A stretch of 64,000 nt of DNA from Myxococcales bacterium 68-20 (GTDB lineage Bacteria > Myxococcota_A > Polyangia > Polyangiales > Polyangiaceae). Made by a program: the position numbers and the translations under genes. Below are positions 1 to 64,000 of this stretch, one piece after another. Where the stretch lies: the NCBI GenBank assembly GCA_001899635.1, contig MKVQ01000019.1, positions 1-64,000 of the forward strand. Direction: 5' to 3'. How positions within the stretch are numbered: position 1 is the stretch's first letter; every line of letters begins with the position of its first letter. A model generated the notes under the pieces. The model saw only the letters and a list, made by a program, of their open reading frames with translations. It was not told the DNA's origin and did no database searches.

Positions 1-120
1 GTTCTTCTTCGACTGAACCTTGACGAGGGCGGCCGTGAGCGTCGTCTTGCCGTGGTCGATGTGACCGATGGTGCCGACGTTCACATGGGGCTTCGTACGC
101 TGGAACTTTTCCTTGGCCAT
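1..120 (-). CDS. tuf: Elongation factor Tu, N-terminal part (runs off the window)
   Basis: EF-Tu is the cytoplasmic GTPase that brings aminoacyl-tRNA to the ribosome. Only the first 40 residues are present; they begin [20 protein letters not shown] and contain the P-loop GHIDHGKTT, which is diagnostic for EF-Tu. The start ATG is preceded by GGAGACTGAA, which supplies a Shine-Dalgarno site. The gene lies directly downstream of four tRNA genes on the same strand, the same order as the thrU-tyrU-glyT-thrT-tufB operon of E. coli. It is truncated only by the window edge. Confidence 0.97.
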
Positions 121-171
121 TTCAGTCTCCTACCGTCTCGCTGACGGCTTCGGGCGTAGCGCCGACGATTG

Positions 172-243
<72 letters not shown>

Positions 244-296
244 GTTGGTCAGAAGCAAGGTGAAGTGAGTGAAGTGAAGATGCGACGACGAGGCGG

Positions 297-369
297 AGCG
301 GGAGACCGGGTTCGAACCGGCGACGTTCAGCTTGGAAGGCTGACGCTCTACCAACTGAGCTACTCCCGC
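297..369 (-). tRNA. tRNA-Gly(TCC)
   Basis: On the minus strand the acceptor stem is GCGGGAG/CTCCCGC, the D-arm contains AGCTCAGTTGGTAGAGC, the anticodon loop is CTTCCAA (anticodon TCC) and the T-loop is GGTTCGAACC. It is the third tRNA of the tuf operon, equivalent to glyT. Confidence 0.95.
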
Positions 370-439
370 ATGCGTCTCTGAGAAGACCTCGTCGTCACAG
401 AACAGGGCGAAACAAGAACCGAACCGTACCGATGAGGAG

Positions 440-521
<82 letters not shown>

Positions 522-568
522 GAAAACTATCGATAAAAAGACCCGAACGCGCTGCTGTTCGATCTTCG

Positions 569-641
569 AGCTAGCGAGGGGACTTGAACCCCTAACCGCC
601 TGTTTACAAAACAGGTGCTCTACCGATTGAGCTACGCCAGC
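569..641 (-). tRNA. tRNA-Thr(TGT)
   Basis: The minus strand folds with acceptor GCTGGCG/CGCTAGC (one G-T pair), D-arm AGCTCAATCGGTAGAGC, anticodon loop TTTGTAA (anticodon TGT) and T-loop GGTTCAAGTC. It is the promoter-proximal tRNA of the tuf operon, equivalent to thrU. Confidence 0.95.
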
Positions 642-902
642 GCGACCCTGCCGTGTCCGAGATGAAGGTTTTGCTTCAGCCCTGAATCGACGGGGGCGCG
701 GACGTTAGCGCATGGCCGACAGCCGCGCAAGCAAGACAAGAGCCAAGAAAGACACCGCATTCCTGAGTCCGGGCGCTGTTCGGCGCCGTTTCGCGAGGAG
801 CGCGAAGCGGGCCGTGGTTCGCATTGACGGCGCCGGGTGTCAAGCACACACGCAGTAGAGCCCTCACAACAGCCTAAAATCACGGCGCTCGCGCTTCGCG
901 CT

Positions 903-932
903 GCAGCGCGGCGTGTGTGCTCGCCGCGCTGC
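903..932 (-). terminator. Hairpin downstream of the TPR lipoprotein gene
   Basis: An 11-bp perfect inverted repeat, GCAGCGCGGCG and CGCCGCGCTGC, is separated by 8 nt. It lies just after the stop codon of the minus-strand gene ending at 939. There is no clear U-tract, so it may act as a weak terminator or a 3' stabiliser. Confidence 0.5.
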
Positions 933-938
933 CCGCGG

Positions 939-2153
939 TCACTTCTTCGCCCGCGTTGCCGCGCCGCTGCTCGCCTTCGCGGCGTCGTCCGCTGCCTTCT
1001 TCTTCATGATCTCGAGCGTTTTTTCGAGCGTCTCCTCGGTGAAGGGGAATCGCTTGATCGTCGCCTGCTCCTCCTCGAGCGCGCGGTCCATCTCGGCCTT
1101 CGCGCTCTCGGCGCGCTTCATCCATGCGGAAGCGACACCGGTCCGCTCTCCGAGCGCGAGGGTGCGCTTCATCATCTCGATGCCCTTCTCGAGCAACGCG
1201 CGGTAGCGCACGTGCATGATCCCGTAGAAGAGCTGCTTGTCGCTCTCCGTCTTCGCCTTGTCGGTCGGCGGGATCATCATCAGGTGCTGGTGGAGCGAGC
1301 GATACATCTCGCCGACGCGGTAGCCGCTCATCGCCGCCCAGTGGAGATCGACCGAACGGATCGCGTCGGCGTACGACGACTGCGCGTCGAGCAAGAGCTG
1401 GCAGCGCATCTCGAGCTTGTGCACGAAGTCGGGCGGCGGTGGGTTGAGGACGATCTTCTCCGAGCGCACCTTGCGGATCTCGCCCTGGGCGTACTTCAGC
1501 ATCGCGGCGGCGACGGGCAGCTGGCCAGTCGCGCCGAAGCGCGTCTCCTCGACGAGATCGAGCCCGTCGTTCACATCGCGTGAAGCGCCGGTCTCGTCAC
1601 CGGCGATGATGCGCGCGAGCCCACGCGCGCCGAGACCGAGCATCTTGTCGGCGACCTCGATGCCGGGACGCGCGAGGATCTGTTCGCCGACCTCGCCGAG
1701 CGCGATCCAATCCTCGAGGTACGCATCGAGTGACACCTCGCGCGCGAGTGCGCTCCGCGCGTTGGGGTCGGTCGGAAAGCGGCGCACGACCTCTCGGTAG
1801 CGAGCTCGCGCCTTCTCGCGATCGCCGAGCCCTTCGTATGCGAGCGCGAGGTCGTAGATGATCTGCGGATCGTCCGCCGCCTTCGGGTCGCCGGCGATCA
1901 GCGCCTCGAATGCGTCGACCGCCTCCTGCCAGCTCTGTGCGAGGAGCGCTCGCTCCCCTCGGGCCTGGAGCTCCTTCGCGGTCCCTTCCGCGCGTGTCCC
2001 GATGATCTGGTTCGACGCGTCGATCGGCTGAGGTGCCTGCGGTGTCCTGGCAGCCTCCTGCGGTGCTCCTCCACACGCGGCGGCAGCGAGACACAGCCAT
2101 GCGGCGGCGAGCGACGGCGAGGGGCGAAGCGTGCGACGGCGATGCGTCATCAT
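939..2153 (-). CDS. TPR-type lipoprotein, function unknown
   Basis: The predicted protein is 404 residues. It begins MMTHRRRTLRP and has a hydrophobic signal ending in LAAAACGG, a plausible lipobox with Cys acylation. A tetratricopeptide-like stretch follows (about residues 60-170: ALLAQSWQEAVDAFEALIAGD and IIYDLALAYEGLGDREKARARYREV), then helical sequence of unknown class and a basic Ala/Lys-rich tail. The open frame continues upstream of this ATG, but the extension is Arg-rich low-quality sequence, so the start before the signal peptide was chosen. TPR domains usually mediate protein-protein contacts; in an outer-membrane lipoprotein this suggests a scaffolding role. The partner is unknown. 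The gene is monocistronic, between the tRNA/tuf operon and a small plus-strand gene. Confidence 0.8.
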   Translation of the reverse strand: MMTHRRRTLRPSPSLAAAWLCLAAAACGGAPQEAARTPQAPQPIDASNQIIGTRAEGTAKELQARGERALLAQSWQEAVDAFEALIAGDPKAADDPQIIYDLALAYEGLGDREKARARYREVVRRFPTDPNARSALAREVSLDAYLEDWIALGEVGEQILARPGIEVADKMLGLGARGLARIIAGDETGASRDVNDGLDLVEETRFGATGQLPVAAAMLKYAQGEIRKVRSEKIVLNPPPPDFVHKLEMRCQLLLDAQSSYADAIRSVDLHWAAMSGYRVGEMYRSLHQHLMMIPPTDKAKTESDKQLFYGIMHVRYRALLEKGIEMMKRTLALGERTGVASAWMKRAESAKAEMDRALEEEQATIKRFPFTEETLEKTLEIMKKKAADDAAKASSGAATRAKK

Positions 2154-2476
2154 CGGAAGGATAGGACGTCGGTCGAGGCCATTGGTTCCAATCTCTACGA
2201 GCTCTCGCTGGCACACCTCTTGGCGCCGCGCAGTCAGGGTTGCGGACGATCTCGATCTCGATCGCGAGCGCGAAGCGAGAGTGACCGCGAAGAGACGGCT
2301 GCGACTCTGGCGGGAATGAACGACGGTGTTACGACGTAGGCGCTTCGTGGTGCATGCAGCAGGGGGAGAGTGCGAAGCGAGAACGCCTCTCATCGGGGAC
2401 GAACCGAGCCGCTGACTTCATGCCGGTCTCTGAACGCACGTTCGTCAATCGCGACCGTGCCAGCAACGGAGGATTC

Positions 2477-2650
2477 ATGGACCTGTCACGTCTCAGCGCC
2501 AGTGATCTCGAAGCTCAGGCCCGCAGCGTCGAGCTGCAGATCAAGAGGCTCGATCATCGGCCGAGGCCGACACCATCCGAACGTCAGCTCTCGATCGAGC
2601 TGAAGAAGATGCGCCTCTCCCTGAAGGACCGTTTGGCAGAAGTGAAGTAG
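2477..2650 (+). CDS. Small DUF465/YdcH-like coiled protein
   Basis: A 57-residue protein starting MDLSRLSASDLEAQ. The chosen ATG has GGAGG four bases upstream; the open frame extends further upstream without a better site. The sequence has the pattern of DUF465 (YdcH) proteins: an N-terminal helix, an IKRLDHRPRPTPSE turn and the strongly conserved C-terminal pattern LKKMRLSLKDRLAE. Members form short antiparallel helical hairpins of unknown function. The gene stands alone between two minus-strand lipoprotein genes. Confidence 0.75.
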   Translation: MDLSRLSASDLEAQARSVELQIKRLDHRPRPTPSERQLSIELKKMRLSLKDRLAEVK

Positions 2651-2699
2651 ACGCCCAAGCGTCAGGCGCCACGCGAGAAGTCGGCGCGCGCGCAGCGCG

Positions 2700-3209
2700 C
2701 TACTTCCGCGGGGCCGGAGACGAGCTCGATTCGGTCGGGGCGTCCTTCGAGCCGTCGTGACGCCCCTTCTTCGCGTCCTTCGCCGCGAGCTCCTTCGCGT
2801 CGTCGAGCTCCGATCGACGCGATGTGGTGAGCCCCTCCGTCCCCTCCGAGAAGACGACGGCGTTCAACTCGTCGAGCGCCTCGTTGGTTCGCGTCTTCCA
2901 GTCGACCGGCAAGACGCCGGGCGACCGCTCCTCGTACGTCCTCGCGACGGAGAGCCAGTGCCGTGCATCGGACTTGTAGCCGATGCGGTAGTCGGTCATC
3001 CCGCGAAGGTACGCGTACTCGGCCTGCTCCGGCATCGTGAGCCGCTTCATGTCCGGCTCGAGGTCCCGCAGGATCGCAAGCGTGCGGTCATGGTCGTTCT
3101 GCTCGAAGGCGCGCTGCCCGCGCGCGAGTTGATCGCGATACGTCGTGCACGCGCCGGTGCCGAGCGCAGCCAGAACGCCAATCGTCACGAACCAACGCGA
3201 GAGAACCAT
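2700..3209 (-). CDS. Short lipoprotein with TPR-like region
   Basis: A 169-residue protein beginning MVLSRWFVTIGVLAALGTGACTTY. GTGAC fits a lipobox, so the mature protein should begin at the Cys. The helical body (YRDQLARGQRAFEQNDHDRTLAILRDLEP and EQAEYAYLRGMTDYRIGYKSDARHWLSVA) resembles two degenerate TPR units, and the tail is charged and Ser/Pro-rich. The open frame extends 18 codons upstream, but the ATG directly before the signal peptide is the likelier start. It lies opposite the small DUF465 gene and has no obvious operon partner. The function is not recognised. Confidence 0.75.
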   Translation of the reverse strand: MVLSRWFVTIGVLAALGTGACTTYRDQLARGQRAFEQNDHDRTLAILRDLEPDMKRLTMPEQAEYAYLRGMTDYRIGYKSDARHWLSVARTYEERSPGVLPVDWKTRTNEALDELNAVVFSEGTEGLTTSRRSELDDAKELAAKDAKKGRHDGSKDAPTESSSSPAPRK

Positions 3210-3863
3210 GCTCGCAGTATCGACGGAGCCTCCGGCGTTGCCAAGCGGCGCGCTCGTCGCCACCGGCGTCGAATGCGCTCGCGAGCTCCGCCGCGAACCG
3301 ACGCGAGCGCGAACGTGACGCCGTCCGACCGAGCAGCAACGTGCTCGGTGCAGCGCTCACGCTGACGTCGACCGACTCGCTTCAGCGTGACGCGAGCATC
3401 GCTCGTGTGGACGAAGTCGATGCCGCCGGGACCACCGATCGTGCGGAGCAGACCTCGAGGCCCTCGCCTCGGTGATGGAACGACGACCGAGCCGGAGGCC
3501 GATTCGGCGCGCGCGGACGATCGCCAGGTCGATGTCACACGCTTGCCCCACGACCTTTCGCAATCCGCCCTGCGGCAAGGGCGCCCCGGTCCGGTGGAGA
3601 ACCCGTGGAGAACTCTCGCCCCGAGGACGATGGACGAGGGTGGACACGGCCTTCCTTCCACCGCCGTTGCCTCCTGCCGGGCGCGATCAGCGAGGTGAAC
3701 GCCGGGCTACACGCGAATGAATACGGGCACTTGAGGTTGCAGCACGCCCGCGTCCGGCCGAGGGCAGGCTCGGACGCGTCGCGGCGTATGGAGGGGAGTC
3801 GACCAAAGCGCCGACCCCCGGCAACGGTCCACGAATCGACGTCGGTCTTCAGACCTCGTCGCG
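3210..3863. other. Intergenic stretch without a convincing gene
   Basis: About 650 bases separate two divergent genes. Several overlapping open frames exist on both strands, but their products are Arg/Ser-rich, lack recognisable domains and have no good ribosome sites, so they look like by-products of high GC. Nothing is seen except the promoter at the right-hand end. Confidence 0.5.
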
Positions 3864-3892
3864 TTGACCGGTCACCTCTACCAGACTAGGGT
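3864..3892 (+). promoter_or_regulatory. Putative sigma70-type promoter of the PEGA kinase gene
   Basis: TTGACC (3864-3869) and TAGGGT (3887-3892) are separated by 17 bases, close to the housekeeping consensus. The predicted transcription start falls 2-5 bases before the annotated ATG at 3902. The message would then be nearly leaderless, or translation starts at one of the in-frame ATGs near 3977-3992, which follow a GGAGGGG. Confidence 0.4.
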
Positions 3893-3901
3893 TTTTCCAG
3901 G

Positions 3902-5947
3902 ATGTCACAGCTCCCCGTGCCCTTGCCGCCCAGGGCGGCCACGCCCGACGCGGCTGGCGCGGACCGTGATTTGGGGATGGAGGGGATGCCGATGCGATTC
4001 GGCAAGTACACCCTCATCCGCAAGCTGGCGATGGGAGGAATGGCGGAGCTGTTCCTCGCGATCCAGAAGAGCGTCGCGGGCTTCGAGAAGCTGCTCGTCA
4101 TCAAGCGAATCCTGCCTGCGATGAACCAGGACAGGGCGTTCATCGAGATGCTGCTCCACGAGGCGCGCATCGCGGCGACGCTCTCGCATCCGAACATCGT
4201 CCAGATCTTCGACGTCGGTCAGGCGGACGGCCAGTACTTCATCGCGATGGAGCACGTCCATGGCGAGGACCTGCGCTCGATCGTCCGCCAGATGAAGAAG
4301 AAGGGCGTCGTCGAGTTCCCGCTCGAGCACGCGCTCGCGATCGTCCTCGGCATGTGCGCCGGCCTCTCGTACGCCCACGACAAGCGCGATCTCGACGGCA
4401 CGCACCTCTCCATCGTCCATCGAGACATCTCCCCGCAGAACATCGTCGTGACGTTCACGGGTGACGTGAAGATCGTCGACTTCGGCATCGCCAAGAGCGA
4501 CACGCGCACCGGCGAGCAGACGAAGAGCGGGAAGCTGAAGGGCAAGGTCCCGTACATGTCGCCCGAGCAAGCTCGCGGCGAGGTCATCGACGCGCGGAGC
4601 GATCTCTTCGCCACCGGCACGATGCTGTTCGAGCTCACGACCGGAAAGCGCCTGTTCAAGGGACAGAGCGAGTACGAGACGCTGAAGCTGATCTGCGACC
4701 GCGAGTATCCGCGTCCGAGCTCGATCAATCCGGACTACCCGCCGGACCTCGAGACGATCGTGATGCGCGCGCTCGCCAAGGATCCGGACCAGCGTTACCA
4801 GAGCGCCCGCGAGATGCAGGCCGACCTGGAGGCGTTCGTTCGTCGCCACCAGATCGCCGTCTCGAGCCTCGCGCTCAACCAGTTCATGCAGTCGCTCTTC
4901 GAGGAGAAGCTCGCGATGCAGAAGGAAGCCCTTCTGCAAGGCAAGCACCTCGCGGACATCATCGAGCTGCAGCACGCGCACTCCAACCCCGATCTCTCCG
5001 GCGGGTTCGACGTCGACGGCAGCGGGCAGCGCGTCGCCACCAGCACGCTGAGCATGCCCGCCGCCGCGCGCACCGTCACGGACGTCAGCGCGAACCGGCC
5101 GCCGAAGACGAGCGGCATGGTCATCGTCGGCCTCGTGGCGGCGGTGCTCGTGGTCGCCGGCGCGCTCGGCGGCGCGGGCTACGTGCTCGCGAAGAGGAAC
5201 AACGAAGCGACCGAGCCGAGCTCGTTAGGGGCGACGACTCCAGCCAAAGGCTCGCTGGTGGTGACGAGCGACCCGGTCGGCGCGTCGATCTGGATCAACG
5301 GCGACCTTCGCCCCGAGGTCACGCCCGCCACGATCAAGGAGCTCCCGACGGGCGTCGCGCTCGACGTGAAGCTCACGATGGATGGCTTCGAGCACGCGAA
5401 GCAGAAGGTCACTCTCGAGGAGGGCCAGGCGATCGACGTGAAGGTGGAGCTGAAGAAGGGCTCCGTCATCGCGGACGTCAAGGTCACGCCCAACGGCCTC
5501 ACCCCCACCTTCGCGATCGATGGCAAGCCGGTCACCGGCCCGCGCATCGAGGGCGTGACCTCCGGTGTCTCGCACAAGCTCACGGTCAATGCGCCGGGCT
5601 ACAGCGAGGGATCGGTCACCTTCACCGGCTCGCCGCTCGAGACCAAGCATCTCGAGATCACGCTCGAGAAGCTCCCCGAGCCTCGCCACGGGGGCGCGGT
5701 TCCCGCCGCCCGTCCCGCAGCGCCGGCGCCGCAACCCGCGGGGAACGGCAAGCTCAACGTCGGTGCATCCGGCGGCTGGTGCAACGTCACCGTCGACGGC
5801 GCCGCTCGCGGGGCCACGCCGGTCGCCGGGCTCGAGCTACCGGCCGGACCGCACAAGCTCACGTGCACCACGCCGGACGGGAAGGTCCGCGACGCGACGG
5901 TGACCGTGCCGGTGGGCGACACCGCCCGCTACAAGTTCACGCTTTAG
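3902..5947 (+). CDS. Membrane Ser/Thr protein kinase with PEGA repeats
   Basis: The 681-residue protein has a eukaryotic-type kinase domain (about 32-310): glycine loop LAMGGMAEL, Lys68 in VIKR, HRDISPQN with Asp175, and DFG at 193-195. A juxtamembrane linker and one transmembrane helix (about 412-433, MVIVGLVAAVLVVAGALGG) follow. The extracytoplasmic part has several PEGA-like repeats (GSLVVTSDPVGASIWINGD; GKLNVGASGGWCNVTVDG). It should phosphorylate cytoplasmic proteins in response to an envelope signal, possibly cell-wall binding through PEGA. Myxobacteria carry many such kinases. The start is uncertain: an ATG near 3977 or 3986 would remove a Pro/Ala-rich leader without touching the kinase. 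An OmpA-type gene follows 95 bases downstream on the same strand. Confidence 0.92.
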   Translation: MSQLPVPLPPRAATPDAAGADRDLGMEGMPMRFGKYTLIRKLAMGGMAELFLAIQKSVAGFEKLLVIKRILPAMNQDRAFIEMLLHEARIAATLSHPNIVQIFDVGQADGQYFIAMEHVHGEDLRSIVRQMKKKGVVEFPLEHALAIVLGMCAGLSYAHDKRDLDGTHLSIVHRDISPQNIVVTFTGDVKIVDFGIAKSDTRTGEQTKSGKLKGKVPYMSPEQARGEVIDARSDLFATGTMLFELTTGKRLFKGQSEYETLKLICDREYPRPSSINPDYPPDLETIVMRALAKDPDQRYQSAREMQADLEAFVRRHQIAVSSLALNQFMQSLFEEKLAMQKEALLQGKHLADIIELQHAHSNPDLSGGFDVDGSGQRVATSTLSMPAAARTVTDVSANRPPKTSGMVIVGLVAAVLVVAGALGGAGYVLAKRNNEATEPSSLGATTPAKGSLVVTSDPVGASIWINGDLRPEVTPATIKELPTGVALDVKLTMDGFEHAKQKVTLEEGQAIDVKVELKKGSVIADVKVTPNGLTPTFAIDGKPVTGPRIEGVTSGVSHKLTVNAPGYSEGSVTFTGSPLETKHLEITLEKLPEPRHGGAVPAARPAAPAPQPAGNGKLNVGASGGWCNVTVDGAARGATPVAGLELPAGPHKLTCTTPDGKVRDATVTVPVGDTARYKFTL

Positions 5948-6042
5948 CCGGGCTCCCCGCGCGCGCGGGTTATCGAAGTAGCGCTTCGTTTCGCGCGCTG
6001 CTGGGCCATGCGACAGCGGCTTCGATACGCTTGCAGCGGGCA

Positions 6043-7866
6043 ATGGCGCTCCTCAAGCTCACCTCCGCGGGCCTCGGTGCCGGACTGGTCCTGCTCGCGT
6101 CGACCGCGTCGGCGCAGCCGCAGAAGGGCTTCGTCCTCGATCGGTTCGATCCGTCGGAGCGCGGGAGCGAGTGGTTCGTCCTCGACTCGCTCGATCTACG
6201 CGGTCATCTCCGTCCGGCGGCCGGAGTGGTCGGGACCTGGGCGTACGACCCGCTCGTCGTCTACGACGGCGAGGGCAAATACGTCTCGTCCCTCGTCGAG
6301 CACCAGGTCTTCGTCCATCCCGGAGCGTCGCTCGTCCTCTGGAACCGAGTGCGCGCCGCGCTCAGCATGCCGATCGCGCTCTACCAGTCGGGCGAGCCCA
6401 TCGTCATCGGCACCAAGTCGTATTCGCCGCCGAGCAGCGCGGCTGGAGACCTACGCATCGCCGCCGATGTGCGCCTGTTCGGCAAGCACGGCGGAGCGAT
6501 CACCGGAGCGCTCGGCGCCGCGCTGCATCTGCCCACGGGCTCGCGCGACGACTACACCAGCGACGGCTACGTCCGTGTCCTGCCGCGTGCGAGCATCGCA
6601 GGAGACATCGGGATCTTCACGTACTCCGCTCGTCTCGGCTGGCACTACCGCGCGCTCACGGAGACCTTCGAGCGCAATCCTCTCGGAAGCGAGATCACCT
6701 TCGGCGCCGCTGCGGGCGTCCGCGTCGCCAATCGCAAGCTCGTGGTCGGTCCCGAGGTCCATGGCAGCTCGATCCTCGATTCGCGCTCCTTCCTCGAGCG
6801 ACGCGGGACTCCGGTCGAGGCGCTGCTCGGTGCACACTACACGGTCTCCGATTTCCGCTTCGGAGCCGGTATGGGGACCGGGCTCACGCGTGGCTGGGGG
6901 ACGCCATCGCTGCGCGCCTTCCTCAGCGCGGAGTGGACGCCGGGCTGGTCCGAGGACACGGACGGCGACGGGATCCCGGACGCGGAGGACGCCTGCCCGT
7001 CCGTCACCGGCGAGCGCACGAACGATCCGAAGACGAACGGCTGCCCGCCGAAGACCGCGACGATCCCCCCGTCGTCGGATCGCGATGGCGACGGGATCGC
7101 CGATGCCGTCGACGCATGCCCCGACGCCGCCGGCGTGAAGAGCGACGAGCCGAAGAAGAACGGCTGCCCGCCCGATCGCGACGGCGACGGAATCGGCGAT
7201 CTCGTCGATGCATGCCCGGACGCCCCCGGCCCGAAGAGCGACGACCCGAAGAGGAACGGCTGCCCGCCCGATCGCGACGGCGACGGAATTCTCGACGACA
7301 AGGATGCCTGCCCCGACACCGCGGGGCCGGCGAGCACCGATCCCGATCGCAACGGCTGCCCGCCCGATCGCGACGACGACGGCGTCTACGACGACGAAGA
7401 CGCCTGCCCCGACGCGCCCGGCCCGGCCGCTCCCGATCCAAAGCACAACGGCTGCCCGCTGGCGCGGATCGAAGACGGACAGATCAAGATCGTCGACCAG
7501 GTGAAGTTCAAGTCCTCCAGCGCCGAGATCATGCGCGACAGCGATACGACGCTCCTCGCGATCGCGACGACGTTGAAGGACCATCCGGAGATCACGACGA
7601 TCCGTGTCGAGGGCCACACCGACAACACCGGATCGGCCGGCGCGAACAGGCGGCTCAGCCAGCAGCGCGCCGAGGCGGTCGTGAAGTGGCTCACGAGCTA
7701 CGGGCTCGACAGGAGGCGCTTCGACGCGAAGGGCTACGGCTCGACGCGACCGATCGACAGCAATGCCACGGAAGACGGACGGCAGAACAACCGCCGCGTC
7801 GAGTTCCACATCGCGAAGGGTGGCGAGGCGAAGCCGGCACAGGAACGCCCCGCGAAGAAGCGCTGA
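6043..7866 (+). CDS. OmpA-family outer-membrane protein with thrombospondin type-3 calcium repeats
   Basis: A 607-residue protein with signal peptide MALLKLTSAGLGAGLVLLASTASAQ. A roughly 280-residue region with alternating aromatic/hydrophobic strands is probably a beta-barrel or barrel-like domain. Five acidic repeats of the type DGDGIxDxxDxCP follow (thrombospondin type-3 calcium-binding motif). The C-terminal OmpA domain contains VEGHTDNTGS and RAEAVVKWL-GYGSTRP, which bind peptidoglycan. It should tether the outer membrane to the cell wall. The open frame extends back to 5779, overlapping the kinase gene, but that part lacks a signal sequence, so the ATG at 6043 was taken. It may be co-transcribed with the upstream kinase. 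Confidence 0.92.
   Translation: MALLKLTSAGLGAGLVLLASTASAQPQKGFVLDRFDPSERGSEWFVLDSLDLRGHLRPAAGVVGTWAYDPLVVYDGEGKYVSSLVEHQVFVHPGASLVLWNRVRAALSMPIALYQSGEPIVIGTKSYSPPSSAAGDLRIAADVRLFGKHGGAITGALGAALHLPTGSRDDYTSDGYVRVLPRASIAGDIGIFTYSARLGWHYRALTETFERNPLGSEITFGAAAGVRVANRKLVVGPEVHGSSILDSRSFLERRGTPVEALLGAHYTVSDFRFGAGMGTGLTRGWGTPSLRAFLSAEWTPGWSEDTDGDGIPDAEDACPSVTGERTNDPKTNGCPPKTATIPPSSDRDGDGIADAVDACPDAAGVKSDEPKKNGCPPDRDGDGIGDLVDACPDAPGPKSDDPKRNGCPPDRDGDGILDDKDACPDTAGPASTDPDRNGCPPDRDDDGVYDDEDACPDAPGPAAPDPKHNGCPLARIEDGQIKIVDQVKFKSSSAEIMRDSDTTLLAIATTLKDHPEITTIRVEGHTDNTGSAGANRRLSQQRAEAVVKWLTSYGLDRRRFDAKGYGSTRPIDSNATEDGRQNNRRVEFHIAKGGEAKPAQERPAKKR
7078..7461 (+). repeat. 96-bp tandem repeat encoding TSP3 calcium motifs
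   Basis: Four consecutive units begin with GATCGCGA at 7078, 7174, 7270 and 7366, an exact 96-bp period (32 codons). Each encodes an acidic DxDGDG loop and a conserved NGCPP. The near-identity of units suggests recent duplication inside the OmpA gene. Confidence 0.85.
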
Positions 7867-7870
7867 CGCC

Positions 7871-8779
7871 TCAAAATTCGGGCGCCGGCTGGCCTCCACT
7901 CTCGGAGCCGGGCTCGTTGCCCAAGCAGAGCCCCTCGCTCCGGTACAAGAACGAGAAGCGAAAGAGGACGCGGACGAAGTCACCGAAGGAGCCGGCGGTG
8001 GTGCCGTCCGGGAGCTGGTAGAAGTCCCACTGCCCGAGCCTGGAGAGCCGTAGCTCGTCGAGCTCGTCCATCGTCACGACATCGTCGGCGTTGCCGTCGA
8101 GGTCAGCCTTCGCGAAGGGGTCGAGGCGAAGGCCCGCCGACGACGAAAGCGCCTCGCGGAACAGGTTCTCCGCCGCGAAGCGCACCGAGACCTCGTCGCG
8201 TCGTTTCTCGAGGATCGTGACGCCGCGCGCGGCAGCTCGACATCCGCCGAAGCGAGTCGCGGTGCGCAGCGAGTCGAAGCGAAGCCGAATGCGGAGCTTC
8301 CGCGTGGCGAACTCCGTCTGCTTCGTCGCCGTCGCTTCGACGATCGCGTGCGCGGGAGCGCCTTCGGCGAGCTCGATGAGATCCTTCGACGTCACCCCCT
8401 CCCCGAGGCTCGTCTCCGATCCCGGCGGTCCGAAGATGATGCCGACGTCGGGGCACTCGGCGGGCTGGATCCCGTTGAACGTCTGGACGACGCCAAGGCG
8501 TGGATCGAAGACGACGTCGCTCCTCGCGCCGCGTCCGCGGAACGAACAGATGTCGGTATCGCCGATCCGACCGAGGGTCATCGTCTTGAAGCCGAGCACG
8601 ACGCGATCGAAGCGGAGCGCCCAACGGTCCAGGGTCTCCGTTTCGGTGACACCTTCCTGCGTCTGCACGCTGACCTTAAAGGTGAACTGCACCGAGCCGA
8701 GGCCGACCGCCTCGTCCGCGGGCACACAGGCCGCGAGGGCGCCGAGCCCGAGCCATGCGCAGAGGAAAGCAGCGCGCAT
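7871..8779 (-). CDS. Lipoprotein downstream of a decayed TonB receptor
   Basis: The 302-residue product starts MRAAFLCAWLGLGALAACVPAD, with lipobox LAAC. The rest is beta-rich (VQFTFKVSVQTQEGVTETETLDRWALRFDRVVLGF) and includes an EF-hand-like acidic loop DLDGNADDVVTMDEL near the C-terminus. No family is recognised with certainty. Its ATG overlaps the stop of the receptor remnant (TGATG), so the two were once translationally coupled; this suggests a surface lipoprotein partner of a TonB-dependent receptor, in the manner of substrate-capturing lipoproteins. The receptor half is now only a fragment, so present expression is uncertain. The open frame continues far upstream in Arg-rich sequence, which is an artefact. 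Confidence 0.75.
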   Translation of the reverse strand: MRAAFLCAWLGLGALAACVPADEAVGLGSVQFTFKVSVQTQEGVTETETLDRWALRFDRVVLGFKTMTLGRIGDTDICSFRGRGARSDVVFDPRLGVVQTFNGIQPAECPDVGIIFGPPGSETSLGEGVTSKDLIELAEGAPAHAIVEATATKQTEFATRKLRIRLRFDSLRTATRFGGCRAAARGVTILEKRRDEVSVRFAAENLFREALSSSAGLRLDPFAKADLDGNADDVVTMDELDELRLSRLGQWDFYQLPDGTTAGSFGDFVRVLFRFSFLYRSEGLCLGNEPGSESGGQPAPEF

Positions 8780-9060
8780 CAGAAGCGTCCCCCGACGCCG
8801 GTGACTTCGGGCGACAGGGTGGCATCGAGCGCGCCCCCGATCCGGCCGCTCGCGCCGAGCGGGCATCGCTTCTCGAAGCACAGGTCGAGGCAAACGAACA
8901 CCGGCGTGCGCGACGGCGGAACGGCGACGAGCTGCTCGGGGAACGCGGGCTGAACCGGCCTCATCAGGGCGCCATTGTACGTCACGAAGCGCGCTCCGGT
9001 CCGCTACGCCGTCCCGAGATCCATCGAGAGCGCGACGGTGACGACGTGCGGGAGGTTCGT
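8779..9060 (-). pseudogene. 3'-end remnant of a TonB-dependent receptor
   Basis: The minus-strand translation matches the C-terminus of the intact receptor at 13075-15480: PHVVTVALSMDLG against PHVFTAALSVDLG, and AQPAFPEQLVGVPPSRTPVF against QPAFPEQLVAVPPSRTPVF. Nucleotide identity is visible across the block. The remnant has a TAG at 9004-9006 where the intact gene has TGG (Trp). It also lacks about 30 codons after EVTG and jumps directly to GGRF and the stop. Upstream of about 9060 similarity is lost. It is therefore a decayed or partial duplicate. Confidence 0.85.
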
Positions 9061-9122
9061 GCTGGTCTCGGGCCGGCACGAGCCGGCTGGTGAGCTCGGA
9101 CCTTCGCCTCGGGTCGCGCGGC

Positions 9123-10655
9123 TCAGAGCACCTGGCAGGCCTGCGCGATGCACTGCGTGGCGAGCGCAGCGCAGCGCAGCGCGTCGGGGCAATCGTCTCC
9201 GACGAGGCACGGATCGCCCGCGGCCGGCGCAGGACGACACGAGAGACCGCCGCTCTTGTCGGGCCCGCACGAGCCGGCGCATTCCGCGCTCGAGGTGCAG
9301 GCGGCTCCCACCGGTCGATCGGCCTCACAGACACCCGCGCCACCGCAGTGCAGGCCCGCACCGCAGCTCCGATCGCTCGAGCACGGCTCGCCCGCGGCGC
9401 GGGGGACGATGCATACCGAGCCGTCCTTGCCGAAGTCGCATGCGAGTCCGTCCCCGCATCGGCTGTCGATCGTGCACGGCGCGCCGGGCGCCGGCAGCGT
9501 TCCGCATACGAAGTCGGCACTGCAGCCGAGATGGCCGGCGCAGAACGGTTCTGCTGCTGCGCATGGCTGTCCCTCGCCCGGGAGCGGGAGGCACGTTCCA
9601 TTGTCGGCGTTGCAGCCGAGCCCGGGCGCGCAGACGGTCCCTCGTGCACACGGCTCGTCCTGGGCGGGGCGGGCGGTACACGCGCGAGTGCCGTCGTCGC
9701 AGAAGAGCGTGGGCTCGCAGTCACGATCTTCGACGCACGCACCGCCGCCCCCGAGCCTTGCGACGCACGTGCGGGCCCCGCCGCACGACTGGCCCTGCCC
9801 GCAGTCGCTCGCCTGCGCGCACGTGGGCGGAGGTGCAGCGCAGCTCCCAGCGGCGCAGACGAGGCCGACGGCGCACTCACCGGCTTCGGTGCACGCGGCG
9901 CCGATCGCGCCGAGCGCCACACACGAGCCGCCGAGGCATGCGAGCGGCGGCGCGCACTCTTCCGTGACCTCGCACGCCGTGCCCGCGGCCCCCTGGGGGA
10001 CGCACGTTCCCTCGGCCGGGCTGCAGACGAAGCCGCTGGCGCAGCGGAACTCGTCCTGACATTCGATCCCCTGACGGCCTGCAGCGGTGCACTTGCCTGC
10101 GACGCAACGACCGGAGCCATCGGCGCAGTACGGCGTCTTGCACGTCTCGCCCATCTTCGCCGGGTCGATCGCGAACGGGGCGCACGACGCGAAGACGACC
10201 GTGCCACTCGGAGCTCCGCACGCCGGCGTCGCCACGTCGAGCTTCGCGACGCAGGCAGTCGCCGCGGCCTTGTCGATCTTCGCTCCCGCCGTCACGAACT
10301 GGCCCCACGCAGCCATGCACTTCGCGGAGACGCGTGCGGTACAGGCAGCTAGATCGAGGGCCCCGCCCGGCACGAGCGTGCCGCAACCACAGGCCTGGGC
10401 GCGGGAGCAGATGAGCGCCGCGCTCGGAGTGCAGTAGTCGCGCTCGAGATCGCCCTCCGTCACCGGCGGCGCGTCGGGCGTCGCGTCAGGGCTGCCGGCA
10501 TCGTCCGTCGGCTCCTCGTAGGGCGGCGGCGTCGCATCCGGGCCAGCGTCGGGCGTCGGGGCGGGATCCTCGTGGGCATCGGAGCACGACGCGATCGCGA
10601 GCACGGACAAGAGCACCAGCGCACCGAGCGAACGGAAGACCGGCATGCGAACCAT
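9123..10655 (-). CDS. Large Cys-rich lipoprotein
   Basis: A 510-residue protein. Its start MVRMPVFRS is preceded by GGAAGGACGAA, a good ribosome site. The signal peptide ends in LAIASCSDA (lipobox). An acidic Pro/Asp linker (residues about 28-65) leads into a Cys-rich body of many short units such as CAPGLGCNADNGTC and CGAGLHCGGAGVCEADRPVGAAC. The spacing resembles the Dickkopf/EGF-like repeats common in myxobacterial surface proteins. Many disulfides are expected outside the cytoplasm. Such proteins probably act in surface adhesion or matrix; no enzyme motif is visible. The 3' end lies close to the receptor remnant, with no sign of an operon. Confidence 0.8.
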   Translation of the reverse strand: MVRMPVFRSLGALVLLSVLAIASCSDAHEDPAPTPDAGPDATPPPYEEPTDDAGSPDATPDAPPVTEGDLERDYCTPSAALICSRAQACGCGTLVPGGALDLAACTARVSAKCMAAWGQFVTAGAKIDKAAATACVAKLDVATPACGAPSGTVVFASCAPFAIDPAKMGETCKTPYCADGSGRCVAGKCTAAGRQGIECQDEFRCASGFVCSPAEGTCVPQGAAGTACEVTEECAPPLACLGGSCVALGAIGAACTEAGECAVGLVCAAGSCAAPPPTCAQASDCGQGQSCGGARTCVARLGGGGACVEDRDCEPTLFCDDGTRACTARPAQDEPCARGTVCAPGLGCNADNGTCLPLPGEGQPCAAAEPFCAGHLGCSADFVCGTLPAPGAPCTIDSRCGDGLACDFGKDGSVCIVPRAAGEPCSSDRSCGAGLHCGGAGVCEADRPVGAACTSSAECAGSCGPDKSGGLSCRPAPAAGDPCLVGDDCPDALRCAALATQCIAQACQVL

Positions 10656-10879
10656 TTCGTCCTTCCCTGGTCAGCGGTGACGCCGGAGCCCCCACGCTGC
10701 CGTATGCGCATATCCAGGCACCGGGACGTTTTGATCTCGAAAAAGGACGTCGCTCTCGAATTCGCTCGACGCGCGTGACCGCATCGTCCCCTCGTCCTCC
10801 TCGATCTCGGGGGGGCACGAGGACATCGGTCGACGAGGGCGAAGCTCCACGCGCCCGTCCATTGTCCTAGACTGCGGCC

Positions 10880-11572
10880 ATGCGCGGCCGTCCCCCCCGT
10901 CTCTCACGCGAGCTCGTCGTGGACGCGGCCGTCGGCGTCGTTCGTGCCGAAGGGCTCGAGGGGCTCACGATGCGCGCCCTCGCCGAACGGCTCGAGGCCA
11001 CCCCGATGGCGCTGTATCGCCACGTGGGGGACAGCGACGAGCTCGCCCTCCTCGTGATCGACGCCATCTTCTCGGAGCTCGTACTCCCCGAGGAGGGGCT
11101 CCCCGCGCTCGAGTGGCTCCGGGAGCTCGCTCGTCGGATCCGGGCCCTCGGCCGAGCGCACCGCGGCGTCATGGACGTCCTCCTCGAGGAAGGTCCGGTC
11201 GTGAAGAGCACGCTGGTCATTCTCGACCGCGTCGTGCGCAAGCTCCACGAAGCCGGAATGAGCTGGAAGACCGCGTGCGCCGTTCACAACACGTTCCTCT
11301 CCTGGCTCGCGGCGTCCATCCGGCGCGAAGAGAGGTGGGCCGCTCGTACGGACGGAGAAAAGCGCCCGCTCCGCCGGTTCCTCGCCATCGCCGCGGAGAT
11401 GCCTCGATCCGACTATCCCGGACTGGCGCAGGTGATGCCGCACATGCCCGGCGACGACGTCGGTGCCGAATTCGAGCTGAGCCTCGACTTCATGCTCGAC
11501 GGCGTCGCGGCGACGATCGCCCGGGAGCAGGCCCGGCGGGAGAAACGCCGGACCGCTCCTCGCGAGCGCTGA
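10880..11572 (+). CDS. TetR/AcrR-family transcriptional regulator
   Basis: A 230-residue regulator. The N-terminal helix-turn-helix spans about residues 8-56 (RELVVDAAVGVVRAEGLEGLTMRALAERLEATPMALYRHVGD), where the MALYRHV recognition helix is typical of the TetR-like subgroup with a TetR_C ligand domain. The remaining helical part should bind a small molecule. The gene is convergent with the amidohydrolase gene, with only 5 bases between their stop codons. The perfect palindrome in front of the amidohydrolase is the obvious candidate operator. No similar palindrome is seen before the regulator itself, so autoregulation is not evident. Confidence 0.9.
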   Translation: MRGRPPRLSRELVVDAAVGVVRAEGLEGLTMRALAERLEATPMALYRHVGDSDELALLVIDAIFSELVLPEEGLPALEWLRELARRIRALGRAHRGVMDVLLEEGPVVKSTLVILDRVVRKLHEAGMSWKTACAVHNTFLSWLAASIRREERWAARTDGEKRPLRRFLAIAAEMPRSDYPGLAQVMPHMPGDDVGAEFELSLDFMLDGVAATIAREQARREKRRTAPRER

Positions 11573-11577
11573 TCGGC

Positions 11578-12993
11578 TCAGGCTGACGCGCCGGCGTCTC
11601 CGGTCGCGCTCTTGCCACCGCCCATGTCCCAGCTCTCTTCGAGACGATGGACCTCGCCGAGGAGCGAGGCGACACCGCCGGCGCGCTCGACGAGCGCATC
11701 GCGCGAGGCGACGAGCCGCCGGCGGAGGAGCGCGAGATCCTGACCGACGAGCACGCCGCCTAGCTTGACCGGAACGCCGCGGACGATGACCGTCTCCACG
11801 TTGCCCGCGTGCGCCTGCATCACGACCGCCTCACGCGGCCGGTTGAGCGGCGTCAGGTTGAGAGCGTCGGCCGAGAGGACGACGAGGTCCGCGTCCTTTC
11901 CCGGCCGCAGCGAGCCGACTACACGTCCGAGCCCGATCGCCTCCGCAGCATCGGTCGTCGTCGCCCGGAGCATCCGCGCTGCCTTGAGCGGAAGCGAGGA
12001 CGGCAGGCCGACGCGCGCGTTCTCGGCCCCTCGCTCCGCCTGCATGGCGAGTCGCATGGCCGTGAACATGTCGCCGCCGTTGCTCGAGACGACGTCGCAG
12101 CCGAGCGACCAGCGCACTCCTGCGCACAGCGCGCGGCCGACGACCGGAAACCCCATTCCCATCTGAAGCTCCGTCTCCGGCGTCGCCGAGATCGAGCCGC
12201 CGCTGTCCCGGATCGCGCGGAGGTCGTCCTCGGACGAGAACGTGCAGTGCACGTACAGCATGTCGGCTCCGAGCAAGCCTTCGGCCGCCATGAGCTGGAC
12301 CTCGCTCTTGTTCACCGGCCAGGCGGAGCAGTGCAGCGTGATGGGCACTCCGAGCGCGCGGGCCGAGCGGATCTCGTCCACGCTCACTTCCCACGGGACC
12401 TGCATCTCCGTGAGCGCCACGCCCATCCGTACGAGGCGGTCGTCGGAGGCAAGCCGCGATCGGCGCAGCCGCTCGGCATCGCGGATCCGCGCGCGATGGT
12501 CCGGGAGATCCGGCGAAGGTGTCGGCCCGGCGGCATAGCCATACGCGAAGAGAGCGCGACCGCCGGCGGCCTCGAGCCCGTCGATCGCGGCGTCGGCGTG
12601 ATCGGGCGAGTAGATGCAGTGAGAGTAGTCGACGAGGGTCGTGATGCCGGCATCGAGCGCCTCGAGCGCGCCGGCGTGGTTGGCCACGAGGATGTCCTCC
12701 GGCCGGAACAGCGGCGATAGCTTGACGCGAACGGCCGCGAGATAGTCCATCACCGTCCAGTCGGCCCCGAGCGCGCGCAGCGGCGTCTGCCAGGTGTGGC
12801 GGTGGGTATCGACGAGGCCGGGCATCACGAGCTTGCCCTCGAGCTCGAGGACGCGCGCGTCCGAGACCGACAAACCGGGCCCGATCGCCGCGATCTTTCC
12901 CCCTTCGATCAACACGTCCGCGCTCGGGAGGTCCCCGAGCTCGTCGTCGCACGTCACCACCGTTGCGCCCCGAAGCAGCCAGCGTTCGCTCAT
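11578..12993 (-). CDS. Amidohydrolase of the SsnA/chlorohydrolase-like group
   Basis: A 471-residue metal-dependent hydrolase. The conserved metal-binding set is visible: DTHRH with His64 and His66, His221 in ITLHC, His249 in YVHC and Asp300 in GCDVVSSN. The N-terminal and C-terminal beta-sandwich pieces (VLIEGGKIAAIGPGL and LRPGKDADLVVLSAD) are standard for the superfamily. Members deaminate or dechlorinate purine- or triazine-like rings; the exact substrate cannot be read here. The gene is convergent with a TetR regulator and has a perfect palindrome overlapping its likely promoter, so substrate-induced derepression is a reasonable inference. Confidence 0.9.
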   Translation of the reverse strand: MSERWLLRGATVVTCDDELGDLPSADVLIEGGKIAAIGPGLSVSDARVLELEGKLVMPGLVDTHRHTWQTPLRALGADWTVMDYLAAVRVKLSPLFRPEDILVANHAGALEALDAGITTLVDYSHCIYSPDHADAAIDGLEAAGGRALFAYGYAAGPTPSPDLPDHRARIRDAERLRRSRLASDDRLVRMGVALTEMQVPWEVSVDEIRSARALGVPITLHCSAWPVNKSEVQLMAAEGLLGADMLYVHCTFSSEDDLRAIRDSGGSISATPETELQMGMGFPVVGRALCAGVRWSLGCDVVSSNGGDMFTAMRLAMQAERGAENARVGLPSSLPLKAARMLRATTTDAAEAIGLGRVVGSLRPGKDADLVVLSADALNLTPLNRPREAVVMQAHAGNVETVIVRGVPVKLGGVLVGQDLALLRRRLVASRDALVERAGGVASLLGEVHRLEESWDMGGGKSATGDAGASA

Positions 12994-13003
12994 GACCTAG
13001 TTA

Positions 13004-13022
13004 TAGTATACGTCGTATACTA
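13004..13022. promoter_or_regulatory. Perfect 19-bp palindrome, probable TetR operator
   Basis: TAGTATACGTCGTATACTA is a perfect inverted repeat (9-bp arms around one central base) in a GC-rich background. It ends 10 bases before the amidohydrolase start codon. On the minus strand its TATACT could serve as the -10 element, so a bound repressor would block the promoter. The size and symmetry fit TetR-family operators. Confidence 0.75.
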
Positions 13023-13074
13023 ATCCAGTCGATCGTCGAGCGAGCGCAAGGGAGACCGGACGGGGACGCGTGGA

Positions 13075-15480
13075 TCAGAAGCCTCCCTCGACCCCGAGGC
13101 TCGGAACGCTCACCGGACCGATCACGCGCTCGTAGCATCCCGGCACCGCCGGAGTACTGCCCGGCAACGCGAGCGCCGTCCGGCACGCATAGCCGGTGAC
13201 CTCGCGGGATAGCGTGGCGTTGAGCGCCTCCAGCACGACCCCGATCCAGCCGTCCCTGCCCATCTGCCATCGCTTCTCGAGGCGCAGGTCGGCGCGAACG
13301 AATACCGGCGTACGCGACGGCGGAACGCCGACGAGCTGTTCGGGGAACGCGGGCTGAGCCGCGCTCATCGGAATGCCACTGTACGTCACGAAGCGCGCTC
13401 CAGCGCGCCACTGCTTCCCGAGATCCACCGAGAGCGCGGCGGTGAAGACGTGCGGGCGGTCGTACGCCGAAAGGACTCGCTGTCCGTTCACGGTGCGCAT
13501 CGAACGCGAGAGCGTGTACGAGGCGAGGCCCGCGATCCGCTGCGTGAGCTTCCGGCGAACGCCGAGCTCGAGTCCGAACGCCGAGCCGCGGCTCTTCCCG
13601 AGGAGGGAGTCGCTCCGCTCGATGTCGACCAGCTCGACCTGCGCGGTGCCGAGCGCGTCGTTGAGGTCGTAGAACGCATTGTGGAATACCGTTCCCGTCG
13701 CGGTGAAGTCGCTCGGGAGGTCCACCTCGACGCCGGCGCTCGTCTGGACGGCGCGCTGGAGCCCGCCACGGAGGCGCGCGATCGTGATCCCCGGCAGCGC
13801 GATCGGCGTCGACGGCGGCTGGCTCGCGACCCCGTACGCATGGATGATCCGCAGGCGATCATTCACGGCGAAGCGGGCCGTCAGCCGAGGGTCCACCGCG
13901 AGCGCACGAGCAGGCCCCGACCCATAGACGTCGAAGCGAACGCCGGGGACGATCTCCATCTTCGGGATCATCGTCAGCACCGCATCCACCCTCGCGCCGG
14001 TCGCATAGTCGACGCGCTCGACGAAGACGCTGCGCTGGCGGACGACGACGTCGTCATCATCGGCGTACGCCGGGAGCGAATCCGCGGTGTACGAGTCGAC
14101 GACGAGATCCGCACCGGTTCGCAGCACGACCGTCCGTGACAGCGGCTGGGTGAGCTCGACACGCGCCCCCGTCATGACGTCGGTCGCGGCTCGGCGCGCA
14201 TCCACCCGGGTGCGATCGAAGCCGACCGTGGTCGCGGCGCGAAGCCGGCCGCCCTGAGGCAGCGTGCGATCCCAGCGAACGTCCGCGCGATGGAACTCGG
14301 ACGCGAAGAGGACGCGTGTGACGTCGCGAGTCACCGGGCTCGCGTTCGGATCGGCGAGGAGCCCACGCGTGCTCGGGTCGAGCGTCTGGCGCTGAGCCGC
14401 GAAGTCGTACGAGCCGAATCCGAGGACCGAGATCGTGTCGCGATCGCTGAGCGAATACGACACGCGCGCCTGGTAGTCGCGGTAGTCGAGCGTGGTGTCC
14501 GAGGACAACAGGCTGAAGAGCGCCGCCGTGTACGAGTAACGTGCGGCCGCGAGCGCCGAGCCCTTGCCGCCGGCGAAGGGCGCCTCGACGAGCCCGCCCG
14601 CGTCGATCAGCCGGAGCTGCCCTTCGCCGTGGAGTCGATCCCCGGGCGGCATCGCCTGCGACTCGACGATGCCGCCGGCGTATCGCCCCAGCGCGGCGGG
14701 ATAGCCACCCCGATGGAGCTCGGTCTTCGCGATGAGCCCGGGATGCACGACGGCCGGGCCGAGCCCGAAGTGAAAGAGGTACGGAACTCGGACGCCTTCG
14801 AAGAAGTAGCCGACGTTCCCCGGCGGCGCGCCGCGCACGTAGAAATACGGCAGGCCGGTGAGCACCGGCGTCATTCCGGGCATCGCCTCGATCGCGCGGA
14901 ACGGATCGCCGAAGGCGCCGGGGAGCTGACGTACCTCGGTGCGGGCGAGCGAGTCGGCCACGCCTGCCCCCACCGTGGCACGACCGCCGCGCACGATGAC
15001 GTCGTCGGGGCGCTTTGCGCCCCGTGGACCAGGAGACGGTGTCGCCGGCTGGTCAGGCTCGGGCTCGGGCTCGGGCTCGGGTTCGGGCTCGCGAGCGGGA
15101 GCGGGCGGGGCGGCCTTCGTGAAGTCGAGGCGAAAGCGGACGGTGACGGCGATCGGCCGGCCGTCTCGCGTTGCTGGGACGAAGCGCGCGCCGCGTACGC
15201 TGTCGGTCGCGACGGAGGCGAACGGCTCGAAGCCCTCGAGGACGCGGATGTCCTCCACGTCGCCGGACACATTCACGCTCACCGCGAGGATCACGGCAGC
15301 GTCGCCCTCCGCGCCCGGCGGATATGGCGCGGCGACGGACTGGACGAGCCGCGGCGGGACGATCTGCGAGACCTCCGGAGGCGCCTCGGCGTCTGCCCTC
15401 GCGGGCCCCGGCGTCGCGAGGGCAAGCGCGAAGGCAGCGACGGTGAACGCATGCCGCACTGGGACACACCCACGGATCAC
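13075..15480 (-). CDS. TonB-dependent receptor with N-terminal TonB-like domain
   Basis: An 801-residue outer-membrane protein. A signal peptide (ending near ARADA) is followed by a TonB C-terminal-like domain (about 38-118: PPRLVQSVAAPYPPGAEGDAAVILAVSVNVSGDVEDIRV), a Glu-Pro linker, a plug domain (about 165-290: VRQLPGAFGDPFRAIEAMPGMTPVLTGLPYFYVRGAPPGNVGYFFEGVR) and a beta-barrel ending in Phe. Fusion of a TonB-like domain to the receptor recurs in Myxococcota. It should import a siderophore, vitamin or peptide using proton-motive force. No lipoprotein gene follows it, although one follows the truncated copy at 8779. The amidohydrolase gene lies just downstream on the same strand but has its own operator. 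Confidence 0.9.
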   Translation of the reverse strand: MIRGCVPVRHAFTVAAFALALATPGPARADAEAPPEVSQIVPPRLVQSVAAPYPPGAEGDAAVILAVSVNVSGDVEDIRVLEGFEPFASVATDSVRGARFVPATRDGRPIAVTVRFRLDFTKAAPPAPAREPEPEPEPEPEPDQPATPSPGPRGAKRPDDVIVRGGRATVGAGVADSLARTEVRQLPGAFGDPFRAIEAMPGMTPVLTGLPYFYVRGAPPGNVGYFFEGVRVPYLFHFGLGPAVVHPGLIAKTELHRGGYPAALGRYAGGIVESQAMPPGDRLHGEGQLRLIDAGGLVEAPFAGGKGSALAAARYSYTAALFSLLSSDTTLDYRDYQARVSYSLSDRDTISVLGFGSYDFAAQRQTLDPSTRGLLADPNASPVTRDVTRVLFASEFHRADVRWDRTLPQGGRLRAATTVGFDRTRVDARRAATDVMTGARVELTQPLSRTVVLRTGADLVVDSYTADSLPAYADDDDVVVRQRSVFVERVDYATGARVDAVLTMIPKMEIVPGVRFDVYGSGPARALAVDPRLTARFAVNDRLRIIHAYGVASQPPSTPIALPGITIARLRGGLQRAVQTSAGVEVDLPSDFTATGTVFHNAFYDLNDALGTAQVELVDIERSDSLLGKSRGSAFGLELGVRRKLTQRIAGLASYTLSRSMRTVNGQRVLSAYDRPHVFTAALSVDLGKQWRAGARFVTYSGIPMSAAQPAFPEQLVGVPPSRTPVFVRADLRLEKRWQMGRDGWIGVVLEALNATLSREVTGYACRTALALPGSTPAVPGCYERVIGPVSVPSLGVEGGF
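15056..15091 (-). repeat. Hexanucleotide repeat encoding a Glu-Pro linker
   Basis: Six tandem GGCTCG units (one with a C-to-T change) encode alternating Glu and Pro between the TonB-like domain and the plug. A simple repeat of this kind is prone to slippage in steps of two codons, which would vary linker length without breaking the frame. Confidence 0.8.
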
Positions 15481-15767
15481 AGTGCGACCTTACCCTGTTC
15501 AGCGGGCGCCCACCGGGGCGAAGCGCTACGGTGCCGGCCGCCGCGCCGCTGAAGACGCCCGGGACTCGAGCGCCACGCGCTACGGACGCGCGGCTCGCCG
15601 CGCCCCGCTCGCTCCGCACGCTCATCCGCGCAGCGTGCGGGCGTTCTCCTCGCCCGCACGCGCATGGATTGTCGTGGTGGGCGTGACGATTGCACGCAAT
15701 GCCCGCGCGGCCGCCGCTGCCCCTCCGGGTCCCGGGCGCTTCCTCGCCGCACTCGAGACTACACGTC

Positions 15768-15812
15768 AAACGCGATAAACGCGACAAATGCGACAAATGC
15801 GACAAGCGCCAC
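15768..15812 (+). repeat. 9-bp tandem repeat before a small membrane-protein gene
   Basis: Five units of the type AAACGCGAY/AAATGCGAC run head to tail and end 18 bases before the start codon at 15830. They are adenine-rich compared with the surroundings and lie in the expected leader. The rest of the 349-base gap (15481-15829) shows no convincing gene. Confidence 0.7.
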
Positions 15813-15829
15813 AAGAGGAGCTCTGCGAG

Positions 15830-16225
15830 ATGGAACCGACACCGACGAAGCACGGGATCCCGCAACCGAGGGCGGCGAGGGCGATCGAGGAAAAAGCCGA
15901 GAACGCCGAGGTGGCGCTCCGCGAACGGATCGAGCACGCCCGTGATCTCGTCGAGGATCTGCGCGACCGCGCGGAGATCGCGTTTCACGAACGCCCGTAT
16001 CTCCTGCCCGTGGCGACGGGCGTCCTCGGCGTCGGCGTGGGCATTCTCATCGGCTCGAAGCTCTCGCGCATCCTCCTCTTCACGGCCGCCGGCGCGCTCC
16101 TCAGCGAGTCGGTTCGTGGTCAGGTCGCGAAGATCTCGCGCGACTTCATCAGGGAGCTCGGCGAAGAGCTCGAAGAAGAGGCCGAAGACGAGGACATCGA
16201 CGAAGGAGAGCCGTCGGTCACCTGA
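15830..16225 (+). CDS. Small membrane-anchored helical protein (DUF883-like)
   Basis: A 131-residue protein starting MEPTPTKHGI; GAGGAG lies 9 bases upstream of this ATG. It has an N-terminal amphipathic or coiled helix (EEKAENAEVALRERIEHARDLVEDLRDRAE), one or two hydrophobic segments (YLLPVATGVLGVGVGILIGSKLSRILLFTAAGALL) and a very acidic tail. The layout resembles DUF883/ElaB-type proteins that associate with the inner membrane and sometimes ribosomes, but similarity was judged by eye only. A 9-bp tandem repeat precedes the start. The acidic tail is unusual for that family. Confidence 0.7.
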   Translation: MEPTPTKHGIPQPRAARAIEEKAENAEVALRERIEHARDLVEDLRDRAEIAFHERPYLLPVATGVLGVGVGILIGSKLSRILLFTAAGALLSESVRGQVAKISRDFIRELGEELEEEAEDEDIDEGEPSVT

Positions 16226-16273
16226 GCTCTCCCGCCGTGGACCCACGAGTAAGAGAGAGGGGAGCCGCCGGGG

Positions 16274-17008
16274 TCAGTCGACCTCCAGGTCGACGATGAG
16301 CGGAAGATGATCGGACGCGCGACGCGCCCGCGCGTCGTGCGGGATCGTGACTCCGAGCACCCGGACACCATCCGAGACGAAGACATGATCGAGGCGCAAG
16401 AACGGAAGTGCGCTCGGGAACGTCGGCTTCGGACGATGGCCGGGGACCAGTCGCTGTGAGTCGCGCATGCGCCGAGCGAAGCGCCGGTAGGTGGTGGCAT
16501 TCGGGACCGCGTTGAGGTCGCCGCAGAACAGGCGCACCGGACCCATGTTCGGGCTCCCGAGCCACTCGGGACCGAAGAGCTCTCCGGACTGGAGCTGCCG
16601 CTCACGACGGGCAACCCCGAGGTGGGTGCTCACGATCTCCACCGTTCGCCGCCCGATCCGCGTGCGTGCCCAGATCGCGCCTCGCGGCTCCGATCGCGTA
16701 CTGACCGCAGGAAACGTGGTGACGCGCATGAGCTCGAGCGGCGATCGGCTGAGAAGGGCGTGACCGTAGAAGCCGACGCCGCGACGGAACGTGCGGCAGA
16801 AGAGCAGCGTCATCCCCAGGCCGCTCGCGAGATCCCGCGCATGGTGCGCCCCCTCGGCGTCATCGGTCTCCGGCGCGTCGAGCTCCTGGAGAGCCACGAG
16901 ATCGGGGCGTGCATCGGCGCAGACGCGCGTGATGTCGTCGATCGAGTCGTATCCGCCGCGCCCGATGCAGCGATGGACGTTGTACGTCATGACCCGAAGA
17001 CGCGACAC
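16274..17008 (-). CDS. Endonuclease/exonuclease/phosphatase-family hydrolase
   Basis: A 244-residue protein with all motifs of the EEP fold: MTYNVHRCIG (Asn), ALQELD (Glu metal ligand), STHLGV (His), CGDLNAVP (Asp and Asn), LDHVFVS and the terminal SDHLPL (Asp-His pair). It uses a divalent metal to cleave a phosphodiester or phosphomonoester bond. Its small size and lack of a signal peptide fit a cytoplasmic phosphatase or nuclease rather than a secreted DNase. Substrate specificity cannot be inferred. It is transcribed towards the DUF883-like gene and divergently from the YihY gene. Confidence 0.9.
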   Translation of the reverse strand: MSRLRVMTYNVHRCIGRGGYDSIDDITRVCADARPDLVALQELDAPETDDAEGAHHARDLASGLGMTLLFCRTFRRGVGFYGHALLSRSPLELMRVTTFPAVSTRSEPRGAIWARTRIGRRTVEIVSTHLGVARRERQLQSGELFGPEWLGSPNMGPVRLFCGDLNAVPNATTYRRFARRMRDSQRLVPGHRPKPTFPSALPFLRLDHVFVSDGVRVLGVTIPHDARARRASDHLPLIVDLEVD

Positions 17009-17229
17009 CGAGTCAACCTATGTCTCGAGTCCGAGGGATCTCGGGCTCGGGCGACGGAAATGAGAAGTGTGTGTGTGCTGGGACATCATTGTTCGACATC
17101 GCCGCTGAGTCACGAGGCCCGCACCTACGGTAGGCCGCGCCGGCGCGGAACGCGCGTTGCACATCAGACTCGTCTGGTGGAGCAAGTGATGAGCCACGAG
17201 AAGAGCAACCAGGCGGAGATCCCTCGCAC

Positions 17230-18234
17230 GTGAGCGCCGGTGGGCCGAGTCCGTCGAAGAGCACCCTGCCGAACCGGGTCGACGCAAGCGCTCCTGGTGT
17301 TCGCAACCGTCTACGCTTCCTGATCGAGCTCTTCTCGGCCACTGCCGAGCGGTTCTCGGACAACGAGGGCTACCGTCTCGGCGCGGCGTTCTCGTACTAC
17401 TGCACGTTCTCGATCTTTCCGCTGCTCCTCCTCTCGATCACGATCGTGGGATTCATCCTCGGAGACAGCGCCTCCGCGCGAGAGCGGCTCCTCGAGGTGC
17501 TCTCGGTACCGGGCTCCCCGATGCGCGACTTGCTCGATCGCACGCTCACCGCGATGCAGGAGAGTCGGAGCGCGCGCGGGGTCTCCGCCGTGATCGGAGT
17601 CGGAACGCTCCTCTTCGGTGCGAGCGGCGCGTTCGTGGAGCTCGATGCAGCGTTGAACCGGATCTGGTGCGTGCCGGAGCGCGAGTCGAAAGGGCTCCTC
17701 GGCTCGATCCGCGTCTTCTTGCTCGAGAGGCTCTCGGGGTTCGCGATCGTCCTCGGTCTCGGGCTCACGCTGCTGGTGTCGCTCGTCGCGAGCTCGCTGC
17801 TGTCGTTCCTCGTCGCGCGCGCGGAAGAGGAGGTCTCGCTCTCGATCTGGCCCGCCGTCGGCCGCGGCGCCGAGCTCGCGCTGTCGATGACGCTCCTGTG
17901 CGCCGTGTTCACCGCCGCCTTCCACCTGATCCCGCGCTCGCGCCCGCCGGTGCACGTCGTCATCCCCGGTGCGCTGCTGACCACGGTCATGCTCAGCGCG
18001 CTGAAGGAGCTCTTCGCGGCCTATTTCGCGCACCTCAAGAGCTACTCCGCCTACGGGGTCGCCGGCGGCGTCCTCGCGCTCACGACGTGGATCTACGTCT
18101 CGAGCATGGTCATCTTCTTCGGCGCCCAGCTGACCAGGATCCACGCCGAGAAGATCGGCGTGGCCGAGCCGTGCGACCTTCAGTATCGAACCGGCGCGAA
18201 GAAGGCCGCGAGTGAGACCCCGGCTCCGGTCTGA
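17230..18234 (+). CDS. YihY/BrkB-family inner-membrane protein
   Basis: A 334-residue membrane protein with a GTG start (MSAGGPSPS). The YihY pattern is clear: GYRLGAAFSYYCTFSIFPLLLLSITIVGF, then GASGAFVELDAALNRIW, and the last helices AYGVAGGVLALTTWIYVSSMVIFFGAQLTRIHAE. About six transmembrane helices are expected. Family members were once called RNase BN, but this is now considered wrong; their real role is unclear, with transport or flippase activity proposed. The Ala/Pro-rich end is cytoplasmic. No operon partner is evident. Confidence 0.9.
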   Translation: MSAGGPSPSKSTLPNRVDASAPGVRNRLRFLIELFSATAERFSDNEGYRLGAAFSYYCTFSIFPLLLLSITIVGFILGDSASARERLLEVLSVPGSPMRDLLDRTLTAMQESRSARGVSAVIGVGTLLFGASGAFVELDAALNRIWCVPERESKGLLGSIRVFLLERLSGFAIVLGLGLTLLVSLVASSLLSFLVARAEEEVSLSIWPAVGRGAELALSMTLLCAVFTAAFHLIPRSRPPVHVVIPGALLTTVMLSALKELFAAYFAHLKSYSAYGVAGGVLALTTWIYVSSMVIFFGAQLTRIHAEKIGVAEPCDLQYRTGAKKAASETPAPV

Positions 18235-18253
18235 GCGTCTCTGACCGACGACG

Positions 18254-18871
18254 TCAGCGCGCAACGGCTCGCGCCGATCCGACGGGCGCGGAGCGCGGCT
18301 CTTGCTCGCTCTCCGGCACGGGCGCGCCGGCGCGCCGCTCGATCCGCGCCTCGAAGCGGACGCCGAACCGAAGCTCGTTCGTGCCGACCTCCACCTCGCC
18401 GTCCGTCGCGACGATCTCGAACAGGCTGGCCGGGTCGATCCGTGCCGACAGCGGGAGCCGCTTCGAGAGCGTCCTCGCGAAGTCCCACGCGATCTTCTCC
18501 CGATGCTGCGCGATCGCCTCGCGAATGGCGTCGGCGATCTTCCAATCGAGAAAGCCCGGGACGAGCTTCAGGTCGAGCTCCTCGATGACCGGCTCGAGCG
18601 AAAGCAGATGCGAGCGCCCACGCGACAGGACTCGGGGAACGAGCAAGACCTGCCAGACCTGGACGGTCACCGGGATCGCGACCCCCGCGACGTCCCACAC
18701 GACGCGCCCGTCCCCTCGCAGGCGAAGGCCCCTGCCCGCCACGAGCGATACCTCCGGCCGGCCGAGCGTGATGGATCGCCCCCGATGTTCATCGATCTCG
18801 ACGCGCATCGGCGTGAGCCCGTCGATGAGGGCAACGAGCTCGGCCTTCGTCACGGACGCGGTGAGGAGCAT
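18254..18871 (-). CDS. Conserved protein of unknown function
   Basis: A 205-residue protein starting MLLTASVTKAELVALIDGLTPMRVEIDE. It is beta-rich in the first half (SITLGRPEVSLVAGRGLRLRGDGRVVWDVAGVAIPVTVQVWQVLLVPRVL), then has two amphipathic helices (DWKIADAIREAIAQHREKIAWDFARTLSKRLPL). This layout recalls lipid-binding LEA/BPI-type folds, but no family is recognised. The long upstream extension of the frame is Arg/Ser-rich and was discarded. It is 46 bases downstream of the small DUF1328 gene on the same strand, and co-transcription is possible. Confidence 0.6.
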   Translation of the reverse strand: MLLTASVTKAELVALIDGLTPMRVEIDEHRGRSITLGRPEVSLVAGRGLRLRGDGRVVWDVAGVAIPVTVQVWQVLLVPRVLSRGRSHLLSLEPVIEELDLKLVPGFLDWKIADAIREAIAQHREKIAWDFARTLSKRLPLSARIDPASLFEIVATDGEVEVGTNELRFGVRFEARIERRAGAPVPESEQEPRSAPVGSARAVAR

Positions 18872-18917
18872 GTCTTCGGTCCGAGGTCTCGGTGGTTCCG
18901 TTGCGGTCGCTCGTGCA

Positions 18918-19082
18918 TCACGCCGGGACGCGGCGACCGAAGATGAGCGACAGCGCGCCGAGGATGAGGAAGACGAAGAAGAGGATCTTCGCGATTCCCG
19001 CGGCGCTCGCGGCCATCCCTCCAAAGCCGAGCACGGCAGCGACGAGCGCGATGATGAAGAAGACGGCAGCCCAATAGAGCAT
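18918..19082 (-). CDS. DUF1328 small membrane protein
   Basis: A 54-residue protein beginning [20 protein letters not shown]. It has two hydrophobic helices joined by [16 protein letters not shown], which is the signature of DUF1328 (YtjA-type) proteins. The ATG is preceded by GGAAAGGATCAGTGTC, giving a ribosome site. Homologues in other bacteria are tiny inner-membrane proteins associated with stress or stationary phase; the molecular role is unknown. It lies directly upstream of the 205-residue unknown gene on the minus strand. Confidence 0.85.
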
Positions 19083-19303
19083 GACACTGATCCTTTCCTG
19101 GTTCGGTCAGGCCGTAGCGAGGAGCGTGCCCGCGGCCGAAACGTCGATCGGGCCCGGCCCGCGCACACTCGCGCCGCAGTTCCGAGGCGAGCTGGCCTCA
19201 GCGGGGCAGATGGGCACCCCCACCGCAACGCGATCCGCGCTGCTCGCGCTACGTACGTACGCACGTTGTCGCGGGCGGCACCCGTCCTGCAGCACCGCTC
19301 GGG

Positions 19304-19498
19304 ATGACCACGACGAAGCCCAAGCAGGAAGAGCCCGGCGAGACGACGCCGAAAGAGCAGCCGACGTCGCCGGTGAATCCGGACCCGAAGGCCCACCCCA
19401 TTCATCCGGCGATTCCGGTCCAGCCCATCCACGAAGGAACTGACCCGAAGAAACCCGTGACGACGCCCGGCGACGTCATCCAGCGCGGCGGCGCGTGA
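19304..19498 (+). CDS. Small Pro/Lys-rich protein
   Basis: A 64-residue, probably disordered protein (MTTTKPKQEEPGETTPKEQP; then repeated Pro-His/Ile pairs). It has no domain and no signal peptide. Its stop overlaps the start of the next gene (GTGATG), suggesting translational coupling with the HicB-like protein. That coupling and the even codon use are the main reasons to keep it. The ribosome site is weak. Confidence 0.5.
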   Translation: MTTTKPKQEEPGETTPKEQPTSPVNPDPKAHPIHPAIPVQPIHEGTDPKKPVTTPGDVIQRGGA

Positions 19499-19767
19499 TG
19501 CCCATGACGTTCTCCTATCGACTCATCCGCGACAAGAGCGGCTTCGTCGCCGAGTGCGTGGAGTCGGAGGCCGCAGGCGAGGGCAAGACGGCGAAGGACG
19601 CCGTGGACGCGCTTCGCAGGTCGCTCGAGGAGCGGATGTTCCGTCCGGACGCCGTGGCCCCACCGTCTCATCCCGCCGAGGAGACCATCGAGCTCGTGCT
19701 CGCCGACGAGAGCAGCTCCGGAGAGCGAAGGTCGCTCGATCTCGGAGGTCCCGGCGACGCGCGTTGA
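19498..19767 (+). CDS. HicB-like small protein
   Basis: An 89-residue protein beginning MPMTFSYRLIRDKSGFVAECVE. The first 45 residues have the HicB/RNase-H-like antitoxin pattern: a strand, the GFVAECVESEAAGEGKTAKDAVDALRRSLEERM segment, and a helix. No HicA-type toxin is adjacent, and there is no DNA-binding domain after it, so it is more likely a stand-alone HicB-fold protein than half of a toxin-antitoxin pair. It overlaps the upstream Pro-rich ORF. A GTG three bases earlier is an alternative start. Confidence 0.65.
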   Translation: MPMTFSYRLIRDKSGFVAECVESEAAGEGKTAKDAVDALRRSLEERMFRPDAVAPPSHPAEETIELVLADESSSGERRSLDLGGPGDAR

Positions 19768-19792
19768 CGGCGATTGTTCTTCGAGCGTCGGC

Positions 19793-20440
19793 TCAGCGAC
19801 GACGCCACGTCATCCGATGGACCGGCAGGCCATCGGCGATCGCGCGATGCTCGCGCGGGCTCCGCGCGCCGTAAGGATTCGCGACGACGACCGGCGAGCC
19901 CTCGACGTCCCCCGCGGGCACGAACGCGTCGCACTCGCCGACGACCTTCGCGTAGAGCTCGGCGCGCTCTTCGACGTCGGTCTGGATGTAGAGCTCTCCT
20001 CCGGGCTGGAGCAACCGCGCGACCTCGGTCAAGAAGACGTCCCCCATCACGAGGCGCTTCTGGTGACGCTTCTTCCACCACGGATCGGGGAAGTGGAGGA
20101 ACACCCGCCGCACGCCGCCGTCGGGACGGAGTCGCGGGAGCGCGATCCGCGCGTCCTCGCAGAAGACGCGCGCGTGCTTGCCGAAGCCGTGCTTCGCCAG
20201 ACGCTCATCGCCGACGGTCGCCCACTTGCGACGGATCTCGAGCCCGACGAGGAGCGCCTCCGGCGCGGCGGCAGCGCGCTCGAGAAGGAACCCAGCCTTC
20301 GGGCCTGGACCGATCTCGAGCTCGATCCACTCACCGGCGCCGAGGTGCCGAAGGTCGACCTCGTCGCCCTCGGGCAAGCGGGGCGCGTGCGCGTACGGTC
20401 CGAGTCGGCGCTTCTGCTCCGTCGAGGGCTCGCTTTCCAC
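19793..20440 (-). CDS. trmB: tRNA (guanine-N7-)-methyltransferase
   Basis: A 215-residue SAM-dependent enzyme that makes m7G46 in tRNA. The SAM-binding motif EIGPGPKAGFLLE is near residue 42, and the family-specific motif FLHFPDPWWKKRHQKRL is intact. The C-terminal PYGARSPREHRAIADGLPVHRMTW block matches the conserved T-x-Y/F-E region of TrmB in position. Its length is normal for the family. It is convergent with the HicB-like gene and divergent from the large membrane protein gene, with about 80 bases between the starts. Confidence 0.93.
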   Translation of the reverse strand: MESEPSTEQKRRLGPYAHAPRLPEGDEVDLRHLGAGEWIELEIGPGPKAGFLLERAAAAPEALLVGLEIRRKWATVGDERLAKHGFGKHARVFCEDARIALPRLRPDGGVRRVFLHFPDPWWKKRHQKRLVMGDVFLTEVARLLQPGGELYIQTDVEERAELYAKVVGECDAFVPAGDVEGSPVVVANPYGARSPREHRAIADGLPVHRMTWRRR

Positions 20441-20522
20441 GTCCGCCGATTAGACGCGGCCTCGTGCACGGTCAAGGCGACTTCTCGGCCAGGCCGCCCA
20501 TGTCTGTTAACGTCCCCCCGAG

Positions 20523-22598
20523 ATGAGCGCCGCAAAGGCCGCGTCTACCACCGGAGATCGCCCGCAGACGGCCGCGCGGCTCCGGCGCGCCGCGCGCTGG
20601 GCGCCCCTCGTGCTGGCGACCACCCTGCTCGCCTCACGGGCGGTCGGTGGCGTCCTCCGCAAGCTCGGCCATCCCGGCGCGGCACTCGACGACGCGTACA
20701 TCCATTTCCAGTACGCGCGTGCGTTCGCCGAGGGACACCCGCTCCGATTCCAGGCCGGCGAGCCGATCTCGACCGGGGCTACGAGCTTCTTGTGGCCCAT
20801 CCTCCTCGCGCCGTTCTACGCGCTCGGGTTCCGCGGCGAGTCGATCATGTGGCCGGCGTGGCTGCTGGCGTTCCTCGCGCTCGGCGGCCTCGCCCACGAG
20901 GCGTACGCGCTCGCCAAGCCGCTCGCCGGTCGCGCGGCCGCGGTCGGCGCCGGGGCGATGGTCCTCGCCTTCGGCGGCCTCGCATGGGGAGCCGCCAGCG
21001 GCATGGAGGTCGTGCCCTTCGCCTGGCTCATCGCGTTCGCCACGCGACGCGCGTGCGAATGGTCCGAGCACCCGGAGACGAGGACCCGGCGTGGCCTGTT
21101 CGTCCTGATCGCGCTCGCCCTGCTCTGCCCACTGATGCGCCCGGAGGGAGCGATCACGTCGATCGCGCTCGGGTTCGTCGTCGCGATCCATCCGCGCCCC
21201 GGCGCACTCGTGGTGAAGGGTCGAGACGCCTCGCGCGCCGAGGCGTTCGCGTTCGTCCTCGCCGCGGTATTCCCTTCCCTTCTCCTCCTCCTGCTCACGG
21301 GAAGCGCGCGGTCGAGCACCGCTCAGGTGAAGCTGCTTCCCGGCAACCCGTACTACGCGCTTCCCGATGCTGCGCTCGCCAACGCGAAGGTGCTCGTCAC
21401 GACCATCCTCGACGGCGAGGTGTGGAGCGCCGAGTTCTTGCCACAGGGCGGCGCGCCGATCGCGTGCCTCGGCATCGGAGCGATCGCCTGGTGCGGAGCC
21501 GCCACGAAGCGCCACGTCCGCGCGGCGCTCGTGATCGTCCTCGCCCTGTCGATGTTCGTGCCGTGTCTCTACGTCACCTTCCTGTGGAACCGGCTCCGTT
21601 ACCTCTGGCCGTTCGCCTCCGGCTGGATCATCGGGCTCGCCTGTCTCGCCGACCGCGCCGGTCTGCTCGTGTCGCTCGTCGATCGCCGCGCACGCGGAGC
21701 GACCGCCGCGCTGCTCGCGGGTGTTTTCGCAGGGATGTTCGCCGTCCGGCTCGACTGGGTGCTCGAGGACGTGGCCCAATCGTCGAGCGGGATCGATCGA
21801 CAGCAAGTGGCGCTCGGACACTGGGCGAAGGAGCACCTTCCTGCCGGCGCGCGCATCGGCGTCAACGACACCGGCGCGATTGCGTACTTCGGCGAGAAGA
21901 AGACGTTCGACGTCGTCGGCCTCACCACTCCGACCGAGGGGCGCTACTGGGTCGCCGGCGCCGCCTCACGGCTCGAGCACTACGAACGCCTCCTCGTATC
22001 GAGCCCCAGCTCGCTCCCGACCCACTTCATCGTCTACCCCGAATGGATGGCCCTCGAGCCCGTGCTCGGAAGGGCGCTCCACGAGGCGGTCGTCACCGAC
22101 TCGACGATCCTCGGCGGACAGACGATGCGCGCGAGCGAAGCGCGCTGGGATCATCTCGGCACCGGTGAGCGCCCGTGGACGACGCTCTCTACGATCCACG
22201 ACGAGCTCGACGTCGCCGATCTCGAGAGCGAGGCCGCGCACGGCTACGAGCTGCTCGGCGCTCGCGAGGGCGAGCAGGCGGCACACGAAGGCAACGCCCC
22301 CGATGGGGCGATCGTCCTCGATGGCGGGCGCACCAACCGCAGCACCGATCGCTTCTTCGTGAAGCTTCCCGCCGAGGGCGCGCTCGTTGGCGTGGCGCGG
22401 GTCGAGGCCTCGGCGAAGACCGCTCTCCGCGTGAGCGTCGGGGGCAAGCCCGTCGCCCGCATCGACGTGCTCGACGGCCCCTGGGTCGAGGTCACGTTCG
22501 CGATTCCGCCCGATGCCCGTGGAGAGCGGACGGAGATCGAGGTGAGCGCCGACGGCCCACGGTTCGCGTCGTTCCACTACTGGTTCGGCGCCCCCTGA
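20523..22598 (+). CDS. GT-C-type membrane glycosyltransferase-like protein
   Basis: A 691-residue protein with about ten transmembrane helices in the first two thirds. The first periplasmic loop carries DDAYIHFQYARAFAEGHPLRFQAGEPISTGATSFLW, the Asp-Asp signature of GT-C glycosyltransferases that use polyprenyl-phosphate sugars (compare AftB and PMT-like proteins). The soluble C-terminal part (about 440-691) includes GARIGVNDTGAIAYFGEKKTFDVVGLTTP and a beta-sandwich tail. It probably transfers a sugar to an envelope polymer or protein on the outer face of the inner membrane; acceptor and donor are unknown. A hairpin terminator follows at 22647. Confidence 0.8.
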   Translation: MSAAKAASTTGDRPQTAARLRRAARWAPLVLATTLLASRAVGGVLRKLGHPGAALDDAYIHFQYARAFAEGHPLRFQAGEPISTGATSFLWPILLAPFYALGFRGESIMWPAWLLAFLALGGLAHEAYALAKPLAGRAAAVGAGAMVLAFGGLAWGAASGMEVVPFAWLIAFATRRACEWSEHPETRTRRGLFVLIALALLCPLMRPEGAITSIALGFVVAIHPRPGALVVKGRDASRAEAFAFVLAAVFPSLLLLLLTGSARSSTAQVKLLPGNPYYALPDAALANAKVLVTTILDGEVWSAEFLPQGGAPIACLGIGAIAWCGAATKRHVRAALVIVLALSMFVPCLYVTFLWNRLRYLWPFASGWIIGLACLADRAGLLVSLVDRRARGATAALLAGVFAGMFAVRLDWVLEDVAQSSSGIDRQQVALGHWAKEHLPAGARIGVNDTGAIAYFGEKKTFDVVGLTTPTEGRYWVAGAASRLEHYERLLVSSPSSLPTHFIVYPEWMALEPVLGRALHEAVVTDSTILGGQTMRASEARWDHLGTGERPWTTLSTIHDELDVADLESEAAHGYELLGAREGEQAAHEGNAPDGAIVLDGGRTNRSTDRFFVKLPAEGALVGVARVEASAKTALRVSVGGKPVARIDVLDGPWVEVTFAIPPDARGERTEIEVSADGPRFASFHYWFGAP

Positions 22599-22646
22599 TC
22601 CGGCCCGCGACGAGCGCGCCCACGAGACGAGCGCGCCCACAAAACG

Positions 22647-22672
22647 CCGGAGGGAGCTCGCGGTCCCTCCGG
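22647..22672. terminator. Bidirectional hairpin between convergent genes
   Basis: A perfect 9-bp stem CCGGAGGGA/TCCCTCCGG with an 8-base loop sits between the stop codons of the GT-C gene and the minus-strand lipoprotein gene. AAAA lies on the left flank (a U-tract for the minus strand) and GTGTTCT on the right. Confidence 0.75.
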
Positions 22673-22718
22673 GTGTTCTCGTCAGCGGGCCGTCACCGGC
22701 CGCGTCCGTGAGGCGAGC

Positions 22719-23933
22719 TCACTTCTTCGGAGCAGCCTTCGCGTCGCCCGTGGGAGCGGCCTTCTTGTCGGCAGCCGGAGCAGCCTTCTTGTCGGCGGCC
22801 GGGGCGGCCTTCGCGTCGCCCGCGGGAGCGGCCTTCTTGTCGGCAGCCGGAGCGGCCTTCGCATCACCGCCGGGCTTCGGCAGCACGCCGAGCTGCTGCA
22901 TGAAGTCCGCGCCGTTCGAGTACGACCAGCCCTTGACGAGCTTGCCGTCCTTGAACTGCGCGATCTCGATGCTCTTCGCCGTGACCGACTTCTTGGTCGC
23001 GGGGATCCCGAAGAACGCGCCCTTGTGGGTCCCGGTCCACGACGACTCCAGGATCACGTAGTCACCGATGCCCCACGCGTGAGCGACGGTCGTCTTCGCG
23101 TCCGGGAACCCCGTGGTCATCGCCTTGAAGAACTTCTTCGCCTCGGGCTTGCCCTTCGAGGTCTGCGCCTCGGTCATGTCGTCCCACTCGACCGTGTCGC
23201 TCATCGCGGCGAGCCAGTCCGCCTCTTTCTTGGCGTCCATCGCGGCGCCCATGGCGTTCATCGCCTCGACGTTCTTCGTCTCCTCCGCCGCGGCGTTGGA
23301 CGTCACCGTCTGCGGGCTCGACGCGAGCGCCGGGATCGCGCGCGCCTTCTGCTTCGAGAGGCCGATCTGCGAGAGGATCGTGCCGCCATCGTAATAGACG
23401 TGGTGCTCCTTGATCTGGCCCTCCGGCGTGAAGAGCATCACGTCGACGCCCTGGGCGCCGACCTTCTTCTCGCTCGCCTTGATGCCCCAGAGATCGCCGG
23501 TGTGCGTGCCGTTGAACGCCCACTCCACGATCGCGACATCACCCTTCACGAACACGCGGCTCGGAGCGGTGGTGTAGTCCTTGAAGGCGTCGAAGAGCTT
23601 CTGGTAGCTCTGCGCGATCGCCTCGCGACCGCTCGCGTCGGCGGGCGCGCCCGCGATCTTCACGATGCCGCCCTCGGCGTAGAGGCCGGCGAGCTTCTTC
23701 GCGTCGTGCGCGTTCGTCGCCTCGATCACGCCCTTCAACGTCTTCTGCTGGAGCTCGGCGAACGACTCCTTCGGCTTGGCCTCCTCCTTCGGAGCCTCGA
23801 CGGTCGGCGCCGGAGCCGGCGGCGGCGCGGCTACGACGGGCGCCTGCGGCGTCTTCGGCGCCGGGCTCTCTTCGGCTCCACCGCACGCGACAAGCACGAA
23901 CCCAATGGCAAGAGCAAACGACACCTTTCGCAT
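22719..23933 (-). CDS. Lipoprotein with two NTF2/SnoaL-like domains and an Ala-Lys repeat tail
   Basis: The 404-residue product starts MRKVSFALAIGFVLVACGGAEE, with lipobox LVAC; GGAGGAG lies just upstream of the ATG. A Pro/Ala linker precedes two related domains (about 60-195 and 210-345). Each has the cone-shaped NTF2/ketosteroid-isomerase pattern: LQQKTLKGVIEATNAHDAKKLAGLYAEGGIVKIAG and NAMGAAMDAKKEADWLAAMSDTVEWDDM, ending in a strand with GDVAIVEW or GDYVILES. Such domains often bind small hydrophobic ligands. The tail is a low-complexity repeat of AAPAADKK/AAPAGDAK units. The function is otherwise unknown. Confidence 0.8.
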   Translation of the reverse strand: MRKVSFALAIGFVLVACGGAEESPAPKTPQAPVVAAPPPAPAPTVEAPKEEAKPKESFAELQQKTLKGVIEATNAHDAKKLAGLYAEGGIVKIAGAPADASGREAIAQSYQKLFDAFKDYTTAPSRVFVKGDVAIVEWAFNGTHTGDLWGIKASEKKVGAQGVDVMLFTPEGQIKEHHVYYDGGTILSQIGLSKQKARAIPALASSPQTVTSNAAAEETKNVEAMNAMGAAMDAKKEADWLAAMSDTVEWDDMTEAQTSKGKPEAKKFFKAMTTGFPDAKTTVAHAWGIGDYVILESSWTGTHKGAFFGIPATKKSVTAKSIEIAQFKDGKLVKGWSYSNGADFMQQLGVLPKPGGDAKAAPAADKKAAPAGDAKAAPAADKKAAPAADKKAAPTGDAKAAPKK

Positions 23934-24090
23934 ATCACTCCTCCTGGAGAGAGAGCCCCCGCCCTGATCCGTTTGGTTTTGCTTCCGGGCGATGGGCCCA
24001 CAAGCTCGACTGCTGCCGTGGTCCGCCTTGCGTACGCCCCTTCCCCGCCTCACGTCAAGGCGCCGGTACCGTGCTAGAAGCTGTCCTCCC

Positions 24091-25035
24091 ATGCGGAAGC
24101 GCCCTCTCGGAAAGACCGGGCTCGTCGTGTCGGAGCTCTCCATCGGCACCTGGGGCCTCTCCGGCGACGCCTACGGAAAGGTCGAGGAAGCCGATGCGGA
24201 AGCCGTTCTGCGGCGCGCGATCGACATGGGCTTCACCCTCGTCGACACCTCGGACGCGTACGGCGCGGGGCGGATGGAGCGCCTCGTAGGGAAGCTCGCC
24301 AAGGACCATCCCGACCTGGTCATCGTGACGAAGGGCGGGATCGACCGGACGACCGACCCGGCGCGGAAGTGCTTCGCGGCGGACTACCTCCGCAGCGCCG
24401 TCGAGCGTTCCTGCAAGCGCGTCGGCAAGGACGCGCTCCAGGTCTACCTCCTTCACTGCCCGACTCCCGAGACGCTCCACACCGGAGAGGCCGTCGAGGC
24501 GATGGAGACCCTCAAGAAAGAGGGCAAGATCGAGCACTGGGGGGTCGCCGCCGGCGACGAGGACGTCGCCCGCGCCGCGATCGATCGAGGCGCCGAGGTC
24601 GTCGAGCTCGCATACAGCCTCACGCATCCGATCGACCTCCACCGCATCTCCGGTGACGTGATGGTGAGCGGCTGCGGCGTCCTCGCGCGCAGCGTGCTCG
24701 GCCACGGCCTCCTCAGCGGGATGTGGGCGAAGGGCCGAACCTTCGAGGAGGGCGATCATCGGAACGAGCGCTGGACGAGGATGGAGCTCGAGCACCGTGT
24801 CGGCCAGCTCGACGCCGTGCGGTTCCTCGTCAAGGGTGAGGTCCACACGCTGCGCGGCGCCGCGGTGCGCTTCGTGCTCGCGAACCACCTGGTGTCCGCC
24901 GCGATCCTCGGACCGCGGACGAAGGAGCAGCTCGAACAGCTCGTCCGGGAGACGGGCGGCGGCCCGCGCTACCTTTCGGATGACGACCTGCGCCAGGTCC
25001 CGCGCGCGCTCGACAAGGTCGGCATCCACAGCTGA
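24091..25035 (+). CDS. Aldo/keto reductase
   Basis: A 314-residue NADPH-dependent oxidoreductase of the AKR superfamily. The catalytic tetrad is visible: Asp52 (VDTSD), Tyr57 (DAYGAG), Lys81 (VTKGG) and His122 (YLLHCP). The N-terminal MRKRPLGKTGLVVSELSIGTWGL is the usual beta-hairpin and strand 1 of this group. It should reduce an aldehyde or ketone, possibly a sugar. It heads a run of three genes on the same strand with the CysQ-like phosphatase 43 bases downstream, suggesting a shared transcript. Substrate unknown. Confidence 0.92.
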   Translation: MRKRPLGKTGLVVSELSIGTWGLSGDAYGKVEEADAEAVLRRAIDMGFTLVDTSDAYGAGRMERLVGKLAKDHPDLVIVTKGGIDRTTDPARKCFAADYLRSAVERSCKRVGKDALQVYLLHCPTPETLHTGEAVEAMETLKKEGKIEHWGVAAGDEDVARAAIDRGAEVVELAYSLTHPIDLHRISGDVMVSGCGVLARSVLGHGLLSGMWAKGRTFEEGDHRNERWTRMELEHRVGQLDAVRFLVKGEVHTLRGAAVRFVLANHLVSAAILGPRTKEQLEQLVRETGGGPRYLSDDDLRQVPRALDKVGIHS

Positions 25036-25078
25036 CCCTCCTCCTTCGGTACTCGCCCCCCTCTCCTCCGGCCCCACG

Positions 25079-25906
25079 ATGATCGATCGCCAAGACGTCC
25101 TCGCGAAGCTCCTCGACGCCGCTGCCGCTGCAGCCAAGGTCGTGATGCGCGTCTACGCCGAGTCCGACCTCGGCGTGGAGCTCAAGGCGCCCGGCGATCC
25201 GGTGACCCGCGCCGACAAGGAGGCCAATGCGCTCCTCCTCGAGATGCTCACCCGTGACTTCCCGGGCGTCCCCATCGTCGCGGAGGAGAGTGACCCTGCG
25301 ACCTTCGAGGGCTTCGGCTCGGCGCCCTACGGACTCTTCGTCGATCCGGTGGACGGCACACGTGACTTCATCGCGAAGACAGGCGAGTTCGCGGTGATGA
25401 TCGGGTTCGTCGAAGCCGGGGTGGCGACGGTGGGCGTCGTGGACTGTCCGGCCCTCGGAGAGGTGTACGGCGCCGCGCAGGGCAGCGGTGCGTTCCTGAT
25501 CACGAAGGGCGGGCGCACCCCCATTCACGTCTCGGACGCGACCGACCTCGCAGCGTGCCGCTGCGCCGTCTCGCGCTTCCATCGCAGCAAGTCGGTGGAC
25601 GCGAAGCTCGCCGCGCTCGGCGTGAAGGAGCTCGTGCCCACCGGCAGCGCCGGGATCAAGGGAGTGCGCATCGCGTCGGGCGCGCTCGACATCTACGCCC
25701 ACCCGTCGAGGGGTCTCGTGAAGCTCTGGGACACGTGTGCCCCGGAAGCGATCGTGCGCGCGGCCGGCGGCATCTACACCGACGCGAGCGGGCGTCCGTT
25801 CGACTATCGCGGTCCGGTTGCGCAGAACGAAGGCACGCTCGCTGCGAACCGGACCCTTCACGCCGAGGCGCTCCGACGCTTCGCGACAGTACCGGAAGTG
25901 ACATGA
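25079..25906 (+). CDS. Inositol monophosphatase-family phosphatase (CysQ-like)
   Basis: A 275-residue Mg-dependent, lithium-sensitive-type phosphatase. The metal-binding motifs are Glu70 in VAEES, Asp89 and Asp92 in DPVDGTRDF, and the late WDTCAPEAI motif. The wording KAPGDPVTRAD and GTRDFIAKTGEFAVMIG is closer to CysQ, 3'(2'),5'-bisphosphate nucleotidase, than to SuhB, which would place it in removal of PAP during sulfate assimilation. Inositol or histidinol phosphate remain possible. Its stop overlaps the start of the oxidoreductase gene by 4 nt (ATGA), showing translational coupling. Confidence 0.88.
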   Translation: MIDRQDVLAKLLDAAAAAAKVVMRVYAESDLGVELKAPGDPVTRADKEANALLLEMLTRDFPGVPIVAEESDPATFEGFGSAPYGLFVDPVDGTRDFIAKTGEFAVMIGFVEAGVATVGVVDCPALGEVYGAAQGSGAFLITKGGRTPIHVSDATDLAACRCAVSRFHRSKSVDAKLAALGVKELVPTGSAGIKGVRIASGALDIYAHPSRGLVKLWDTCAPEAIVRAAGGIYTDASGRPFDYRGPVAQNEGTLAANRTLHAEALRRFATVPEVT

Positions 25907-27081
25907 AGAACCGTACCGAGGTCGTCGTCATCGGCGCAGGCATCATGGGCCTGTCGATCGCCTATCACCTCGCACGCCTCGGCGTGTCCGACGTCGTCGT
26001 CGTCGACAAAAGCTACCTCTGCGGCGGTGCGAGCGGGCGCAACGGCGGCGGGATCCGAGCGCAGTGGTCGAGCGAGGCGAACGTCCGCCTGATGCAAGAG
26101 AGCATCCGGATGTGCCAGGACTTCGCGAGCGAGTTCAAGATCAACGTCTGGCTCCGCCAGGGCGGCTATCTCTTCCTCGCTCGCACCGAGGAGCGAAAGA
26201 AGGCGCTCGAGGAGAGCTGCAAGCTGCAGCGTGAGTGCGGGCTGACGACGCGCATGCTCTCGCCGCGCGAGGCCCAGAAGCTCGTCCCCGAGCTCTCGAC
26301 CGACGGCGTCGTCGCCGCGAGCTACAACCCCGACGACGGCGTCGTCTTCCCGTGGCCGTTCGTCTGGGGCTTCGCGCAGGCGGCGACGAAGCTCGGCGTC
26401 GAGATCGCGACGTTCACCGAGGTCGTCGGCTTCGACATGCGCGGCTCGCGGATCGAAGGAGTGCGCGTGCGAAAAGCCGGCTCTCCCGACGCGCCGGTCC
26501 ATCGGATCGCGACCCGCAAGGTCGTCAACGCATGTGGGGCGTGGTCACCGGAGATCGCGCGGATGCTCGGCGTCGAGCTCCCGAACAAACCGCATCGCCA
26601 CGAGATCTGCTCCACCGAGCCGCTCAAGCCCTGGCTGAAGCCGCTCGTCGCCGATCTCACGAACGGCCTCTACTTCAGCCAGTCGACGCGCGGCGAGATC
26701 GTCGGCGGCATCGGGCAGGACCGCGTCCCCGATGGCGTGAACCACGACAGCTCGTTCGCGTTCCTCGGCCTCTACGCCCGCGCGCTCGTCACGACGTGCC
26801 CCATCCTCGGCAAGGTGAAGGTGCTGCGCCAGTGGTCGGGCTGTTACGACCTCACCCCCGACGCGAACCCGATCGTCGGCGGCGTCGACGACGTCGAGCA
26901 CTTCTACCAAGCGTCCGGCTTCATGGGGCACGGCTTTATGATGGCGCCGGTCGTCGGCAAGCTGATCGCTGAGCACATCGCGAAGGACGAGGGCGCTCCC
27001 GACCTGCCGATGTTCGAGCGCTGGAACCTGCGTCGCTTCAAGGAAGGCAAGCTCCTCAGCGAGTCGATGATCATCGGGTGA
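25903..27081 (+). CDS. FAD-dependent oxidoreductase, sarcosine-oxidase/D-amino-acid-oxidase family
   Basis: A 392-residue flavoenzyme. The N-terminal dinucleotide-binding fold VVVIGAGIMGLSIAYHLARLG is followed by ASGRNGGGIRAQWSS, the FAD-contact loop of the DAO family. NACGAWSPEIARMLG and the C-terminal GFMGHGFMMAPVVGKLIAEHI complete the fold. Enzymes of this type oxidise secondary or N-methyl amino acids such as sarcosine, proline or glycine. It overlaps the upstream phosphatase gene by 4 nt, so the two are co-translated. How a bisphosphate nucleotidase and this oxidase share a pathway is not obvious. Confidence 0.9.
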   Translation: MKNRTEVVVIGAGIMGLSIAYHLARLGVSDVVVVDKSYLCGGASGRNGGGIRAQWSSEANVRLMQESIRMCQDFASEFKINVWLRQGGYLFLARTEERKKALEESCKLQRECGLTTRMLSPREAQKLVPELSTDGVVAASYNPDDGVVFPWPFVWGFAQAATKLGVEIATFTEVVGFDMRGSRIEGVRVRKAGSPDAPVHRIATRKVVNACGAWSPEIARMLGVELPNKPHRHEICSTEPLKPWLKPLVADLTNGLYFSQSTRGEIVGGIGQDRVPDGVNHDSSFAFLGLYARALVTTCPILGKVKVLRQWSGCYDLTPDANPIVGGVDDVEHFYQASGFMGHGFMMAPVVGKLIAEHIAKDEGAPDLPMFERWNLRRFKEGKLLSESMIIG

Positions 27082-27131
27082 GCTCTCGCTCGCGTCCGAG
27101 ACATCGTCCGCGCCCCGTTCGCCCTCACGGT

Positions 27132-27151
27132 TGAGCGCAGCGCAGCGCTCA
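27132..27151 (+). terminator. Weak hairpin after the oxidoreductase operon
   Basis: TGAGCGC and GCGCTCA form a 7-bp stem with a 6-base loop, 50 bases after the oxidoreductase stop codon. There is no U-tract, so termination is uncertain. Confidence 0.3.
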
Positions 27152-27230
27152 CGGTCGAGGTTGATTCGCTCGCGGAACTGTCGCTCCTCGCATCCCCAGC
27201 GCCGCGCCGTCGTGTAGTGTGCGCCGCCCC

Positions 27231-28517
27231 ATGAGGAGCGTCGGGATCGATTTCGGGACGACCAACAGTGCCATCGGCGTCGCCGAGGGAGGCGAGGTAA
27301 AGCTCGCGCGCTTCGAGCACGCCAACGGCGTCGCCGACACGTTCCGGTCGATCCTCTATTTTCACCCCGACGCGCGCGACAAGCTCGGCCGATACGAGCC
27401 CGTCGGTGGTCCGCGCGCGATCGACCGCTACCTGGAGGCCGACGGCAGGGGCCGCCTCATCCAGTCGTTGAAGTCGTACGTCGCCGACCGCGGCTTCCAG
27501 GCGACGAGCATCTTCTCCCGCACGCACTCGCTCGTCGATCTCCTCACGCTTCTCCTCGCCGACATCCGTGCACGAGCCGAAGAGCAGCTCGGACCGCTCG
27601 GTTCACGGATCGTCGTCGGACGGCCAGTGCACTTCGCGCATGCCAGCGCGCCCGAGGACGAGGCGCTCGCGATCGAGCGCCTCCGCGCGGCGTTCGCGAA
27701 CGTGGGATGGACCGACGTCGTCTTCGAGCACGAGCCCGTCGCCGCGGCGTACTACTACGAGAAGCAGCTCACGCAGGACGAGCTCGTCCTCATCGCGGAC
27801 TTCGGCGGTGGCACGAGCGACTTCACGCTCATCGACGTGGGGCCGTCGCGCGCGAAGCGAGCAGACGGAGGCAAGAGCGCGATCCTCGGAACCGACGGCG
27901 TCGGCCTCGCGGGCGACGCGCTCGACGCGAAGGTGCTCCACCACGTGGTGGCGCCGATGCTCGGTCTCGGCTCGACCTATCGCGCGATGTTCGGACGCGA
28001 GCTCGAGGTGCCGGTGTGGATCTATTCGAAGCTCCGTCGCTGGCACCATCTCTCCTTCCTCAAGACGAAGAAGAACCTCGATCTCCTCGAGGAGATCGCC
28101 TCGCAGTCCGACGAGCCGGAGAAGATCCGTGCCCTCCTCCACATCCTCGACAACGACCTCGGCTATCACCTCTACCGCGCCATCGAGCGCGCCAAGGTCG
28201 AGCTGAGCTCGAAGGACGAGACGCGCTTCTCGTTCCACGATGACCCGCTCGAGATCGAGGCGAAGATCACGCGCGCGGAGTTCGATGGCTGGGTGGCGGA
28301 GGAAACGACCGCGATGGCCGAGTGCGTCGACCGGCTTCTCGCGAAGACGGGGGTCCCGGCCAGCAGCGTCGATCAGGTCTTCATGACCGGCGGCACGTCG
28401 TTCGTTCCGGCGGTCCGTCGCATCTTCGACGAGAGGTTCGGTCGCGAGAAGATCCGAGCGGGCGGCGAGATGATCTCCGTCGCGACCGGCCTCGCGCTCC
28501 GAGCGTGCGAGCCCTAG
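27231..28517 (+). CDS. Short Hsp70-family protein (YegD-like)
   Basis: A 428-residue actin-fold ATPase. Motifs are phosphate 1 IDFGTTNSAIGV, phosphate 2 LIADFGGGTSDFTLID and the adenosine region MTGGTSFVPAVRRIF. It has only the nucleotide-binding domain plus an insert (HHLSFLKTKKNLDLLEEIASQSDEPEKIRALLHILDNDLGYHLYRAIERAKVELS); the substrate-binding domain of DnaK (about 640 residues) is missing, as in YegD. A chaperone-like role with unknown clients is likely. An in-frame GTG 12 bases upstream is an alternative start. It stands 149 bases from the upstream operon and may have its own promoter. Confidence 0.9.
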   Translation: MRSVGIDFGTTNSAIGVAEGGEVKLARFEHANGVADTFRSILYFHPDARDKLGRYEPVGGPRAIDRYLEADGRGRLIQSLKSYVADRGFQATSIFSRTHSLVDLLTLLLADIRARAEEQLGPLGSRIVVGRPVHFAHASAPEDEALAIERLRAAFANVGWTDVVFEHEPVAAAYYYEKQLTQDELVLIADFGGGTSDFTLIDVGPSRAKRADGGKSAILGTDGVGLAGDALDAKVLHHVVAPMLGLGSTYRAMFGRELEVPVWIYSKLRRWHHLSFLKTKKNLDLLEEIASQSDEPEKIRALLHILDNDLGYHLYRAIERAKVELSSKDETRFSFHDDPLEIEAKITRAEFDGWVAEETTAMAECVDRLLAKTGVPASSVDQVFMTGGTSFVPAVRRIFDERFGREKIRAGGEMISVATGLALRACEP

Positions 28518-28688
28518 ACCGGGCCCGCACCCGCGCCACAGGTGCCCCTCGACGATGACGCGCTCGTCGTTCGCTCCGAGCGTCGCGACGGGAGCGCGTC
28601 CACGCTCGAGCTAGAGAAGCAACGTCTCCATGTCGACAATGCCGAGCGCGTCGAGCAGGCGCGCAACCTGCTAAGAGGCACGAGCGTG

Positions 28689-29261
28689 ATGTTCGCCTCG
28701 GTGCCGGCAAGAACATTCGCCCGGATCCTGGCTCACGTCTTCGGCGCGGCTGCGCTCGGTCTGCTCACCGGCTGCGCCGGCTGGGCCCGCGTGCAAGGCG
28801 GCGGAGCCCAGGATCTCCAGGGTCGGCAGGGCTCCAGCGGAGGCTACGCCGCCATCGACGGCGCGCTCGGCACGAAGTACCTGAAGGGCACGGGGAGCGG
28901 GCTACGGCTCGCGCTCCACATGTCCGCCGACTCCATTCTCGCGCCCGATCGAAAGTCGGTCGGCTGGGGCACGGGCATCGTCGCCTACGAGGAGCCACGA
29001 CCAATCTCGCCCTATGCGATCGTCGGCACGTCGGCGCACGTCGACCAGATCAAGGACCGCCTCAGCTTCGGCAACATCAGCCCCTACGCCGAGCTCGGCG
29101 TTCGCACGTCGGTCCCGGCGCGCTACCAGGACGGCGGGGACGGGTGGTTCATGAGCCTCGGCCTCGGCGGCGCGACCCACTTCAACTACCTCGTCGGCGG
29201 CACCGACACGATCGACGGCTTTCTCCTCCTCAAGCTCGGCGTGGGCTGGGAGAAGAACTGA
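28689..29261 (+). CDS. Lipoprotein of unknown function
   Basis: A 190-residue protein: MFASVPARTFARILAHVFGAAALGLLTGCAGWARV, with lipobox LTGC. The mature part is Gly-rich and beta-strand-like (GSGLRLALHMSADSILAP; SPYAELGVRTSVPARYQDGGDGWFMSLGLGGATHFNYLVGG), ending in LLLKLGVGWEKN, which looks like a small barrel or outer-membrane-associated fold. The frame is open further upstream without a better start. It is convergent with the esterase gene, with a hairpin between them. Confidence 0.7.
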   Translation: MFASVPARTFARILAHVFGAAALGLLTGCAGWARVQGGGAQDLQGRQGSSGGYAAIDGALGTKYLKGTGSGLRLALHMSADSILAPDRKSVGWGTGIVAYEEPRPISPYAIVGTSAHVDQIKDRLSFGNISPYAELGVRTSVPARYQDGGDGWFMSLGLGGATHFNYLVGGTDTIDGFLLLKLGVGWEKN

Positions 29262-29274
29262 CGGCCTTCGCTCT

Positions 29275-29295
29275 TCGAGGGGTTTCACCCCTCGA
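29275..29295. terminator. Hairpin between convergent genes
   Basis: TCGAGGGG and CCCCTCGA form a perfect 8-bp stem around TTTCA. It lies between the stops of the plus-strand lipoprotein and the minus-strand esterase and could terminate both. Confidence 0.6.
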
Positions 29296-29325
29296 GCTCC
29301 CGGTTGTCCAATACTTGGACGGCTC

Positions 29326-30267
29326 CTACGGCGAGACGGAGCCCTTCAGGTCGTCGTACTGCCGGCGGACCTGCGCGGGCGTGATCGAGTGGCCACCTGG
29401 GTGCTCGTGGAGCGTGAAGGTATGCCCCGCGGCCTGGAAGTCGGTCCGGTCCTTGTAGGTGACGCTGATGGCGTTGAAGTCCTGGGCGCCGTGAACGTGG
29501 CTGACGGGGATCTTCCAGCTCGCGTCCGAGGGAGCAAAGCCGTTCTGTCGTGCGAACGAGGTGTTCGCGCCGCCCATGGCGAGACCGGAGAACACCTCGG
29601 CGGCGCCGATCCCGAGCAGGTACCCGTAGAACGTCCCGGCCGAGAAGCCCCACAAGAGGTGCTTCTTCGTGAAGACGTTGTAGCAGTCGTCGATCTCCGT
29701 CACGAGATCGACGACCTTGTTCAGGTCGGCGGTCGCCCAGTTGCCTCCGGCGGGGTCTCCATTGGTGGCGGCGCGCGACCCCTTCGGCGCGACGAGCACG
29801 AGCCCGTCTTCGTCGGCGATGTTCTTCCACAGCCCCTCGAGCTCCGGAACGCCGTTCGAGTCCTGCCCGTGGAGGAGGATGACGACGGCGTGACCGACCT
29901 TGGAGTCGTACGAGGTCGGCGCATAGACGTGGAACGAGAGACCGCCGGCTTGCTGGAACGACGTGAGCCCGGTCTTGTGTGCCGTGTACTTGCAGCTCGG
30001 CTTGTCGGAGCCGCTCGTGGGGCTCGTCCCGGCGTCGTTCGACGACGACGTCGCCGCATCGCCAGCCGCTGGGGATGACGCCGAGGCATCCATCCCGTCG
30101 GCGTCGTCGCCGGCACTGCCTGCGCTGTTCTTCTGGGGCGAGCCGCCGAGCTCGCCGCTCGAGGCATCGCTGCAGCCCGCGCTCGAGACCGAGACCGAGA
30201 GCGTCGCGATGCAAGCGCCGAGAATGACCATGCCCACTTCCATGCGAACGAAGCGAATCTTGCTCAC
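29326..30267 (-). CDS. Secreted alpha/beta-hydrolase esterase (PHB-depolymerase-like)
   Basis: A 313-residue protein with a signal peptide ending in SSAGCSDASS, probably a lipoprotein. A Ser/Gly/Asp-rich linker (to about residue 88) precedes the hydrolase domain: HAVVILLHGQDSNG (oxyanion-hole region), LLWGFSAGTFYGYLLG with the nucleophile Ser in GFSAG, an acidic residue near HGAQDFN, and HPGGHSI with the catalytic His. This matches the LpqC/feruloyl-esterase/PHB-depolymerase type. It probably hydrolyses an ester outside the cytoplasm. The start before MSKIRFVRMEVG is preferred over the longer frame. It is divergent from the zinc-ribbon gene. Confidence 0.85.
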   Translation of the reverse strand: MSKIRFVRMEVGMVILGACIATLSVSVSSAGCSDASSGELGGSPQKNSAGSAGDDADGMDASASSPAAGDAATSSSNDAGTSPTSGSDKPSCKYTAHKTGLTSFQQAGGLSFHVYAPTSYDSKVGHAVVILLHGQDSNGVPELEGLWKNIADEDGLVLVAPKGSRAATNGDPAGGNWATADLNKVVDLVTEIDDCYNVFTKKHLLWGFSAGTFYGYLLGIGAAEVFSGLAMGGANTSFARQNGFAPSDASWKIPVSHVHGAQDFNAISVTYKDRTDFQAAGHTFTLHEHPGGHSITPAQVRRQYDDLKGSVSP

Positions 30268-30389
30268 ACGACGACGTTAGCAGGACGAGTTGTTCGGCGA
30301 GCGCATCGTCATCATCGATCTTCGACCGCTCGAGTCCATCAACTCGGCTATCGTCTCGGCCCTCGCTCCATCGTTCCGCCGGAACTGCG

Positions 30390-31646
30390 ATGACCGACAA
30401 GCCCGTGCCTTCGCTCTGTGCCCGTTGCGGGGCGCCACTTCCGCCTTCGGGAACGACGGGCATCATCTGCCCGTTCTGCGGCGTCGTGAACCACGGCCCG
30501 GTCGGTCGGGGCGACCTTCGCGACGCGGTCCGTGACGTGCTCGCCGAGGACCGGAATCGCAACGGCATCCCGGACTACCTCGAACGCCCACCTCCGCCGG
30601 TTGCCCCCTTCGCAGGCGCACCGCCACGGCCGATGCCGCCCGCAACGTTGCCGAACGTGGTCGTCGTGGGCGTCGTGGGTGCGGTCTTCGCGCTCGTCGC
30701 CATCGGCGCCATCGCGATGTTGACCGTCCGACGAGCGGCCAGTCGGCCACCGACCGCGACGCGGCAGGTGCCCAGCGTGACGGCGTCGCCCGTGCAGCCC
30801 CCGGCGCCATCGACACCTCCCCCGAAGACCTGGGGCCGGCTCGGCGCGCTCACGTTCGACGAGTCGGGCGACGTGGTGGCGACGATCGGCAGCAGCATCG
30901 TGAAGGCCGACGGCACGACCCTCGCGCCGCGCTGGACGGCGCCGTTCGGGTTCGTCGCGGCCGGCGGCGGCGGCTTCTACCAGATGCTGATCCCGCGCGG
31001 AGAGCGCATCGCGTTCGTGACCGACTCCGAGATCCAGTTCTTCGACAGCGCCGCCGGCGCGAGGAAGGGCGTCTACCTCTACAACACCGGCGGCATCCTC
31101 AAAGGCGCATGCGGAGTCGGAAAGACTCAGGTCATCGTCTCCGTGCTCGGCCCGGGCACGATGCGCTTCGACGCCGCCACCGGGAAGAAGGCGACGGGAC
31201 CAGGGAGCTGCACGCTGCGCGGAACGGATCTCGAGTGCGGCCCTGGCCAGTGGTGCGGATGGCGGCGGGCGAAGGGCAACGAGCTCGACTGCCGCTACGA
31301 GCTCCGCGCCGGCAAGGACGTCTTCCGCGCCTGTGAGGCCGACGACGGCACCAAGCGCAAGATGGTGGTCGCGCTCGGCGCCTCCGGAAAGCCCAAGTGG
31401 CAGACCGAGGCGGACGTGGACGGGTTCATGGGAGTCGTCGACGGCGTCTTGATCGTCCGAGAGGGCGAGAAGATCCGTGCGCTCGATCCCGCCACCGGAG
31501 CCGAGCGCTGGAGCCGCACGCTCGGCGAGAAGAGCGCAGTGCTCGTCGATGCGAAGCGCGTGTTCTACGGCATCGACGGCACGATCGCGGTCGCAGAAGC
31601 GGCGACCGGTACCGAGCTCGCGCGCATGGTGGAAGCGAAGCGCTGA
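30390..31646 (+). CDS. Membrane protein with zinc ribbon and PQQ/beta-propeller-like repeats
   Basis: A 418-residue protein. The N-terminus carries a CxxC...CxxC zinc ribbon (LCARCGAPLPPSGTTGIICPFCG). A charged linker with DRNRNGIPDYLERPPP, resembling a calcium-binding TSP3/dockerin-type loop, is followed by one transmembrane helix (about 88-111) and a Pro/Thr-rich linker. The C-terminal part (about 150-418) contains beta-propeller-like repeats (GALTFDESGDVVATIGSSIVKADG; KIRALDPATGAERWSRTLGEKSAVLVDAKRVFYGI). The topology suggests a cytoplasmic zinc module and an extracytoplasmic propeller, possibly sensing. It is convergent with clpP, with 12 bases between. Function unknown. Confidence 0.75.
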   Translation: MTDKPVPSLCARCGAPLPPSGTTGIICPFCGVVNHGPVGRGDLRDAVRDVLAEDRNRNGIPDYLERPPPPVAPFAGAPPRPMPPATLPNVVVVGVVGAVFALVAIGAIAMLTVRRAASRPPTATRQVPSVTASPVQPPAPSTPPPKTWGRLGALTFDESGDVVATIGSSIVKADGTTLAPRWTAPFGFVAAGGGGFYQMLIPRGERIAFVTDSEIQFFDSAAGARKGVYLYNTGGILKGACGVGKTQVIVSVLGPGTMRFDAATGKKATGPGSCTLRGTDLECGPGQWCGWRRAKGNELDCRYELRAGKDVFRACEADDGTKRKMVVALGASGKPKWQTEADVDGFMGVVDGVLIVREGEKIRALDPATGAERWSRTLGEKSAVLVDAKRVFYGIDGTIAVAEAATGTELARMVEAKR

Positions 31647-31658
31647 GCCCGGCGTCGC

Positions 31659-32318
31659 CTACGCCGCGTCGCGTTCGGGCATGCGACGCGGCGCGAGGAC
31701 CTCGTCGATGAGGCCGTACTCCTTCGCCGCCATCGCGCTCATGTAGTTGTCGCGGTCCATGTCGAGCGTGAGGACCTCGTGCGACTTGCCGCACGACTCG
31801 GCCAGGATCTTCGTCACGGTGTCCTTCAGGTAGCGGACCTCGCGCGCCTGGATCTCGATGTCACTCGCCTGCCCGCGCGCGCCGCCGTGCGGCTGGTGGA
31901 TCATGATCCGCGCATGGGGGAGCGCAACGCGCTTGCCCTTCTGCCCGGAGGCGAGCAGGACCGCCGCCGCGGACGCCGCCATCCCCACGCAGATCGTCGA
32001 GACCGGGCTCCGCAGGTACTTCATCGTGTCGTAGATCGCGAGGCCGCTGTAGACGACGCCGCCGGGCGAGTTGATGTAGAGGACGACGTCCTTGTCGGGG
32101 TCCTCGCCCTCGAGGAACAGCAGCTGCGCGATCACGAGGTTCGCGACGACATCGTCGATCTCGTGACCGAGGAACACGATCCGATCCTTGAGCAGCCGAT
32201 CGAAGATGCTCCAGTGACGCTCCCCTCGATGCGTCGTCTCGACGACCGTGGGCACGAGGATGTCTTTGGCGCGCTCGAGGACGTTCATGACCTCCGCGCG
32301 CGTCTCGGGACGCTTCAT
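31659..32318 (-). CDS. clpP: ATP-dependent Clp protease proteolytic subunit (isolated paralogue)
   Basis: A 219-residue serine peptidase. The catalytic triad is Ser116 ([15 protein letters not shown]), His141 ([11 protein letters not shown]) and Asp190 (MDRDNYMSA). The handle region and the substrate-binding SPGGVVYSG are normal. The residues after the active Ser (AAAVLL) differ from the usual MGAFLL, hinting at a secondary paralogue rather than the housekeeping subunit. GAGGAGAGAGAC directly precedes the ATG, so the upstream extension of the frame was rejected. Neither clpX nor tig is adjacent, unlike the standard tig-clpP-clpX cluster. Confidence 0.92.
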
Positions 32319-32419
32319 GTCTCTCTCCTCTTCTTTGGCCGTCGTTCGCGGTCCGAACGAGGGCATCCGCCGTCCCCCACTCGGGGGCGACGCTCATCGT
32401 GATCCGGATGGCGCGCCGA

Positions 32420-32839
32420 TCAGGCGGCCATGCGGCACATCGCGATCGCGTTGTCGTTCGCCGGAGCGCTCGCGACCTTCACCTCGGTCGTGAAGACGAG
32501 GAGCGTCCCCTCCGGGATCGGGGCGAGCTCCCAGCGCAACGTCTCCGCCCCCATCGTGTACGCGAGCACGCGCGGCGGCTCGCACTCGGTGATGCGCCCC
32601 TCGGCATCGGGCTCTCCATCGCGGAAGACGAAGCGCAGCGACGCGCCCTCTTCGCGTTCTCCCTCGACGCTCGCGGGGAACCACCGTGCGAGCTCGCGCG
32701 CGTCGGTGAGCGCGCGCCAGACCTTCTCGGGCCGGTGCGGAAGGCGGCGCTCGAAGCGACGCACCTCACCAAGCAGCTCCAGCACGCCGCGCTTCGAACC
32801 AGCCGCGACACGTCCCGCCTTCTTCGTGGTGTCGTTCAT
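32420..32839 (-). CDS. SRPBCC/AHSA1-family protein
   Basis: A 139-residue protein with the START-like pattern of the AHSA1/CalC group: EVRRFERRLPHRPEKVWRALTDARELARWFP at residues about 25-56, then SLRFVFRDGEPDAEGRITECEPPRVLAYTMG and WELAPIPEGTLLVFTTEV. These proteins bind hydrophobic ligands in a deep cavity. Its start overlaps the stop of the ArsR regulator gene by 4 nt, and ArsR+AHSA1 pairs are a common arrangement. The C-terminal helix is shorter than usual: the protein ends at AIAMCRMAA, where other members have a longer helix. Confidence 0.85.
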   Translation of the reverse strand: MNDTTKKAGRVAAGSKRGVLELLGEVRRFERRLPHRPEKVWRALTDARELARWFPASVEGEREEGASLRFVFRDGEPDAEGRITECEPPRVLAYTMGAETLRWELAPIPEGTLLVFTTEVKVASAPANDNAIAMCRMAA

Positions 32840-33198
32840 CGCTTCGTCCTCCCTCGTTGCGGCACGCCGTGCTCTCGAGGCGTCTCGTCGGGCATCGTCG
32901 CGAGGTGACGCTCGAGGTCGTCGAGGTGCTTCGCCCAGTGGCGGCGATAGGGCGCGACCCATGCGTCGAGCTCGCGAAGCGGCTCCGCGTTCAGGCGATA
33001 GAGCCGCCGCTGACCGTCCACGTCGGCCGAGACGAGACCAGCGTCGCGGAGCACGCGTAGATGCTTCGACACCGCCGGCTGCGCGAGACCGAGCTCCGCG
33101 ACGAGATCTCCGACCGCACGGCGCTCGACCCGCAGGAGATCGAGGATACGACGACGATTCGGCTCGGCCACGATCTCGAACGTCGACAGCACACCCAT
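32836..33198 (-). CDS. ArsR-family transcriptional regulator
   Basis: A 120-residue winged-helix regulator: MGVLSTFEIVAEPNRRRILDLLRVERRAVGDLVAELGLAQPAVSKHLRVLRDAGLVSADVDGQRRLYRLN. The helix-turn-helix and wing are intact. It has no metal-binding Cys set of classical ArsR, so it belongs to the group paired with AHSA1 proteins, probably sensing a ligand or acting with its partner. The stop overlaps the next gene's start (ATGA). The start was chosen before the helical domain because the longer frame is Arg-rich. It is divergent from the DUF2243 pair. Confidence 0.9.
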   Translation of the reverse strand: MGVLSTFEIVAEPNRRRILDLLRVERRAVGDLVAELGLAQPAVSKHLRVLRDAGLVSADVDGQRRLYRLNAEPLRELDAWVAPYRRHWAKHLDDLERHLATMPDETPREHGVPQRGRTKR

Positions 33199-33417
33199 TA
33201 CGTAACCCACGAGACATATGCCCGTCAAGGCATACGTCGACCGGTTCCGACCTCGAGCACCCATCGGAGAAGCCAGGCGGAACCGCCGAGCCCTGGTGCT
33301 TCCCGCCTCCGTTCGCGCTCGCCCTCGCGCTCTGCTCGACGAGACGTGGACGATGCGCTCGCGTTGCGTCCAGGCGCTCGCCTTGCACGACCTCGCCCCG
33401 CTGCGCCGGAGGACGAG

Positions 33418-33696
33418 ATGACGATCGCGCTCGCTTCGCTCTTCGCTCGCGTCACGCTCGAGCACGCGAGCGCCGCGTTCACTGCCCTGCTCGATCATGC
33501 GGGCGTCGTGTGTCCGAGCTGTCCGACGCAACAAGCGGCGCGGGCGCTCTTCTTCACGGACGACCTCCTGCTGCGCCTCAGCGGCGTGCTCGGGCCATTC
33601 GTCGTGACCGCAGGCCTGATCGGGCTCTTCGTGAGCAAGCTCGGGGCGCTCGAGCGCCGTCGCGGTGCTCCGCTCGAGACGGAGGATGCGTCATGA
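33418..33696 (+). CDS. Small membrane protein upstream of DUF2243
   Basis: A 92-residue protein: MTIALASLFARVTLEHASAAFTALLDHAGVVCPSCPTQQAARALFF then a transmembrane helix LRLSGVLGPFVVTAGLIGLFVSKLGAL and a charged tail. A CPSCP pair lies in a short soluble loop and could bind metal or form a disulfide. GGAGGACGAG precedes the ATG. It overlaps the next gene by 4 nt, so both proteins are likely made together. No family recognised. Confidence 0.65.
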   Translation: MTIALASLFARVTLEHASAAFTALLDHAGVVCPSCPTQQAARALFFTDDLLLRLSGVLGPFVVTAGLIGLFVSKLGALERRRGAPLETEDAS

Positions 33697-34178
33697 CCCG
33701 CGGCGACAGGCTCCTGATCACCTCGGGCACGATCCTGGGCGTCGGATTCGGCGGCTTCGTGGACGGCATCCTCCTCCATCAGATCCTCCAGTGGCACGAG
33801 ATGATCTCGTCCGTGGTGCCGCCGGTGGACGTCGTCTCGATCAAGCTGAACATGCTCTACGACGGTCTCTTCCACGCCGTGATGTGGACCGTGACGCTCG
33901 TCGGGGTCGTGCTCCTCGCGCGTGGCCTGGGCGGCGAGCCTCGGCGGCTGCCGATCGCATGGACGCTCGGGGGCTCGATGCTCGTCGGATGGGGCATGTT
34001 CAACGTCGTCGAAGGCCTCATCGACCACCAACTCCTGGGCCTCCACCATGTCCATCCCGGCGCCGGACAGCTGGCGTGGGACGTCGGGTTCATCGTCGTG
34101 AGCGGGCTCCTCGTCTTCATCGGCGGGCTCATCCTCGTCCGCATCGTCACGACCGCCCGGCTCCACCCCGCGATGTGA
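33693..34178 (+). CDS. DUF2243 membrane protein
   Basis: A 161-residue integral membrane protein. The family signature is clear: GVGFGGFVDGILLHQILQWHEMISSVVPP, then WGMFNVVEGLIDHQLLGLHHVHPG. About four transmembrane helices with conserved His residues suggest metal or heme-related binding; DUF2243 genes often lie near cytochrome oxidase genes, but none is visible here. It is translationally coupled to the upstream CPSCP membrane protein. Function not established. Confidence 0.88.
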   Translation: MTRGDRLLITSGTILGVGFGGFVDGILLHQILQWHEMISSVVPPVDVVSIKLNMLYDGLFHAVMWTVTLVGVVLLARGLGGEPRRLPIAWTLGGSMLVGWGMFNVVEGLIDHQLLGLHHVHPGAGQLAWDVGFIVVSGLLVFIGGLILVRIVTTARLHPAM

Positions 34179-34425
34179 CGAGCGCACCCTCGCGGGACCA
34201 AACGGCGCTCGGCACGCGATCGCGCGATCGACGAAGGCACCGGGCTGAGCTTCCTGGCGCAGGGCCCGGCGAAGCCCGGGCCGGAGTGAACAACCGTTGA
34301 CACTTCGCGAGCCGGAGCGATACCGTGGGCCTCGGAAAAGCGGGGTAATTCCCGTTCATTTCTCGGTCCCCGCACTTCTGCCGGCCGCTCGCGCGTCGAG
34401 CGGCTTCGTCGACGGAGAGCTCGTC

Positions 34426-36144
34426 ATGAAGATGCCTCGCACCGCGTTCGCCCGCACCCTTTCGTCGGGCCTCCTCGGGATCCTCTCGCGCACGTGCATG
34501 GTGGCGGTCCCAGTCGCCGTCGCGGCGACGAGCGTCGTCGGCTGCGCCGACGAGAACGATCCGAAGACGTGGGTGAAGCGCCTCGACGATCCGGCGCAGC
34601 GCGCCCCGGCGATCAAGCGCCTCGACGAGATGTTCAACGCTGCGATGGGCACGTCGAACAACAACCGCGAAGAAGCGAAGGTGAAGGCGGTCATCGACGA
34701 CTCGGTCGAGGGGCTCGCCAAGACCTACACGGCCGGCGGTCTCGACGAGAAGACGCGCAAGGACCTCATGAAGCTGATCGCCGACATGGGCGATCAGCGC
34801 GCAGCACCGGCCTTCGCGAAGGCGTTCAAGGACTACGAGCCCGGCAAGAACGACGAGGACGTGAAGTTCGCGTCCCAGGGCACGTCGCGCATCTCGAACG
34901 CCGGCAAGCTCAGCGATCAGCAGCTCATCGATGCGCTCTGGGACTGCTTCGCGAAGTTCCAGCCGTCGAAGGCGAAGTCGATCAACCTCGTGAAGGACCT
35001 CCAGGGCGCGGTCAAGACGATCAAGCACCCGTCGTGGGGTCCGAAGGCCGTCGCGCTCCTGAACGCGCCGGTCACCGATCCGAAGAACCCGGAGCAGGGC
35101 ATGGACCAGCTCCAGTTCTGGCAGCTCACCGCCGTCCAGCTCATCGGCGACACGAAGTTCACCGCCGGCGTCGGTCCGCTCGTGAAGGTCCTCATGACGC
35201 CGACGAAGAAGGACCTCACCTTCCCGGTCCGCCTCGCGCTCCACAAGATGCCGAAGGAGGCCGAGCCCGAGCTCATCAAGGCGCTCAAGGGTGAGGGCGA
35301 CTACGAGAAGCAGGCCGAGGCCTACCCCGAGAAGGCGCACCTGCCCCTCATCGCCGAGCCGCTCGCGTACATCTCGCGTCCCGCCGGCCTCGCGGCCCTC
35401 CAGGAAGCCCTGGTGAAGGCCGACAACGATCAGAATCGCACGATCCTCGCGACGTACCTCACGTACTTCCCGACCGAGCCGAAGAACGTGAAGGCCTTCA
35501 CCGACGCCTACGCGAAGGTCGCGCCGAACGCGGCAATCCCGCTGATGGGCGGCGCGAACGGCCACGCGATCCTCGCGGGCACCGCGGCGAACTTCTTCGA
35601 TCCGAGCCTCACCGAGTGGATCCTGAAGGAGGTCGCGAGCGCGAAGGGCGAGGCGGCCGACGCGATGCCGGTCTCGGCGCTCCCCGCCGCGATGAAGCTG
35701 ATGACCGTCGAGCAGGCGAAGGCCGTCGGCGACGCGGTCAACAAGATCCCCGGCCAGGCGATCGAGAAGGACATGTACAAGAGCGCCAGCACGGTGCTCG
35801 ACAAGTGCAAGAAGGACTCGGCCTGCTACCTCGGCATCCTCGACACCCCGGTCCCGTCCGCGCCGCCTGCGGCGAAGATGGGCCACGTGAAGGCCGTCTG
35901 GATGGCCGTCGAGCTCCACTCGCCGGACACGAAGGCGAAGCTCCTCGAGCGCGTCGAGAAGGTGAAGGACGGCTCCGTCCGCCTCGCGCTCCTCGAGGGC
36001 ATCGACACCCTCTCGCCCAACGGTGACGCCGCCGCGGCCGACAAGCTCGAGAAGCTCGTCGAGACCGAGCGCGCTGGCGGCAACGCGGCGGGCACCGACG
36101 AGATGTACCGCATTGCCCTGAAGCTCCGGTCGCGCGTGCCGTGA
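34426..36144 (+). CDS. Large lipoprotein with HEAT-like helical repeats
   Basis: A 572-residue protein, MKMPRTAFARTLSSGLLGILSRTCMVAVPVAVAATSVVGCADENDPKTW, with lipobox VVGC. ACGGAGAGC precedes this ATG; the longer frame upstream is poorer. The body is made of helical pairs (WVKRLDDPAQRAPAIKRLDEMF; LMKLIADMGDQRAAPAFAKAFKDYEP; FTAGVGPLVKVLMTPTKKDLTFPVRLALHKMPKEAEPELIKALKG), a pattern of HEAT/Armadillo-type repeats. It is Lys- and Ala-rich. Such a scaffold outside the cytoplasm probably binds a partner protein. It overlaps the next gene (GTGA), so it is made together with the FHA-sigma54 activator. Confidence 0.8.
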   Translation: MKMPRTAFARTLSSGLLGILSRTCMVAVPVAVAATSVVGCADENDPKTWVKRLDDPAQRAPAIKRLDEMFNAAMGTSNNNREEAKVKAVIDDSVEGLAKTYTAGGLDEKTRKDLMKLIADMGDQRAAPAFAKAFKDYEPGKNDEDVKFASQGTSRISNAGKLSDQQLIDALWDCFAKFQPSKAKSINLVKDLQGAVKTIKHPSWGPKAVALLNAPVTDPKNPEQGMDQLQFWQLTAVQLIGDTKFTAGVGPLVKVLMTPTKKDLTFPVRLALHKMPKEAEPELIKALKGEGDYEKQAEAYPEKAHLPLIAEPLAYISRPAGLAALQEALVKADNDQNRTILATYLTYFPTEPKNVKAFTDAYAKVAPNAAIPLMGGANGHAILAGTAANFFDPSLTEWILKEVASAKGEAADAMPVSALPAAMKLMTVEQAKAVGDAVNKIPGQAIEKDMYKSASTVLDKCKKDSACYLGILDTPVPSAPPAAKMGHVKAVWMAVELHSPDTKAKLLERVEKVKDGSVRLALLEGIDTLSPNGDAAAADKLEKLVETERAGGNAAGTDEMYRIALKLRSRVP

Positions 36145-38114
36145 TCAGGCTCGAGGTCACTCGCGGCCAGCTCGTCGGCACGGCGATCGAGCCCAACTCG
36201 GACATCGTCCGCATCGGACGCGCCGAAGGGAACGACCTCGTCGTGCCCGACACGCACGTGTCGAGCGAACACGCGAAGATCGTCTTCTCCGCGGACCGCT
36301 ATGTCCTGGTCGATCAGCGATCGACCAACGGGACGGCGATCCTCCGCGGGGTAGCCGAGAACGGCGCCGACCCCGTGCGCATAGCGCTCGACGACACGAA
36401 CAACCGCGAGGCCACGCTCGAGGACGGCGACGTCATCGAGCTCGGCTCGCAGGATCGCCTCGTCCACGTCGCGGTGAGCATGCGCGAAGACGCGGACGAT
36501 GCCCGCGTCTTCGCGATGAAGAAGATCGAGGAGCTCGTCCCGCGCGCGACGATCCTCGAGAAGGACGAGGGCCGCCTCCGGATCCTCTACGAGGCGCTCA
36601 AGCGCATCGGCGGCGCGCAGGATCTGTCGGAGGTGCTCGTCGCGATCTGCGAGTCGAGCTTCACCCTCGTCCCGCTCGCGACCCACGTCACGATCATCCT
36701 CCGCGACGACGACGAGGACTCCGCAGCGGCGAGGGGCGCGTCCGGCTACGTGCCGGTCATGACCCGGGTGCGCGGGCAGGATGCCCCGCCCTCGCAGGCG
36801 ATCCCGATCACGCGCTCGGTCTTCCGCAAGGTCGTGAGCGAGCGCGCCGCCGTCGTCGCCGCGGACGCACCGCGCGACGTCGGCCAGAGCGAGTCGCTCA
36901 TGGGCGCGCAGATCCGCTCGACCCTCGGCATCCCGCTCTGGAAGGGCGACGAGATCCTCGGCGTCATCCAGGTCGACAACCGCGAAGCGACCGGCGTGCT
37001 CACGGCGAGCGATCTCGACATCATGGCGGTGCTGGCGCAGAACGCGTCGCTGGCCGTCGCGAACGCGCGCGTCGCCAAACGCCTCCGCGCCGCCGAGGAT
37101 CGCCTCAAGAAGGAGAACGCCTTCCTCAAGGGCAAGGAGCAGGAACGGCGCACCGGCGGCAAGAAGGACGGAGCGCCCGAGATCATCGGCAACAGCACGC
37201 CGATGAAGCAGCTGCTCCAGCAGCTCGAGAAGGTCGTCAACACGCGCGTCACCGTCCTCATCGAGGGCGAGACCGGCGTCGGCAAGGAGCTCGTCGCGGC
37301 GAGCGTGCACTACCGCTCGAACCGCCGCGAGCGCCTCTTCGTCGGTCAGAACTGCGCGGCGATGCCGGAGACGCTCCTCGAGAGCGAGCTGTTCGGTCAC
37401 AAGAAGGGCGCCTTCACCGGCGCGCACGAAGACAAGCGCGGCCTCTTCGAGGTCGCCGACGGCGGGACTCTCTTCCTCGACGAAGTGACGGAGATGCCGC
37501 TGTCGCTCCAGTCGAAGCTCCTCCGCGTGCTGCAGGAGGGCGAGATCCGCCCGATCGGCGCGACGCAGGAGAAGAAGGTCAACGTCCGCATCGTCGCCGC
37601 GACGAACCGGAACCTCGAGAAGGAGGTCGCCGAAGGCCGCTTCCGCGAGGACCTCTACTACCGCCTCAAGGTCTTCCCTCTCCGCGTGCCGCCGCTCCGC
37701 GAGCGCCGCGAGGACATCCCGCTCATCGGGGCACACTTCCTCCAGCGCTTCGCGACGGAGTTCGGCAAGCCGGCTGGCGGCTTCTCGCAGCAAGCGATGG
37801 AGCTGCTCCAGAGCTACGACTGGCCGGGCAACGTCCGCGAGCTCCAGAACGAGATCCAGCGCCTCGTCATCCAGATCGACACCGGCGGCTTCGTCACCCC
37901 CGACATGCTCTCGCCGCGCGTCCGCCAGGTCGAAGGCATGATCGAGCGCGTCCGTCCCACGAAGGGCACGCTCAAGGAGATGATGGACCAGGTCGAGCGC
38001 TGGCTCCTCATCGAAGCCCTCCGCGAGCACGGCAACAACAAGACGGCCGCCGCGAAGTCCCTCGGCATCACACGCGAGGGCCTCCACAAGAAGCTCCGCG
38101 CGTTCGGCCTGTAG
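36141..38114 (+). CDS. FHA-GAF-AAA+ sigma54-dependent activator
   Basis: A 657-residue enhancer-binding protein. Domains in order: FHA (about 22-110; RIGRAEGNDLVVPDTHVSSEHAKI), GAF (about 150-310), AAA+ with Walker A GETGVGKE at 376-383, GAFTGA at 423-428 and Walker B TLFLDEV, and a Fis-type C-terminal helix-turn-helix (NNKTAAAKSLGITREGLHKKL). FHA reads phosphothreonine, so this regulator should couple Ser/Thr kinase signalling to sigma54 transcription; GAF may bind a small ligand. It starts with GTG overlapping the stop of the upstream lipoprotein gene. This FHA-EBP type is known from Myxococcus development, but the target genes here are unknown. Confidence 0.93.
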   Translation: MIRLEVTRGQLVGTAIEPNSDIVRIGRAEGNDLVVPDTHVSSEHAKIVFSADRYVLVDQRSTNGTAILRGVAENGADPVRIALDDTNNREATLEDGDVIELGSQDRLVHVAVSMREDADDARVFAMKKIEELVPRATILEKDEGRLRILYEALKRIGGAQDLSEVLVAICESSFTLVPLATHVTIILRDDDEDSAAARGASGYVPVMTRVRGQDAPPSQAIPITRSVFRKVVSERAAVVAADAPRDVGQSESLMGAQIRSTLGIPLWKGDEILGVIQVDNREATGVLTASDLDIMAVLAQNASLAVANARVAKRLRAAEDRLKKENAFLKGKEQERRTGGKKDGAPEIIGNSTPMKQLLQQLEKVVNTRVTVLIEGETGVGKELVAASVHYRSNRRERLFVGQNCAAMPETLLESELFGHKKGAFTGAHEDKRGLFEVADGGTLFLDEVTEMPLSLQSKLLRVLQEGEIRPIGATQEKKVNVRIVAATNRNLEKEVAEGRFREDLYYRLKVFPLRVPPLRERREDIPLIGAHFLQRFATEFGKPAGGFSQQAMELLQSYDWPGNVRELQNEIQRLVIQIDTGGFVTPDMLSPRVRQVEGMIERVRPTKGTLKEMMDQVERWLLIEALREHGNNKTAAAKSLGITREGLHKKLRAFGL

Positions 38115-38124
38115 GTCTGCCTTC

Positions 38125-38140
38125 GACGGGCCGCCCCGTC
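38125..38140. terminator. Hairpin between the activator and the FmdB gene
   Basis: GACGGG and CCCGTC form a 6-bp stem with loop CCGC. It sits 10 bases after the stop of the plus-strand activator and just beyond the stop of the minus-strand FmdB gene. Stem only moderately strong. Confidence 0.45.
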
Positions 38141-38141
38141 A

Positions 38142-38318
38142 TCAGCTCTTCTTCGACGTCTTGACGGCAACGACGCCGAGCTGAGAGACGAGGCGCGTGC
38201 TCCCGCAGTTGGGGCACGGCAAGTCGTGTTTGTTCAAGTGCTCTTCGTGATCGCGGATGGGTTCGACGACGTCGAACGTCTTGCCGCAGCTGTCGCAGAG
38301 TAGTGAGTAGACGGGCAT
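38142..38318 (-). CDS. FmdB-family zinc-ribbon protein
   Basis: A 58-residue protein: MPVYSLLCDSCGKTFDVVEPIRDHEEHLNKHDLPCPNCGSTRLVSQLG. The pair of CxxC motifs (CDSC and CPNC) and the MPxYxxxC start define FmdB/CxxC_CxxC_SSSS proteins. It should bind one zinc ion. FmdB was proposed as a regulator of formamidase/amidase genes, but most homologues have no assigned role. It is convergent with the FHA activator and short enough to be missed. Confidence 0.85.
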   Translation of the reverse strand: MPVYSLLCDSCGKTFDVVEPIRDHEEHLNKHDLPCPNCGSTRLVSQLGVVAVKTSKKS

Positions 38319-38548
38319 CGGCGGTGCTCTCCCGAGGCTTCTCGTGCGAGATGCGGTGCACCCGACGTGCCGAGCGCCAAGGCACGACTCGCTACGCCGA
38401 TCTCGAGAGCAGGAGGCCGTGATTCGATCGCGCCTTCGCAAACCGGAGCTTCAGCGCTCGCCACCAAGGGGGCCCGGTACAGAGGCCCACTGCAATCAAT
38501 CACGTCGCTGGGCTCAAAGCGGCATGTCGCGTGCTCCGGCGATCCATC

Positions 38549-39523
38549 ATGACTCTCGGCCAAGAGTCGAAGTGCCCGCTCCCGAATCTCATCGTGCTGA
38601 CGGGCTCGGCTCATCCGGTCCTCGGAGAAGCGGTTGCGCGCGAGCTCGGCCTGCGTCTAGGCCGCTGCCGCACGGAGCGATCGCCCGATGGGGAGCTCCA
38701 CGTCGAGATCGACGATCACGAGGTGGAGGGCCAGGACGTCGCCATCATCCAGCCGACGTCCCACGGAGGCAGCCAGCCCCTGCTCGAGCTCCTCCTCATC
38801 GCAGACGCATGCCGTCGCGTCGGGGCGGGCGCCATCTTCGCCATCGTGCCCTACTTCGCCTACGCACGGCAGGATGCTCGAGAGCGCCCTGGCAAGCCGC
38901 TCGGAGTCCGCGTCGCGGCCCGGATGCTCGCGACGATACCGTTCGATCGCCTCGTCACGGTGGATCCCCACAGCGACGTTCTCGCGGCGTCCCTCGACGT
39001 CCCCATGGACTCGTTGAGCGCCGTACGTGTGCTCGTGGACAGGCTCGCTGCGGACCTGCCGAAGCGAGAGGTCGTCGTCGTCGCGCCCGATCTCGGCGCC
39101 GTGAGCCTCGCCCGCGAGTACGCCCATCTCTTGCGATCGCCGCTGGTCGTCGTTCACAAGATCCGGACGAGCCGCACCGACGTCTCGGTCGAGCGCATCG
39201 CTGGTGACGTTCGCAACCTTCGTCCGATCCTGGTCGACGACATGCTCTGCACCGGGGCTACGGTGGCGGCGGCGGCACGCGCTGTTCGAGACGCCGGAAG
39301 CCGGAGTGAGATCTCCGTCGCCGCGACGCATGCCGTCCTCACGCCCGGAGTGATGGATCGCCTCCATGAGGCGGGCGTCGAGCGGCTCTACCTCACGGAC
39401 AGCATCGCCCCGTCGATCGCGGATCCGGAGGTGACGATCGTGTCCATCGCGCCGCTTCTCGCCGCGTGCATCCGCCGGATCTCGACACGAAAGCGCATGG
39501 CGCACCTCGTGCTGCACCCGTAA
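38549..39523 (+). CDS. Ribose-phosphate pyrophosphokinase-like protein
   Basis: A 324-residue member of the PRPP-synthetase/phosphoribosyltransferase fold. Visible motifs are SPDGELHVEI (flag-like loop), YFAYARQDARERPG, VDPHSDVLAASL, VAPDLGAVSLAREYA and the PRPP loop VDDMLCTGATVAAAAR. PRPP synthetase makes phosphoribosyl pyrophosphate from ribose 5-phosphate and ATP for nucleotide and amino-acid synthesis. Canonical Prs reads YGYARQDRK, DLHAxQIQGFF and DDMIDTAGT; here the second and third are altered, so it is a divergent copy, perhaps with changed regulation. ATG at 38549 is preferred over an upstream GTG at 38531. Confidence 0.8.
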   Translation: MTLGQESKCPLPNLIVLTGSAHPVLGEAVARELGLRLGRCRTERSPDGELHVEIDDHEVEGQDVAIIQPTSHGGSQPLLELLLIADACRRVGAGAIFAIVPYFAYARQDARERPGKPLGVRVAARMLATIPFDRLVTVDPHSDVLAASLDVPMDSLSAVRVLVDRLAADLPKREVVVVAPDLGAVSLAREYAHLLRSPLVVVHKIRTSRTDVSVERIAGDVRNLRPILVDDMLCTGATVAAAARAVRDAGSRSEISVAATHAVLTPGVMDRLHEAGVERLYLTDSIAPSIADPEVTIVSIAPLLAACIRRISTRKRMAHLVLHP

Positions 39524-39556
39524 GGCTCGGCGTGCACAGCGCGCAACTTCACGACG

Positions 39557-39573
39557 GCTCGATGACATCGAGC
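39557..39573. terminator. Short hairpin between convergent genes
   Basis: GCTCGAT and ATCGAGC form a 7-bp stem with loop GAC between the PRPP-synthetase-like gene and the DnaJ-like gene. No U-tract; assignment tentative. Confidence 0.35.
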
Positions 39574-39599
39574 GACACGCGAGACGGACGCACACGGCG

Positions 39600-40046
39600 T
39601 CAGCGATGAAGGACGAGCGCGGCGATCACCGCCGAGACGAGCCCCAGGACGAAGAGAAGAGGAATGATTGCTCTCCTCCCGCTCTCGCCCTGGGCACGCC
39701 GGCAGAAGTCGCTGGGCACGGCCGCAGGCCGCAACTCGACCACGAGCTGATCGAGCCCGGCATCCTCTCCGAGCGGCCGGACCAGGCGCACTCGACGAGC
39801 GGACTCCGACAGCGTGATCCGGAGGCTGCGCTCTTGCTCGTCACCAGCGAGCCGGATCGCGCCGCTCTTCCCGCACGCGTCGCATCCCCCGCCCTCGCAA
39901 CGAGCGCACGCGAGCCGGCCCGGGACGACGACCTCGAGCACGGTGCCGGGTGCGAGCCAGGCGTCGAGGACATCGACGGTCAATCGTCCGTGCGGCCCGG
40001 TCGTGAGCTCATCGCGCTCGAGCACGCTTCCGAGGGGCGTCGCCAT
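39600..40046 (-). CDS. Tail-anchored protein with DnaJ-like zinc motif
   Basis: A 148-residue protein starting MATPLGSVLERDELTTGPHG. The middle resembles the central and C-terminal part of DnaJ: DVLDAWLAPGTVLEVVVPGRLACARCEGGGCDACGKSGAIRLAGDEQERSLRITL, with two CxxCxxxG motifs that together could bind one zinc (DnaJ has four). There is no J domain. The last 20 residues form a hydrophobic helix (AIIPLLFVLGLVSAVIAALVL) ending in His-Arg, so it should be anchored in the inner membrane by its C-terminus. A likely role is holding a client protein at the membrane. A start 12 bases upstream (MIAP) is also possible. Confidence 0.65.
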   Translation of the reverse strand: MATPLGSVLERDELTTGPHGRLTVDVLDAWLAPGTVLEVVVPGRLACARCEGGGCDACGKSGAIRLAGDEQERSLRITLSESARRVRLVRPLGEDAGLDQLVVELRPAAVPSDFCRRAQGESGRRAIIPLLFVLGLVSAVIAALVLHR

Positions 40047-40170
40047 CGGCGCGATCATAGGACAGCACGCGCTCGCCGCGAGCGCGTACGAGCTGCGTTG
40101 CGAGACGAACGCCCCGCTGAACAAGCTCGAGCGGATGGACGCAGTCAACGCGTTCGCGGTTGTGCTCGCC

Positions 40171-41064
40171 TTACGGGGACACTTCCAGCGGCCGCTTGAG
40201 ATCGGAGGCCCACTCCGTCAGCGAGCCGTCGTAGACGGCCACATCGTCGCGACCGAGACGCGCGAGCTGGAGAGCAGCGACGGTCGCAGCGATGCCGCCG
40301 CCGCAATAGGTGATCGAGCGCTTCGCCGGATCGAGGGCACCGACACGCTCGAAGTGCTCCTTCACCTGCTCGGGCGACCGCAGGCCACCCGTCTCCGGAT
40401 CGATCAGGAGCCCGAAGAACACGTGCGCGCTGTTGGGAATGCGTCCCCGTCGCGCGTACGTCTGCTTCTTGCCGCTGAACGTGTCGGGATCGAGCACGTT
40501 GACGAGGACCTTTCGAGCGTCGGTGATGGCGTGCTGCACGTCGTCCGCGAGGGCGAGGAGCTCCTGCCGCCTCCGAGGCGTGAACTTCGCCGCCGGGTAC
40601 GAGGCCGATTCGCTCGTCGTCGGCCTACCCTCGCGCTTCCACCGCCCCAGCCCGCCGTCGAGCACGGCGACGTTGGAGAAGCCCTCGAGCCGGAGATGCC
40701 ACCACAGGCGCGGCGCCCAGAACTGGTAGTACTCGGGCCCGCGAGCGACATCGAGCTGGTCGTAGACGACGACGAGGCTGTCGTCGCCGACCCCGAGCGC
40801 GCCGATGCGCTCGGCAAAGCGCGCAGACGACGGGACCGTCATCGGATGCGGCGCCGCCGGATCGGCGAGCTCTCCGAGTAGATCGGCGAATACCGCTCCA
40901 GGGATGTGCTCTCGCTCGTAGCTCTCTCGCCCCGGCGCGAGCGTGTAATAGCCGTCCCCCGCCGGCAGCTTGAGGTGGACGGTCGCGTCGACGATGCGAA
41001 GCCGTGGATCTCCGAGGCGCTCCTGAAGCCACGAACCGTCGACGACGAGGGGAAGCTCACTCAT
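40171..41064 (-). CDS. Two-domain sulfurtransferase (rhodanese/SseA-like)
   Basis: A 297-residue protein with two rhodanese folds. The N-terminal domain is inactive (SLVVVYDQLDVARGPEYYQFWAPRLWWHLRLEGFSNVAVLDGG). The C-terminal active loop has Cys254 in TYCGGGIAATVAAL, the position of CGSGVTA in mercaptopyruvate sulfurtransferase SseA. It should transfer sulfur from thiosulfate or 3-mercaptopyruvate to cyanide or a thiol. GGAGGTCCTGCA precedes the ATG. The CGGGIAA loop differs from the classical ones, so the donor is uncertain. An AT-rich element with inverted repeats lies just upstream. Confidence 0.9.
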   Translation of the reverse strand: MSELPLVVDGSWLQERLGDPRLRIVDATVHLKLPAGDGYYTLAPGRESYEREHIPGAVFADLLGELADPAAPHPMTVPSSARFAERIGALGVGDDSLVVVYDQLDVARGPEYYQFWAPRLWWHLRLEGFSNVAVLDGGLGRWKREGRPTTSESASYPAAKFTPRRRQELLALADDVQHAITDARKVLVNVLDPDTFSGKKQTYARRGRIPNSAHVFFGLLIDPETGGLRSPEQVKEHFERVGALDPAKRSITYCGGGIAATVAALQLARLGRDDVAVYDGSLTEWASDLKRPLEVSP

Positions 41065-41078
41065 TGCAGGACCTCCAG

Positions 41079-41103
41079 AACGGAAGACGGTTCCGTTATA
41101 ACG
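41079..41103 (-). promoter_or_regulatory. Promoter/operator region of the sulfurtransferase gene
   Basis: Two symmetric elements stand in an unusually AT-rich patch. AACGGAA and TTCCGTT (41079-41085, 41091-41097) are separated by 5 bases, and CGTTATAACG (41094-41103) is a perfect palindrome overlapping it. On the minus strand TATAAC would be a good -10 box. A regulator bound here would control the sulfurtransferase; none is identified. Confidence 0.45.
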
Positions 41104-41196
41104 AACACGAATCTACTATAGTGCCGAGCGGCACCGAGGCAAGCCCGGTCGCGCACGCAACGACGTGCGGGGACGAAGCCGCGGCACCGAGGTCGC

Positions 41197-42213
41197 TCAG
41201 CGCCGTCGAACGTTCGCGTTCGACGGCGCTCGACGAGCGCGCGGGGCCTCGCCGGTCTCGCGACGGAAGACGCGTCGGAACGCCGCCGCATCGGCGTAGC
41301 CGACGCGAGCCGCGACCTCGTCGACGGAGCGACGCGTGCTCTCGAGCAGGTGCACGGCCTGGGCGACACGCAGGCGCTGGGCGAAGCGCAGCGGCGTAGT
41401 TCCGAGCGCGTTCTCGATCTTGCGGGCGAGCGTGCGCGGTGACGTCGCCGTGGCGCGAGCCATCTCCTGGAGCGTGAGCTGCCGCTGGATATTGGAGGTG
41501 ATGAACCGCTCGAGCGTTCGGACGACCGGGTCCGCGCTGCGGACGTGCTCCATCACCATGTAGCGTGCTTGCGAGGGCCGCTCGTCGAGCACCAGGTACC
41601 TGGCGACGAGATGCGCGAGCGACGGGCTCACCGTCTGCGCCAGGATCGCGAGCATCAGGTCCGCGTGCGCGAACGCCGAGCCGGCGGTGAAGACGCCATC
41701 CGCCCCGATCACCATGCGATCCGTGCGCAGCGTGACGCGGGGGAAACGCTGCGCGAACGTGCGCCCGAGCCACCACGTCGTCGTCGCCTCACGGCCGTCG
41801 AGCACGCCCGAGGCCGCGAGCACGAACGTCGCCGAGCAAGACGCCGCGATCAGCACGCCTCGCTCGGCCGCGCGTGCGACCAGCTCGGTGGCGCGCACGA
41901 CGTCGGGACGCTCGAGCGTGGAGGCGATCTCCGGTGGCGTCGGCATCCCGAGCCCCGGCAGGACGAGCACGTCACCCGGCCCGAGCCCGCGCAGCCCGAA
42001 CGATCCATCGACGGGGAGCGTGCGCTTCGCCGCGGTTCGAACCGGCGCGCCATCGATCGACACGATGCGCATGCGAGCCGGAAGCTTGCTCCCGGGCAGC
42101 GCGATGAGCCCCGCCCGGACGACGCGCTCCGCCGCGCCCGCGATGTCGAGCGCGACGGCGACGGGACCGTCGGCGACCCCGTCGAACACGAGCTGGGTGA
42201 TGTACCTCGGCAC
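41197..42213 (-). CDS. GlxA-type AraC-family regulator with DJ-1/PfpI domain
   Basis: A 338-residue regulator. Residues about 5-175 form a DJ-1/PfpI-like amidotransferase fold (LGPGDVLVLPGLGMPTPPEI; GVLIAASCSATFVLAASGVLDGREATTTWW), and the elbow Cys is present in AASCSATF. Residues about 230-330 contain the AraC double helix-turn-helix (ITSNIQRQLTLQEMARATATSPRTLARKIENALGTTPLRFAQRLRVAQAVHLLESTRRSVDEVAARVGYADAAAFRRVFRRETG). GlxA-like regulators often activate adjacent catabolic genes in response to small metabolites. It is divergent from the dienelactone hydrolase gene, with a 62-base shared control region, so that gene is the likely target. Confidence 0.9.
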   Translation of the reverse strand: MPRYITQLVFDGVADGPVAVALDIAGAAERVVRAGLIALPGSKLPARMRIVSIDGAPVRTAAKRTLPVDGSFGLRGLGPGDVLVLPGLGMPTPPEIASTLERPDVVRATELVARAAERGVLIAASCSATFVLAASGVLDGREATTTWWLGRTFAQRFPRVTLRTDRMVIGADGVFTAGSAFAHADLMLAILAQTVSPSLAHLVARYLVLDERPSQARYMVMEHVRSADPVVRTLERFITSNIQRQLTLQEMARATATSPRTLARKIENALGTTPLRFAQRLRVAQAVHLLESTRRSVDEVAARVGYADAAAFRRVFRRETGEAPRARRAPSNANVRRR

Positions 42214-42214
42214 A

Positions 42215-42249
42215 TGGCAAGAATAGACCGACGATCGTCGTTCCTGCCA
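42215..42249. promoter_or_regulatory. Inverted repeats in the regulator/hydrolase intergenic region
   Basis: TGGCAAGAA (42215-42223) and TTCCTGCCA (42241-42249) form an inverted repeat with 8 of 9 positions matched. CGACGATCGTCG, a perfect 12-bp palindrome, lies between them (42229-42240). It is the only symmetric element in the 62-base gap between the two divergent starts and is the likely site for the GlxA-type regulator. Confidence 0.45.
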
Positions 42250-42275
42250 CTAGCGGCCGCCGTCCGATCGACCCG

Positions 42276-43130
42276 ATGATCGGGCACATGAGACGAGCGC
42301 TGACGACAGTGAAACGCGACCTGAACGTGGACGATCCGCTCGACGACTTCGAACGCCGCTCGATCACGCTCCACGACGTCACGAAGGTGGTCTACGTCGC
42401 CGGCACCGGGCCTGCGGTGATCGTCATGACCGAAATGCCCGGCATCAGCCCGCAGGTCGCGCGCTTCGCCCGCTGGGTGCAGGATGCAGGCTTCACGGTG
42501 TTCATGCCGTCGCTGTTCGGCCGCGACGGCGCCGTCTCGCAAGCCGAGGAAGGCAAGGCCGTCCTCCAGCGCGCATGCGTCAGCGCCGAGTTCCGCGCGT
42601 TCGGCGCGAACGAGTCGAGCCCGGTGACGCGCTGGCTACGCGCGCTCGCGACGCTGGCGCACGGAGAGTGCGGTGGCCCGGGCGTGGGCGCGATCGGCAT
42701 GTGCTTCACCGGCAACTTCGCGCTCACGATGATGCTCGAGCCGGCGATGCTCGCCCCGGTGATGTGCCAGCCGTCGATCCCGTTCGATGCCCCCGCGGGC
42801 ATGGGGATCGCGCCCGACGACCTGGCGACCGTCCGCGAGCGCCTCGAGCGGGAGGACCTCACCGTCATGGGCTATCGCTTCCAAGGCGATCGCTTCTGCA
42901 CCGCACAGCGATTCGCCGCGTATGCGGAGGCTCTCGGCGACCGCTTCGTCGCACGCGTGCTCCCCGACAGCGCAGCAAACCCGAAGACCGCGCCCTTCTT
43001 CGAGCACGTGGTGGGCTGTCCGCACAGCGTCGTCACCGCCCACCTCGTCGACGAAGAAGGCCAGCCCACGATCATGGCGCGCGACGAGATCCTCTCGTTC
43101 TTCACGCAGCGCCTCGCCGTGGCCGGCTGA
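42276..43130 (+). CDS. Dienelactone hydrolase-family protein
   Basis: A 284-residue alpha/beta hydrolase. The nucleophile elbow is GAIGMCFTGNFAL with Cys143, typical of dienelactone hydrolase, which uses Cys-Asp-His rather than Ser. VIVMTEMPGISPQVARFARWVQDAGFTVFMPSLFGRDG matches strand 3 and the oxyanion region. An internal ATG (MRRALTT) is an alternative start. These enzymes open lactone rings in aromatic degradation, but many homologues act on other esters. It is controlled, by inference, by the divergent GlxA-type regulator. Confidence 0.87.
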   Translation: MIGHMRRALTTVKRDLNVDDPLDDFERRSITLHDVTKVVYVAGTGPAVIVMTEMPGISPQVARFARWVQDAGFTVFMPSLFGRDGAVSQAEEGKAVLQRACVSAEFRAFGANESSPVTRWLRALATLAHGECGGPGVGAIGMCFTGNFALTMMLEPAMLAPVMCQPSIPFDAPAGMGIAPDDLATVRERLEREDLTVMGYRFQGDRFCTAQRFAAYAEALGDRFVARVLPDSAANPKTAPFFEHVVGCPHSVVTAHLVDEEGQPTIMARDEILSFFTQRLAVAG

Positions 43131-43388
43131 TCCGCGGCCGTGACGGGGATCGAGAGCGATGTCGGCGCGACGCAAGCGCAGCGCTAGCGGTCGCGCTCGA
43201 GCTCTCGGTGCCCGTCCGAGCCGCCCGGGACGTTGATGCCTGCGGCGACGGGATCGTCCCCACGCATGCTGCAACGGAGACGAGATGGCAGAGCTTGCCC
43301 TGCCATCATTCTAGCTGGTCCGCAGTGAGCCGTTCGAGCGAGCTCGCGCAGCTTCCTCGGGCGAGCATGTTCGAACTATTGTCGCCTG

Positions 43389-43796
43389 GTGCGATTCGAC
43401 AAGCTCGAAAACCTGGCGTTTGCTTCGCTGCGGATCATCGCGGGCCTCATGTTCGCGACTCACGGCGCGCAGAAGCTCCTTGGCCTGTTCGCAGCGGAAT
43501 TCCGGCCGCCGTTCGGCTCACAGCTCTGGATCGGAGGTGCGATCGAGCTCGTCGGCGGCGTCCTCATCGCGCTCGGCCTCTTCACGCGCCCGCTCGCGTT
43601 CCTCGCCGCAGGGACCATGGCGGTCGCGTACTTCCAGTTCCACTTCAAGTTCCAGTTCGCGAATTCGCACTGGGTCCCCACCGTGAACGAGGGCGAGCTC
43701 TCGGCGCTCTATTGCTTCGTCTTCCTCCTCATTGCCGCCCGCGGGTCCGGCCTCGCCGCGCTCGACGGCATGCGCCAGCGACGGCGCGGCGCTTGA
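43389..43796 (+). CDS. DoxX-family membrane protein
   Basis: A 135-residue membrane protein with a GTG start. The DoxX pattern is intact: LRIIAGLMFATHGAQKLLGLF, then GGAIELVGGVLIALGLFTRPLAFLAAGTMAVAYFQFHF and a last helix. About four transmembrane helices are expected. DoxX-like proteins are linked to quinone or thiol oxidation and oxidative-stress complexes; the exact role here is unknown. A strong terminator follows at 43838. Confidence 0.9.
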   Translation: MRFDKLENLAFASLRIIAGLMFATHGAQKLLGLFAAEFRPPFGSQLWIGGAIELVGGVLIALGLFTRPLAFLAAGTMAVAYFQFHFKFQFANSHWVPTVNEGELSALYCFVFLLIAARGSGLAALDGMRQRRRGA

Positions 43797-43837
43797 TCGG
43801 GCGGTGTCTCTGGCACTTGGCCGCGTTGAAATGAACA

Positions 43838-43867
43838 ATCGCGCGCACGATTGCTCGTGCGCGCGAT
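43838..43867. terminator. Strong bidirectional hairpin
   Basis: A perfect 13-bp stem ATCGCGCGCACGA/TCGTGCGCGCGAT with tetraloop TTGC. It lies between the DoxX stop and the minus-strand peptidase gene and should terminate one or both transcripts. Confidence 0.75.
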
Positions 43868-43932
43868 CGTCGTGACCTCACGCGGTCTCGAGGGCGACGG
43901 CTACTCCTGAAGGAGCGCCGTCGCCTCGTGTT

Positions 43933-45645
43933 TCACCTGCACATCTCGACCTTACCGCGTGCGCCGACCGTGTCTTCGGCGACGTCACGCTGCGTGCAGG
44001 GCTCGTCTTCGCTCCAGGCGCGCCAGTCGCTCGCGCGGCCGATCGTCGACGCGTGGTTCTTCCAGGTGTCGTACTTGCCGCCGCCGGACGACTTGAACGG
44101 GGTCGGCTGCTTGCAGACGCCATTCGCGTCGTTCTGCTGCTTCTCCTTCGCGGCGTAGTCGAGGACGATCTGCGCCATCTGCGGCGTCGTCGAGTTCCAG
44201 CAGCACGTCTTCGACTGGTTGTACTCGAGCTCCGCGAACACGTAGTCTTCGTGCTTGCGGTACTCCGCATCGACCTGTGCGCGCGACTTGCCGAACGCGC
44301 GGGACATCACGTCGTAGAGCGAGTCGAACCCGCCCTCGCGCTTCGTGCGCGAGGAGCAGCTCGCGGGGCGCTCGAGGAGTGCCTGCCGCGCGCTTTCGAT
44401 CGTGGCGAGGGCGGCATCGCGCTCCGCCTCCGGGGTGTCCTCGGCGAGGAGCTGCTCGAAGCGCTCCGGTCGCGACGCGATCCCCTCGAGGTCGCGATCC
44501 TCGATGTAGATGCTCTGATCGCGCGGGGGCACGATGTTGTTCCAGCGACCGTTCTGCAGCGCCGGGGTACGCCATCGACGGATGCCGCCGCCGAGCTTCG
44601 CGTACGGGGTTCCGTCCGCGGTGGTACCGCGGCCGCCGGTGTACTGCAGCTTGAAGTAGTTCGCGCTCTGCGACTCGGACTCCCAAGACGGCTGGCGACG
44701 AGGCATCGATCCGCTCGCCGTGGTGAGGCGCAGCTTGTCGCCCGGCGTCTTCACCGACGTCATGACCGGAAGGACGTGACCGATGCCGTTCTTCTGCCAG
44801 CGCTCCACGAGCACGTCGCCGGGCGACGTCGCCTCCGGCTTGATGTGGAAGAGGTTCGCGCCGTCCGCGAGGTTCGCGCTACCGAAGCTGCTGTCGAGCA
44901 GGATCATGAGGTAGCCCGCACGCTTGTTGAGGAACAGCTCGTCGAAGTACGCGCCCGCGCCATCGCCGGCCTTGAGCGTCTTGTCGTCGCCGATGCGCAC
45001 GCCCTCGGCGCCGTCGTCCGTTCCGACGTGACGCTTCCGCAGGTTCGCGTCGCTCGGCCATGCCGCGCCCGCGTTCCACGTCTTCTCGTAGTCGCGATAG
45101 AGCGACTTGAAGCGCGGGAAGCCCGAGACCGGATCGCCGTTCTGGTTCACGACGCCGAAGTGACCGTAATAGATCGGCTGACCGTTGCGGTAGCCGGTCA
45201 TGTAGAACGGCAGGTGGTACCAGGCAGCGAACGTCATACGCAGCCAGGTCGCGACGTCCGCGCACTCGAGTACGGGACCATCCATCGTCCGGCCGTACGG
45301 GGTCGTGATGCGGATCGTCTTGCCCCAGCGGATGGCGTCGACCTTCTCGAAGGTCGCGGCCCACTGCTGGTACTTCTGCTCCCAGGTGAGGCCGCTGTTC
45401 TCGCCCCACGCGATGCCCGCCTTGCGCGCCGCCGGCGTCGTCGAGTCCGCCCACGCGTTCTCGACGCTCCACACCTCGGCGTCCGTGTTCTTCTTGACCG
45501 GCCCGGTGAGGACCTCACGGATCTCGTCAGGCGACGCTTCGAGCTCGCCGTCGACGTCCTCCCCCTCTTCCTCGGTCGCCGCGCAACCAACACCCATCGA
45601 GACCACGGTGGCGAACAACGCTGGCAGGAACGCTCTACGGAACAT
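43933..45645 (-). CDS. Putative secreted papain-fold cysteine peptidase/amidase (lipoprotein)
   Basis: A 570-residue protein starting MFRRAFLPALFATVVSMGVGCAATEEEGED, with lipobox GVGC; GGGAGAGAGAA precedes the ATG. The core (about 55-330) shows features of the NlpC/P60 or papain-like fold: Cys128 in VLECADVATWLRMTFAAW after a Gly/Asp-rich stretch, and His290 in SPGDVLVERWQKNGIGHVLPVM, where a PGD...GH arrangement is typical of the catalytic His of cell-wall amidases. The C-terminal third is helical with several Cys (CCWN, CKQP, CTQR). It may cut peptidoglycan or a protein in the envelope; this is inferred from motifs only. Confidence 0.6.
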   Translation of the reverse strand: MFRRAFLPALFATVVSMGVGCAATEEEGEDVDGELEASPDEIREVLTGPVKKNTDAEVWSVENAWADSTTPAARKAGIAWGENSGLTWEQKYQQWAATFEKVDAIRWGKTIRITTPYGRTMDGPVLECADVATWLRMTFAAWYHLPFYMTGYRNGQPIYYGHFGVVNQNGDPVSGFPRFKSLYRDYEKTWNAGAAWPSDANLRKRHVGTDDGAEGVRIGDDKTLKAGDGAGAYFDELFLNKRAGYLMILLDSSFGSANLADGANLFHIKPEATSPGDVLVERWQKNGIGHVLPVMTSVKTPGDKLRLTTASGSMPRRQPSWESESQSANYFKLQYTGGRGTTADGTPYAKLGGGIRRWRTPALQNGRWNNIVPPRDQSIYIEDRDLEGIASRPERFEQLLAEDTPEAERDAALATIESARQALLERPASCSSRTKREGGFDSLYDVMSRAFGKSRAQVDAEYRKHEDYVFAELEYNQSKTCCWNSTTPQMAQIVLDYAAKEKQQNDANGVCKQPTPFKSSGGGKYDTWKNHASTIGRASDWRAWSEDEPCTQRDVAEDTVGARGKVEMCR

Positions 45646-45887
45646 TTCTCTCTCCCGGCGACATGTAGGTACATGCCCCGTGCCATCGAAGGATTTCACT
45701 CGCACGGCACTCTCTTCACGAGAGATCCGATACTTGGCGCTTCCAGCGGAGACGGGATGGATCGACTCCGACCGGATCACCAAGTCCATCACAGTCCGTT
45801 GCCCTCGCGAGGGCGCGTCCCTCGATGAGCCTCTACTGAGACAGCGTGCGGGGCATCCGACGCCGGTTCGAATCGACCTCGTCACCC

Positions 45888-46041
45888 GACAGCTTCGCCC
45901 ATCACGGCCTCACGCCGGCCTCGCCCACCGCTCTCGCGACAGCTTCGTCCGGCACGGGCTCGTGACAGCTTCGTTCGGCACGCGCTCGTGACAGCTTCGT
46001 TCGCCCCCCTCTCGTGAGCGCTCTGTCCGGGCACGGCCCCA
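45888..46041. repeat. Degenerate 26-bp tandem repeat array
   Basis: The word GACAGCTTCG recurs at 45888, 45938, 45964 and 45990, and a diverged copy begins at 46016: the last three intervals are exactly 26 bases and the first is 50. A full unit reads roughly GACAGCTTCGTCCGGCACGG followed by GCTCGT. Further diverged copies continue to about 46145. No open frame is shared across units. The rest of the 488-base gap shows no gene. Confidence 0.75.
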
Positions 46042-46133
46042 CGCCCGCTTCGTCCGGCACGGTCACGCCGGTCAGCGCGGGCCGCAGCAGCTTCGCTCGG
46101 TGTCATCTCACGCCGGGTTCATCCGGCGAGGGC

Positions 46134-46454
46134 TCACGGCAGCTTCGTCGGAGGGGTCGTTCCGCAGGTTCGACCCGTCGGGGCCATGAAGCACGCACCG
46201 TTCGGGTTGCATCGACACGTGAGCTCCATTCGGCTCCGGCAGCACGTGAGGAACTCGTCCTGCGGAAGGCGGCACATGCACGCGCCCGTCTCGACGTCGT
46301 ACGTCCCGGACGTCACCGACGTCACCGACGCGCCCGGTGAGCGCGTGCAGGCGAAGATCGCGAGCGTACCGCCAGCCAGCGTGAGGAGCCGCGCGCTCGT
46401 GGTCCGACGCGCTTTCCCGCTCGAGCCAGGATCATGAGCGTTGAGCTCGAACAT
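46134..46454 (-). CDS. Small Cys-rich lipoprotein-like protein
   Basis: A 106-residue protein. Its ATG is preceded by GAGGAGG with a 5-base spacer, a strong ribosome site that supports the call despite the short length. LLTLAGGTLAIFACTRSPG could be an export signal with lipobox IFAC, although the positively charged start (about 23 residues) is long. The mature part has about eight Cys (CMCRLPQDEFLTCCRSRMELTCRCNPNGACF), so disulfides are expected. The gene's 3' end meets the 26-bp repeat array. No family recognised. Confidence 0.6.
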   Translation of the reverse strand: MFELNAHDPGSSGKARRTTSARLLTLAGGTLAIFACTRSPGASVTSVTSGTYDVETGACMCRLPQDEFLTCCRSRMELTCRCNPNGACFMAPTGRTCGTTPPTKLP

Positions 46455-46785
46455 CGCGGCCTCCTCGTGCGTGCATCAGCGAAGCATGCGTCGATCCGCA
46501 CGAGCGATTCGCCGGCAGCGCGGGATCGGCACCACCGCGAAGGCACTCCGACAGCGTCGCGCAAACGAGGTCCACTGCGCCACGCCGTGGCACATCCGTC
46601 GGCAGCGCTGCGAAAGCCACGACGAACGGCGGGAGGAGCGCGACGACCATAAAAGAGTCACGTCACAGCTCGTGCGTCCGTGCGCGGGCTCACAGGCGCC
46701 CGAGAGGACCGACAGACGAGATCCCAGTACGGGCGTCGGTGCGCGCGCCCGGGTCGATCGGCACGACCGAACGCCGGGGGCGACG
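46455..46785. other. Intergenic stretch, no gene seen
   Basis: About 330 bases between the Cys-rich small gene and folK, both on the minus strand. Open frames here give Arg-rich products without signals or ribosome sites. No hairpin or promoter stands out. Confidence 0.45.
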
Positions 46786-47256
46786 TCACAGCTCGTCGGT
46801 CAGCAGGCGCACTCCGGGATCGGTGGGTACGACGAAGCGCTCGCCGCTTCGCGGATCGACGGCATCGGGAGCGACCTCGAGCATCGGGGCGAGCGCGAAC
46901 GCGCGCAGGTGAAGGCGTGGATGCGGGACGACGAGGCGCGGCTCGTCGATGACGAGGCCCTCGATCCACAGCACGTCGAGATCGATCGTTCGTGGTCCGT
47001 TCCGTATGTCGCGCACACGACCGAGATCGGCCTCGATGTGCATCAGCGCATCGAGCAGCGCGATGGGTGTCTCGCGCCACTCCACGAGGAGGGCAGCATT
47101 GAAGAAGTCGGGCTGCTCGGGTCCTCCGACCGGAGCGGTCTCCCAGACGTGCGACCTCCTCACGATCGACGCAAGGCGGCCGATCCGCGACGCTGCCTCA
47201 CGCAGCGTGGCGAGTCGATCGCCGAGGTTGGCGCCGAGCCCGATCGCGACGCGCAT
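46786..47256 (-). CDS. folK: 2-amino-4-hydroxy-6-hydroxymethyldihydropteridine pyrophosphokinase
   Basis: A 156-residue enzyme of folate synthesis that pyrophosphorylates 6-hydroxymethyl-dihydropterin. Motifs: VAIGLGANLGDR at the start, ETAPVGGPEQPDFFNAALL, the ATP/Mg region RVRDIRNGPRTIDLDVLWIEG and PHPRLHLRAFALAPMLEVAPD. Length is normal. A GTG three bases before the ATG is an alternative. It starts 17 bases after the stop of an upstream lipoprotein gene on the same strand, but no other folate gene is adjacent. Confidence 0.95.
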   Translation of the reverse strand: MRVAIGLGANLGDRLATLREAASRIGRLASIVRRSHVWETAPVGGPEQPDFFNAALLVEWRETPIALLDALMHIEADLGRVRDIRNGPRTIDLDVLWIEGLVIDEPRLVVPHPRLHLRAFALAPMLEVAPDAVDPRSGERFVVPTDPGVRLLTDEL

Positions 47257-47272
47257 CACGAAGCCGACGGGC

Positions 47273-47893
47273 TCAGGGCGAATTGCCCTGGAGCTGCAAC
47301 GGGTTCGTCAGCTTTCCGGTGAAGCCGCCGTTGACCTTACCGTCTTGCACGAAGAACAAGAACGCGCCGTCCTTGAAGCCACCGATCGCGGCATCGACCG
47401 TGATCACCGCGCCCGGATTCGTGTCGAAGCGGATGCCGTGCACCTCGGTCGTCGTGCTGGAGCTCGCCTCGACGCGTGACGCGGTCGGCGACGTGGCGGC
47501 CCCGCCGGTGAGCTCGGAGGCATCGAGGTTCTCGATGTTGCCCGACGCAGCCGTAGCGCTCACGGAGAAGTCGCAGCTCTGACGCGTTTGCGCCGTGTCG
47601 CACGTCCACCAGAGGTGCCAGTGACCGCCCTTGGCGTACTCGATGAAGACGCCGACGCCCTCGCCGCCGACGGCTTCCATCGTCTGATCGGTGTCGACCT
47701 CGACGAGCATCGGCGCGGGGCTGCCCGGCTTGGTCGGCGGCGCATTGCCGTCGCTTCCCGCCCCCGAGCCGGGCTCAGGCGAGTACGGCTGCCGCTCCGG
47801 CGCGAGACGCCGCGGAGGCTCGTTGTCGTAGACACAGCCGCCGAGGCCAGAGAGTGCCAGTCCGATGACGAGGAGCGAAGCGGAAGACTTCAT
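47273..47893 (-). CDS. Lipoprotein of unknown function
   Basis: A 206-residue protein beginning MKSSASLLVIGLALSGLGGCVYDNEPP, lipobox LGGC; AGGTGAACGTC precedes this ATG. A Pro/Gly linker (about 30-65) leads to a compact domain (MLVEVDTDQTMEAVGGEGVGVFIEYAKGGHWHLWWTCDTAQTRQSCDFSVSATA and FLFFVQDGKVNGGFTGKL) with two Cys that could pair. The domain looks like a beta-sandwich. It lies between folK and the DUF6600 gene on the same strand. No family recognised. Confidence 0.75.
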   Translation of the reverse strand: MKSSASLLVIGLALSGLGGCVYDNEPPRRLAPERQPYSPEPGSGAGSDGNAPPTKPGSPAPMLVEVDTDQTMEAVGGEGVGVFIEYAKGGHWHLWWTCDTAQTRQSCDFSVSATAASGNIENLDASELTGGAATSPTASRVEASSSTTTEVHGIRFDTNPGAVITVDAAIGGFKDGAFLFFVQDGKVNGGFTGKLTNPLQLQGNSP

Positions 47894-47908
47894 GACGTTC
47901 ACCTGAGG

Positions 47909-49564
47909 TTACTTTTTCCGAAGCCCACCGCTGCTGCGAACCGATGGTGCGGCCGACCGCGACGGCGAGAAAGAGCGAGACGAGCCAAAGCTCGGCGTCG
48001 ACCGAACCGCGGGCGCCGACGAGCGGAACGACGGCGGCGACGGCGACCGGAAGCTCGGCGTCGACCGAACCGCGGGCGCCGACGAGCGGAACGACGGCGG
48101 CGACGGCGACCGGAAGCTCGGCGTCGACCGAACCGCGGGCGCCGACGAACGGAACGATGGCGGCGACGGCGACCGGAAGCTCGGCGTCGACCGAACCGTA
48201 GGCGCCGACGAACGGAACGACGGCGGCGGCGGCGTGCTGAAGCTCGGCGTCGACCGAACCGTGGGCGCCGACGAGTGGAACGACGGCGGCGGCGCGCCGA
48301 AGCTCGGCGGACGGGCCACCGACTGCGGGCCCTGCGCGACGGGCGGCGGCTGGAACGACGGGGATACCCTCCCCGCGAGGTTCGGCGACGGGCTCGTGGA
48401 CGCGATGCCACGCGAGCCTCCAGGAACGACCGCGACGAACGCGGGGGACGCTGGACCTCGGGTGCTCGGGCCCGAGAAGCTCGGCGCGTTCTCCACCGTC
48501 GGCGCCAAGCGCATGTGAGCCGGCGGCGCCGCGCCCGCAGCGATCGCGGTCGAAGGCGTCGCGAACGCCTGGGCGCGGTTCAGCCCCTGATTCGACGCGG
48601 GCGGCGCGAGGACCGCATCGCTCGACAGTCCGAGATCGGCCGGCCGCGGTCCCTTTGCGCCGACGCCGGGGCTCGCAGGGATGCGGTTCGCCCCGCCGTT
48701 CACGCTCGGGCTCGCCACGACGCGATCGCCCGCGCCGCTCACGCTCGGGCTCGCCACGACGCGATCGCCACCGCCGGGAGCGGGCCGCGCAGGGATGTAG
48801 TCCTGCGTCCGGCCATGATGCTCGCTAGCACCTGCACCGCGGACGACGTGCGTCGAGACCGAGCGGTCGTAGACGTACGTGCGTGAACAATACACGTAAT
48901 GGTGATGGTGGTCGTACCAGCCGTAGGACCAGCCATACGCGACCCCCTGGTACCAGTACCAAGACGGCGGCGCCGGCGCCCAGCCGACGTACCCATAACC
49001 GGCAGGGCCGACGCGCCAGGTGACCCACGCGCCGGCGTAACGACGGCCGGGAATCCACGCCCAGCCATGCCCCGGCAAGTGGACCCAGCGGCCGTAGTGG
49101 AACGGTGCCCAGCCCCACGAGTAGTCGGACACCCAGACGTAGTCGGTCGATTCGCTGTACGTCCAATGCCCCGCCGTCACGTACGGCTGGAAGTCGTCAC
49201 CCACTTCCCCGCGCGACGGGACCCAGACGGTGCCGTACGTCGCGTCGTCGATCCACGTGCCGTGGTTCTCGAGCACAGGCTTGAACTCGGTGAGCGCGCT
49301 CGGATCCGTATCGGAGTACTCGTCGCCGTCGGCGCCGATGAGGATCTCGCGAGACTCGGCAACCGCCTGCTCGCGCGCCTGCTGCTGAGCGGCGAGCTCC
49401 GCGGCCGTAGGAGGAGCCGGCGCGACGTACTGGTACTGCGGGTACTCCGGCTCGGGCTCGTACGCACCACACCCGGCCGAGAGGAGACCGGCGGCGACGA
49501 CCGCTACGGCACCAAACGACGAGATCCACCCCGTGAGCCGCTCTCCCATGGCTTCTTCAGTCAT
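47909..49564 (-). CDS. DUF6600-type protein with aromatic repeats and a long Ser/Pro repeat tail
   Basis: A 551-residue secreted protein. The N-terminal signal ends near LLSAGCGAYEPEPEY, a lipobox. Residues about 95-230 have the Trp/Tyr-rich repeats of DUF6600 (YVTAGHWTYSESTDYVWVSDYSWGWAPFHYGRWVHLPGHGWAWIPG; YWYQGVAYGWSYGWYDHHHHY). The second half is low-complexity, with five near-identical copies of a 21-residue unit ending SAPAVRSTPSF, and finishes in LRKK. Such proteins probably coat or decorate the cell surface. DUF6600 proteins are frequent in Myxococcota and have no known activity. The repeat tail may vary in length. Confidence 0.85.
   Translation of the reverse strand: MTEEAMGERLTGWISSFGAVAVVAAGLLSAGCGAYEPEPEYPQYQYVAPAPPTAAELAAQQQAREQAVAESREILIGADGDEYSDTDPSALTEFKPVLENHGTWIDDATYGTVWVPSRGEVGDDFQPYVTAGHWTYSESTDYVWVSDYSWGWAPFHYGRWVHLPGHGWAWIPGRRYAGAWVTWRVGPAGYGYVGWAPAPPSWYWYQGVAYGWSYGWYDHHHHYVYCSRTYVYDRSVSTHVVRGAGASEHHGRTQDYIPARPAPGGGDRVVASPSVSGAGDRVVASPSVNGGANRIPASPGVGAKGPRPADLGLSSDAVLAPPASNQGLNRAQAFATPSTAIAAGAAPPAHMRLAPTVENAPSFSGPSTRGPASPAFVAVVPGGSRGIASTSPSPNLAGRVSPSFQPPPVAQGPQSVARPPSFGAPPPSFHSSAPTVRSTPSFSTPPPPSFRSSAPTVRSTPSFRSPSPPSFRSSAPAVRSTPSFRSPSPPSFRSSAPAVRSTPSFRSPSPPSFRSSAPAVRSTPSFGSSRSFSPSRSAAPSVRSSGGLRKK
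47989..48303 (-). repeat. 63-bp tandem repeat in the DUF6600-type gene
   Basis: Units begin with AGCTCGGCG at 47989, 48052, 48115, 48178 and 48241: exact 63-bp spacing (21 codons), with the final unit 60 bp long. The first three units are almost identical. Copy-number change would keep the frame. Confidence 0.9.
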
Positions 49565-49843
49565 AGCAACTGGTGAGCCGTTCGACTGCCCCTGGAGCGT
49601 CGCAAATCTCGGCGCGTTTTCGCCCCCAAGGGCTCCGTTTCACCCGACGTTCTGGCAATTTCACGCCTTTGGGATGACAACCCGTCAAGGGCCTCGCCCG
49701 GAGTAGCTCGGAGGCCACGACACGAGTGTGAAGGCGTGGTCACGATCGGCACGTGATCACCTCGCTGCGGCCCTGCGGCCGAGCTTGCGACGGGCCCGTC
49801 TTTCGTAGGCGCGGGCGAGGAGCTGCTCGAACGCGCGCGACGG

Positions 49844-50230
49844 CTACCGAAACGTCGCCGACCGACGACGGCTGCTGCTGAAGGTCGTCTCGGGGATGGG
49901 CTTGTGGAGCGTGAGCTTCGGGAACTCGACGTACCTCGGCGTACCAGCACCGCGCGGCACGACCTCGGACGCCGCGCGCTGGGCGGACTCGGGGGCCTGC
50001 CACTCCGAGATGTGGACGTACTCGACCGCAGGCTTGCGATGCCTCGACGTCAGTTCGTCGTCGTCGTCGTCGTCGTCACCTCCGCAGTCGCACGTCACGG
50101 CTCGACCGTTCTCGACGCGGACCATCGTCGCGGATGAGCGAGGCATCGCGGGAGAACGGCCGCAGCCGATCGCGAGCGCCCCGAGCACGACAAGGACGGC
50201 GAGAGCACGCGTGCGCGTCGGCGAGCTCAT
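49844..50230 (-). CDS. Small lipoprotein with a poly-Asp tract
   Basis: A 128-residue protein starting MSSPTRTRALAVLVVLGALAIGCGRSP; lipobox AIGC. It contains VTCDCGG followed by seven consecutive Asp residues encoded by a (GAC)n run, then ELTSRHRKPAVEYVHISEWQAPESAQRAASEVV. The Cys pair next to the acidic tract may bind metal, but no domain is recognised. An in-frame GTG six bases upstream is an alternative start. It is divergent from the prkA gene. The tail FSSSRRRSATFR is basic. Confidence 0.65.
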   Translation of the reverse strand: MSSPTRTRALAVLVVLGALAIGCGRSPAMPRSSATMVRVENGRAVTCDCGGDDDDDDDELTSRHRKPAVEYVHISEWQAPESAQRAASEVVPRGAGTPRYVEFPKLTLHKPIPETTFSSSRRRSATFR

Positions 50231-50384
50231 CGGCACCCCCAGTCACTAAGCATCGGCCTCACCTCGAGCAATGGGCGAAGGCAAGAATCTCGCTAGCCCA
50301 CCCGCGATCCCCCGGAGAAAAAAGCGACGCTCGTCTCCATATGTTGCGGTGATAGGCTCGATGACTCGGAGGCGCGGACCGCAG

Positions 50385-52448
<2,064 letters not shown>

Positions 52449-52535
52449 TCGCCCGATCTGTCCTTGCCACGTCGCGCCGCCGCGAGGCGTGACGCGAGAG
52501 GAATAGCGCCGACTCGCCCGACGAGTCGAACGAAT

Positions 52536-52562
52536 GGGCCGCTCGGCAATGCCGGGCGGCCC
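52536..52562 (+). terminator. Rho-independent terminator of prkA
   Basis: A 12-bp stem (GGGCCGCTCGGC and GCCGGGCGGCCC, one G-U pair) with loop AAT is followed by GTTTGCTTTCT. It lies 88 bases after the prkA stop. Another small hairpin (CGACTCG/CGAGTCG) precedes it. The remaining bases up to 52828 hold no gene. Confidence 0.85.
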
Positions 52563-52828
52563 GTTTGCTTTCTCGCGCTCCCGCGCACGCTCGACGCGCG
52601 CGGGAACACGAGTGCGCGATCATGAACGAGGGTCTGCCCGTCGTTCGACCTCGATACGACGGAGGCGGAAGCCGGGCGCTCCGCGCCGAGTCGCTCGATC
52701 GACCGACGGCTGACGATCACGCCGAGTCACGGTCGCGACCGTCATGGGCGGTGAGGTCAGAGCGCCGAGGATATTTGGCGCGTCGCCAGGACGCGCCGCG
52801 TACGTCGACGTGCCTCGAGGTCGATGGC

Positions 52829-52963
52829 TCAGGGCGCTTTCTGCCCCGTCTCTGGTTCGGTCGGCCGCTGCGACTTCGCGATCGCCGCGGCCTTCCTCTC
52901 GTTCTTCGACCGATCCTGCTGCTTCTTCACGCGGGCCTTCGCCTTCGGAGATTTGTCTCCCAT
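52829..52963 (-). CDS. Small basic protein, MGDKSPKAK type
   Basis: A 44-residue Lys-rich protein beginning MGDKSPKAKARVKKQQDRSK. GAAAGGTGATGCC precedes the ATG. Similar short basic proteins starting MGDKSPKxK are found in many bacteria without a known function; nucleic-acid or ribosome association would fit the charge but is only inference. The open frame extends upstream, but this ATG gives the known start. It stands alone. Confidence 0.75.
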   Translation of the reverse strand: MGDKSPKAKARVKKQQDRSKNERKAAAIAKSQRPTEPETGQKAP

Positions 52964-53309
52964 GGCATCACCTTTCTCGTAAGAGCTCCCGACGACCGTC
53001 GTCGTGTGGCGCAAGGCAGATCAGTAAGCCTTCTCCAGCGCCATGCACCTCGAGGATGACGACTACGCGCGCGATGCCGACTCGTCGCAGAACCAGGGCC
53101 GCACGCGCGCTTCGTGACCGTGTCTCCCTGCCAGATCGTTCGCACATCGCGGCGCACCGACGTCGCCGCCGCTGACACGGATACGAGAGGCACACTCGCG
53201 AGCGCGGCGCACCGGGGGGGCGACGCTGCAGTCCGGAGCAGAAACGATTCGGAGGGCACCGTTCGTCGGTGATCTTCAATCCTCGAAGCTCAGCAGCTAG
53301 GATCGGGGC

Positions 53310-54380
53310 ATGGCGTTCCGGCTGGCCCCTTCCTGCCTCTTGCTCGGTGGCATCTTCGCCGTCGCGGCGTGCAACGCGATCACCGGGGCGTCGGATCTCG
53401 AAGCATCCGGCTCGCCCTCCGACCCGCCGGCGGACGGTGGGCTCACCGGGGACGCGGCAGACAACGGCGGAAACGGTGACGGCGACGGCGGCGGCGGCAA
53501 CGGCGCCGACGACGACGGCGGCCTCGGTGACGGTGGTGACGGTGGCCTCCTGGTCGTGGACCCGATCTCCCCGTCGCTCGCCTCGTGCGGCATCAACAGG
53601 CTCTGCATCACGAGCACGAACGCGTGGGTCCCCGTGCTCAGCGGCGGGTTCGGAAACTGCGGGGGGGAATGGTCGACGCGACGCGAATTCAAGGGCACCG
53701 GGGGCGGCGGATGCGGCTGCAACTGCGCGCCGACGTCCGGCTCGTGCGGAGACACGATCACCAGCAAGGACGGCGCAACGTGCGGTGGCCTCCCGACGCT
53801 CCACGACATCCCGGGTGACGGGAGCTGCTCGACTGCCCTCCCCGCGTTCGCGCTGCCCATCGCCTTCGGCTCGCAGCCGGCCAGCCCTCCGACGGCCTGC
53901 GCCGGAACGCCTATGAACAACCTCTCGCGCCCTCGCAACACGAGCGTCTGCGGCAACCCTACGACCACGCAGAGCGACGCATGCAAGGACGACGAGGTCT
54001 GCGTCGCCAAGCAGTTCGGCCAGCCCGTCTGCGTGATGCACGAGGGCGAGGTCGCGTGCCCGTCGCAGCTCCCGGTGCGCACCGTCCTCGGTTCCGCGGT
54101 CGACGACCAGCGCTCGTGCGGAGCGACGTGCACCTGCGAGCCGAGCCCGTGCAACGACGGAACGCTCCGCGCGTACAGCGACGCCACCTGCAGCACCAGC
54201 ATTCGCTCGTTGGACGTCGACGGCTCGTGCACGACGAACGGCGCTTCGCTCTCGAACGCCGCCAGCTACCGCTACACCCGGAGCAAGGGCTGCAAGGTGA
54301 AGGACGCGCCCGCGGTCCTGGGCAATCAGATCGTCACCGCACCCATGACGGTTTGCTGCCCCTTGGGCGGCGGCTTCTGA
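53310..54380 (+). CDS. Cys-rich lipoprotein with Gly-Asp linker
   Basis: A 356-residue protein: MAFRLAPSCLLLGGIFAVAACNAITGASD, lipobox VAAC. Residues about 35-85 form a Gly/Asp/Asn-rich disordered stretch. The remaining part has about 22 Cys (GGGGCGCNCAPTSGSCGDTITS; CGATCTCEPSPCNDGTLRAYSD), so a disulfide-stabilised surface protein is likely. No catalytic motif. It is convergent with the response-regulator gene, sharing a hairpin at the end. Confidence 0.75.
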   Translation: MAFRLAPSCLLLGGIFAVAACNAITGASDLEASGSPSDPPADGGLTGDAADNGGNGDGDGGGGNGADDDGGLGDGGDGGLLVVDPISPSLASCGINRLCITSTNAWVPVLSGGFGNCGGEWSTRREFKGTGGGGCGCNCAPTSGSCGDTITSKDGATCGGLPTLHDIPGDGSCSTALPAFALPIAFGSQPASPPTACAGTPMNNLSRPRNTSVCGNPTTTQSDACKDDEVCVAKQFGQPVCVMHEGEVACPSQLPVRTVLGSAVDDQRSCGATCTCEPSPCNDGTLRAYSDATCSTSIRSLDVDGSCTTNGASLSNAASYRYTRSKGCKVKDAPAVLGNQIVTAPMTVCCPLGGGF

Positions 54381-54385
54381 GCGCG

Positions 54386-54418
54386 CCGTTGACCGGAGCG
54401 CCGCCGCTCGGTCAACGG
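54386..54418. terminator. Bidirectional hairpin between convergent genes
   Basis: CCGTTGACCG and CGGTCAACGG form a perfect 10-bp stem with a 13-base GC-rich loop. The right arm overlaps the stop of the response-regulator gene. Confidence 0.65.
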
Positions 54419-55788
54419 ATGCCGTACTTCTTCAGCTTGTCGTAGAGCGTGCGGAGGCCGATGCCGAGCTTCGCGGCGGCGGCGCGGCGGTTGCCGTCGA
54501 CCTCTCGAAGCGTGCTCTCGATCGTCTGCCGCTCGAGATCGGCAAGCGAGCCGCCCTTCACGCCGGATCGTTCAGGCTCGGCCGCGACGGGCTTCGTCTC
54601 CGCACTCGATGATGCCTCCGTCATCGTCGACTCGAGCCAGAGGTGTGCTCTCCCGAGCACGTCGCCGTCCGCCAGGATCATCGCGCGCTCGAGCGCGTTG
54701 CGAAGCTCGCGGACGTTGCCCGGCCAGCTCTCCTCGCGGAGCTGATGCTCGAGCGCCTCGTCGAGCCGGGGCGGCGAGCGTCCCGCAGCGGTGGAGAGCT
54801 CCGCGACGAGCGCCCTCGCGAGCGGGACGATGTCCTCGCGTCGCTCGCGGAGAGGCGGCAGGCGAATCGGGAACACCGCGAGCCGGTGGTAGAGGTCCTC
54901 GCGAAACGTCCCCTCGCGCACCATTGCGCGCAGGTCGCGATGCGTGGCGGCGACCCAGCGTACGTCGACCTCGACGAGCTGCGAGCCGCCGAGGCGCTCG
55001 AAGCTGCGCTCCTCGAGCACGCGAAGGAGCTTCGCCTGGAGCGAGGCCTTGAGCTCGCCGACCTCGTCGAGGAAGAACGTCCCTCCGTCGGCGAGCTCGA
55101 TCCGACCGCGGCGCTGCGCGTGCGCGCCGGTGAACGCCCCCTTCTCGTGGCCGAACAGCTCGCTCTCGAGCAGGTGCTCCGTCAGGACGGCGCAGTTGAT
55201 CGCGACGAACGGCTTGTCCGCTCGCGGGCTCGTCTCGTGGAGCACGCGCGCCGCGACCTCCTTGCCTGTCCCGCTCTCGCCCTGCAAGAGGACCGTCGCC
55301 CCGCTCTTCGCGACCTTCGCGAGCGCCGCGACGACGGGGACCATGCTGGGCGCGCCGAACGTGAGCGTCGAGCGCGACGGCGGGGCATCGGCAGGGACGG
55401 CCAGCTCCACGCGGCGTCCGAGCGCGCCCTTCACGAGCTCGCGCACGGCGGCGGGGCTCTGGACCGGCTTCTGGAGGTAGTCGAACACACCGAGCTTCAT
55501 CGCCTCGACCGCGGTCGAGACGTCACCGAAGGCGGTGAGCACGATGAGCTCGACGTTCGGCTGCTCCGTGCGGAGTGTGCGGACGACGCTCATGCCGTCG
55601 AGCTTCGGCATCTTGAGGTCCGTGATCACGACGTCGAACGGCTCCTCGCGCGCTGCAGCGAGCGCAGCGGCGCCGTCGGCGACCTCGACGACTTCGTGGC
55701 CGTCGCGCTCGAGCGACTCCGCCAGGAACGAGCGCACGCCTTCTTCATCATCCGCGACGAGGATCCTTCCCGAGCGCTTCTCTTTCAT
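54412..55788 (-). CDS. NtrC-family sigma54 response regulator
   Basis: A 458-residue enhancer-binding protein with receiver (about 8-122, phosphoacceptor Asp57 in VITDLKMPKLDG, Lys107), AAA+ domain (Walker A GESGTGKE at 170-177, GAFTGA at 217-222) and a C-terminal Fis-type helix-turn-helix (NRRAAAAKLGIGLRTLYDKLKKYGIR). Phosphorylation by the adjacent kinase should allow it to open sigma54 promoters. Its start overlaps the stop of the kinase gene by 4 nt. By position it is the likely ligand of the GAGTGCGGA sites at 57176-57241. The set-up resembles ZraR, HydG-like or AtoC-like systems. Confidence 0.94.
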   Translation of the reverse strand: MKEKRSGRILVADDEEGVRSFLAESLERDGHEVVEVADGAAALAAAREEPFDVVITDLKMPKLDGMSVVRTLRTEQPNVELIVLTAFGDVSTAVEAMKLGVFDYLQKPVQSPAAVRELVKGALGRRVELAVPADAPPSRSTLTFGAPSMVPVVAALAKVAKSGATVLLQGESGTGKEVAARVLHETSPRADKPFVAINCAVLTEHLLESELFGHEKGAFTGAHAQRRGRIELADGGTFFLDEVGELKASLQAKLLRVLEERSFERLGGSQLVEVDVRWVAATHRDLRAMVREGTFREDLYHRLAVFPIRLPPLRERREDIVPLARALVAELSTAAGRSPPRLDEALEHQLREESWPGNVRELRNALERAMILADGDVLGRAHLWLESTMTEASSSAETKPVAAEPERSGVKGGSLADLERQTIESTLREVDGNRRAAAAKLGIGLRTLYDKLKKYGIR

Positions 55789-57080
55789 GATGCCTGTCCG
55801 CGGAGCCTCAGCGTGAAGAGCGCGCCACCTTCGGGGTGCGTCTCGCCCGTCAGGGTACCATCGTGTTGCTCGGCGATCCGGCGCGCGACGGCGAGGCCGA
55901 GCCCCGTACCGCGCACACGGGTCGTGACGAACGGCTCGAAGATCTCCGCCTCGGAGCCGGCCGGAAGCCCGGGTCCTCGGTCGCGCACCGTGAGGACGAC
56001 GTCGGCGCCCTCGGTCGCGACCTTGACCTCGACCGATTCGTCGGGCGACGCTTGCAGCGCGTTGTCGACGAGGTTGTGGATCGCGCGGGCGAGGCGTCCG
56101 GCATCGACCTCGACCGTGCGCGGCGAAGCGTCGAGGTCGAGCTTCACGCGCTCCTTGGCCACGTCGTCGAGCGATCGATCCAGGAGCTCGCGCAGCGTCA
56201 CTCGAGCGCGCTCGATCGGACCGTCACGCACGAAGTCGAGCAGCGTCGTCGTGAGTAACTCGAGGCGCTCGGCCTCCGCGACGACACGCTCGGCCTTGGC
56301 GCGCTTCTTCTTCTCGGCGGCATCCTCGAGATCCTCGACGAGGAGCTGCGCGTGCCCCTTGAGGGAGGCGAGCGGATTGCGGAGCTCGTGGGCCATGACG
56401 GACGACATGCTGCCGAGGGCAACGAGACGCTGCTCGCGCGCGGCGCGCTCCTCGAGCATGGCAAGGCGCCGCGCACTCCGCGACCAAGCGAAGGCGAACG
56501 CGAGGAGCACGCCTCCGGCGACAGCCGCGACCACGGCGATGCGCGTCAGATCGCGCCGGAGGGTCTCGATTACGGGAGGCTCGAGCTCGACGACGAGGAG
56601 CGCCACGCCCGGCGGACGCTCGGCCCGCAGCGAGAAATGCGGAGGCGGAACGCCGGGAACGGACGACGGGCGAGGGCCTCGACGCGGAGGAGTGAGCAGC
56701 CCGGTGACGCGCGCGCGTCGACCTTCGACCCGGGCCTCTCCGGGCTTCTGCATCACGGCCGCGATCTCCGCACGTCCCGCCTCCGCGACGGGGTTGCCTT
56801 CGCGATCGACGATGGCGACGTAGCGGAGGCCCTCGGCCGTGTGCGCGTCGAGCGCGCGCGAGAGCGCGGCCGCCGACGCCGGATGGGTCTCCTCCGCGAG
56901 ATCGGAGACCAGAGCCGCGAGCAACAGATCGCCCTCTCCGCGGATGACGACGTCGGATGCATCGGCGAGCGCGCGCTTCGAGGCGATCACGGTCACGCCC
57001 AGCGAGACGACCGAGAGGGCAGCCATGGCGATGCTCCCGCCACGCGCCCACGCCGACCACGAACGACGACGACTCTTCAT
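55785..57080 (-). CDS. Membrane sensor histidine kinase, partner of the sigma54 response regulator
   Basis: A 431-residue kinase. A transmembrane helix (about 14-33), an extracytoplasmic sensor domain (about 36-180; includes YVAIVDREGNPVAEAG, a PAS/Cache-like turn) and a second helix (about 181-199) precede the H-box VMAHELRNPLASLKGHAQLL with His231. N, G1 and G2 boxes of the ATPase domain follow (HNLVDNALQASPDE; DRGPGLPAG; GTGLGLAVARRIAE). No HAMP is clear. The arrangement is that of ZraS/AtoS-type kinases. The ATG at 57080 is chosen because the upstream extension would cover the divergent regulatory region. It overlaps the regulator gene. Confidence 0.92.
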   Translation of the reverse strand: MKSRRRSWSAWARGGSIAMAALSVVSLGVTVIASKRALADASDVVIRGEGDLLLAALVSDLAEETHPASAAALSRALDAHTAEGLRYVAIVDREGNPVAEAGRAEIAAVMQKPGEARVEGRRARVTGLLTPPRRGPRPSSVPGVPPPHFSLRAERPPGVALLVVELEPPVIETLRRDLTRIAVVAAVAGGVLLAFAFAWSRSARRLAMLEERAAREQRLVALGSMSSVMAHELRNPLASLKGHAQLLVEDLEDAAEKKKRAKAERVVAEAERLELLTTTLLDFVRDGPIERARVTLRELLDRSLDDVAKERVKLDLDASPRTVEVDAGRLARAIHNLVDNALQASPDESVEVKVATEGADVVLTVRDRGPGLPAGSEAEIFEPFVTTRVRGTGLGLAVARRIAEQHDGTLTGETHPEGGALFTLRLRGQAS

Positions 57081-57108
57081 GAACGAAAACGAACCCGGCC
57101 TGTGCCTA

Positions 57109-57123
57109 CCAAAGCCCGTGCCA
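57109..57123 (-). promoter_or_regulatory. Possible sigma54 promoter of the kinase-regulator operon
   Basis: On the minus strand TGGCACGGGCTTTGG has a perfect -24 element and correct spacing to TTGG, where the -12 should be TTGC. One mismatch at a nearly invariant base lowers confidence. The start would give a short leader (about 17 bases) to ATG 57080. Confidence 0.35.
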
Positions 57124-57175
57124 CCGTACGCGCACGCGAACGGAGCGACAACGCACGGCGAGGGCGCGCCCCGAC

Positions 57176-57241
57176 GAGTGCGGAGTGCGGAATCCGCACT
57201 CCATCGCCTGCAGAAACCGCAGTCCGCACTCGCCGCCGCCG
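57176..57241. promoter_or_regulatory. Four-copy GAGTGCGGA enhancer (probable response-regulator binding sites)
   Basis: GAGTGCGGA occurs at 57176-57184 and 57183-57191 on the plus strand and at 57193-57201 and 57233-57241 on the minus strand. The two central copies form a perfect palindrome with 10-bp arms around one base (57182-57202). The cluster lies about 75-140 bases upstream of the sigma54 promoter at 57317, the normal position for an NtrC-type enhancer, and about 53-130 bases from the minus-strand candidate. Confidence 0.75.
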
Positions 57242-57316
57242 GATCGGCCAGCGAGCTCAGCCATCGAACCACGGCAAATCGCGGGGAGAATCGGCGCGAG
57301 CGCCATCGAGCGGCGC

Positions 57317-57332
57317 TGGCAAGGGCCTTGCG
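57317..57332 (+). promoter_or_regulatory. Sigma54 promoter of the Spy-like lipoprotein gene
   Basis: TGGCAAGGGCCTTGCG matches TGGCACG-N4-TTGCW at all positions except C6 and the last base, with correct GG-GC spacing (-24/-12). Transcription should start near 57343, leaving a 76-base leader to the ATG at 57419. It is downstream of the GAGTGCGGA cluster. Confidence 0.8.
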
Positions 57333-57418
57333 TAACGGTCAACCATGCTCCGGACGACGGAGCGCCCCGCCCAAGCAGGCGCTGATGCGAAGCGCCTCCC
57401 ACCAGGAGATAGCCACCC

Positions 57419-58420
57419 ATGATCGCGTTTCGTTCGATGACTCTTCCGCTGTTTGCTCTCGTCGCCGCCCTCGCCGGTTGCAGCGCCGAGGCGGGTACGT
57501 CGGCCGGCGCCGAGTCCGTCGACGACGCCCGCTCGAGCATCGCAGCCGAGCAGACCGAGAAGGCCGATGGCCCGCGTGCGCGTGGCCACGCGCACGGAGG
57601 TCCGGACTTCCTCGTCCACGCTGCGCTCCGCGCGCCGATCAACCTCACGGCCGAGCAGAAGACGACGATCGAAGGCCTGCTGAAGGCGAACGCTCCCGAG
57701 AGGCCGCGCTTCGACGCAGCACGCGCCAAGACGCTCGCGGCGGCAATCCGGAGCAACTCCGTCGACGACTCGATGCAGCCGAGGCCGGACGCGAGCCACC
57801 GCGAGGCGCGCATCGCCGCCTCTGCAAAGGTACTCGCAACGCTCCACGACACGCTCACCGCCGAGCAGCGCGTCGCGCTCGTCGACAGCATCAACAAGCG
57901 CGGCTCGGCGCATGGCGAGCACGGCGCGAAGCGCGGTGGCGAGCGTGGAAAACGTGGCGAGCACGGCGAGCGCGGGCCGCGACGTGGTGGCGAGGGTCAC
58001 TTCCGGGGACCGGGCGGCCCCGGCGGCATGCCGATGCACCTCCTCGCGGGCCTCGACCTGACGCAGGAGCAGAAGGACGCCATCAAGACGAAGCTCGAGG
58101 CGCAGCGGCCGGCGAAGCCGACGGAGGAGCAGCGCGAGGCGATGAAGGCGAAGTTCGAGTCGATGCGCTCCGAGATGCAGGCGAAGCTCGAGAGCTTCAA
58201 GGGCGACACGTTCGACGCGACCGCCTTCGTCACGCCGTCGAAGGAGCTCGCAGGTCCTCGGGACGGCGCGATGAACCGGGTGAACCACCTCGCGGTCATC
58301 ACGTCGGTCCTGACCCCCGCGCAGCGTGAGGCCCTGGCCGCGCGCATCGAGCAGGGACCGCCGGCGGAGCATGCACGGACGAAGGCGCCGCAGGTGAACG
58401 CCCCGCAGCTCGCGAAGTGA
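57419..58420 (+). CDS. Spy/ZraP-like lipoprotein with duplicated LTxxQ domains
   Basis: A 333-residue protein. The signal peptide ends in AALAGC (Cys21 lipidation). Four LTxxQ-type motifs are present: LTAEQ at 76-80 and 146-150, LTQEQ at 214-218 and LTPAQ at 298-302. Spy, CpxP and ZraP have two LTxxQ motifs each, so this looks like two such domains in tandem. A Gly/His/Arg/Glu-rich linker (about 163-203, e.g. GEHGERGPRRGG) could bind metal. By family it is a periplasmic chaperone or stress sensor that may damp the kinase. AGGAG precedes the ATG. It is transcribed, by inference, from the sigma54 promoter and terminated at 58473. Confidence 0.85.
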   Translation: MIAFRSMTLPLFALVAALAGCSAEAGTSAGAESVDDARSSIAAEQTEKADGPRARGHAHGGPDFLVHAALRAPINLTAEQKTTIEGLLKANAPERPRFDAARAKTLAAAIRSNSVDDSMQPRPDASHREARIAASAKVLATLHDTLTAEQRVALVDSINKRGSAHGEHGAKRGGERGKRGEHGERGPRRGGEGHFRGPGGPGGMPMHLLAGLDLTQEQKDAIKTKLEAQRPAKPTEEQREAMKAKFESMRSEMQAKLESFKGDTFDATAFVTPSKELAGPRDGAMNRVNHLAVITSVLTPAQREALAARIEQGPPAEHARTKAPQVNAPQLAK

Positions 58421-58472
58421 CCGCGTAGTCACAGAGCGAGCGCGGAGAGCGCGGAGAGCACGGCAAGCGGAT

Positions 58473-58510
58473 GGCGGCGGGCGTGATGGATTGCCATCGC
58501 GCCCGCCGCC
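58473..58510. terminator. Strong hairpin after the Spy-like gene
   Basis: A 17-bp stem (one T-G pair) formed by GGCGGCGGGCGTGATGG and CCATCGCGCCCGCCGCC with tetraloop ATTG, followed by GTTCTCG. It lies 52 bases after the Spy-like stop codon. Confidence 0.8.
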
Positions 58511-58551
58511 GTTCTCGCACGCGCGAGCGCGGTCATGGTAAGCGTCCGCCG

Positions 58552-59343
58552 ATGACGACGCCCCGATTCGTAGTGCGAACGATCGACGAGCTGACGACCG
58601 AGGACGAGGCGTCGTTTCGTCACGTCGCTCTCTACGGCGACCTGAAGGACGTCCTTCGCCGCGACAAGTACACCTTCCGCGTCTTGCCGGAGGCCTCGTC
58701 CGGCCGCTGGGACCGGGCGCTCCTCTTGAACCTCACCTTCTGGGGAGCCAACGCCGGCGGTGATGTCCTCGTCGACGACACCCTGCCCGCCGACGTCGTC
58801 GCTCACGCGGCGTGGCATCACCTCGCCGCGAAGGCACTCGCCGAGGGCCCCGGCGTGCCGCTCACCGCGGACGCATTGTTCCTCGGCGAATCGATCGCAA
58901 GCGCGTTCGATGTCTACCTGGTCGGCCGGCTCCTCGGTCACGCGCCCAAGTCGTCCTTCCTGGCGACTCAAGTGCCCGCGATGGCGGACTCCGCGCTCGC
59001 AGCCGGCGCGTCGGAGGACGACTTCGACGCGCTGCTTCAAGGCATCGCGGACGATCCGGATCGCGCCTTTGAAGACCTCCGTGAGCTGCTCTTCGATGCG
59101 ACCACGGCCCTCACGGCATGCAGCGGCGCGGACGACGCGCTCGCCGTGCTCGAGGGCTTCGACGAGCACCGGTTTGCGCCGCTCCTTCATCACTACGAGC
59201 TCTCGAACTGGGTGCTCTACGCGCGCGCGTACGGGAAGGGCGGCCTCGAGCCGGACGAGCGTGCCCGCGTGATCGATCGCGAGCTTCGTCAGGCGGACGG
59301 CGCGGTCGACTGGCTCGCATCGAAGTGGCTCGGAAACCGCTGA
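58552..59343 (+). CDS. Conserved helical protein of unknown function
   Basis: A 263-residue cytoplasmic protein starting MTTPRFVVRTIDELTTEDEASFRHVALYGDL. It is mostly helical, with a possible metal site HAAWHHLAAKAL (three His within a helix) followed by ALFLGESIASAFDVYLVGRLLGHAPKSSF, which resembles a gluzincin-like HxxxH pattern with a downstream Glu. No hydrolase family is recognised with certainty. It lies after the strong terminator, so it is transcribed separately from the Spy-like gene. The frame extends back to 58471, but that segment is the hairpin. Confidence 0.65.
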   Translation: MTTPRFVVRTIDELTTEDEASFRHVALYGDLKDVLRRDKYTFRVLPEASSGRWDRALLLNLTFWGANAGGDVLVDDTLPADVVAHAAWHHLAAKALAEGPGVPLTADALFLGESIASAFDVYLVGRLLGHAPKSSFLATQVPAMADSALAAGASEDDFDALLQGIADDPDRAFEDLRELLFDATTALTACSGADDALAVLEGFDEHRFAPLLHHYELSNWVLYARAYGKGGLEPDERARVIDRELRQADGAVDWLASKWLGNR

Positions 59344-59460
59344 GCGGGGTCCGGGCGATCCGGGTGCCAGGTCGGATTCCAGCCCCGAGCGTGGGTCCGG
59401 GGCGCGATGACGTCGCTCGATTTGCCGGCGCCGAGCTTCGGTGAGCGTATTCTATCTGCG

Positions 59461-61158
59461 ATGGGTCGATTCGCTGGCGGCTTGCTCCTCGCTGCGCTCG
59501 CTTCACTCACCTTCGCCGCTTGCTCGACCGAAGACGTCGATGACGCCGCCAAGGACGCCATCCCGTCCGGAAACCCGAACGGGAAAGACGACGGCTCCGC
59601 GTGCGCGAAGGGCTTCGACTGCAAGTCGGGCGTGTGCACCTCCGGCGCGTGTGCGGTACCGACCTCCTCGGACGGAGTCCGCAACGGGCAAGAGACGGGG
59701 CTCGACTGCGGCGGCCCCGACGCGCCCACATGCGCCGGCGGGCAGCCGTGCAAGGTCGACAGCGACTGCACGAGCAACGAGTGCACGGGCGGCAAGTGCG
59801 CGGGCTCTCCGACCGCCCCTCCCGCGACGAGCACCGACGGGATCAAGAACGGCGACGAGACCGACATCGACTGCGGCGGCACGAAGACGAACGCCCCGCG
59901 ATGCGGCACGGACAAGGGCTGCAACGTCGCCGACGACTGCGAGAGCAAGGTCTGCTCGGCGTCGAAGAAGTGCGCTGCGCCGTCGGCGACGGACAAGGTC
60001 CAGAACGGCGACGAGACCGACGTCGACTGCGGCGGTGCGAGCACCGGCGCGCCGCGATGTGCGGCCGGCAAAGGGTGCGTCGCGCACTCGGACTGCGCCT
60101 CCGACGGCTGCGATGTTCAGAAGAAGTGCGCCGTCAGCCGGAGCTGCACGCAGACGAACGGCGGGCTCACGTGCGGGAGCGGAGAGGTCGGCGCCGCAAA
60201 CGCGAAGCACGAGAGCTGTTGTATCGCGCTGCCGATCCCCGGCTCTGCGACGCGGCTCGACAAGTACAAGACGACCGCGGGCCGGATGCGCGCCTTCATC
60301 GAGCGCGTGAATGGCAACGTCCTCGGCTGGTACGAGGCCACCAAGGGCACGCTCTCCCAGACCGCGCGCGACCAGATCGAGCCCTTCAAGACGAACCTGC
60401 CGAGCGACCTCAAGAGCTACCCGCTCGGCGCCAACTACCAGCTCGGCGGCTTGAGCATCCTTCCCGATCGCCCGAGCACCTCACAGGGCTGTTACGTCGG
60501 CAACGCTGGCGACCAAGCCAACGGCGCGCACACGTACTGGACCGACACGCTCATGGGCGAGGACCGCCCGTTCGATCAGGCATTCCTCGATCGGCTCCCG
60601 CTCAACTGCGTTCCCTACCCGCTCGCCGCGGCCTTCTGCGCCTGGGACGGCGGTCGACTCCAGACTTGGGAGGAGAACTCGGCGGCGTTCGGTCCTGGCA
60701 ACTATCCGTGGGGCAACGCTCCCGTCGCCGGCGGCTTCAGCGAAGTGAACGGCATGTGGACCCAGGTCGGCCCGGCTCACGTCGTCGAGGGTCAGGGCAT
60801 CGCGCCATGCCCGGGCTGTGACATCACGCGGATGAACTGGGCGAGCAACTACCAGAACCCGCCGGGCGGCGTCCCCGCGAAGGAGTGGGACTACGCCTAC
60901 TTCATCAGCGCGCCGGGACGCTTCCCGGCCGACGTGGGCGCCGGCGGCCACATGGACCTCGGCGGGATCATGATGGAGCTGACCGCCTCGCCGGGCGTCA
61001 CCTACCCCGGCGAGCCTGGGACCGATCCCAAGTACGGCGCGATGGTCCGCTGGTCGCGCGCGGGCTCTTGGGAAGTGCATCAGGTCAACTACACGCGCTG
61101 GCAGTTCGCGGTCATGACCAAGTACGGCAAGACCGGAATGCGCTGCGCTCGCGATTGA
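59461..61158 (+). CDS. Lipoprotein with Cys-rich repeats and a C-terminal FGE-sulfatase-like domain
   Basis: A 565-residue protein. The signal ends in LTFAACSTED (lipobox). Three to four repeats of the type GVRNGQETGLDCGGPDAPTC/KVQNGDETDVDCGG (about 35-215) form a Cys-rich stalk. The C-terminal half (about 240-565) resembles the formylglycine-generating-enzyme/SUMF1 lectin-like fold: MRAFIERVNGN, PLNCVPYPLAAAFCAWDGGRLQTWEENSAAFGPGNYPWGN, and the closing KTGMRCARD. The fold has roles from enzyme to sugar-binding. True FGE needs a Cys pair near the end; only one is obvious, so a binding role is more likely. It is probably exported and surface-anchored. Confidence 0.8.
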   Translation: MGRFAGGLLLAALASLTFAACSTEDVDDAAKDAIPSGNPNGKDDGSACAKGFDCKSGVCTSGACAVPTSSDGVRNGQETGLDCGGPDAPTCAGGQPCKVDSDCTSNECTGGKCAGSPTAPPATSTDGIKNGDETDIDCGGTKTNAPRCGTDKGCNVADDCESKVCSASKKCAAPSATDKVQNGDETDVDCGGASTGAPRCAAGKGCVAHSDCASDGCDVQKKCAVSRSCTQTNGGLTCGSGEVGAANAKHESCCIALPIPGSATRLDKYKTTAGRMRAFIERVNGNVLGWYEATKGTLSQTARDQIEPFKTNLPSDLKSYPLGANYQLGGLSILPDRPSTSQGCYVGNAGDQANGAHTYWTDTLMGEDRPFDQAFLDRLPLNCVPYPLAAAFCAWDGGRLQTWEENSAAFGPGNYPWGNAPVAGGFSEVNGMWTQVGPAHVVEGQGIAPCPGCDITRMNWASNYQNPPGGVPAKEWDYAYFISAPGRFPADVGAGGHMDLGGIMMELTASPGVTYPGEPGTDPKYGAMVRWSRAGSWEVHQVNYTRWQFAVMTKYGKTGMRCARD

Positions 61159-61195
61159 CGGCAGCGGCAGCCCGAGCGCGCTATGGTGCGCGCCA

Positions 61196-61927
61196 ATGCA
61201 ACGCCGACTCGCCAAGCCCCCGCTCCGCGTCCAGCCCACGACGCTCTGGGAGTACCCGTCACAGCACTACGGTGAGGGACAGCAGGGCGACTCCCGCTAC
61301 GTCGGCGCAACGCCGTCGTACGTCATCTGGAACCTCATCCAGCGCTACACGAAGCCCGGCGGTCTCGTCGTCGATCCGTTCTGCGGATCCGGAACGACGC
61401 TCGACGTCGCCAAGGACACGGGCCGCGTAGCGCGTGGCTTCGACCTCTCGCCGTACCGCGCGGACATCGAGCGCGCCGACGCACGCAAGCTCCCGCTCGA
61501 TTCGAACACGGTCGACCTCGTCTTCATGGATCCGCCGTACGGCGATCACATCCACTACTCCGACCAGCCCGACTGCATCGGGAAGCTCTCCGCCTACGAT
61601 CCCGCCTACTACCGCGCGATGCACCGCGCCATCCGCGAGGCGAGCCGCGTCCTCGCGCCGGGGGGCGTCTTCGGCCTCTACGTCTGCGACTACTTCGAGA
61701 AGAAGCACGGCTTCGCACCGGTGGGCTTCCAGCTCTTCATGAGCATCGCCGAGTCGTTCGCGATCCTCGACATCGTCTCGGTCGCTCGGCACAACAAGAC
61801 GCTCGAGATGGGCAACTACCGCAAGGCGGCCGAGGAGGGGAACTTCTTCCTCCGCGGGTTCAACTACCTCTTCATCGGGCAGAAGCCGGCCGAGCGTCAG
61901 GGTAAGGGCAAGCCCCGGCGCGGGTAG
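61196..61927 (+). CDS. Orphan SAM-dependent DNA/RNA methyltransferase (DPPY type)
   Basis: A 243-residue methyltransferase. Motif I is VVDPFCGSGTTLDVA (60-68 core) and the catalytic motif IV is FMDPPYGDHIHYSDQPDC (112-116 core). DPPY enzymes methylate an exocyclic amino group, such as N6-adenine in DNA or an RNA base. No target-recognition domain and no restriction gene are adjacent, so it is an orphan enzyme; the lack of a specificity insert makes an RNA or protein target possible. It begins 38 bases after the FGE-like gene and runs almost into the convergent roxA-like gene. Confidence 0.85.
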   Translation: MQRRLAKPPLRVQPTTLWEYPSQHYGEGQQGDSRYVGATPSYVIWNLIQRYTKPGGLVVDPFCGSGTTLDVAKDTGRVARGFDLSPYRADIERADARKLPLDSNTVDLVFMDPPYGDHIHYSDQPDCIGKLSAYDPAYYRAMHRAIREASRVLAPGGVFGLYVCDYFEKKHGFAPVGFQLFMSIAESFAILDIVSVARHNKTLEMGNYRKAAEEGNFFLRGFNYLFIGQKPAERQGKGKPRRG

Positions 61928-61930
61928 TCG

Positions 61931-63154
61931 CTACCGCCCGAAGCGAAGCGCGCCCATCGCGAACAGTCGGATGAGGAGCGCGCGCGCGGCGCTGCTCTTC
62001 GTCACCATCTTCCGGAGCGCGCGACCGTCGTGCCGGCGCGCAGCCGAGAGCGTGCGGGCGAGGTCTGCGGCCGGCGCGGCTACCTCGATCTCCTCGCCGC
62101 CGACATAGAGCCGGAGTGCGCCGCGCGAGCCCGGGAGAAACGCCCAGCGTCCTTCCTCGGAGCGCGCGACCGTGTCACCACGCGCGAGCCGCTTCATGAT
62201 CGCCGCGCCGTCCGGCGCGCGGCGCGGCGGCTCGATCGCGTGCCCCGGCTTCAGCCGCGTCGCGAAGGAGGCGAACCAGCGGTCGATCGCGTCGTCCGAC
62301 GTATCGACCGAGCGCACCATCTCGCGGACGCGCGCGAGGAGCGCCGGCGGGATCGCGCCGGGATGCGCGGCTGCAGAGAGCGGTGGATCCTCGAGGAGGC
62401 GCGCCGCCTCCGGCCTCGCGCACGCGGCAGCCGCGAACGAAGCCCAGGCCTCGCCCGCGCTCGGAGAGCGGAAGCCAATCGAGTACGTGAGGCACGGCGT
62501 GACGGCGACGCCGTAGTGCGCGAAGCCGGGGGGCAGATAGAGCATGTCGCCCGGACCGAGCACCTCGTCGGCCTCGGCACGGAAGCTCGCGAGCACGCGG
62601 AGGTCGAGGTCGGGCACCAGACGCGTGTCCTTGGTCGGCTTCGTGTGATAGCGCCATCGACGCTCGCCCTGCCCCTGCACGAGGAAGACGTCGTAGCTGT
62701 CGACATGCGGACCGACGCTGCCACCGGGCGCCGCGAAGCTGACCATGACGTCGTCCACGCGGACGTTGGGGACGAACGAGAAGCGGTCGAGGAGGAGCGC
62801 TGCGCCGGGGACCCAGCGGTTCACCTCCTGGACGAGCAGTGTCCATCCGTGATCGGGGAGCGACTCGAAGCGTGACTCCTCGTGTGGACCCCAGCTCACT
62901 TCCCAGGGCCTCGCTCCGCGCTTCTTCTCCTCCGGGGCGGGCTCCTCTCGAACGATGCGGGACTCGACGCCGTCCTCGCAGGAGAGCCCGGCGAGCTCGT
63001 CGGGCGAGATCGGATCGCGAAAGCGCGGGAACGCTCCGCGCACCAGAAGCGGCTTCTTCTGCCAGTGCTCGCGCAAGAAGCGCGCGACGGACATGCCCCC
63101 GAGCACATCCGTTCCATCCTTCGTCACACTTGGAGATCGTCGCCGCTCTTCCAT
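61931..63154 (-). CDS. Ribosomal oxygenase, RoxA/YcfD-like
   Basis: A 407-residue cupin/JmjC-type 2-oxoglutarate and Fe(II)-dependent oxygenase. Fe ligands are His150 and Asp152 (SVGPHVDSYDVFLVQGQGERRWR) and His213 (LPPGFAHYG); the substrate loop and C-terminal winged-helix-like region are typical of YcfD, which hydroxylates an arginine of ribosomal protein uL16. It should modify the translation machinery and depend on oxygen and iron. The ATG at 63154 is taken; a GTG lies three bases upstream. Only 3 bases separate its stop from the convergent methyltransferase gene. Confidence 0.9.
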   Translation of the reverse strand: MEERRRSPSVTKDGTDVLGGMSVARFLREHWQKKPLLVRGAFPRFRDPISPDELAGLSCEDGVESRIVREEPAPEEKKRGARPWEVSWGPHEESRFESLPDHGWTLLVQEVNRWVPGAALLLDRFSFVPNVRVDDVMVSFAAPGGSVGPHVDSYDVFLVQGQGERRWRYHTKPTKDTRLVPDLDLRVLASFRAEADEVLGPGDMLYLPPGFAHYGVAVTPCLTYSIGFRSPSAGEAWASFAAAACARPEAARLLEDPPLSAAAHPGAIPPALLARVREMVRSVDTSDDAIDRWFASFATRLKPGHAIEPPRRAPDGAAIMKRLARGDTVARSEEGRWAFLPGSRGALRLYVGGEEIEVAAPAADLARTLSAARRHDGRALRKMVTKSSAARALLIRLFAMGALRFGR

Positions 63155-63699
63155 CACGCGTCGTCACCGGACTACCACGCTCGCGTGAAGGCCGGAATCA
63201 TCGGCTAGCCCGGAGCGGCGAGATGGCGATGTCGTGTGCTGCCGGCGCGCTCCCCCACTCGACACCAGCCGCGGACATCGGCCCTCGACTTCGTCGCTGG
63301 CGGCACGCGTCCGTGCTCGCCGCCAGCGAATCGAGAAGGCGGAACCGTGTCTCAGTTCAGCCATCGCCCGGCACACATACGCCATTGATTTACTAAGCCA
63401 ATGACCTGGCTTTTTCGGATGAGTTCGAGAGGGATCCGAACACGCGTCCTCGGGATGCAGAATCACGCACTGCGCCGGCGGCTCGCGACGTAGTCACCGG
63501 TGCACGGCGTCGAGCTCGGCCATGGCCTCGCGCCACGACCGCCCGGCCCTGGGCCATCGCCCGCGCGCTTGTCCCGTCGCGCCAGGCGCTTGCCTGCGTC
63601 GCGCCCGGCATCGCGCGCGCCTCGCCGGCGGGCAACGTCAGAGCCGAGGACGGGCGAAACGCCGGGGATTTTGCACCGCTACGTCGCCCGATTGCCCGC
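63155..63699. other. Intergenic stretch without a convincing gene
   Basis: About 545 bases. The open frames give Ser/Arg/Ala-rich products without domains. A locally AT-richer patch (about 63380-63425, with CTTTTTCGG) is out of keeping with the rest of the window and lies on the approach to the mobile-element remnant. Confidence 0.45.
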
Positions 63700-64000
63700 A
63701 CCATATGGTGGTGGAGCGCACGTCGATGAGGTGCGCGTCCTCGATGATTGGGGCGAGCATCTTGCCCGCGTGATTGATGCGATGGGCCTCCCGAAGTCGC
63801 GGCCCTCGACGTCGATCTGGAAGGCCTGGCAGAGGATGCGCAGCACGCTCGAGTACGTGTGCAGCGTGCGGTTGACGACGGGGGTGATGAGGCGCTTCGG
63901 ATCGTGGTGGACGAGCGGCTGCTTCACGACGCTCTTGCCGGTCCCGGGCTCGCCGACGAGAACGCAGAGCCCACCCTGCTGGCAGTGGACGCGGAGCGTC
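63700..64000 (-). pseudogene. Frameshifted AAA ATPase of mobile-element type (ExeA/TniB-like), cut by the window edge
   Basis: On the minus strand the sequence runs LCVLVGEPGTGKSVVKQPLVHH (Walker A), then RLITPVVNRTLHTYSSVLRILCQAFQIDVEGRDF, typical of the ATP-binding subunit encoded by certain transposons and insertion elements. The frame then breaks near 63791 and continues in another frame as EAHRINHAGKMLAPIIEDAHLIDV, which carries the expected Walker B. After about 63700 similarity is lost. The gene is therefore broken by at least one frameshift and truncated. Its 5' end lies outside the window. Confidence 0.75.

What the first reader, a model, noticed from the sequence alone, without database searches (positions are those of the whole stretch)
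8779..9060. Remnant of a TonB receptor overlapping an intact lipoprotein gene
The last part of a receptor, with TGG-to-TAG and an internal deletion of about 30 codons, matches the intact receptor 4 kb away. It ends in TGATG on the start of a lipoprotein gene, whereas the intact receptor has no lipoprotein after it. A receptor-lipoprotein operon appears to have been duplicated or split, leaving the lipoprotein with the dead copy.
Basis: partly seen in the sequence, partly recalled or inferred. Interest (0 to 1): 0.55.

Follow-up and report, generated by a model that had tools for sequence, protein, structure and literature searches.

The report
Split receptor–lipoprotein operon with duplication scar
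In this bacterium about 4 kb of extra DNA lies between two genes that sit directly together in its relatives, and a short dead copy of the end of the first gene was left in front of the second; it is a clear but ordinary evolutionary scar.

Summary
On the minus strand, 8779 to about 9066 is a decayed copy of the last ~126 codons of the receptor at 13075–15480: 90 codons remain, with a TGG-to-TAG stop and in-frame losses of 3 and 33 codons. It ends in TGATG on the start of an intact lipoprotein gene (7871–8779). In the six same-genus genomes with close matches to both genes, receptor and lipoprotein are directly joined by TGATG, without the ~4.0 kb found between them here (Cys-rich lipoprotein, TetR regulator, amidohydrolase). 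So an ancestral operon was split in this lineage, leaving the receptor's 3' end on both sides of the insert. Fragment and intact receptor are sisters (ultrafast bootstrap 99); their differences spread evenly over codon positions (16/16/15; dN/dS 1.05), so the fragment looks dead. The lipoprotein is still constrained (62 of 63 positions invariant in six relatives are kept). Its ribosome-binding site lies in the receptor's last codons, so a clean split needed those codons twice: the best reason for the scar, but inferred. Closest published pattern: insertion with long target duplication.

The parts
8779..9066 (-). Dead, 5'-truncated copy of the receptor's 3' end (psi-R); codon-alignable part 8779-9051; TAG at 9004-9006; 3-codon loss at 8835/8836 and 33-codon loss at 8796/8797; TGA at 8779-8781
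7871..8779 (-). Intact lipoprotein gene L (302 aa, lipobox C18, EF-hand-like loop), ancestral partner of the receptor; start codon overlaps the fragment's stop (TGATG)
8777..8796 (-). Ribosome-binding region and start of L inside the last codons of the fragment (GGGGGA here; GGAGG in five of six relatives, GGGGGG in G001)
13075..15480 (-). Intact receptor R (801 aa): N-terminal TonB_C-like domain, plug, barrel; orthologue of the receptor that precedes L in relatives
9067..13074 (.). ~4.0-kb insert between R and psi-R/L, absent from the same place in relatives
9123..10655 (-). Insert gene C: Cys-rich lipoprotein (Dickkopf_N-like repeats); same strand as L, its stop 343 nt upstream of L's start
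10880..11572 (+). Insert gene T: TetR-family regulator
11578..12993 (-). Insert gene A: amidohydrolase of the PRK08204 subfamily
13004..13022 (.). 19-bp palindrome TAGTATACGTCGTATACTA in front of A; its 17-base core occurs at this one place in the genome; probable operator for T (inferred)

Best explanation
The ancestor had a two-gene operon: receptor R followed by lipoprotein L, overlapping as TGATG, with L's ribosome-binding site inside R's last codons (shown in relatives; co-transcription inferred). In this lineage, after it split from its nearest sampled relatives, about 4.0 kb of other DNA (genes A, T, C) came to lie between R and L, and R's 3' end was left on both sides of it (shown). 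The copy joined to the full R stayed a working gene end; the copy in front of L had no 5' part and decayed (shown by its lesions and codon pattern). L stayed under selection (shown) and probably still starts from the ribosome-binding region kept in the dead tail, transcribed with C or from a new promoter (inferred). The most likely route is one insertion with a long (~400 bp) target duplication, by capture of foreign DNA in a repaired break or by one-sided homologous recombination (inferred). Because R's stop and L's start share bases, only an insertion that doubled R's end could leave both genes whole (inferred).
For: R directly upstream of L in 6 of 6 same-genus genomes with close matches to both, TGATG in all six, and R directly upstream in 15 of the 30 non-own L-like places fetched. 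Same neighbours and no insert in G003, G005 and G006. A has no full-length match above 29% in the six relatives, T at best 30% by E-value (41% over 94 residues), C only partial matches. Fragment and R are sisters, ultrafast bootstrap 99. Psi-R differences by codon position 16/16/15, against 14/8/26 for R-G006 and 11/6/24 for G003-G006; Fisher p 0.038 and 0.018; dN/dS 1.05 against 0.23 and 0.22 over 89 codons. Changes polarised by G003=G006: psi-derived 8/9/4, R-derived 2/2/6, shared by R and psi 4/2/9, conflicting 2/0/0. L: window-derived dN/dS 0.34; 62 of 63 columns invariant in six relatives kept. pS psi-R 0.167 against R-G006 0.375.
Against: No intermediate state was seen; a larger duplication followed by deletion would leave the same remains. 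No donor with A, T and C together was found. The insert's edges share no 9-mer and it is not compositionally foreign: GC 0.710 against 0.684 for the window, GC3 0.83-0.88 among neighbours at 0.81-0.92. Polarised by G006 alone, the few R-derived changes also look unconstrained (44 codons, 3/2/2, dN/dS 0.87), so the counts are small. L has the highest window-branch dN/dS of the eight genes measured this way (0.34; G006 and G003 branches 0.19 and 0.16); R, kinase and g19793 rise too, OmpA, g17230 and g16274 do not rise above both, so some relaxation of L is not excluded. Predicted pairing of L's ribosome-binding region is weaker here than in the five relatives tried (-8.6 against -9.4 to -12.1 kcal/mol). 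In G001 only R and L, not the flanking genes, matched. Expression of L is untested.
Confidence: 0.78

Rival explanations
1. The whole receptor, or receptor plus lipoprotein, was first duplicated in tandem; later deletions removed most of one receptor (and one lipoprotein), and genes A, T and C arrived separately.
For: Fragment and receptor are sisters, as any duplication predicts; further deletions did occur inside the fragment.
Against: Needs at least three events. No trace of the receptor's earlier part was found upstream of the fragment (9067-9122 against 120 bp of R: 205 of 500 shuffles score as high), nor of a second L after R (260, 57 and 242 of 500 shuffles reach the score for the three L starts tried).
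Confidence: 0.2
2. One-sided homologous recombination (homology-facilitated illegitimate recombination) or single-crossover integration of a molecule carrying a receptor 3' end plus A, T and C: the intact receptor's tail would be donor-derived and the dead tail native. This is a sub-version of the best explanation, and its odds lie inside that one.
For: Gives exactly full gene, insert, truncated tail, old downstream gene; the process is published (PMC3240628 abstract; proposed for orphan immunity genes in PMC5361080, passages).
Against: The two tails are each other's closest relatives, so the donor would have to be of the same lineage and carry R next to A; none was found.
Confidence: 0.3
3. 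Site-specific element that replaces a gene's 3' end, as prophage e14 does in icd.
For: Same layout: intact gene, insert, displaced 3' end.
Against: No integrase among the three insert genes; no shared 9-mer at the edges.
Confidence: 0.04
4. The fragment is a kept small gene or leader whose translation couples to L (not exclusive with the best explanation of its origin).
For: Both deletions are multiples of three; an ATG after the TAG leaves an open frame into TGATG; the ribosome-binding region lies in it.
Against: Codon positions change evenly, dN/dS about 1; no separate copy was seen in the stretches fetched from the six relatives. Two in-frame deletions would arise by chance about once in nine.
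Confidence: 0.08
5. Assembly artefact.
For: The genome is in 52 contigs.
Against: The two copies differ at 17% of aligned sites and lie in one 233,857-base contig.
Confidence: 0.02

Closest known systems
Insertion with long target duplication (Nobusato et al. 2000, Gene; not seen itself, only as cited in passages of PMC1643837 and PMC3154945)
   Same: Genes present in one genome and absent from another, with a long direct duplication of the local sequence.
   Different: Described there as often tied to restriction-modification genes in Helicobacter; here no such genes, and one flanking copy has decayed.
Orphan immunity genes displaced by incoming effector-immunity modules in Vibrio cholerae (PMC5361080, passages)
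   Same: An insertion upstream shifts the old downstream partner away; in one modelled step a 3' end of the old effector is shifted back as well.
   Different: There the old effector is replaced; here the receptor remains whole and the partner lipoprotein starts 4.3 kb beyond its stop.
Prophage e14 in icd (PMC4759930, passages)
   Same: The gene's 3' end exists twice, on either side of inserted DNA.
   Different: A phage using site-specific recombination at 11-bp repeats; no integrase or edge repeat found here.
TonB-dependent receptor with co-encoded lipoprotein (surface lipoprotein review PMC7857515: search listing with start of abstract only; the general pattern is recalled)
   Same: Receptor gene next to a lipoprotein gene as a conserved pair.
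   Different: This lipoprotein matched no Pfam family at E<=0.1; substrate and surface exposure are unknown.

Membership tests
Pseudogene fragment | Similar to a working gene, reading frame disrupted | tested here: met
   TAG, 5' truncation, 36 codons lost
Pseudogene fragment | No coding constraint | tested here: met
   dN/dS 1.05 over 89 codons; differences 16/16/15 by codon position; small sample
Conserved receptor-lipoprotein operon | Receptor and lipoprotein adjacent in related genomes | tested here: met
   6 of 6 same-genus genomes with close matches to both, TGATG in all six; 15 of 30 fetched non-own L-like places; the second, more distant pair in G007 has a short gap, not an overlap
Conserved receptor-lipoprotein operon | Co-transcription | not testable with these tools
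   No expression data
TonB-dependent receptor | Plug domain and beta-barrel | tested here: met
   At E<=0.1 Plug in 6 of 6 sequences of alignment A6 (best 5.9e-7), barrel in 1 of 6; for the window protein itself Plug is below the curated cut-off (16.9 against 23.9 bits) and the structure model is of low confidence (mean pLDDT 41)
Insertion with long target duplication | Insert absent from relatives at the same, otherwise syntenic place | tested here: met
   G003, G005, G006; blastn of the insert against 20 fetched stretches gave two short matches, both in the G005 stretch (68 and 40 bp, E 6e-4)
Insertion with long target duplication | Long direct duplication flanking the insert, single in relatives | tested here: met
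Insertion with long target duplication | Restriction-modification genes in the insert (frequent association, not a requirement) | tested here: not met
Homology-facilitated illegitimate recombination | One homologous end, one non-homologous end | tested here: inconclusive
   No shared 9-mer at the edges; shorter overlaps not tested; donor unknown
e14/icd-type site-specific integration | Integrase in the insert and an attachment core repeat | tested here: not met

The most novel reading that the evidence does not exclude
Overlapping, translationally coupled operons can only be opened by insertions that duplicate the upstream gene's 3' end, because the downstream gene's ribosome-binding site lies there; the dead tail then persists as the orphan gene's translation leader. 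Such 'leader pseudogenes' would be a recognisable class of scar marking split operons.
Probability: 0.25. Interest if true: 0.45.

Novelty: new member of a known kind. Interest (0 to 1): 0.3.

Why it matters
It is a polarised and roughly dated case of a conserved operon being broken while both partners survive. It lets one ask whether R and L still work as a pair when no longer adjacent, and it gives a search rule (short 3' gene tails in front of orphan partners) for finding other split operons. It also points to an uncharacterised lipoprotein family that travels with a group of myxobacterial TonB receptors.

Tried and rejected
A donor for the insert. A was sought in 377 genomes of the phylum at E<=1e-60: 6 others match (39-43% identity), none of them in the window's family. 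T was sought in 377 at E<=1e-25: 2 others (48-49%). C was sought in 108 genomes of the family at E<=1e-15: own plus 7 others, none of the 11 other genomes of the genus. The loci brought in for C and T, with up to 1.5-kb flanks, held no A, R or L, and the six for A no T. No donor found. In the six relatives at E<=0.001 there are only weaker or partial matches: A 27-29% over most of its length, and 40% and 53% over 82 and 64 residues; T 24-41%; C 31-49% over 50-202 residues.

Fold of L: AlphaFold model weak (mean pLDDT 54); Foldseek against PDB gave 0 matches at E<=0.001; a profile search of PDB gave 4 EF-hand proteins (three calmodulins, one calcyphosin) at E 0.16-0.62. EF-hand models match 4 of 16 family members at E<=0.1, not the window's L itself. 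Fold of R: mean pLDDT 41, not searched; sequence searches of PDB with R gave nothing meaningful. L in plasmids: no match.

Promoters and terminators: in 8600-13200 the scan found two sigma-70-like sites (0.3 expected), both at the palindrome before A, none in front of L, and one weak terminator-like site at 8899-8915 (0.7 expected); not used as evidence.

Discarded outputs: searches used a wrong frame and were redone; alignment A3 had two rows out of frame and was not used; one search failed on file names; loci L152 and L153 were fetched but not analysed.

In one search, of 30 non-own L-like places (of 55 listed) 15 had R directly upstream, 8 had no R (one of these with only 7 bases of upstream sequence held), and in 7 L was not found again at the cut-off, so R was not judged.

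Full report
What is there. On the minus strand of 7871-15480 the order is: receptor R (15480-13075), amidohydrolase A (12993-11578), TetR regulator T (opposite strand, 10880-11572), Cys-rich lipoprotein C (10655-9123), a receptor fragment (about 9066-8779) and lipoprotein L (8779-7871). The fragment aligns with R over 269 columns at 79.9% identity, E 1e-66. In a codon alignment 90 of the last 126 codons of R remain; 3 and 33 codons are missing in frame and one tryptophan codon is TAG. Its stop overlaps the start of L as TGATG.

What relatives show. L was sought in the window's genome and 95 relatives; 44 of these 96 genomes match at E<=0.001, and the own genome has a single match. In six of the 11 other genomes of the genus the match is close (G006, G003, G005, G007, G009, G001; 43-68% identity), and there the receptor, 62-82% identical to R, lies directly upstream with TGATG at the junction in all six. 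Of the other five, three have only weak L matches (E 1e-17 to 5e-11) and two none. G007 also has a second, more distant pair whose genes are adjacent but do not overlap. A wider look at 30 of the 55 non-own L-like places found R directly upstream on the same strand in 15, no R in 8 (one with only 7 bases held), and 7 not judged; the 10 best by E-value all have it. In G003, G005 and G006 the pair is flanked by kinase and OmpA genes on one side and g15788, g16274, g17230, g19793 and g20523 on the other, as in the window, with nothing between R and L. G009 keeps most of these but gave no OmpA or g20523 match and has a kinase-like gene upstream of R; the G007 contig begins inside R and has kinase but no OmpA match after L; in G001 only R and L matched.

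The insert. About 4.0 kb (9067-13074) separates R from the fragment. In the six relatives A has no full-length match above 29% identity (partial ones of 40% and 53% over 82 and 64 residues), T at best 30% by E-value (41% over 94 residues in G006), and C only partial matches. Blastn of the insert against the 20 fetched stretches gave two short matches, both in the G005 stretch (68 and 40 bp, E 6e-4). In wider samples A is found at E<=1e-60 in 6 others of 377 genomes of the phylum, none in the same family; T at E<=1e-25 in 2 others of 377; C at E<=1e-15 in 7 others of 108 genomes of the family, none in the genus. The insert's composition is like its surroundings. No integrase is among its three genes, and its edges share no 9-mer.

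The fragment is dead. In a tree of tails the fragment and R are sisters with ultrafast bootstrap 99. Their differences fall 16/16/15 over the three codon positions, against 14/8/26 (R-G006) and 11/6/24 (G003-G006); Fisher p 0.038 and 0.018. dN/dS is 1.05 against 0.23 and 0.22. Changes polarised by sites where G003 and G006 agree fall 8/9/4 on the fragment and 2/2/6 on R. Polarised by G006 alone, the fragment has dN/dS 1.73 (52 codons) and R 0.87 (44 codons, seven changes), so R's own recent changes are too few to show its constraint in this tail. pS of 0.167 between the copies, against 0.375 between R and G006, puts the duplication after the split from the nearest relatives, very roughly half-way. 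The sample is small (89-90 codons).

The lipoprotein is alive. L keeps 62 of the 63 columns that are invariant in its six relatives. Changes on the window branch have dN/dS 0.34, the highest of the eight genes for which this could be computed, against 0.19 and 0.16 on the G006 and G003 branches. R (0.19 against 0.10 and 0.09), the kinase and g19793 also rise; OmpA, g17230 and g16274 do not rise above both. So L is constrained, but a mild relaxation is not excluded. Part of this branch predates the split of the operon. L has a lipobox (C18); 4 of 16 family members match an EF-hand model at E<=0.1, the window's own L does not.

Why a scar. In five of six relatives the receptor's last codons hold a GGAGG just before the start of L (GGGGGG in G001), and stop and start share bases. 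DNA placed between the genes would cut off either the receptor's end or the lipoprotein's start unless the receptor's end is present twice. The arrangement here meets that demand: the full receptor ends normally, and the second copy still gives L a G-rich site, with weaker predicted pairing (-8.6 kcal/mol against -9.4 to -12.1 in the five relatives tried). That this need selected the event is inference.

Mechanism. A single insertion with a long target duplication explains the remains with one event. The pattern is published, often with restriction-modification genes (Nobusato et al. 2000, seen only as cited in passages of PMC1643837 and PMC3154945). One-sided homologous recombination could make the same structure (PMC3240628, abstract) and has been proposed for immunity genes displaced in Vibrio (PMC5361080, passages). 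A whole-receptor duplication with later deletion is possible but needs more events, and no trace of the receptor's earlier part was found. The e14/icd case (PMC4759930, passages) looks alike but rests on site-specific recombination.

Literature. Searches for Labilithrix with TonB (1 paper), for TonB-dependent receptor, lipoprotein, myxobacteria and operon (9 papers), and for at least four of gene remnant, TonB-dependent receptor, pseudogene, horizontal gene transfer and Myxococcota (0) listed no title or abstract start about this locus. Only an open-licence library was searched, and I opened none of those ten papers.

Verdict. Observation confirmed, interpretation supported and sharpened. It is a well-resolved example of a known kind of event.

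Noticed in passing
window 13004-13022: 19-bp palindrome TAGTATACGTCGTATACTA, 10 bp before the amidohydrolase start; its 17-base core occurs at this one place in the genome. Probable operator of the TetR regulator at 10880-11572.
   Followed up: partly
window 7871-8779 and relatives (alignment A1): Uncharacterised lipoprotein family with conserved cysteines and an EF-hand-like loop, often directly downstream of a TonB receptor that carries an N-terminal TonB_C-like domain.
   Followed up: partly
window 13075-15480, residues 42-172: The receptor carries a TonB C-terminal-like domain near its N-terminus, and this part resembles the start of the myxochelin receptor model MxcH, far below that model's cut-off.
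   Followed up: no
window 9123-10655: Cys-rich lipoprotein with Dickkopf_N-like repeats; patchy in the family (own plus 7 of 108 genomes at E<=1e-15), absent from the other genomes of the genus at that cut-off.
   Followed up: partly
L-like places without R (e.g. L031, L032, L033, L047): A second L subfamily (with a GEDYIEQEIPA-like start) occurs without the receptor upstream; its neighbours were not identified.
   Followed up: no
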